Positions 1 through 24,179 of a stretch of 24,179 bases of DNA are shown here, piece by piece; positions within the stretch are counted from its first letter, which is position 1; every line of letters begins with the position of its first letter. Under the pieces are notes generated by a model. It was not told the origin of the DNA and made no database searches. It was given only the letters and a program-made list of their open reading frames with translations. The stretch spans positions 1-24,179 of the IMG/VR virus record IMGVR_UViG_3300030107_001279. One strand, written 5' to 3'. This DNA comes from a virus. Both the position numbers and the translations under genes were made by a program.

Positions 1-629
1 CCTTGCTCACCGGATTCTTCAGTATCTGTAATAGCTCTACTTTGTATACCAACACCTAGTGCTTGAGTAAAGGATTGTTGGAATAATTGAGCACGATTAG
101 AATTTACATGCTCATTATCAATAGATTCAGCTATAAATACTGTAGCATCTACAACTACTGGAATATAAGCATCTCCTAAAAGAGTTACAGTAGTAGTTCC
201 GTCATATGTAGGAGGAGTCTGAGCGTATTCAATGTCTAAAACTTGACCAGTAGGAGCTTTAGGATATATAAAAAATTTATTAGGATTTCGTATATGCCTC
301 ATCCAGTTTTGCGTAGCAGCAGCATCATCATTCATCCATGTAGGATACGCCTGATCTAAAACTTCACGAGTAGTTTCTGTTATACCACTTCCGTTTTGAA
401 CAGAAAAAACTTCTATCATACGTATAGAATCTGAAGGAGCAGACTGTAGTACTTTATTTGCTTCACAAGTAACTGTACCTATATAAGCAAAAAGATCAGG
501 GCGCAACACAGCTATACGCTTTAACGCCTGGTTTGCAAAACTTAAAAGTATTGTGTCACTATAACGATAAGGAGTCGTTTCGTCTTGTATAATACGCCTT
601 ACTTCAGTAATGACATCATTTAAAATCAC
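1..629 (-). CDS. Tail/neck adaptor-like protein (partial, C-terminus cut by window)
   Basis: Open frame of 209 complete codons running off the left edge. It starts at a GTG (629-627) whose GTGA overlaps the TGA of the upstream 85-aa gene, so it is probably translated by coupling. The N-terminus (ILNDVITEVRRIIQDE, then a PYRYSD segment, then LLSFANQALKRIAVLRPDLF) has the helical pattern of phage neck/adaptor proteins, which attach the tail to the portal ring; I recall this group as DUF6682-like or 'phage adaptor protein'. Its place after the capsid genes fits the usual head-then-neck order. Recognition is from memory of the pattern. It could instead be another tail-tube-side connector protein. 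Confidence 0.7.
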   Translation of the reverse strand, partial: MILNDVITEVRRIIQDETTPYRYSDTILLSFANQALKRIAVLRPDLFAYIGTVTCEANKVLQSAPSDSIRMIEVFSVQNGSGITETTREVLDQAYPTWMNDDAAATQNWMRHIRNPNKFFIYPKAPTGQVLDIEYAQTPPTYDGTTTVTLLGDAYIPVVVDATVFIAESIDNEHVNSNRAQLFQQSFTQALGVGIQSRAITDTEESGEQ

Positions 630-883
630 TTAGGCAAACCTTTAGAAGCTTCTTCTTCAACTTCTTCTGTTACAGAACTTGGTGTTTCATCTTTAGTTTT
701 AAACTCATCTACAGTTAAGTCAATCTTAGATTTCCTACCTTTTTGTTTTTTAGGTATAAACTTTTCAGGAAATGCTTCCTCTTCTGTAACTTCTTTTGTT
801 CTAGGGTTTTCTGCTAAAATTTCGTTCCAGCCGTAGATTTCCCCGTCTACCATATTTTTTAACCAGCGTCTTTTTTCCGCCAT
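626..883 (-). CDS. Conserved-looking small protein, 85 aa, unknown function
   Basis: The product starts MAEKRRWLKN, followed by a Trp/Tyr-containing IYGWN motif, a TEEEAFPEKF stretch, a basic patch (KKQKGRKSK) and an acidic tail. I prefer the ATG at 883: GGAG lies six bases before it, whereas the in-frame ATG at 895 overlaps that Shine-Dalgarno sequence. Its stop overlaps the GTG of the adaptor gene (GTGA). The charged, low-complexity C-terminal half looks disordered. Similar short proteins sit between capsid and neck genes in other phages as I recall, but no function is known to me; a minor virion or assembly protein is a guess. Confidence 0.7.
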   Translation of the reverse strand: MAEKRRWLKNMVDGEIYGWNEILAENPRTKEVTEEEAFPEKFIPKKQKGRKSKIDLTVDEFKTKDETPSSVTEEVEEEASKGLPK

Positions 884-903
884 TTGAATCTCCATTAAAT
901 AAA

Positions 904-923
904 GGGGGGTTTTTACGCCCCCC
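904..923 (-). terminator. GC hairpin terminator after the capsid genes
   Basis: GGGGGG and CCCCCC form a six-pair stem around an 8-base loop (tttttacg). On the minus strand the stem is followed by TTTATTTAA and preceded by an A-run, so it may work in both directions. It lies just downstream of the decoration-like gene and upstream of the 85-aa gene. It could attenuate the very strong capsid transcript before the tail genes. The arm TACGCCCCCCTA nearly repeats the arm of the hairpin at 6788-6837. Confidence 0.65.
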
Positions 924-936
924 TAGTTTTTAATTG

Positions 937-1404
937 TTATGAACAATCAACAACAACTGCCCAAACTTTAATCTTTGCGGCATCAGTTACAGCACCAGAT
1001 ACACCGATAAGCATATCAATAGTATCTGCAGCTGCAAAGTAATGGCTTTGATTATCGCCATCTAAGCCGGCACCGTTTGATGAAGTGGTTCCTGTTGCAT
1101 TAGCATCACCACCATCAACAAACAAATCAACATCGCCACCGGTAAGACCGATATCAAATGTTGACGCTGCACCTTCAGCAGTTTGAGTTGTAGCACCAAC
1201 TGCCAGCACTAAAGTATTTGCTGGGATAGAAAGTACTTGCAGAGAATCACCTGCAGCAAGGGCGGTTGCACCTGCTGTAGCTCTGTCTGTTGTTATTTTG
1301 GCAAAGTCAAGAGTGACTTCCATATATCCGACTCTGTTAATGCCCTTAGCTGGATGTCCAGCTGAACCTTTATCAAAGCCGTGTGAGTCTGTATAAGCAG
1401 CCAT
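937..1404 (-). CDS. Putative capsid decoration / head accessory protein
   Basis: A 155-aa protein rich in Ala, Gly, Thr, Val and Asp, with hardly any Lys or Arg after the N-terminal 40 residues. The composition suggests an all-beta, extracellular-type fold. It has a good ribosome binding site (GGAGGG seven bases before the ATG). It directly follows the major capsid gene in transcription order and precedes a hairpin, the usual place for decoration (capsid-stabilising) proteins. No catalytic motif, signal peptide or membrane segment is seen. The assignment rests on position and composition, not on a recognised domain. A head fibre or minor structural protein is possible. Confidence 0.55.
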   Translation of the reverse strand: MAAYTDSHGFDKGSAGHPAKGINRVGYMEVTLDFAKITTDRATAGATALAAGDSLQVLSIPANTLVLAVGATTQTAEGAASTFDIGLTGGDVDLFVDGGDANATGTTSSNGAGLDGDNQSHYFAAADTIDMLIGVSGAVTDAAKIKVWAVVVDCS

Positions 1405-1418
1405 GTTCTAGCCCTCCT

Positions 1419-2324
1419 TTACGCTGTACACACAAGCGTGGCAAGAGCTTCAGGCTTAACGACTTTATAACCGTAAACTTGAAGACCACGAATGATGTTA
1501 CCAAAAGTTGTTTCAGACCTGATAGTTTCCATATTTGTCATCTGAGATGCAAATGTAAAACCCATACTATGTCCAGCTATAACGCTATACTCGCTTCCGC
1601 TCTTGTATAGATTGTGACTTACATATACTGTAAATCTGTCAATCATACCTAAGCGTCCGTTTCTCAATGGTGTACTTCCGTCACCAGTGATAGAAGCGTC
1701 TTTAAGATCAGATTGCTTAATTAAACCTGCTACCTTTGCAGGAATCACTAGGAAGCGATCCCCTTCAGGAGCATTAGCCTCATCAAGAACTGTGCCTAAA
1801 TCTACAATAGACCCAATTACATTAGTCTTTGTAAGTGCGACTGGAGAACTTGCCTCACCAAGGCCAATGTTACCAGAAATTCTTCCAGCAGCAGTTCCTT
1901 TGTTATCAGCAGATACATCAGTAAGCATATCAGTTAAGACACGAGTATCAATCTTGATCTTCATTCGCTCAGAAGCGTCTTTGGACCATTGATCCATCAT
2001 ATTAATGTCGGCCTGAACTTCGTCGACATCATCTTCGATACAAGCAAAATATTCACCTTTATCAATAATAAGCTGTAACTTTGCTTTATCTGGTTGTTCT
2101 ACGCTAAGTGTTTGGCCTTTAACGTAGGTTTGTATTGTGATTTCAGGAGTGGTTCGGATATTAACCGTATCACCCATATTTCTGATCTCACCTTCATAAG
2201 CTGTATTGGAAATTGCTGAGAGCACTGTTGCATCATAGAAATTTTCAATCAGCTTTCCTGACCAAATCTCAGGAATAAAGTTACCCGTATACTGCGGGTG
2301 ACCTGGAGATGTTGCATAAGCCAT
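1419..2324 (-). CDS. Major capsid protein
   Basis: A 301-aa protein. Its N-terminus (FIPEIWSGKLIENFYDATVLSAISN) and the following GDTVNIRTTPEITIQTY segment are typical of HK97-fold or P22-coat-like phage capsid proteins. The C-terminal part (FASQMTNMETIRSETTFGNIIRGLQVYGYKVV) matches the usual end of this class, with a conserved G-x-x-x-x-G-K-V-type strand. AAGGAG precedes the ATG by nine bases. The gene lies directly after the scaffold and before the decoration-like gene, the canonical order. Several hundred copies per virion are expected from the family. No N-terminal protease-cleaved delta domain is seen, in line with the separate scaffold gene. Confidence 0.9.
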   Translation of the reverse strand: MAYATSPGHPQYTGNFIPEIWSGKLIENFYDATVLSAISNTAYEGEIRNMGDTVNIRTTPEITIQTYVKGQTLSVEQPDKAKLQLIIDKGEYFACIEDDVDEVQADINMMDQWSKDASERMKIKIDTRVLTDMLTDVSADNKGTAAGRISGNIGLGEASSPVALTKTNVIGSIVDLGTVLDEANAPEGDRFLVIPAKVAGLIKQSDLKDASITGDGSTPLRNGRLGMIDRFTVYVSHNLYKSGSEYSVIAGHSMGFTFASQMTNMETIRSETTFGNIIRGLQVYGYKVVKPEALATLVCTA

Positions 2325-2355
2325 AGTTTATAACTCCTTATGTTATGCGGTTAGA

Positions 2356-3324
2356 TTAAGCATTTACGATACGTCCATCTGCTTGCGCAGCGAATATATC
2401 GCGTTCGATACGATCCCTCTCTTTTTCACGACCTTTGTATTTTCCAAGCTGAACATCTTTAAAAAATTGAGTAATGTCTGCTGGCGAATACTGCTGGCCT
2501 GGATTCATAGCAGGAGTACCGGTATTTCTACCTCTCTTTGGTGCTATCTGCTTATCCAATTCTTTGACAGGTTTCGCGGATTGAGCATTTGGCGAACCAT
2601 TTAAACTCTCCCAAGTAGTGAAAAAGTTAGAAACTCTAGCTGCGTCAAACTGCCTTTGTGCATCATCTAAATAAGATTGCCTACTAATTCCTGTAAGAGG
2701 ATCAGTTTGTAATAACCATGTTTGAAAATCTTGGTTACTATTGATCTCTTGCCATTTAGGAACAGCCTTATTTAACTCAGACCAGAAAATCTGCTCTTGA
2801 GAAGTTTTTGCATTTTTGGCGGCCTGTTCTACTTTAGGTAAAACATTAGATTGCAACTGATGTAATTTATTTTCTAACTCAGCTATTCTATTTTGTGCAG
2901 CAGCAGATTCTTCTTTAGATACTTTACGCATTACATCAATAGATTCACCATATTCGTCTATATCTGCTTGCGTTACTAATGAAGGTGGCTTAACAGGTTC
3001 AGCAGGTGGTGCAGATTTTGCAGCGTCCATAGAGGTAATTAACTGTTCCATCTGGTTCAACCTATTTGTAAGATTCTGATTGTTCGCTTTAAGTTGCGGC
3101 ACTTCAGCATTATACATTCCCTGTAAAGTTTTATACTTCTGCTCAAAACTTTCATCTTGAGTACCCGAGACTTGTTGCTCTTCTTGCTCAGGCTTAGTTG
3201 CTTGTTCAGGTGCACTGTCGGAACTATCAGAATTATCAGTAACTTCTTCTTCAGTTATATCTTTGTACAATTCTTGTACTTCCTCAGACTGCTTTTGAAC
3301 TTGCTTTGGTAAATTTTTTGCCAT
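2356..3324 (-). CDS. Capsid scaffolding protein
   Basis: A 322-aa protein with a very acidic, Ser/Glu/Gln-rich N-terminus (about residues 8-60), coiled-coil segments (about 60-100 and 135-175), and a charged, basic C-terminal stretch (KGREKERDRIERDIF). These are the hallmarks of phage scaffolds, which hold coat subunits in the procapsid and then leave. It lies between the portal/71-aa pair and the major capsid gene, the standard slot. An AGGAG precedes the ATG by about ten bases. No protease domain is visible. Confidence 0.85.
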   Translation of the reverse strand: MAKNLPKQVQKQSEEVQELYKDITEEEVTDNSDSSDSAPEQATKPEQEEQQVSGTQDESFEQKYKTLQGMYNAEVPQLKANNQNLTNRLNQMEQLITSMDAAKSAPPAEPVKPPSLVTQADIDEYGESIDVMRKVSKEESAAAQNRIAELENKLHQLQSNVLPKVEQAAKNAKTSQEQIFWSELNKAVPKWQEINSNQDFQTWLLQTDPLTGISRQSYLDDAQRQFDAARVSNFFTTWESLNGSPNAQSAKPVKELDKQIAPKRGRNTGTPAMNPGQQYSPADITQFFKDVQLGKYKGREKERDRIERDIFAAQADGRIVNA

Positions 3325-3366
3325 ATTTTAACGCTCCTTTTGGTATGCGTAATTAACCGGCTGTCA

Positions 3367-3582
3367 CTAGGACTTTGCCGAAATTGACGGGGCATCTCTT
3401 AATAATTTATGTAGCTCACTTAAAACTTGGCACCGCCCCTGTGCTAATGCCGTGTTCGTAGCAACATTTGGTAGCTGTTCTAACTCATGCATACGCCAGT
3501 TGTCAACCCATTCTTTAAGGATAGGATACTGGTGTATAGACGAAGCTAGAGCATGAATAACCTCCGGTTCAGGTTTTATCAT
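3367..3582 (-). CDS. Small helical protein between portal and scaffold, 71 aa
   Basis: The predicted protein is largely helical (PEVIHALASSIHQYPILKEW; later LAQGRCQVLSELHKLL), with no membrane segment. AGGAGG lies upstream, and the ATG overlaps the portal stop (ATGA, 3579-3582), so it is probably coupled to portal translation. Short ORFs of this kind between portal and scaffold genes occur in other phages as I recall. A role as a minor head or portal-assembly protein is inferred only from position. Confidence 0.7.
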   Translation of the reverse strand: MIKPEPEVIHALASSIHQYPILKEWVDNWRMHELEQLPNVATNTALAQGRCQVLSELHKLLRDAPSISAKS

Positions 3583-5651
3583 CCTTCACCTCCTGTTGCG
3601 CGGTTACTCACTAGGTTGGCGTCCATACCTCCTTGAGGGCTTCCGTCTGGTTGTCTAGGAGCAGGACCTTGTTGCCCGCCTTGTTGCTGCGCGGCAATCT
3701 TTTCTTGCATCCTATCTGTAACGGCTGCCTTCTCACGGGACGGTACAACGTCATCCACAGGCATTTGCAACCCTTTAGCCACTTCGCGTAATATAGCTGC
3801 GCGGCCATCCTTACCAATAATCTGCATATCCATATCATTGGCGGTTGCGTTAAGAAACTCAAGTCTACGCATATTAACTGTTTCTTTAATAGCTAAGTTA
3901 ATTGCGCCACGAGGTTGAACTTCAAGATCTCCCTTAATACTTTCATCCTCGTCATATCTCATATTATAAATAAACTGTCTAGTTACAATAGGTTTAGTTA
4001 TATCACTGTCTATATGCATAACTACCTGTCGTATACCTTTACCAGCAGAACCCATAAGCATAGACAATCCTGATGCAGTTCGTCCTGCCCCTTTAACATT
4101 CAAATCCCCATATACATATGCAGGTATACCTGAATGGTCGTCAGCAAGTTTACTAAACTTGTCATATACTGCCATTAATGTATTAGCGTTATCGTCAGGT
4201 TGAGTAAATCTAACAGCAGGTGAGCTGGATCCTAACGGGTCGTTCGTGACTTGCCAGATTTTCCACGGGTGGATTTGCGTAATGTCTTCGTTGGGCGGGA
4301 TTCTTTCCAAGTTAACTTCTGCTTGAGGTCCGCTAGATATCCCCATGTTATTAACCAAAGCCCTTGCAGAAGCATTACAAACTCCCTGCAAGTCTTCAAT
4401 AATCTCTGGAATACCCTTACCCCAAAATGCTCCAGGGCATTTAATAAACGATGTTTTAGCATATGGTTTTTCTCCTAATGGATCGTAATTTAAAAGAGCT
4501 TTAATAATATAATTACCCACAATCCATACACAGGCGTCATATTCACGAGCAGGATCGTCAACTTCTTCTTCAGTAAGCCCCCACTCAAGAAGCATAGCTC
4601 CACTAACTTTACCCCAAAACTCTAACGCATCAAATATTTCTGTAGGTCTTTGGTATCCGTGAAACTTACGCTCTTCATCATCTTTAGTCATTTCAACGTC
4701 TTCATTTATCCAGCTCTGCGCATTTCCTAATTCAAGAAGTCTACGTATAGCATCTTCATCATACCCTGGAACTCCTATAAGATCAGCAAGTTCCATACGA
4801 GTTAGAGGATGATGTTGAAATAAATAACCCTCATTAAGATTAGTTATACCTGGTTCAGGATATATTCTAAAAGGATCTACTCTTTCAAACTCAGGACCTA
4901 TAGTTTCATCAGCTTGTACAGAAGTAGTTCCTTCTTCTGTTATCCACCCTAATTTTCTTTGGCGTCGTACAATAGGTCCTTTTATAAAAGCAGAAGGATA
5001 AGTAACAAGGTCTGTAATAAAATCATTAAAAGATTCAGGCCAACCCCCCTGTACAAACTGGTCTTGAATCTTAAGTTTCATTCTAGACACACGATTCTGT
5101 GCAGCCTGTAGTATTCTAAACCTGTAATCCTGGTGAACCATTTCGCGTATTTCTGACATTTCTGTAGGAGAAGGTGCCTGTCCGTGCATCTGTATAAGCT
5201 GCATTACATTCTGAGCGTATATACCTTCTACTTCTTTAGACTGTTCAGGAGATAAATCAGGTATAGGTGTAGGCTCTAATTCCCAAGGTGGGCTACCAGT
5301 ATCCAACAATATATCACGTAGCCAGCTCTCTGCGGCCCGGCATTTAACTTCAGTTATCATCATATAAATGTCAGACCCACCTTGATCCTGTATATGTCTC
5401 AGTTTATCTGCTTCATATTCGCCATTACGCTGGCGCATAGCTTTAAGCATAATGTCTTCTATAGGTTTTTTAGCCTGTTGTGCCGCATCCCAGCATTCTC
5501 TAAGATATGAAGTTAACCCTTGGAAAAGAGGATCAGACTGACGTTCGTCCAGTTCTCTTTCAAGTTCAGCTTTCTTATCCTCCTCTACAAGAGTAGCGTT
5601 ATCAACAACACGTAGTATAGATAATCCTGCCACTAATTCCAATCCTTCCAT
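3579..5651 (-). CDS. Portal protein (head-tail connector)
   Basis: A 690-aa protein of the size of podovirus portals. Supporting features: an N-terminal helical region with LRECWDAAQQAKKPIEDIML; the RMKLKIQDQFVQGGWPESFNDFITD segment with an adjacent K-G-P; a PFRIYPEPG strand; a KCPGAFWGKGIPEIIEDLQ wing-like motif; GDLNVKGAGRTASGLSMLMGSAGKGI; and a Gln/Gly/Pro-rich C-terminus. The portal is a dodecameric ring through which DNA is packaged. The start is uncertain: the ATG at 5651 has only AAGAAG directly against it, and the frame overlaps the upstream gene by 19 bases. It follows terL, separated by three small structural genes. Confidence 0.88.
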   Translation of the reverse strand: MEGLELVAGLSILRVVDNATLVEEDKKAELERELDERQSDPLFQGLTSYLRECWDAAQQAKKPIEDIMLKAMRQRNGEYEADKLRHIQDQGGSDIYMMITEVKCRAAESWLRDILLDTGSPPWELEPTPIPDLSPEQSKEVEGIYAQNVMQLIQMHGQAPSPTEMSEIREMVHQDYRFRILQAAQNRVSRMKLKIQDQFVQGGWPESFNDFITDLVTYPSAFIKGPIVRRQRKLGWITEEGTTSVQADETIGPEFERVDPFRIYPEPGITNLNEGYLFQHHPLTRMELADLIGVPGYDEDAIRRLLELGNAQSWINEDVEMTKDDEERKFHGYQRPTEIFDALEFWGKVSGAMLLEWGLTEEEVDDPAREYDACVWIVGNYIIKALLNYDPLGEKPYAKTSFIKCPGAFWGKGIPEIIEDLQGVCNASARALVNNMGISSGPQAEVNLERIPPNEDITQIHPWKIWQVTNDPLGSSSPAVRFTQPDDNANTLMAVYDKFSKLADDHSGIPAYVYGDLNVKGAGRTASGLSMLMGSAGKGIRQVVMHIDSDITKPIVTRQFIYNMRYDEDESIKGDLEVQPRGAINLAIKETVNMRRLEFLNATANDMDMQIIGKDGRAAILREVAKGLQMPVDDVVPSREKAAVTDRMQEKIAAQQQGGQQGPAPRQPDGSPQGGMDANLVSNRATGGEG

Positions 5652-5902
5652 CTTCTTATATTTGCTTGGTTTCTTAAGTTTCTTTGTTGATTCCTAAACC
5701 TATTAAGTTTGCCAAGTTCATACCCTGCATAACCTGCTAAGCCTGATATCACACCAGCACCACCTGTTATAATAGTACCTAAATTATCACTTAAGAAGGG
5801 AAGAATTGTACCCAAATCTGCTGTCTGTATTTTTTTAGACGGAGGCTTGGGCTTATTTTTAAATACAGTAGGACCTTTAAATTTTATTTCTTTATAAGCC
5901 AT
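5633..5902 (-). CDS. Small structural-module protein with a glycine-rich hydrophobic segment
   Basis: An 89-aa protein with a Lys/Pro-rich N-terminus (KNKPKPPSKK), a hydrophobic glycine/alanine stretch at about residues 43-68 (IITGGAGVISGLAGYAGYELG), and an Arg/Asn-rich C-terminus. The middle looks like a small-residue membrane helix with GxxxG spacing. Its ATG overlaps the stop of the upstream lysine-rich gene (TAATG at 5902), and its end overlaps the portal start by 19 bases. A membrane-interacting or DNA-ejection-related virion protein is possible, but nothing identifies it. Confidence 0.65.
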   Translation of the reverse strand: MAYKEIKFKGPTVFKNKPKPPSKKIQTADLGTILPFLSDNLGTIITGGAGVISGLAGYAGYELGKLNRFRNQQRNLRNQANIRRWKDWN

Positions 5903-6603
5903 TATGCAAACTCGTTCTTTTTCTTTTTCTTTTTATTCCAATTTATAACGTTTTCTTGTTTGCTATACCAAGGTCTTTTTTTTGTTCCTCTACTTACTTC
6001 TTGTGGTATGTGTCCATAACCTGAATTAACCTTTTTCTTCTTTTTGTCAAACATTTGCATAGCCGCACCAATAACTGCTTGCCTTTTTGCTGCCAGGTTT
6101 CTTTTAGGTGTGTTCTTTTCAAAAGTTTCAGATTTCGGTCTTGTGTAACTACTATAAAGATTTTTAGCTGGCGCTATTTTAGTTTTAGATACTTTGACTT
6201 TTACCGGTATTGCTCCAGATGCCCCTGCTAAATTTCCTCTGGGCATCTGTTTTCCTGTTGTAACAATTTTAGATTTTCCGCCTTTACTAAACGTATTAAT
6301 TTTAGACTTTCCGTCTTTAGTAGGCGTAGTGCTAATTATAGTACCTCTAGGTCTGGTATCTGGAAGTTTAGCGGGGCGAACCTTTATAGACGGAATACTT
6401 TTAATAATTTTATTAGCTATGTCTAAAGTAGGAAAAAAAGAAAAACTAGACTTAGTTTGCTTTACTGGCTTGGGAGAAATATTAGCAGGTTTTGATTTAC
6501 GAGAAAACTGATTAAAACCTTGGTTAGCACCAGCTGATCGGCTAGTAGATTTACCAGTACTCCAGTTAGATTTTTTAGCTTGATAATAATTTTTTGGTGG
6601 CAT
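5902..6603 (-). CDS. Highly basic, lysine-rich low-complexity protein
   Basis: A 233-aa protein with a very high Lys/Ser/Pro content, few acidic residues, an internal GKSKI repeat (GKSKINTF and GKSKIVTT) and several lysine runs, including six consecutive lysines near the C-terminus. It is probably disordered and DNA- or RNA-binding. GGAGG lies before the ATG, which overlaps the stop of the 23-aa microgene (TAATG). Its place between terL and portal suggests a DNA-condensing or internal virion protein, but this is inferred from charge and context. The opposite-strand frame here is only a shadow. Confidence 0.75.
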   Translation of the reverse strand: MPPKNYYQAKKSNWSTGKSTSRSAGANQGFNQFSRKSKPANISPKPVKQTKSSFSFFPTLDIANKIIKSIPSIKVRPAKLPDTRPRGTIISTTPTKDGKSKINTFSKGGKSKIVTTGKQMPRGNLAGASGAIPVKVKVSKTKIAPAKNLYSSYTRPKSETFEKNTPKRNLAAKRQAVIGAAMQMFDKKKKKVNSGYGHIPQEVSRGTKKRPWYSKQENVINWNKKKKKKNEFA

Positions 6604-6751
6604 TACTTACCTCCGTTCTTTTTTTTCTTTGGTCTGCCTTTTTTGCTTCCGTATGTTCCTGGCCCTGATGGCATATCGCTACTCCTTTATTTAAGTTTAG
6701 ATTTAAAAACTTAGCTCTTTTTCCACTAAAATAAAAAGCTCTATAATTCAC
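6575..6751 (-). CDS. Possible GTG-start ORF overlapping the microprotein in another frame
   Basis: A 58-codon frame starting at GTG 6751, with an ideal GGAGG seven bases upstream. The first 26 residues (MNYRAFYFSGKRAKF...) lie in otherwise empty sequence. The rest runs out of frame through the 23-aa gene and into the lysine-rich gene. The ribosome site is better than that of many accepted genes here, but the product resembles nothing I know. It may be a leader that feeds ribosomes to the next cistron, or chance. Confidence 0.25.
   Translation of the reverse strand: MNYRAFYFSGKRAKFLNLNLNKGVAICHQGQEHTEAKKADQRKKRTEVSNATKKLLSS
6603..6674 (-). CDS. 23-residue AT-hook-like microprotein
   Basis: A short gene starting at ATG 6674, with GGAG seven bases upstream. 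It encodes 23 residues: N-terminus MPSGPGTYGS, then KKGRPKKKK and a GGK end. The GRP flanked by lysines is the core of an AT-hook, which binds the minor groove of AT-rich DNA. I recall similar MPxGPGTYGxxxGRP peptides from other phage structural modules. Its TAA overlaps the ATG of the lysine-rich protein (TAATG), so it may act as a leader peptide coupled to that gene, as a DNA-binding partner, or both. Confidence 0.65.
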   Translation of the reverse strand: MPSGPGTYGSKKGRPKKKKNGGK

Positions 6752-6780
6752 CTATACACCTCCATAAATACGTTGGCAAC

Positions 6781-6837
6781 AAAAAAATAGGGGGCGTAGG
6801 AGAATCATGCCTGATATATTTGTAGGTACGCCCCCTA
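6781..6837 (-). terminator. Intrinsic terminator downstream of terL
   Basis: A perfect 11-base inverted repeat (TAGGGGGCGTA at 6788-6798 and TACGCCCCCTA at 6827-6837) encloses a 28-base loop. On the minus strand it is followed at once by seven Ts. It separates terminase genes from the head genes. The loop is longer than usual for a terminator, so partial read-through or a regulatory role is possible. No separate promoter for the head genes is evident to me, so read-through from terL may be needed. Confidence 0.65.
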
Positions 6838-6873
6838 CTAAATTCCCACGGGAGTGTGAATATGTATAGTATA

Positions 6874-8253
6874 TCAGGTCCATCCACCTGCCGCAACAGA
6901 TTTTATATCCCGCCTTTGCAAAATCATTGCTCCTTCACCTGCACTAGTTATGTGTAACATAAGATACTGAAGGGCTTCAGCAATATGTGAATGTTTATTT
7001 TTTTCTATGGTGCCGTTCTTCTGATGGTATCTATACCCTCCCATCATTGCCGCTTTAAGATTAGTACAGCTGGAGTCCATAAGAAATGCCGAGTCGCCAT
7101 CTACATGCCGCATAAGAAAATCGTCAACTGAATTTAACCTTGCAGATATATTATTAGTTTTTGCAGGGAATACCCTGAACCCTTCTGCCTTTATAATATC
7201 TACCGCACTACGCTCATCCGTTTGTGCTCTCTGCACACCGGCTGGGTCTGTAACAATAATTACAGGTGCACCTGAAAACTTTTCATATATAAGCGGTTTA
7301 AGTACCGATCTTACAAATCTCTGCACACCCATATCAAAACTGACAGCTTCCCCCAGTATAAGTGCTCTACCCCTAGGATCCTGTTGCCCGATAACAGCAG
7401 CAGGTGTCAAACCTAAATCCATACCCACAACTATAGGACGTACGCCATTAATAATAGAACGCACAGGCTCTTTAGCCATATGGTAGTCAGGTCTGAAATA
7501 TTTATACACAGGCTGTCCAGCTGAACTTAACCCATATTCACCATCAATATACACACGTATATATTCTTCCGATCTACCTTGAGTATCGTAGTACCCATCC
7601 GGAAGGTTTTCAATATTTTCCGCAAACGTACTCCTGCCGGAGGGTTGTTTAAAAACATCCCAGCCGTTGTCATTCTCACTGACTCCGTCAACTGGACTGA
7701 GCTTTTCCATCTGGTAGTACCACCAAGTGTCCATTGTAGGAGGGTTCGTGTCTCCCCACATTCCGAACCATGTGGGGCCACCGTCCTTTGATGATGGGAA
7801 ACGACCAATACGTTTAGACATGGCGTCCACAATGTCAGGGTGTATATCGCGACACTCATTGAACCACGCAAAAGTTAACTCGAGTGAGTTAAGGTTAGCG
7901 ACATCATCTGCGTCGTCCAGTGCTCGAAACATAACTTCGCACTCGACGTCACCGACTTTAAAGAAATATGTCTTAGTTGTACGCATAAACTGCCCGCACG
8001 GCCCTGGCGGGAACCAGTCGAGAAAAGTTTTAATAGTTGTATCCTGCAACTGCCTAGCAGTTTCACGTACCACTGCCGCCCGAGTTCGTCGGATTCCATT
8101 CTTATCTGGTTCCTGCATGGAAGCACGACGTATTACCTCAAAAGAACATGCTACAGATTTGCCCGATCCTACAGGGCCCATAAACGCCCTCATTTTTTGG
8201 TCGGACTCCATAAACTTTTTTGCAGTATACGAGGGTGTATAGTCTATATCCAA
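6874..8253 (-). CDS. terL: Terminase large subunit
   Basis: The 459-aa packaging motor that pumps and cuts DNA. The ATPase half has Walker A GPVGSGKS (26-33), Walker B ending in the catalytic Glu (LTFAWFNE, Glu133) and a WGDTNPP coupling motif (166-172). The RNase H-like nuclease half has Asp279 (GMDLG), Asp336 (TDPAG) and the C-terminal KHSHIAEALQY motif. The start is TTG at 8253, with GGAGA six bases upstream; no ATG fits, and the previous gene ends three bases away. The downstream hairpin probably ends or attenuates the transcript. Confidence 0.93.
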   Translation of the reverse strand: MDIDYTPSYTAKKFMESDQKMRAFMGPVGSGKSVACSFEVIRRASMQEPDKNGIRRTRAAVVRETARQLQDTTIKTFLDWFPPGPCGQFMRTTKTYFFKVGDVECEVMFRALDDADDVANLNSLELTFAWFNECRDIHPDIVDAMSKRIGRFPSSKDGGPTWFGMWGDTNPPTMDTWWYYQMEKLSPVDGVSENDNGWDVFKQPSGRSTFAENIENLPDGYYDTQGRSEEYIRVYIDGEYGLSSAGQPVYKYFRPDYHMAKEPVRSIINGVRPIVVGMDLGLTPAAVIGQQDPRGRALILGEAVSFDMGVQRFVRSVLKPLIYEKFSGAPVIIVTDPAGVQRAQTDERSAVDIIKAEGFRVFPAKTNNISARLNSVDDFLMRHVDGDSAFLMDSSCTNLKAAMMGGYRYHQKNGTIEKNKHSHIAEALQYLMLHITSAGEGAMILQRRDIKSVAAGGWT

Positions 8254-8256
8254 TAT

Positions 8257-8541
8257 TTATCTCCCTATCCCGTAAGGCATAACTACAAATTTTTTACGCT
8301 TCTTATTACCACGGGCTATTTTTATCTTATAGGAAACTCCGTAATCATCAAGAAGCTTTGTAAAAACCTGGCAGTTTTCCATATCAGCAAATTCTGCTGC
8401 AGGGGACCCTTCAAAATAACTAGTTAAACTATCTGTTATCTTCGATGGAAGATTGGACTGTGGTTGACGCTTCATGTTCAACGACAGGTCCTGTTCGTTC
8501 AAGTTCGTTTCCGAGGTTAATTGTAATTCTAACTCCGCCAT
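8257..8541 (-). CDS. Small protein between terminase subunit genes, unknown
   Basis: The maximal frame gives 94 aa from ATG 8541, overlapping the end of terS by 113 bases. An internal ATG at 8475 would give 72 aa with a shorter overlap. Neither has a convincing Shine-Dalgarno site, so the start is undecided and coupling to terS is likely. The C-terminus is basic (KIKIARGNKKRKKFVVM). No domain recognised. It ends three bases before the TTG of terL, so it is almost certainly in the same message. A DNA-binding or terminase accessory role is a guess. Confidence 0.55.
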   Translation of the reverse strand: MAELELQLTSETNLNEQDLSLNMKRQPQSNLPSKITDSLTSYFEGSPAAEFADMENCQVFTKLLDDYGVSYKIKIARGNKKRKKFVVMPYGIGR

Positions 8542-8914
8542 TATTACCGTCTACAATATTATCATTCTTTGGCTCTAACCCACTCCATTTTATCGTGTGT
8601 TTAATTAGATCAGCCTTTACAGCCGCGTTTACTTCCGGATTATGTATCATTGTCCATGAAGTTGTAAGCAGTTCTTCGGCCTGTGCCCGTGCCTTTAACC
8701 TAAAAGTCATGCCTTCTTCCCGTATACTAGTACGGTAGCCTTCGACTTTCTTTAGAAATATGGGATCTTTATTATATCTTAGCATGTCATCAGCGCAAAT
8801 CCGATGTCTGGCAAATACTTCTTCAGTAGTTTCTCCGCTGCCCTCAAGCATAAGCGCAATATCAAAAGCTAATCTGTCTGACCACTTGGTGTGTTTCAAA
8901 GGTAAGCTGTCCAT
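8429..8914 (-). CDS. terS: Terminase small subunit (putative)
   Basis: A 161-aa protein with an N-terminal HTH-like region (LAFDIALMLEGSGETTEEVFARHRICADDMLRYNKDP, about 15-52), a helical middle (REEGMTFRLKARAQAEELL) and a KADLIKHTIKWSGLEPK segment typical of small terminases near the oligomerisation domain. It is the first gene of the leftward block and precedes terL with one small gene between. TerS recognises the packaging site and loads terL. There is no Shine-Dalgarno sequence; the bases before the ATG are AT-only, and a promoter lies so close that the message is probably leaderless. Confidence 0.78.
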   Translation of the reverse strand: MDSLPLKHTKWSDRLAFDIALMLEGSGETTEEVFARHRICADDMLRYNKDPIFLKKVEGYRTSIREEGMTFRLKARAQAEELLTTSWTMIHNPEVNAAVKADLIKHTIKWSGLEPKNDNIVDGNNGGVRITINLGNELERTGPVVEHEASTTVQSSIEDNR

Positions 8915-8920
8915 ATTTTT

Positions 8921-8951
8921 AGTATATACTTATTTTATTTATAAGTGTCAA
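8921..8951 (-). promoter_or_regulatory. Leftward (packaging/head) promoter, probably leaderless
   Basis: On the minus strand TTGACA (8951-8946) is followed after 17 bases by TATATA (8928-8923), or after 19 bases by TATACT (8926-8921). The ATG of terS starts 6-8 bases after the -10 element, where transcription would begin. It is the only clear promoter candidate for the leftward genes. Confidence 0.65.
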
Positions 8952-9121
8952 GGCTATGCGCTAACTATACACGTTCATTTTTTCGGCACTTAGTATAAGA
9001 GGCTTACGTATACCGGGTAGGGGTCATAAAACGCCAGTCCGACTACCCCCCCGACACACCCGACACACTAAAAGTTATAGATAAAATACCTATCTCTGTA
9101 ATCCGCAGAAATGCTGGTGAT

Positions 9122-9149
9122 TTGACTTTTTTTTACAATCATGTATAGT
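9122..9149 (+). promoter_or_regulatory. Rightward early promoter upstream of the 133-aa gene
   Basis: TTGACT (9122-9127), a 16-base spacer and TATAGT (9144-9149) match the sigma70 consensus well. The 11-mer GGTGATTTGAC covering the -35 region (9116-9126) recurs exactly at the other rightward promoter (10263-10273). Transcription would start near 9156, giving a leader of about 75 bases that contains a strong hairpin. Confidence 0.7.
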
Positions 9150-9186
9150 TATATCATCAGCAAATCAAGCAAGACTGATATAACCT

Positions 9187-9212
9187 GCACAGGCTACCTG
9201 TGTAGTCTGTGC
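9187..9212 (+). other. 5'-UTR hairpin before the early gene
   Basis: GCACAGGCTAC (9187-9197) and GTAGTCTGTGC (9202-9212) pair over 11 bases with one G-U pair and a CUGU tetraloop. It ends nine bases before the AGGAG ribosome site of the 133-aa gene. It could protect the 5' end of the message, present the ribosome site, or be a protein-binding site. It has no T-run, so it is not a terminator. Confidence 0.65.
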
Positions 9213-9231
9213 GCAACATAGAGGAGATAAT

Positions 9232-9633
9232 ATGTTATATTATCCTGTTAAGTTGTCCACTCCGGCAACTAATAATTTTGTCAAGCTAACTTATGATAAG
9301 TCTAAGCCTAGCATGACAGTTAAGCCAACTCATACGGATGAGCAAGTCAAGGCATTCTTTCTTGCAGTGCTTGCAAATCCTAGAAGTGTAGGACGTTTGT
9401 TACATAACTACAGTTTCTGGTTTTGTGACGTTCAGCTTAAAGCTAAGCCGGAGACAATTAATCCTGTCTCATTAGAGTGGGCGGCTAAATATTTAAAGAA
9501 GAATGGCGATAAGCTATTCTTCAGCATGACGTACCGAAAAGGATCTTGGAACCCATGCTTAAATATTTCTCTGACTCCAAGAGAAGAAATTCTAACTCTT
9601 GGTACTAAGCAAGAAGAAGAGCTTGTACTGTAG
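9232..9633 (+). CDS. Early protein of unknown function, 133 aa
   Basis: First gene of the rightward block, with a strong AGGAG-ATAAT-ATG start behind its own promoter and leader hairpin. The product is mixed alpha/beta, with basic N-terminal half (LTYDKSKPSMTVKP), a Phe/Trp-rich middle (NYSFWFCDVQLKAKP) and an acidic end (TKQEEELVL). I recognise no domain. It is isolated from the main rightward genes by two hairpins and 613 bases of AT-rich DNA, so it is separately regulated and may be a host-takeover or replication-control protein; that is inference from position. Confidence 0.72.
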   Translation: MLYYPVKLSTPATNNFVKLTYDKSKPSMTVKPTHTDEQVKAFFLAVLANPRSVGRLLHNYSFWFCDVQLKAKPETINPVSLEWAAKYLKKNGDKLFFSMTYRKGSWNPCLNISLTPREEILTLGTKQEEELVL

Positions 9634-9651
9634 TCAGGCGCACAACAATAT

Positions 9652-9677
9652 GGGTCAGGAGCTTCAACTCCTGGCCC
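9652..9677 (+). other. 10-bp hairpin between the 133-aa gene and the membrane peptide
   Basis: GGGTCAGGAG (9652-9661) and CTCCTGGCCC (9668-9677) form a 10-pair stem (one G-U) with a six-base loop. No T-run follows; instead the AAAGGA ribosome site of the 24-aa gene starts a few bases later. It may stabilise the upstream message or control the small gene rather than terminate. Confidence 0.6.
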
Positions 9678-9692
9678 AAGAAAGGAAACACT

Positions 9693-9767
9693 ATGGAAAT
9701 ATTCTTTTTCACTATCTTTATTGTAGGCATCATAGCATTCTTCGTCTACAAACAACCTAGAAAATAA
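9693..9767 (+). CDS. 24-residue single-span membrane peptide
   Basis: ATG at 9693, with AGGA seven bases upstream, encodes 24 residues: MEIFFFT, then a hydrophobic run (IFIVGIIAFFVY), then a basic KQPRK end. This is one membrane helix with a positively charged tail, which by the positive-inside rule predicts the C-terminus in the cytoplasm. It is packed between a hairpin and a terminator in one short transcript with the 133-aa gene. Phage peptides of this kind can be holin-like, superinfection-exclusion or membrane-signal proteins; which applies here is unknown. Confidence 0.6.
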   Translation: MEIFFFTIFIVGIIAFFVYKQPRK

Positions 9768-9780
9768 CACAACATGGATT

Positions 9781-9829
9781 GAGCTGGCTTCATGCTGGCT
9801 CTTTCCTCTTTCTTTTTTATTTTTATTTC
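9781..9829 (+). terminator. Intrinsic terminator of the short early transcript
   Basis: GAGCTGGC (9781-9788), loop TTCAT, GCTGGCTC (9794-9801): an eight-pair stem with two G-U pairs, directly followed by a long T-rich tract (9802-9829). It ends the transcript of the 133-aa and 24-aa genes. Confidence 0.75.
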
Positions 9830-9830
9830 T

Positions 9831-9856
9831 CCCCCCCTATACCATAAATCGGGGGG
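9831..9856. other. C-run/G-run inverted repeat
   Basis: Seven Cs (9831-9837) face six Gs (9851-9856) across a 13-base AT-rich loop. No T-run follows on either strand. It directly follows the T-tract of the terminator and may back it up or mark the left edge of the AT-rich region. It is the third C6/G6-type hairpin in this genome. Confidence 0.45.
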
Positions 9857-9960
9857 TCCTCGCTCAATATACCACGCGTGTACTGTTCCAATACTGGGTG
9901 ACATACTTCAGGTTATTGTATAGTATGGGGTCGAGGTACTGTCTAGTTACTGTCATAAAT

Positions 9961-10261
9961 ATACAATCTACATAATCTAGGTGTTACTTGACATAACGTA
10001 ACCATATTTAGATTATAATACTATACATTATTATGTGTATACTATGAGTGTATAGCTAGTATTGTGCTATTATACACCATATAAATTAATCTATATAATC
10101 TAAATAATCTACGTTTTTTATATATATCCTATACTAATTTTTATATTGAGATAATATATATAATTTTCGGTACGTCATATTACTTTTAGATTAATAGATT
10201 TTATAGATTATTTACTGTTAAGTACTTGATTTTATTATAACTATACAATCTAAATAATTGT
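9961..10261. repeat. Iteron-like array of AATCTA/TAGATT, 9-base spacing
   Basis: AATCTA starts at 9965, 9974, 10088, 10097, 10106 and 10247. Its complement TAGATT starts at 10009, 10187, 10195 and 10204. Within clusters the spacing is 9 bases (once 8), giving a nonamer close to TAATCTAWA. Three sites share a 19-base unit close to ATAYAATCTAMATAATCTA (9961-9979, 10093-10111, 10243-10261, the last diverging at its end). Direct plus inverted clusters on both sides suggest an initiator or regulator binding array. Confidence 0.65.
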
Positions 10262-10268
10262 CGGTGAT

Positions 10269-10297
10269 TTGACAAATTTTTGAAAATCGGCTAAAAT
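10269..10297 (+). promoter_or_regulatory. Main rightward promoter
   Basis: TTGACA (10269-10274), a 17-base spacer and TAAAAT (10292-10297) form a near-consensus sigma70 promoter. The -35 lies in the 11-mer GGTGATTTGAC shared with the promoter at 9122. The last repeat of the array ends eight bases before the -35, so a protein bound there could control it. It probably drives the long rightward operon. Confidence 0.75.
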
Positions 10298-10380
10298 GAG
10301 GAGCGAAACAATTTCGCAGTATATAGTGCCTTTATAATATAGGTACTGTATAATAACCTTTTATTATATGGAGAATATAT

Positions 10381-10752
10381 ATGACAGTATATAATGGTAA
10401 TGTTAAGATACAAGTAATGGCTGAAGCTAGAAGGCTAACAATAGTACCAGCTTCTGATACTGACACTGTTACTGTGTACAATAACGATGGTAGTAATGGG
10501 GCATTAGATGCTATGGCTTGTTATACAGCAATGAAGAAGGCTAGTATGGATGAAGCTATATGTAAGAAGTATAATATCAAAGGTATGCAGACACCATTTA
10601 ACCCTAATGGCAATGGTAATATACCTACTATTATGATTAAAGAGCGTAAGAATAGTGATGGTAGTATTAGTAAGTCTGTATATATGGCATTATTCAATGA
10701 TAAAAAAGAGCCTCGTAAAGCCACATCAAAGGCAGTAGACCTCTCATTATAG
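10381..10752 (+). CDS. Early protein of unknown function, 123 aa
   Basis: First gene after the main rightward promoter, with GGAG seven bases before the ATG. The product has a beta-rich N-terminus (VKIQVMAEARRLTIVPASDTDTVTVYNNDG), an Ala-rich helix, an Asn/Gly-rich loop (NPNGNGN) and a Lys-rich C-terminal half. No domain recognised; no membrane segment. The first-expressed position suggests a highly made early protein, possibly one acting on host or phage DNA, but nothing proves it. Confidence 0.7.
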   Translation: MTVYNGNVKIQVMAEARRLTIVPASDTDTVTVYNNDGSNGALDAMACYTAMKKASMDEAICKKYNIKGMQTPFNPNGNGNIPTIMIKERKNSDGSISKSVYMALFNDKKEPRKATSKAVDLSL

Positions 10753-10843
10753 TACCAATACCATTCATTGTATTAGCTGGTATAACCTACTGGCTAATAC
10801 TAACCAACAATAATTCAATGATGTTTAATTAACGGAGAATATA

Positions 10844-11068
10844 ATGAACAATAAATCAACCTTTATACAATCGTTTAATATTAGAGATGCTTATGTATCT
10901 TTAAGTAAACATACTACTACTATACCTGAACTTAATGGTGGTGTAGGTGTAGTGTACAGGGTCAAGTTACAACGACCTTGTAGTAAACCAAGAGTATATG
11001 ACAGTATGCTACTTAATAATGCCTTTGGTATATTCCAACAGTTAAGAAGGGGATTAGAGAATGAGTAA
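10844..11068 (+). CDS. Small early protein, 74 aa, unknown
   Basis: ATG with GGAG seven bases upstream. The middle is a basic beta-like segment (GVVYRVKLQRPCSKPRVYD) and the end a helix (NAFGIFQQLRRGLENE). No recognised family. It overlaps the next gene by eight bases, so both are likely coupled. The base composition matches its neighbours. Small genes at this point of a phage early operon often act against host functions; this is context only. Confidence 0.65.
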   Translation: MNNKSTFIQSFNIRDAYVSLSKHTTTIPELNGGVGVVYRVKLQRPCSKPRVYDSMLLNNAFGIFQQLRRGLENE

Positions 11069-11288
11069 TAGGCAACAGTATAAAGGTGCTAATCACTATA
11101 AGGTTAGCATCTATTATCAGGATGATAATGACGACAATGGACAGTACAGTACTTGGGTAGTAAGTGATAACCTTACATCAAGTGGTAATGTCAAGTATTA
11201 CTTCTATAAGAAGATGGCATATATTGACTACAATAAAAGAGTCAAGTCTATCAAGGCTTATAGTAAGGCAATACGTAATGGTAAGTAA
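11061..11288 (+). CDS. Small Tyr/Asn/Asp-rich early protein, 75 aa
   Basis: Starts inside the end of the previous gene (ATGAGTAA). The 75-aa product begins with a polar, acidic part (YYQDDNDDNGQYSTW) and ends in a strongly basic helix (YNKRVKSIKAYSKAIRNGK). No family recognised. A nested hydrophobic frame beginning at 11278 overlaps its last codons. Confidence 0.62.
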   Translation: MSNRQQYKGANHYKVSIYYQDDNDDNGQYSTWVVSDNLTSSGNVKYYFYKKMAYIDYNKRVKSIKAYSKAIRNGK

Positions 11289-11445
11289 GCTATTACGAGC
11301 AATCAAAGTGTTAGTACTGTGTGTAGGTATATATGCAGTACTAACCTACCTATTCATACAGTATATTAACTACAATAATTGCTGTGATGATTACCCTATT
11401 AATCTTAATGATACCTTTTGGTGTCCTTGTGATAGCGAGAGGTAG
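11278..11445 (+). CDS. Small single-span membrane protein, 55 aa
   Basis: ATG 11278 overlaps the end of the previous gene by 11 bases. The protein has a basic start (MVSKLLRAIK), one hydrophobic helix (about 10-28, VLVLCVGIYAVLTYLFIQY), then a Cys/Asn/Asp-rich tail with CC and CPC motifs. The longer frame from 11164 lies entirely inside the previous gene and is not preferred. The topology is N-in with the Cys-rich tail outside. It is a candidate holin- or exclusion-like protein; the lysin gene is about 4.4 kb downstream. Confidence 0.5.
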   Translation: MVSKLLRAIKVLVLCVGIYAVLTYLFIQYINYNNCCDDYPINLNDTFWCPCDSER

Positions 11446-11449
11446 TAGT

Positions 11450-11635
11450 ATGCGAGAGGTGATAGGTAAGAGATTGTTTATGCTACGAAATAAAAACGAT
11501 AACACATTAGTAAAGGATGAGAATGGCAACGACCTTTACTTCAGTAACAAGATGATAGCCAAACAACATAGGCAGGTAGGGCAAGTAGTAACCTACGGCA
11601 TTGACCATAACAGATATAAAGGAGGTAAAAGATAA
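11450..11635 (+). CDS. Small basic protein before the MoxR gene, 61 aa
   Basis: ATG 11450 is preceded by GAGAGG seven bases upstream and lies five bases after the previous stop. The frame stays open back to ATG 11387 and GTG 11384, which would add a hydrophobic N-terminus (ITLLILMIPFGVLVIA); that version overlaps the 55-aa gene. The shorter protein is basic, with a KDENGNDLYFSNKMIAKQ middle. Its TAA overlaps the ATG of the MoxR gene (TAATG), whose GGAGG lies in its last codons. Function unknown. Confidence 0.55.
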   Translation: MREVIGKRLFMLRNKNDNTLVKDENGNDLYFSNKMIAKQHRQVGQVVTYGIDHNRYKGGKR

Positions 11636-12633
11636 TGCGAGCCGAACTATTAAAGAACACACTTAAAGATTTATATATAGCTAAACGTGCAACAATGATA
11701 GAGAGTGAGCCTGGTGGGGGCAAGACAGAGATAGTAGGACAAGTTGCTAAAGAACTAGGGGTTGGGTTTATCCACAAGCATATACCTACCATGCTAGTCG
11801 AGGACTTTGGTATTCCGTTTCCTACTGGTGATGCACTAACCTACAAGATACAGTCTTGGTTTCCACGTGACCCTAACTGGGAAGGTATATTATTGTTTGA
11901 TGACTTCAAGCAGACAGGTAATGACCTTCAAAAGGTAGTCGCTAACATCATTCAAGCTCGAGAATTGCACGGCTTGTACCTACCAAGAGGTTGTCAGGTA
12001 GTTATGACAGGTAATCGTACACAGGACAGGGCAGGTTCACATAAGATGCTTACCCACTTGAGTAACAGATATACTATCCTTACTCTTGATACTCACATAG
12101 ATGACTGGACTAAGTATGCTATTGACCGAAGACCTGTACCTGTAAAGCCTGAAGTTATTTCCTTTGCACGTTTCAGACCTAACCTACTGCATGACTTTGA
12201 TCCACAACGAGAGTCCAACCCTACACCACGTGCTTGGGTTGAGGGTGTTAGTGACCTGCTTGGTACTGTGCCACCTGAGTCAGAGTATGAAGTGTTCAAG
12301 GGTGCTGTCGGTGATGGTGCGGCATCAGAGTTTATGGCTATGCTTAAGACACATAGACGTTTGCCTGACCCACAGAGTATCATTGACAATCCAATGACGG
12401 CAAGGGTAGCTGATGGTGAGGACAAGAACATGGTTAACTATGCTCTTGCCGGGGCACTATCACACCGAGCAAACAGAGAGAACTTTGGGAACATAATCAA
12501 GTACACTAACAGATTACCTGATGAGTTTAGTGTACTAACTGTAACTCTTGCCATGCGTAGAGATGTTACACTATCAGAAACACAAGCGTTTACTGACTGG
12601 TCTGTTACAGTTGGCAACGCAGTATTATTCTAG
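11635..12633 (+). CDS. MoxR/CobS-type AAA+ ATPase
   Basis: A 332-aa AAA+ protein. Walker A is SEPGGGKT (24-31), Walker B LLFDD (86-90, DD in place of the commoner DE), sensor 1 is VVMTGNR (Asn127), and a following LSNR (Arg145) is a likely arginine finger. The long, flat arrangement matches MoxR-family ATPases, which form hexamers that work with VWA-domain partners (RavA-ViaA, CbbQ-CbbO, CobS-CobT). The gene is followed by three co-directional genes ending in a VWA protein. The substrate remodelled is unknown. Confidence 0.85.
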   Translation: MRAELLKNTLKDLYIAKRATMIESEPGGGKTEIVGQVAKELGVGFIHKHIPTMLVEDFGIPFPTGDALTYKIQSWFPRDPNWEGILLFDDFKQTGNDLQKVVANIIQARELHGLYLPRGCQVVMTGNRTQDRAGSHKMLTHLSNRYTILTLDTHIDDWTKYAIDRRPVPVKPEVISFARFRPNLLHDFDPQRESNPTPRAWVEGVSDLLGTVPPESEYEVFKGAVGDGAASEFMAMLKTHRRLPDPQSIIDNPMTARVADGEDKNMVNYALAGALSHRANRENFGNIIKYTNRLPDEFSVLTVTLAMRRDVTLSETQAFTDWSVTVGNAVLF

Positions 12634-12642
12634 GGGGTATCT

Positions 12643-12840
12643 ATGAGAGTTGAAGAATTACTAGAGTATATAAATGCAAATGATGGAGATATAACAGCCA
12701 TCAACATCAATGATAACACAGACAAAGCTACCCTGAGAGGGGTAGCAGGAAGTGCAGAGTGTTTTAATGATGACATACTAGCCTTACCAAAAGGTAAGTA
12801 TATTTTAATGAGAGCAATAGAAACAATAACAATAGATTAG
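12643..12840 (+). CDS. Small acidic protein in the MoxR-VWA cluster, 65 aa
   Basis: GGGGG precedes the ATG by five bases. The protein is acidic, beginning MRVEELLEYINANDGDITAI, with a likely helix-strand start and a Lys-containing GKYILMRAIETITI strand near the end. No domain is recognised. It sits ten bases after moxR and nine before the middle protein gene, so it belongs to the same message and may serve the same complex. Confidence 0.6.
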   Translation: MRVEELLEYINANDGDITAININDNTDKATLRGVAGSAECFNDDILALPKGKYILMRAIETITID

Positions 12841-12849
12841 GAGGTATAT

Positions 12850-13776
12850 ATGCCATTAGATTCTAAAGCAGTATTAGTTCAGTTAAGTTTAGGTATGCCT
12901 ACATTCAGGCGACTAGACAAACAAGCTACCAATAAAGTACAAGAGTATTTTCGTATGAGTAATAAGACTGGTTCGTTTACCAAGAGATGTATTATCAGCC
13001 AAACACTTGATAACATTACAGACTTGGAAACTAAAATCCGTACATGGTTCTATGATAGTACATTGCCTTGGGGTATGAAAGGTGTTCACTTGTTGGCAAG
13101 TAGAAACCTTATGACATTCCGTTCAGAGTTTAACAAGTGGAAGAACCAATGGAACTATGACGTTAAGCAGTTTGCATATGAGTATCCACAACTTAAGATA
13201 GATGCTACTAGGTATCTAGGTGATAGTTATAATCCTAAAGACTATCCACCTGAAGAAACTATAGCCGAAAGGTTCAAGCTTGATGTGGCTATCTTCCCTG
13301 TACCTGCTAATGATTTCAGAGTAGAGCTTACCGATGTAGAGAAAGCAGAGTTACAGGAAGAACTTACCAAGAGAAAGGCTAAAGCAGAGCAGCATGCACA
13401 AGAGGAACTGCAATCTAGATTGTATGAACCACTCAAAGCATTAGCTACTGCATTGGCTGACCCAACAGCTGTGTTCAGGGATAGTAAGGTTACTAACCTA
13501 GAGCATATAGTTAACAGTATAGATAAGCTGAACTTTATGGAAGACCCTACCATTGACAGTATCAAAGCAGAGATACAAGCCAAGCTTATGAAACATAACA
13601 TCAACGCATTGCGTAATGACCCTGTGTTGAGACAACAGAAGGGTGATGAAGCACAGGAAATTGTGAGGAAGATGTCAGCGTTTATGGGGACCCCTGTAGA
13701 CACGACACCAACTACACCGAGATATGGTGACCTCCAAAATGATATAGCTAATTTACAAACAGAAGAAAAGGAGTAA
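12850..13776 (+). CDS. Coiled-coil middle protein of the MoxR-VWA cluster (DUF3150-like?)
   Basis: A 308-aa protein with GGAGG five bases before its ATG. The N-terminal half is Trp/Tyr-rich and helical (TKIRTWFYDSTLPWGMKGVHLL; later FNKWKNQWNYDV). The centre, about 155-190, is a charged coiled coil (LTDVEKAELQEELTKRKAKA) and the C-terminal part is helical with an acidic tail. From length, pattern and place between MoxR and VWA genes I suspect the DUF3150 group of phage/bacterial proteins, but this is from memory. A linker or substrate adaptor of the ATPase is plausible. Confidence 0.65.
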   Translation: MPLDSKAVLVQLSLGMPTFRRLDKQATNKVQEYFRMSNKTGSFTKRCIISQTLDNITDLETKIRTWFYDSTLPWGMKGVHLLASRNLMTFRSEFNKWKNQWNYDVKQFAYEYPQLKIDATRYLGDSYNPKDYPPEETIAERFKLDVAIFPVPANDFRVELTDVEKAELQEELTKRKAKAEQHAQEELQSRLYEPLKALATALADPTAVFRDSKVTNLEHIVNSIDKLNFMEDPTIDSIKAEIQAKLMKHNINALRNDPVLRQQKGDEAQEIVRKMSAFMGTPVDTTPTTPRYGDLQNDIANLQTEEKE

Positions 13777-13778
13777 AT

Positions 13779-15002
13779 ATGACCTACGCTGATATACAAA
13801 AACCAATATCTATAGACAACAGATGTATCGAGGGCTATCAACCTAAACCTATTGACGATACTATGAAAGCTACACTTGAGCAGAAGATAAGTAAGCTTAA
13901 GTCACAACTTATGTTGGACTATCCGTTTTGGGGGTACATTGCTATGAACCTACCATTCAGATTAGCAACAACAGAAGAACAGATAGCTATACCTACAGCA
14001 GGTGTTAGCTACACAGAAGTTATATTCAACCCTTGGTTTATTCAGGGGTTGAGTACTGACGAAGATATATTCTTGGGTGCTCACGAGTTATTCCACCCTA
14101 TGCTTGAGCATCTTGATAGACGACAGGGTAGAGACCCCAAGCTATGGAATGTAGCAGGTGACATTGTAATCAATTACTATCTTGTAGCTGACGGCATTGG
14201 TAAGATGTTAGCTAATGGTTGTTATGACAAAGAATTGTTTGAGAAATGTGATGGCAATACTGACAAGATATATGATGAGTTATCTAAGAATCCTGAAAGA
14301 TATAAGAAACTTATAGGTGATGATGGTGATACACCATTCGACATACAGATAGAAGATGGTCAAGGTAAATCACCAGCTGAAATTGAGCAACGTAAACAGC
14401 AATGGAAAGTACTTATAGCACAAGCATTGCAGACAGCTAAGGCAGCAGGTAACGTAAGTGCTAACTTAGAACTTCTTGTAGGTGAGTTGTTGCAACCTAA
14501 AGTGGACTGGGCAAAAGTTATGAGAGAGTTCCAAGAGAAAGCCATAACAGATGACAGGTCATTTGCTAGATTGAACAGACGTTTCATATCACAAGACCTT
14601 ATACTACCTGCCAAGACTGGTGAACAGTTAGGTGAGGTAGCATATGCTATGGATATGTCAGGGTCTTGCCTAGATTATACGACACAGTTTATGTCGGAAC
14701 TCAATGCAGTATGCCAAGAACTTAAACCGAAAAAGATACATATCATATACTTTGATAGCGAGGTATGTGGCTATGATGTATTTGAGCAAGGCGAAGAGGT
14801 TACATATAATCCCAAAGGTGGGGGTGGTACTGCCTTTAGTCCTGTGTTTAAATTTATGGAAGAGAAAGACATAAATCCTGTGTCTTGTGTATTCCTTACA
14901 GACTTGGAGTGTTCAGACTTTGGTGATGCTCCTGATTACCCAGTACTATGGGTGTCTACCGAGAAGGGCGAAGCACCTTTCGGTGAAATTGTTTTAATGT
15001 AG
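13779..15002 (+). CDS. VWA protein with metallopeptidase-like HExxH domain
   Basis: A 407-aa protein in two parts. The N-terminal part holds HELFH (102-106) with a conserved Asp about 22 residues later (VAGDIVIN, Asp128), as in the DUF2201-type putative metallopeptidases. The C-terminal part is a VWA domain with a complete MIDAS: DMSGS (292-296), a GGGGT Thr351, and Asp375 in LTDLE. Proteins of this build pair with MoxR ATPases. The HExxH may bind Zn without cutting. GGAG lies five bases before the ATG. It could instruct the ATPase toward a host or virion complex. Confidence 0.82.
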   Translation: MTYADIQKPISIDNRCIEGYQPKPIDDTMKATLEQKISKLKSQLMLDYPFWGYIAMNLPFRLATTEEQIAIPTAGVSYTEVIFNPWFIQGLSTDEDIFLGAHELFHPMLEHLDRRQGRDPKLWNVAGDIVINYYLVADGIGKMLANGCYDKELFEKCDGNTDKIYDELSKNPERYKKLIGDDGDTPFDIQIEDGQGKSPAEIEQRKQQWKVLIAQALQTAKAAGNVSANLELLVGELLQPKVDWAKVMREFQEKAITDDRSFARLNRRFISQDLILPAKTGEQLGEVAYAMDMSGSCLDYTTQFMSELNAVCQELKPKKIHIIYFDSEVCGYDVFEQGEEVTYNPKGGGGTAFSPVFKFMEEKDINPVSCVFLTDLECSDFGDAPDYPVLWVSTEKGEAPFGEIVLM

Positions 15003-15016
15003 TAAAGGAGGTATAA

Positions 15017-15808
15017 ATGGCTACAGTTAGATTTAGTAACGAATTTAAAAACTCAGTAATACAAAGTGCAGAACATATGTTTAATGGTAAGGTTAACCAT
15101 GTAATTAATACAGAAGTGCCATCCCATTGGGCAGAGCATATATATCTTAAGATGTTTGGACAAGAGAATATCGACAAGATGAATGCTTTAGACGAGGACT
15201 ACTTTGAAGTTGCAACTGAAATAAGATTGAGTGGGTTTAGTAATTTTCATAACTCAACTAGAAATAGTGATGCTCCAATACCTACAGTATGTGATGCACA
15301 AGATTACAAAGCTGACACTTTAAATGACCCATCAAGAAGTGACTACTGGAATTTATACAAGTGGAATGGAAGACATGGGTTTGATGATATTAAAATGAAA
15401 TTTAATACAAGAAAAAGATACCCATCTAGATTACCTGATGGTCGTAAAGGTTGTAGTGAAGCTAGGTTATGGTCAAAAAGTTTAGACGTTACTTTGTCAG
15501 CCCAAGATGACAGATGGTCAACTCTATGGGGTGAATGGGTAGAGTTTCGTATGAAGATTGAGAAAGTAGTATTTGCTAGGAAGAAATTTATTACTGGTGT
15601 TAATACTATTATGGACACATACAATACTCTTGGTCCTGCTCTTAAAGTATTTCCCGGCTTATGGGATTTACTTGACGATAAATATAAAGACAGACATAGA
15701 GCAGAGGATAAGAAAGCTAGTGCAAAGAAAGTAGCTAAAGAATTATCTAGTGCTATTGATGTCAACAGCATGACTGCACAAGTTACTGCTCATAAGTTAA
15801 CCAAATGA
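15017..15808 (+). CDS. Phage protein of unknown function, 263 aa
   Basis: AAAGGAGG precedes the ATG. The N-terminus (TVRFSNEFKNSVIQSAEHMF) and the overall layout loosely recall phage proteins labelled Nmad5 (putative nucleotide-modification-associated), but the match is too weak to name. It has a Trp-rich centre (YWNLYKWNGRHG), a basic arginine/lysine stretch, and a C-terminal Lys/Ala-rich helix (KKASAKKVAKELSS). Its stop overlaps the lysin start (ATGA). No membrane segment or known catalytic motif. Confidence 0.65.
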   Translation: MATVRFSNEFKNSVIQSAEHMFNGKVNHVINTEVPSHWAEHIYLKMFGQENIDKMNALDEDYFEVATEIRLSGFSNFHNSTRNSDAPIPTVCDAQDYKADTLNDPSRSDYWNLYKWNGRHGFDDIKMKFNTRKRYPSRLPDGRKGCSEARLWSKSLDVTLSAQDDRWSTLWGEWVEFRMKIEKVVFARKKFITGVNTIMDTYNTLGPALKVFPGLWDLLDDKYKDRHRAEDKKASAKKVAKELSSAIDVNSMTAQVTAHKLTK

Positions 15809-16233
15809 TTGAAGCATTAGTTTGTTTGGCTACTGCCATTTACTTTGAGGCTAGAGGTGAGCCTACAGTAGGGCAGATAGCAGTAGGGCAAGTAATAATG
15901 TCACGGGTAGCAGACTATCGCTACCCTGACAACGTGTGTGATGTTGTTAAAGAAGGATACTATTATTCTTGGAACTCCAAGATACCTATACCCAACAAAT
16001 GTCAGTTTAGTTTTTGGTGTGATTCCAAACCTGAAACTATTACAGACAAAGAAGCATATGCTTGGGCAGAAGAAATATCTTGGGGGTTACTGGAAGGTGA
16101 CCTCAACATCATTGACTTAACAGATGGTGCTACCCACTACCACGCATGGTGGGTACATCCCTCTTGGACAGATATGTTTACTCGTACTGTCCGTATTGAC
16201 AATCATATATTTTATAGACAGGAGATGCCATAA
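15805..16233 (+). CDS. Cell wall hydrolase, SleB type (endolysin)
   Basis: The 142-aa protein has the full SleB/Hydrolase_2 pattern: AIYFEARGEP (12-20, with the probable catalytic Glu15 and a second Glu19), GQIAVGQVIMSRVADYRYP, CDVV, CQFSFWCD, GATHYHAWWVHPSW and a final HIFYR. SleB enzymes are peptidoglycan lytic transglycosylases. There is no signal peptide or membrane segment, so release would need a holin. It starts by an ATGA overlap and ends in a TAATG overlap with the next gene. Its location inside the early/replication operon, not with the virion genes, is notable. Confidence 0.87.
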   Translation: MIEALVCLATAIYFEARGEPTVGQIAVGQVIMSRVADYRYPDNVCDVVKEGYYYSWNSKIPIPNKCQFSFWCDSKPETITDKEAYAWAEEISWGLLEGDLNIIDLTDGATHYHAWWVHPSWTDMFTRTVRIDNHIFYRQEMP

Positions 16234-17234
16234 TGTACGAAAGTTATTCAGAGTTAAACTCATACCAAGAAGTTGCCGATTACTTTTCTAGGGCAAGACA
16301 CCCTGAAAGGGGTAAACCATTTAGAAACTGGGGTATAATTCATAAAAGTAGTAGTGCTAAGTATAGCGAAAATGGAACACCATATACTGTAAAATTTAGG
16401 TGGGCATACACTAAAGAAGATCATATATGCAACATATATCCAAACAATACTATAGAGTTTGTATATCCAAAAGATTATATAAGCTATCACGGAACTACTT
16501 TAGTTGGTAGTTTTACAAGGGGTCTTCCCTTGATATTTGTAAGAGTAAAGACTGGTAAGTATAGATTGGTGCATACTAAACTTGCAGACAAACAACATAC
16601 GAAAATAGAAACAGAATGTAATGCGTTTAATGAAACTTTACCACAAGAAACAAAGAAAGATAATGATTACCTTAATTGGGTAGAGAGGAACTCAACTGAA
16701 TGGAGGTACTCTTGGAACGAGTATTACAAATGGTTACGAGGTAAATCCAACCAAGAATACTTTGAAGGTATTACATTTGATTTAGCTACTGGTGAATGTG
16801 TTAATCCTAGAGATGATTTAGAAGTAGAGATTAACAAGGACAACAGAAAAGAATGGTTGCGTATTGTAAAAAGATTTAAGAAAGGTTTACGTGTAAGAGC
16901 CAAGAGCCAAGTGTTTACTTCTTTAGTTGATGATGCTGTTAAATTAAGAAAAGAATATAGGCAAAAGGGTGTATATGACAGAGAGAAGACAGACTTAACC
17001 GACCCTAATAATATAGATTGGATAGTGCATTGTATGAAAGAAAACAAGTATCCAGTTGAATTACTTACAGCTTTGGTTGATTATATGTACGACCACTATC
17101 AAGGATATTATTACTGGGAGTTTAAAGCATACAACCACAAAGAAGTTATAGATAACATAAACAAAATATTTGATAAGTTATCTATTCCATTAAGAGAAAA
17201 ATTTAATGTATTTATAGGAGATGTAAGACCATGA
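16233..17234 (+). CDS. Phage protein of unknown function, 333 aa
   Basis: Soluble, very rich in Tyr, Trp, Lys and Asn. It begins MYESYSELNSYQEVADYFSR, has a beta-rich middle (NTIEFVYPKDYISYHGTTLVG) and ends in long charged helices (RIVKRFKKGLRVRAKS; DDAVKLRKEYRQK). No recognised domain or metal-binding motif. ATG overlaps the lysin stop and its own stop overlaps the next ATG (ATGA), so it is translated in series with its neighbours. Possible roles in host shut-off or DNA metabolism are not supported by any motif. Confidence 0.68.
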   Translation: MYESYSELNSYQEVADYFSRARHPERGKPFRNWGIIHKSSSAKYSENGTPYTVKFRWAYTKEDHICNIYPNNTIEFVYPKDYISYHGTTLVGSFTRGLPLIFVRVKTGKYRLVHTKLADKQHTKIETECNAFNETLPQETKKDNDYLNWVERNSTEWRYSWNEYYKWLRGKSNQEYFEGITFDLATGECVNPRDDLEVEINKDNRKEWLRIVKRFKKGLRVRAKSQVFTSLVDDAVKLRKEYRQKGVYDREKTDLTDPNNIDWIVHCMKENKYPVELLTALVDYMYDHYQGYYYWEFKAYNHKEVIDNINKIFDKLSIPLREKFNVFIGDVRP

Positions 17235-17707
17235 CTATTATTGTATATGATGGCAAGACATTAGCCACAGATAAGATGGCAATAGACCAAGACATAAAGC
17301 AATCAACGCAGAAAGCTTGGTATGCACAACACCCTTCGCTTGGTAAGGTAATCATATCAGGTGCAGGAGATATTAATAAACTAAATGACATGAGAAACTG
17401 GTACTTAAAAGGTGCAGACCCAGCTAAATTTCCCAAGTCGCAGATGTCTACACCCTTCTGTCAGTTTATAGTAGTGACTAAACAGAGAGGCTATACATCA
17501 AACTTATTACGTTGGGAACAAAGTCCTACCCCTATAACTATGGGGGAAGGTATATATGCTATTGGGCAAGGTAGTCACTTTGCTTATGGTGCTATGGCTA
17601 TGGGAGCAACAGCAAAACAAGCTGTAGAAGTAGCCAATAAATTTTCAATCTTTTGTGGTCTAGGAATAGACACATATACATTAGTAAAGGAGGAACAAAG
17701 TGCCTAA
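17231..17707 (+). CDS. Proteasome/HslV-like Ntn-hydrolase candidate
   Basis: A 158-aa protein whose pattern follows HslV/proteasome-beta subunits. Met1 is followed by Thr2, which would become the N-terminal nucleophile after Met removal. Next come TIIVYDGKTLATDKM (Asp14 in the place of the active-site Asp) and Lys28 in the place of the active-site Lys. IYAIGQGSHFAYGAMAMGATAKQAVEVA resembles the AIGSGG-type helix start with a C-terminal DTYTL. HslV is normally about 175 aa, so this is slightly short. No HslU or other partner ATPase is visible except the MoxR protein. A decayed or non-peptidase member is possible. Confidence 0.62.
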   Translation: MTIIVYDGKTLATDKMAIDQDIKQSTQKAWYAQHPSLGKVIISGAGDINKLNDMRNWYLKGADPAKFPKSQMSTPFCQFIVVTKQRGYTSNLLRWEQSPTPITMGEGIYAIGQGSHFAYGAMAMGATAKQAVEVANKFSIFCGLGIDTYTLVKEEQSA

Positions 17708-18158
17708 TAAAACACCTTATGAACAAGCAGTACAAATGTTTGTAGATAATCCTAAAGTAACATTAGCAAGGGTAGCCCATAAGACTGGGCTACCTATAAA
17801 AAATGTAAAGTTTATCAGGGATAACAGAGGTACACCTGATGAAGTATTCTATAAAGGGTTTAGTGAAAAACAATCTAGTTTCCTTGAGGATAGATTGACT
17901 TTACTAAAGGAAGCTATAGACTTAACAGGTAATGCTAGACATAAAGACTATGGTAATCCTGTGACTAATCATAAACATATTGCACTTATATTCAATGCTA
18001 TTACTGGACATAACCTTACTGCAAGAGATGTTGCATTGCTTCATACTTGTACCAAGTTATCTAGAGGGCAGGTCAGCCCTAAAAAGAAAGACCATTATGT
18101 AGATAGAATGGCATACGCAGGTATAGAATATGAGTGTGCTATGGCAGAGAAAAACTGA
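17700..18158 (+). CDS. HTH plus MazG-like (DUF6378-type) protein
   Basis: A 152-aa protein with a GTG start chosen because AAAGGAGG lies six bases upstream. It overlaps the previous stop by eight bases. Residues about 6-45 look like a helix-turn-helix (VTLARVAHKTGLPIKNVKFIRD). The C-terminal 85 residues carry HKDYGNPVTNHKHIALIFNA, TARDVALLHTCTKLSRG and KKDHYVDRMAYAGIEYE, which resemble DUF6378, a group related to MazG-type nucleotide pyrophosphohydrolases. It may adjust nucleotide pools for the adjacent polymerase, or bind DNA; no direct proof. Confidence 0.68.
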   Translation: MPNKTPYEQAVQMFVDNPKVTLARVAHKTGLPIKNVKFIRDNRGTPDEVFYKGFSEKQSSFLEDRLTLLKEAIDLTGNARHKDYGNPVTNHKHIALIFNAITGHNLTARDVALLHTCTKLSRGQVSPKKKDHYVDRMAYAGIEYECAMAEKN

Positions 18159-20122
18159 TGGACATAGTTACTATAGACTTTGAAACTTATTACGACAGAG
18201 ATTATTCCCTGCGTAAGATGACTACTGAAGCCTACGTAAGAGATGAGAGGTTTGAGGTCTTGGGGGTTGCTACTAAATGTGGTAGCAATTCCCCAGAATG
18301 GGTATCGGATAACATACAGAAACATCTTGACAGTTTAAATCTACAGGACAAAGCTATTCTTGCACACAATACTGTGTTTGATGGTGCTATATTATCTTGG
18401 ATATATAATGTGAAGCCGAAGTTTTGGTTTGATACTATGTCAATGGCAAGACCTACCAATGGAAATACTACTGGTTGTAGCCTTGATGCTTTAGCATATG
18501 CAAATAGGATAGGTATTAAAGGTAAAGAAATACTTAACTCTATTGGGAAACATAAAGAAGATTTTACTTCAGAAGAATGGGATAGGTTTAAGCAGTATTG
18601 TATTAATGATGTAGAACTAACCTATAAATTATTTAACAAACTTAAAACTTCCGAAGAGTATGTTATATATAACGGAGATACTTTTCCTTTGTTAGAGTTG
18701 ATGGTTATAGATAGTACCATAAGAATGTACACCGAACCTAGTATAGTACTAGACAAGCAAATATTAGAAGGTCATTTGCGTAAGGTTAAAGCAAAGAAAG
18801 CCAAGCTATTAAAAGACTTAACAGATGTATGTAAACGTATGCCTGACATGGTAAACTTTACTGACGACAATGACATGACTCGCAAAGTAATTATGAGTGA
18901 CAAGAAGTTTGCACACTTACTTGAGAGGTTTGGAGTTGAACCTCCTACAAAGATAAGTCCTACTACTGGTAAACTAACATATGCTTTTGCCAAGACTGAC
19001 GAAGAGTTTGTATCTATGAAAGACAGTAGTGATGTGGTTGTATCTACGTTAGTAAACACAAGGCTAGGTACTAAATCTACCATAGAGGAAACTAGAACAG
19101 AAAACTTAATTAAGGTTGCAGATAGAGGTAAGCTACCTATAATGCTTAACTATTATGGTGCACATACTGGAAGGTTTTCAGGGGGTGACAAGTTAAACCT
19201 ACAGAACTTACCACGTAATGGTGCAATACGACGGGCCCTTAAAGCAGACAAAGGTAAAGTACTCATAGCCTGTGATTCCTCACAGATAGAAGCAAGAGTA
19301 TTAGCATGGCTGTCAAAAGAAACAGAGTTAGTTAAAGCTTTCAGGGAAGGTCGAGATGTGTATAGTGAGTTTGCATCTAAAGTATTTGGTAGAAAGATAA
19401 CCAAAGAAGATACAAGTTCAAGATTCATAGGCAAGACTTGCATACTAGGTTTAGGTTATGGCATGGGGTCTCATAAATACTGGGATACTGTTAACAAAGG
19501 ATTAAAAGCTATAAACTTAGATGAATACGAACCACGACAGATGGTAAGCATAGAGATGGCTAAAGAAATTGTTACTCTTTATCGTAGAGAAAACCAAAAG
19601 ATTGTAGACTTTTGGCAAGTATGTGACTACGCATTGACACACATAGCAAACAAGACAGAGTTTACTATAGCTAGTCATAGCGAATATTTTATGGCAACAG
19701 AAGATAGAGGTATTCCTTTGCCAAATGGAATGTGGATAAAGTACCCTGCATTACACAATCATCAAGGAGATTGGAGGTACATATCTAACAGCAGAACTTT
19801 TAGGAAGTATATAAAAGCTAAGGTTGCTGGAACTTCTTTAGAAGATAAAGACTGGACTAATATATACGGAGGTAAAGTAACGGAAAATATTGTTCAGGCT
19901 TTGGCTCGGATTGTTATATCAGAGCAAATGATTAGGATAAGTAAACATTATCCTATCGCGTTTCAGGTGCATGACGAAATCATTGTATCAGTTGATCAAG
20001 CTGAAGAGTCAAACGCACTGAAACTTATTACAGAAACTATGTCAACACCCCCTACCTGGGCACCAGACTTACCTGTTGCCTGTGAAGCAGGGGTTGGCAG
20101 TAATTATGGAGAAGTTAAGTGA
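18158..20122 (+). CDS. polA: DNA polymerase I family (family A), exonuclease plus polymerase
   Basis: A 654-aa replicative polymerase from ATG 18158 (TGATG overlap with the previous stop); an upstream in-frame GTG at 18134 is less likely. Exonuclease: Asp7-x-Glu9 (DFET), HNTVFDG (70-76), YCIND (147-151), i.e. DEDDy proofreading type. Polymerase: motif A ACDSSQIEARVL (Asp373), motif B RFIGKTCILGLGYGMG (Arg422, Lys426, Leu430, Tyr434), motif C VHDE (605-607 HDE). Leu430 sits at the E. coli F762 position, a variant known as common in marine phage polymerases. No 5'-nuclease domain. It heads the replication block. Confidence 0.95.
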   Translation: MDIVTIDFETYYDRDYSLRKMTTEAYVRDERFEVLGVATKCGSNSPEWVSDNIQKHLDSLNLQDKAILAHNTVFDGAILSWIYNVKPKFWFDTMSMARPTNGNTTGCSLDALAYANRIGIKGKEILNSIGKHKEDFTSEEWDRFKQYCINDVELTYKLFNKLKTSEEYVIYNGDTFPLLELMVIDSTIRMYTEPSIVLDKQILEGHLRKVKAKKAKLLKDLTDVCKRMPDMVNFTDDNDMTRKVIMSDKKFAHLLERFGVEPPTKISPTTGKLTYAFAKTDEEFVSMKDSSDVVVSTLVNTRLGTKSTIEETRTENLIKVADRGKLPIMLNYYGAHTGRFSGGDKLNLQNLPRNGAIRRALKADKGKVLIACDSSQIEARVLAWLSKETELVKAFREGRDVYSEFASKVFGRKITKEDTSSRFIGKTCILGLGYGMGSHKYWDTVNKGLKAINLDEYEPRQMVSIEMAKEIVTLYRRENQKIVDFWQVCDYALTHIANKTEFTIASHSEYFMATEDRGIPLPNGMWIKYPALHNHQGDWRYISNSRTFRKYIKAKVAGTSLEDKDWTNIYGGKVTENIVQALARIVISEQMIRISKHYPIAFQVHDEIIVSVDQAEESNALKLITETMSTPPTWAPDLPVACEAGVGSNYGEVK

Positions 20123-20388
20123 CTAATATACGAGAACTAAATAGGGAACGTACCAACCAAGAGGTACTAAAAACAATAAAGATGGCAACAAAAGCTATAG
20201 AAGAAGCAGAGTATGCTTCCAGTTTTATGCTGATGGTTAAAGTTGATAACCAATATCTTAGGTTTTCATCAGACATTACTAATGTTATGGAACTAATATC
20301 ACAGCTGGAACTGATGAAGCATGATTTGTTCCAGCGAATGGCTAACACAGCTGAGGATTTAGATGGTGGACAACCCACAGAAACCTAA
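20119..20388 (+). CDS. Small helical protein downstream of DNA polymerase, 89 aa
   Basis: Starts at GTG 20119, which overlaps the polymerase stop (GTGA), with GGAG seven bases upstream. Composition is charged and helical, with a central SFMLMVKVDNQYLRFSSDIT segment flanked by long amphipathic helices. No recognised domain. It overlaps the next gene by 26 bases. Conceivably a polymerase accessory or a small regulator of it, but only position points there. Confidence 0.65.
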   Translation: MTNIRELNRERTNQEVLKTIKMATKAIEEAEYASSFMLMVKVDNQYLRFSSDITNVMELISQLELMKHDLFQRMANTAEDLDGGQPTET

Positions 20389-20617
20389 AGCTATCCCATT
20401 AAGGTTTGGGGCTACTAAGGATAAACATGAATGGTTAGTAGCCTCACCTTTAGTTGATGCGTTTGTGCCTACAATAAGAGATGAACAGAAAGAAACTTTA
20501 TACCACGTAAAAAACTTTGGAGTGTGGACAGATGAAATGTATCACAAACCAGTGGGCGAAGAAGCTTATTTAAGAGTAACCTATAAAAGAGGAAAGGATG
20601 GAAAGAAAATCAAATGA
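20363..20617 (+). CDS. Small basic protein in the replication block, 84 aa
   Basis: ATG 20363 has GAGG about six bases upstream, inside the end of the previous gene. The product has an LRFGATKDKHEWLVASPLVD N-terminus, a Trp/Tyr middle and a Lys/Arg-rich beta end (YLRVTYKRGKDGKKIK). No motif recognised. Its stop overlaps the next ATG (ATGA). Function unknown. Confidence 0.62.
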   Translation: MVDNPQKPKAIPLRFGATKDKHEWLVASPLVDAFVPTIRDEQKETLYHVKNFGVWTDEMYHKPVGEEAYLRVTYKRGKDGKKIK

Positions 20618-20823
20618 CAAAATTTAATGAATCTGATATAATAACCATACAAAACTATTGGCAAGATAATAAAGGAAGACCTCAAGGAGTTATGAAAACT
20701 GGTGGTATTCACGTAGAAAGAACAACAGAGAAAAAGTTTGGACTACAGGATTTAGCAGACTATTTTAAGATTACTGAAGCACAAGCAAGACGAATCTTAT
20801 ATGTAAAAGGAAAGAAAGAATGA
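20614..20823 (+). CDS. Small HTH-like protein, 69 aa
   Basis: The ATGA overlap couples it to the previous gene. The last 25 residues (LQDLADYFKITEAQARRILY) read as a helix-turn-helix, with a basic end (VKGKKE). The first part (IQNYWQDNKGRPQGVMKTGGIHVE) is polar. A small DNA-binding regulator is plausible. Its stop overlaps the nuclease start. Confidence 0.62.
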   Translation: MTKFNESDIITIQNYWQDNKGRPQGVMKTGGIHVERTTEKKFGLQDLADYFKITEAQARRILYVKGKKE

Positions 20824-21473
20824 GCCTATCACATTCGTTTTCATCTATTAAGATGTACGAGAACTGTCCTAAAAGATATTACCATCAAAGGATTACTAAA
20901 GAAGTAGAAGATGTAGGTAATGCAGCGACCATATATGGTACACGTGTGCATGCGGATCTAGAGAAACGCTTAGCAGATGGTAAGAAGTTGACAGAAGAAA
21001 CAGCCAAGCATGAAAATTTATGTGCCGAAATTCTTAAGACCAAGTCTAAAGTATTAGTGGAACAGAAGATGTGTATAAACAAAGAGTTTACACCAACTAC
21101 TTGGAAAGCAAGTGACGCATGGTTCAGGTCCATAGTAGATGTACTATTGCTTAATGAAAAATCAGCTACAGTTATGGACTGGAAGACAGGTAAACGCAGA
21201 CCTGACTTTACACAATTAGAACTATTCGCTATGCAAACTTTCTTGCACTACCCTAAAATAGAAAAAGTAATGACATCTTTTGTATGGCTAAAAGAATTAG
21301 GCACAGATACTAAAACATTTACAAGGAACAAAGACTTACCAGTTATAATAAATAAGTTTCTTACAAAGCTTAAACATATATACATATCAATCAAAACAGA
21401 CAACTGGATTCCAAAGCCAAGTGGTTTATGCAGGTTTTGTCCTTGTAATAATTTTTGTGAGTTTGCTCAATAA
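20820..21473 (+). CDS. PD-(D/E)XK exonuclease with Fe-S cysteines (Cas4/RecB type)
   Basis: A 217-aa nuclease. It has SSIKMYENCPKRYY (Cys16), a YGTRVHADLE helix (His44, Glu48), VEQKM, the catalytic D(107)...D(120)WK(122)TG motif, and Q132 in QLELFAM. The C-terminal cysteines 204, 207 and 213 (C-x2-C-x5-C) with Cys16 match the four-cysteine iron-sulfur set of Cas4/AddB-type nucleases; Cys209 is extra. It probably processes DNA ends in replication or recombination. ATGA overlap with the previous gene. A promoter starts four bases after its stop. Confidence 0.85.
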   Translation: MSLSHSFSSIKMYENCPKRYYHQRITKEVEDVGNAATIYGTRVHADLEKRLADGKKLTEETAKHENLCAEILKTKSKVLVEQKMCINKEFTPTTWKASDAWFRSIVDVLLLNEKSATVMDWKTGKRRPDFTQLELFAMQTFLHYPKIEKVMTSFVWLKELGTDTKTFTRNKDLPVIINKFLTKLKHIYISIKTDNWIPKPSGLCRFCPCNNFCEFAQ

Positions 21474-21476
21474 TAC

Positions 21477-21504
21477 TTGACACTGGTGTAAAGATAGCTA
21501 TATT
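21477..21504 (+). promoter_or_regulatory. Internal promoter of the VRR-NUC/helicase block, probably leaderless
   Basis: TTGACA (21477-21482), a 16-base spacer, and TATATT (21499-21504) begin four bases after the previous stop. Only six bases (AACAGT) separate the -10 from the ATG of VRR-NUC, so transcription should start at or beside the ATG. No Shine-Dalgarno sequence is present. It is the only intergenic gap of note in this operon. Confidence 0.68.
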
Positions 21505-21510
21505 AACAGT

Positions 21511-21828
21511 ATGGCTACTACACCTGAAGGAAAGATAAAAAAGAAACTAGACACCATGTTAAAAGAACTTGGTGTGTGGTATTACAGTCCTCAAGCAGGA
21601 CCATTTGGCAAAGCAGGTATACCTGATAGGGTTGCTATTGTTAATGGAACTTTTGTAGGGATAGAATGTAAAGCTAGTAAGTCAAAGAAACCTACAGCTT
21701 TGCAGATAAAATGTATGGAAGATATAACCAAAGCAGGGGGGAAATGTTTTGTTGTCTGTGATGACGAAACTATACAAGAAGTAAAACATTATATAGGAGA
21801 ACATAATGATAGTAGTCGAAGATGCTAA
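21511..21828 (+). CDS. VRR-NUC domain nuclease
   Basis: A 105-aa single-domain nuclease: GIPDR (Asp39), an NG-turn (VNGTFVGIE), the catalytic ECK (Glu52, Lys54), KPTALQ (Gln65) and AGGKCFVVCDDE. VRR-NUC proteins cut branched DNA such as Holliday junctions and flaps, so debranching recombination intermediates before packaging is a likely role. There is no ribosome site; the ATG lies six bases from a -10 element. The helicase gene starts 23 bases before its end. Confidence 0.87.
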   Translation: MATTPEGKIKKKLDTMLKELGVWYYSPQAGPFGKAGIPDRVAIVNGTFVGIECKASKSKKPTALQIKCMEDITKAGGKCFVVCDDETIQEVKHYIGEHNDSSRRC

Positions 21829-23362
21829 AGCTTTAGCATTAAAATTAAACCAACCTGATAGGGTACTTAACTGTATACCATCAGCTAAAACAATTAATAT
21901 GCACGGAAGAGATATAGTAATAACACCACATAAGATAGACGAAGTAACTATACTTAGGAACTTAGGGATCAATGCACCATCACCTATTATGTACTACTAC
22001 AAATGGGCGGGTATGTACAAACCATACGAGCATCAAAAAATAACCTCTGAGTTTCTTACAATGAACAGGCGTGGGTTAGTACTAAATGAAATTGGTACTG
22101 GTAAAACGCAGAGTGCTTTATGGGCGGCTGATTATCTTATGGAATCTAAAACAATACAAAGGTGTCTAATAATATCACCTTTATCTACTCTTGAACGAGT
22201 ATGGGATGATGCTATATTTATGAACTTCCCTCATAGGAAATCAGTAATACTACATGGTACTGCTAGTAAACGATTAAAGTTACTACAAACAAATGCAGAC
22301 TTCTTTATAGTTAACCATGACGGATTTAATATTATAGCTGACACAGCCAAAGACATATTTGATTTGGTTATAGTAGACGAAGCCGCAGTATATAGAACAC
22401 CATCAACTAAAAGATTCCGTATACTACGTAAGTGGATTGACCATCACCCTGACATAAGACTATGGCTAATGACTGGTACACCTACACCTAATGAACCAAC
22501 AGATGCTTGGGCATTATCTAAATTAGTAGGTAGTCCATATGCTACTAAAACTTACACAGCTTTTAAAGAATTAGTAATGATGAAGGTAGGGCAATGGAGA
22601 TGGTTACCAAGACCTGAATCTATAGATATAGTAAAGAAAACATTACACCCTGCTATACGTTATGCAAGAGATGAGTGTTTTGATTTACCACCTACTGTAT
22701 ATCAAACAAGGAAAGCAGACTTAACACCTGAACAAACTAAGCATTACCAGGCAATGATTAGGACATTCGTAACAGAACTTGCTACAGAAGGATCTATCAC
22801 TGCTGTTAATGAAGCTGTTAAGATGCAAAAGCTTATACAAATAGCTTGTGGTGTAGCATATGGAGACGACGGACGCCACATAGAACTAGCTTGTACACCT
22901 AGAGTTAATCTTGTGAAGGAAATAATAGAAGAAGTGGGTAACAAAGTTATTATATTTGTTCCTCTTACTGGAACATTACGAATGTTAGATAGAGAGTTGT
23001 CTAAACATTGGTCAGTAGAAATTGTAAACGGAGAAGTATCGTCATCTAAACGTAGTGCAATCTTTAATAACTTTCAAAACACAGACAACCCACACATACT
23101 TGTAGCACACCCAGCTACTATGGCACATGGGCTTACACTAACAGCCGCAGATACTATCATATGGTATGGACCTATAACAAGTAATGAACAATATGTACAG
23201 GCTAATGGAAGGATAGAACGTATAGGTAAAAAATATTCTTCCAATGTAATACATATAGAATCTACTGAGTTAGAATACAAAATGTATGACAGGTTGCGTA
23301 AGAAGCAACGACTGCAAGGATTACTATTAGATTTAATTCAAACAGAAAAGGAGGATAATTAA
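21806..23362 (+). CDS. SNF2-type (superfamily 2) helicase/translocase
   Basis: A 518-aa ATPase. Motif I is NEIGTGKT (94-101), motif II DEAA (191-194), motif III LMTGTP (221-226); near the C-terminus are MAHGLTLTAADTIIWYGP and QANGRIERIGK, motifs V/VI. The layout is SNF2-like, as in phage helicases acting on double-stranded DNA in replication or recombination. ATG chosen with AGGAGA five bases upstream, giving a 23-base overlap with VRR-NUC and suggesting joint action on branched DNA. Confidence 0.9.
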   Translation: MIVVEDAKALALKLNQPDRVLNCIPSAKTINMHGRDIVITPHKIDEVTILRNLGINAPSPIMYYYKWAGMYKPYEHQKITSEFLTMNRRGLVLNEIGTGKTQSALWAADYLMESKTIQRCLIISPLSTLERVWDDAIFMNFPHRKSVILHGTASKRLKLLQTNADFFIVNHDGFNIIADTAKDIFDLVIVDEAAVYRTPSTKRFRILRKWIDHHPDIRLWLMTGTPTPNEPTDAWALSKLVGSPYATKTYTAFKELVMMKVGQWRWLPRPESIDIVKKTLHPAIRYARDECFDLPPTVYQTRKADLTPEQTKHYQAMIRTFVTELATEGSITAVNEAVKMQKLIQIACGVAYGDDGRHIELACTPRVNLVKEIIEEVGNKVIIFVPLTGTLRMLDRELSKHWSVEIVNGEVSSSKRSAIFNNFQNTDNPHILVAHPATMAHGLTLTAADTIIWYGPITSNEQYVQANGRIERIGKKYSSNVIHIESTELEYKMYDRLRKKQRLQGLLLDLIQTEKEDN

Positions 23363-23763
23363 TGGAAAAAGTAGACGCAGTAATTAAAACCTATTTAAAA
23401 CTTAGAGGACAGAAAGAAGCTATTGAAGCTGAAGCTAAAGAAAAAGTAAAAGACATAGTCGCAAAGTTAGCTAAGCTTGAATCATTCCTCAAGATAAAAG
23501 CAGATGAACAAGGAGTTACACAGTTTAAAACTGAAGATGGTACAGCTTTCCTAACAACAAATGACTACGCTCAAGTAGGAGATTGGGACGAAGTGCTAAG
23601 CTTTATTGTTAAGAACGAAGCATATGATTTACTAGAGAAGAGAGTAAGTAAATATGCAGTACGAGGATACATAGACGCAAACAAAGCTGTGCCTAGTGGT
23701 ATAAACTATGGAACTAGAATAAGTCTTTCAGTTAGAAAGCCCACAACAAAAGTAGAAGACTAA
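23362..23763 (+). CDS. Coiled-coil protein after the helicase, 133 aa
   Basis: ATG in a TAATG overlap with the helicase stop, with AAAGGAGG upstream. N-terminal 45 residues are a charged coiled coil (KLRGQKEAIEAEAKEKVKD). The C-terminal part (GTAFLTTNDYAQVGDWDEVL; NEAYDLLEKRVSKYAVRGYI; INYGTRISLSVRKP) matches proteins I recall beside phage helicase and SSB-like genes. No enzymatic motif is seen. Probably a helper of recombination or replication; function not established. Confidence 0.75.
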   Translation: MEKVDAVIKTYLKLRGQKEAIEAEAKEKVKDIVAKLAKLESFLKIKADEQGVTQFKTEDGTAFLTTNDYAQVGDWDEVLSFIVKNEAYDLLEKRVSKYAVRGYIDANKAVPSGINYGTRISLSVRKPTTKVED

Positions 23764-24179
23764 TGTCAATACCTAAGATAGCAATTAAAAACACAAAGCT
23801 TTTCTTTGTAGACGATAAAGAGGAAGAAACTCTAGACGTAGTCATAGTTGGTGCAAACCCTAAGCTTTCTAAATCGTGGTATAAAAATGAATGGAGTCCT
23901 GATAGGGATAATAACCTACCTGATTGCTATTCGTTTAATGGTGCTACACCAAGTGAGTATAGCAATGAACCACAAAATGATTTGTGTGCTACCTGTCCAC
24001 AGAACGCGTGGGGTTCTAAAATATCCCCAACTGGTGGGAAAATTAAAGCCTGTTCTGATCAAAAGAGATTGGCAGTAACACTTACAAACAAAACTGATAG
24101 TGATGTGTATCTATTACAAGTTACACCTACGTCATTAAAGAATCTAAACTCGTACCAAAAAGATTTGTCGGTACGTGGA
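23763..24179 (+). CDS. Cys-rich conserved phage protein (partial, cut by window end)
   Basis: 139 codons, all open to the window edge, starting in a TAATG overlap. It begins with a charged stretch, then LDVVIVGANPKLSKSWY, then a cysteine set (Cys55, C75-x2-C78, Cys97) around CATCPQNAWGSK and KACSDQKRLAV, ending VYLLQVTPTSLKNLNSYQKD. The four cysteines fit a zinc site. I recall such proteins among conserved phage genes near helicases, possibly single-stranded DNA-binding, but this is memory, not shown here. Confidence 0.7.
   Translation, partial: MSIPKIAIKNTKLFFVDDKEEETLDVVIVGANPKLSKSWYKNEWSPDRDNNLPDCYSFNGATPSEYSNEPQNDLCATCPQNAWGSKISPTGGKIKACSDQKRLAVTLTNKTDSDVYLLQVTPTSLKNLNSYQKDLSVRG

Follow-up and report, generated by a model that had tools for sequence, protein, structure and literature searches.

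How does translation begin on the first gene of a phage packaging operon when the promoter runs directly into its start codon? The question is raised by a 24-kb virus fragment (IMG/VR record IMGVR_UViG_3300030107_001279), of which the whole stretch analysed, 24,179 nucleotides, is called the window here. Its leftward block runs in the order terS-like gene, 94-aa ORF, TerL, portal, and scaffold-like and capsid genes, and a rightward block lies opposite terS, with ~320 bp between the two blocks (Table 1).

The terS gene and its promoter in the window

The terS product gave zero matches against PHROGs and Pfam, and its identity is therefore mainly positional, through synteny with TerL. An AlphaFold (AF2) model of the product was weak (pLDDT 61), with helices at residues 10-23, 30-37, 41-48, 51-67, and 69-90; in a Foldseek search with this model E217 TerS ranked second with a nonsignificant E value of 1.2, and assignment by fold was dropped because the model is too weak. 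The relatives form a large group of uncultured aquatic phages with contigs of up to ~53-58 kb. By TerL, the nearest isolates are Pseudomonas phage Rollin (42%), Pelagibacter phage Hodr (41%), and Rhizobium phages (38%), while the portal shares 34% identity with Rhizobium phages and ~25% with the CRP-series roseophages. Host assignment from MAG contigs was set aside as unreliable, with three matches of which two were close (bins labelled actinobacterium and Paraglaciecola) and one stood at 38% (alphaproteobacterium).

Table 1. Coordinates of the features discussed, numbered along the window
Feature	Position	Strand	Remarks
terS (161 aa)	8429..8914	-	first gene of the leftward packaging/structural operon; TerL synteny, tblastn relatives beside TerL
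TerL (terminase large subunit)	6874..8253	-	SD-led (GGGAG), same operon as terS
terS start codon ATG	8912..8914	-	predicted transcription start A8914
terS -10 TATACT	8921..8926	-	19-bp spacer; ends 6 nt (AAAAAT) before ATG; family register
Alternative terS -10 TATATA	8923..8928	-	17-bp spacer; 8 nt to ATG; overlaps TATACT
terS -35 hexamer TTGACA	8946..8951	-	read directly
Conserved box upstream of the terS -35	8963..8986	-	family form CCAAAAAATC.A.GTGTAAAGTT (also ACAAGACCCAAAAAATC.A.GTGTAAAGTT); here CCGAAAAAATGAACGTGTATAGTT
Divergent promoter candidate TTGACT-16-TATAGT	9122..9149	+	long SD-containing leader to gene at 9232
VRR-NUC promoter-like element TTGACA-N4-TGTAAA...TATATT-6-ATG	21477..21513	+	leaderless-compatible in the window; not conserved in relatives

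Read on the minus strand, the terS upstream region consists of TTGACA, CTTATAAATAAAATAAG, TATATA, CTAAAAAT, and the ATG (8914-8912). An earlier note on this DNA had described the arrangement as TTGACA-17-TATATA-8-ATG or TATACT-6-ATG, which proved exact on re-reading, and had claimed that no Shine-Dalgarno (SD) sequence precedes the gene; none of the core 4-mers AAGG, AGGA, GGAG, and GAGG is in fact present in the SD window. Both hexamers are good for a sigma70-type promoter, for which spacers of 16-18 bp are expected; here the spacer is 17 bp to TATATA or 19 bp to TATACT. TTGACA is not rare in the window (22 occurrences against 16.1 expected), and the meaningful feature is its placement relative to the terS ATG.

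No start codon lies further upstream in frame with this ATG, and the in-frame TAA at -18 to -16 rules one out. All 159 distinct relatives begin terS with ATG, and TerS residues 1-21 (MDxLPLKHTKWSDRLAFDxAL) are conserved. Codons 2-20 differ mainly synonymously (6257 synonymous versus 1833 non-synonymous pairwise codon differences), from which it follows that this ATG is the real start.

In 14 records, the genes other than terS that encode 90 aa or more, a crude set built from greedy longest ORFs, have an SD core 4-mer at the longest start in 404/609 (66%) and at some early start in 467/609 (77%), compared to 9% at random positions. The true start of terS in the lineages with TTGACA lacks an SD; in the three exceptions out of 56 the -10 itself supplies the 4-mer. 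Genes downstream of terS in the same operon are SD-led.

Promoter-ATG distance among relatives

The terS starts were extracted from 80 loci plus others added later, from which we drew a first set of 36 non-redundant upstream regions (<80% identity) and an enlarged non-redundant set of 70. In the first set, 29 of the 36 carry an exact TTGACA 34-37 nt before the ATG (31-40 nt tested), whereas dinucleotide shuffles scored over the same 31-40 nt gave a mean of 0.08 and a maximum of 2. In the enlarged set the hexamer stands 34-38 nt before the ATG in 56/70. The alignment of this junction in related phages, which the earlier note had proposed, thus finds the promoter-ATG distance conserved.

When the 29 upstream regions were anchored on the ATG without choosing hexamers, they shared T at position -12 (23 regions), A at -11 (27), T at -7 (28), and a pyrimidine at -1 (all 29). 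Across all 70 relatives, a TANNNT ends 6 nt before the ATG in 45, 7 nt before it in 10, and 8 nt before it in 1, and none ends at 0-5, 9, or 10 nt. Where TTGACA is present (56 relatives), the best -10 ends 6 nt before the ATG in 45, while the spacer between -35 and -10 floats from 16 to 19 bp, 18-19 bp being the commonest (34/56). Because the -10 stays 6-7 nt from the ATG (54/56) while the spacer varies, it is tied to the AUG, and since it is tied to the AUG and not to the -35, the A of the AUG is the most likely transcription start. The TATACT-AAAAAT-ATG of the window fits the register of the relatives.

A pyrimidine at -1 is the usual context of a purine transcription start site. It occupies this position in 56/56 relatives with TTGACA, compared to ~50% expected from these phages' other genes, an excess with p ~1e-17 if the loci were independent. 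The trait is clustered on the TerS tree, which needs about 4 changes of promoter class, and given this clustering and the shared ancestry, raw p-values overstate the independence of the loci.

The reading that we favor, with a probability of roughly 85%, is that terS heads the leftward packaging operon as a conserved leaderless gene, expressed from a probable sigma70-type promoter with its predicted 5' end at or near the AUG. The leaderless expression suggested by the earlier note is strongly supported by the conserved promoter-ATG distance. With terS transcribed leftward from a -10 (TATACT) that ends 6 nt before the ATG, RNA polymerase would start at the A of the AUG or within 1-3 nt of it, and the polycistronic packaging/structural mRNA would open with terS, with neither leader nor SD. 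Since such an mRNA would lack both, ribosomes would have to start on the 5'-terminal AUG, as they do on lambda cI, and we infer a route through 70S ribosomes or through IF2 and initiator tRNA; the genes after terS would use ordinary SDs. A second promoter further upstream may also yield a leadered terS mRNA. Unusually low structure was not seen in the first 40 nt of the terS transcript (mean z of 0.36), and weak 5' structure was dropped as a leaderless signature.

In a sister clade (L144, L137, L153, L145, L315, L318, and L325), the -10 lies ~22 nt upstream of the terS ATG and most members carry an SD, such as GAGAGGT (GAGAGGTG and similar). Position -1 is a purine in this clade, and none of its members in the first set has a pyrimidine there. 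L328, which is related to the clade, has TATACT 6 nt before the terS ATG. With its promoter further back and mostly with an SD, the sister clade offers a natural experiment on why phages use leaderless starts. The layout is not clear in the more distantly related Rhizobium phage RHph_TM3_14A, roseophage CRP-1, and Pseudomonas phage Rollin, nor in the distant MAG loci L226 and L227.

A recurring element in the spacer and competing readings

The spacer of the terS promoters holds a further element, with G, T, A, and A following TTGACA at a fixed offset in 47, 53, 46, and 40 of 56 promoters, respectively, 11-14 nt after the start of TTGACA. Of the 12 offsets from TTGACA that were tested, a single one holds the GTA triplet (in 42/56 promoters), and the other 11 never do. 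As a pattern, TTGACA-N5-GTAA occurs 24 times in 16 records, compared to 1 occurrence of the reversed pattern, with sites at terS, before VRR-NUC, and at the divergent promoter, and it resembles a near-palindromic operator, TTkACA-N4-TGTmAA. This recurrence suggests a putative regulator site. In the window, GTAA is present before VRR-NUC and absent from the terS promoter.

The element could be mainly the site of a phage activator or repressor, with the near-ATG -10 used only together with that regulator, in which case the layout would result from regulator placement and not from selection on translation. Such a reading is compatible with a leaderless 5' end and contests its purpose only. The fixed GTA offset and the recurrence of the pattern at VRR-NUC and the divergent promoter argue for it, as do the common 18-19-bp spacers, which are poor for sigma70 alone. 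It leaves unexplained, however, why it is the -10 that keeps its distance to the ATG when the TTGACA/GTAA block does not, and it sits poorly with the missing GTAA in the window's terS promoter; the tendency of GTA to accompany long spacers (18-19 bp) is no more than suggestive (p = 0.055). We consider it possible but doubtful. Similarly tentative, and rather unlikely in its entirety, is a scheme in which these phages have a promoter class of their own (TTGACA-N5-GTAA...TAnnnT-N6-AUG), a phage-coded regulator acts on TTGACA-N5-GTAA at the early, VRR-NUC, and late operons, and the leaderless head of the late operon keeps TerS below capsid.

A very short (1-9 nt) non-SD leader, arising from TATATA or from a flexible choice of start and followed by SD-independent initiation, is improbable. 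In the window, TATATA does have the better spacer, and as the -10 it would leave a leader of 1-3 nt on the terS mRNA; among the 56 relatives, the best -10 lies at 7 nt in 9 and at 9 nt in 2. The distance of exactly 6 nt in 45/56 and the invariant pyrimidine at -1 nevertheless favor the A of the AUG as +1. Least credible of all is a chance promoter-like match in AT-rich intergenic DNA, with terS read from a leadered mRNA that begins further upstream: the window shows no enrichment of TTGACA and has many weak consensus promoters, but the position is conserved across relatives far above shuffles and terS has no SD for a leadered transcript to use.

The intergenic region holds further elements. 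TGTAAAGTT lies no more than 100 nt upstream of terS in 51/70 relatives, at a varying distance from TTGACA, and the box that it marks (8963-8986 in the window) also occurs in SD-led relatives; it could be an operator, a terminator, or a packaging-related site. On the plus strand, a leader of ~80 nt (9150-9231) with inverted-repeat sequence separates the rightward promoter from the SD of the gene at 9232.

VRR-NUC and known leaderless systems

The VRR-NUC gene had been put forward by the earlier note as having the same layout. In the window it does, with TTGACA at 21477-82, a 16-bp spacer, TATATT at 21499-504, and 6 nt to the ATG at 21511, and the window's own VRR-NUC may be leaderless. This geometry is not conserved, being present in 2 of 15 non-redundant relatives, while 12 others have TTGAC at 19-31 nt from the ATG and 1 lacks it. 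Across relatives, the TTGACA box lies 19-34 nt from the ATG, mostly unsuited to a leaderless promoter; at 19-20 nt it would put the -10 inside the gene, and it is therefore not a leaderless -35 there. An SD-like motif is found at VRR-NUC in L180, L181, L190, and L224. The idea of two independent leaderless cases thus fails, and a general leaderless mode is unsupported, since most other genes have SDs and, in the 14 records scanned, terS is the one gene at which the geometry recurs, the remaining matches being single or apparently internal to ORFs. The SD-led genes downstream of terS argue against a global translation switch, and with such neighbors altered ribosomes, which the earlier note raised together with initiation-factor conditions, need not be invoked.

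The near-palindrome TTGACA-N4-TGTAA(A) at 21477-21492 (+) sits between VRR-NUC and the exonuclease gene upstream of it, directly past the stop codon of the latter. It is kept in most relatives (L187-L224 loci) at varying distance from the ATG, and it is also found at the rightward promoter opposite terS.

Leaderless initiation is a known but uncommon way to start translation. For alphaproteobacteria, leaderless transcripts have been reported at 119/2675 TSS-gene pairs of Zymomonas (PMC7566282) and as 7% of the mRNAs of Methylorubrum (PMC9320726). Among phages, lambda cI and PY54 cI/cro are leaderless mRNAs with the promoter on the start codon, the PY54 5' ends having been mapped by RACE (PMC4488713, PMC3017554). 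Like terS, these genes have a promoter directly before the ATG and no SD, although the terS 5' end is a predicted one; they are immunity regulators, whereas terS heads a packaging/structural operon and is conserved across a large uncultured group. For leaderless genes of Deinococcus-Thermus, the feature mainly reported is a -10 adjacent to the ORF (PMC12340547). The terS -10 region also lies directly before the start codon, but terS differs in having a strict -35 TTGACA and usually the GTAA spacer element.

For the operon as a whole, a parallel is acuR-acuI-dddL of Rhodobacter sphaeroides, in which the leaderless first gene is transcribed as well as the later genes and translated less (PMC3017554). 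The terS operon likewise has a leaderless first gene, by prediction, with later genes leadered within the mRNA; the Rhodobacter operon is cellular and regulatory with a mapped 5' end, whereas terS is a phage gene with a predicted one. By analogy, TerS would be co-transcribed with the capsid genes and translated less, and it may be held low relative to the capsid proteins.

No report of leaderless terminase genes was found in the open literature searched. The leaderless phage genes cited above with mapped 5' ends encode repressors, whereas terS would be a packaging gene that is leaderless across many aquatic phage lineages. A gene finder that seeks an SD may misplace the terS start, and the register of the terS promoter is usable to locate start sites in uncultured phages.

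Elsewhere in the window, a weak match to an AAA-like ATPase is encoded at 11635-12633 (+) and, two genes downstream, a DUF2201 metallopeptidase/VWA-like protein at 13779-15002 (+); the two products resemble a MoxR/VWA pair, here in a phage.
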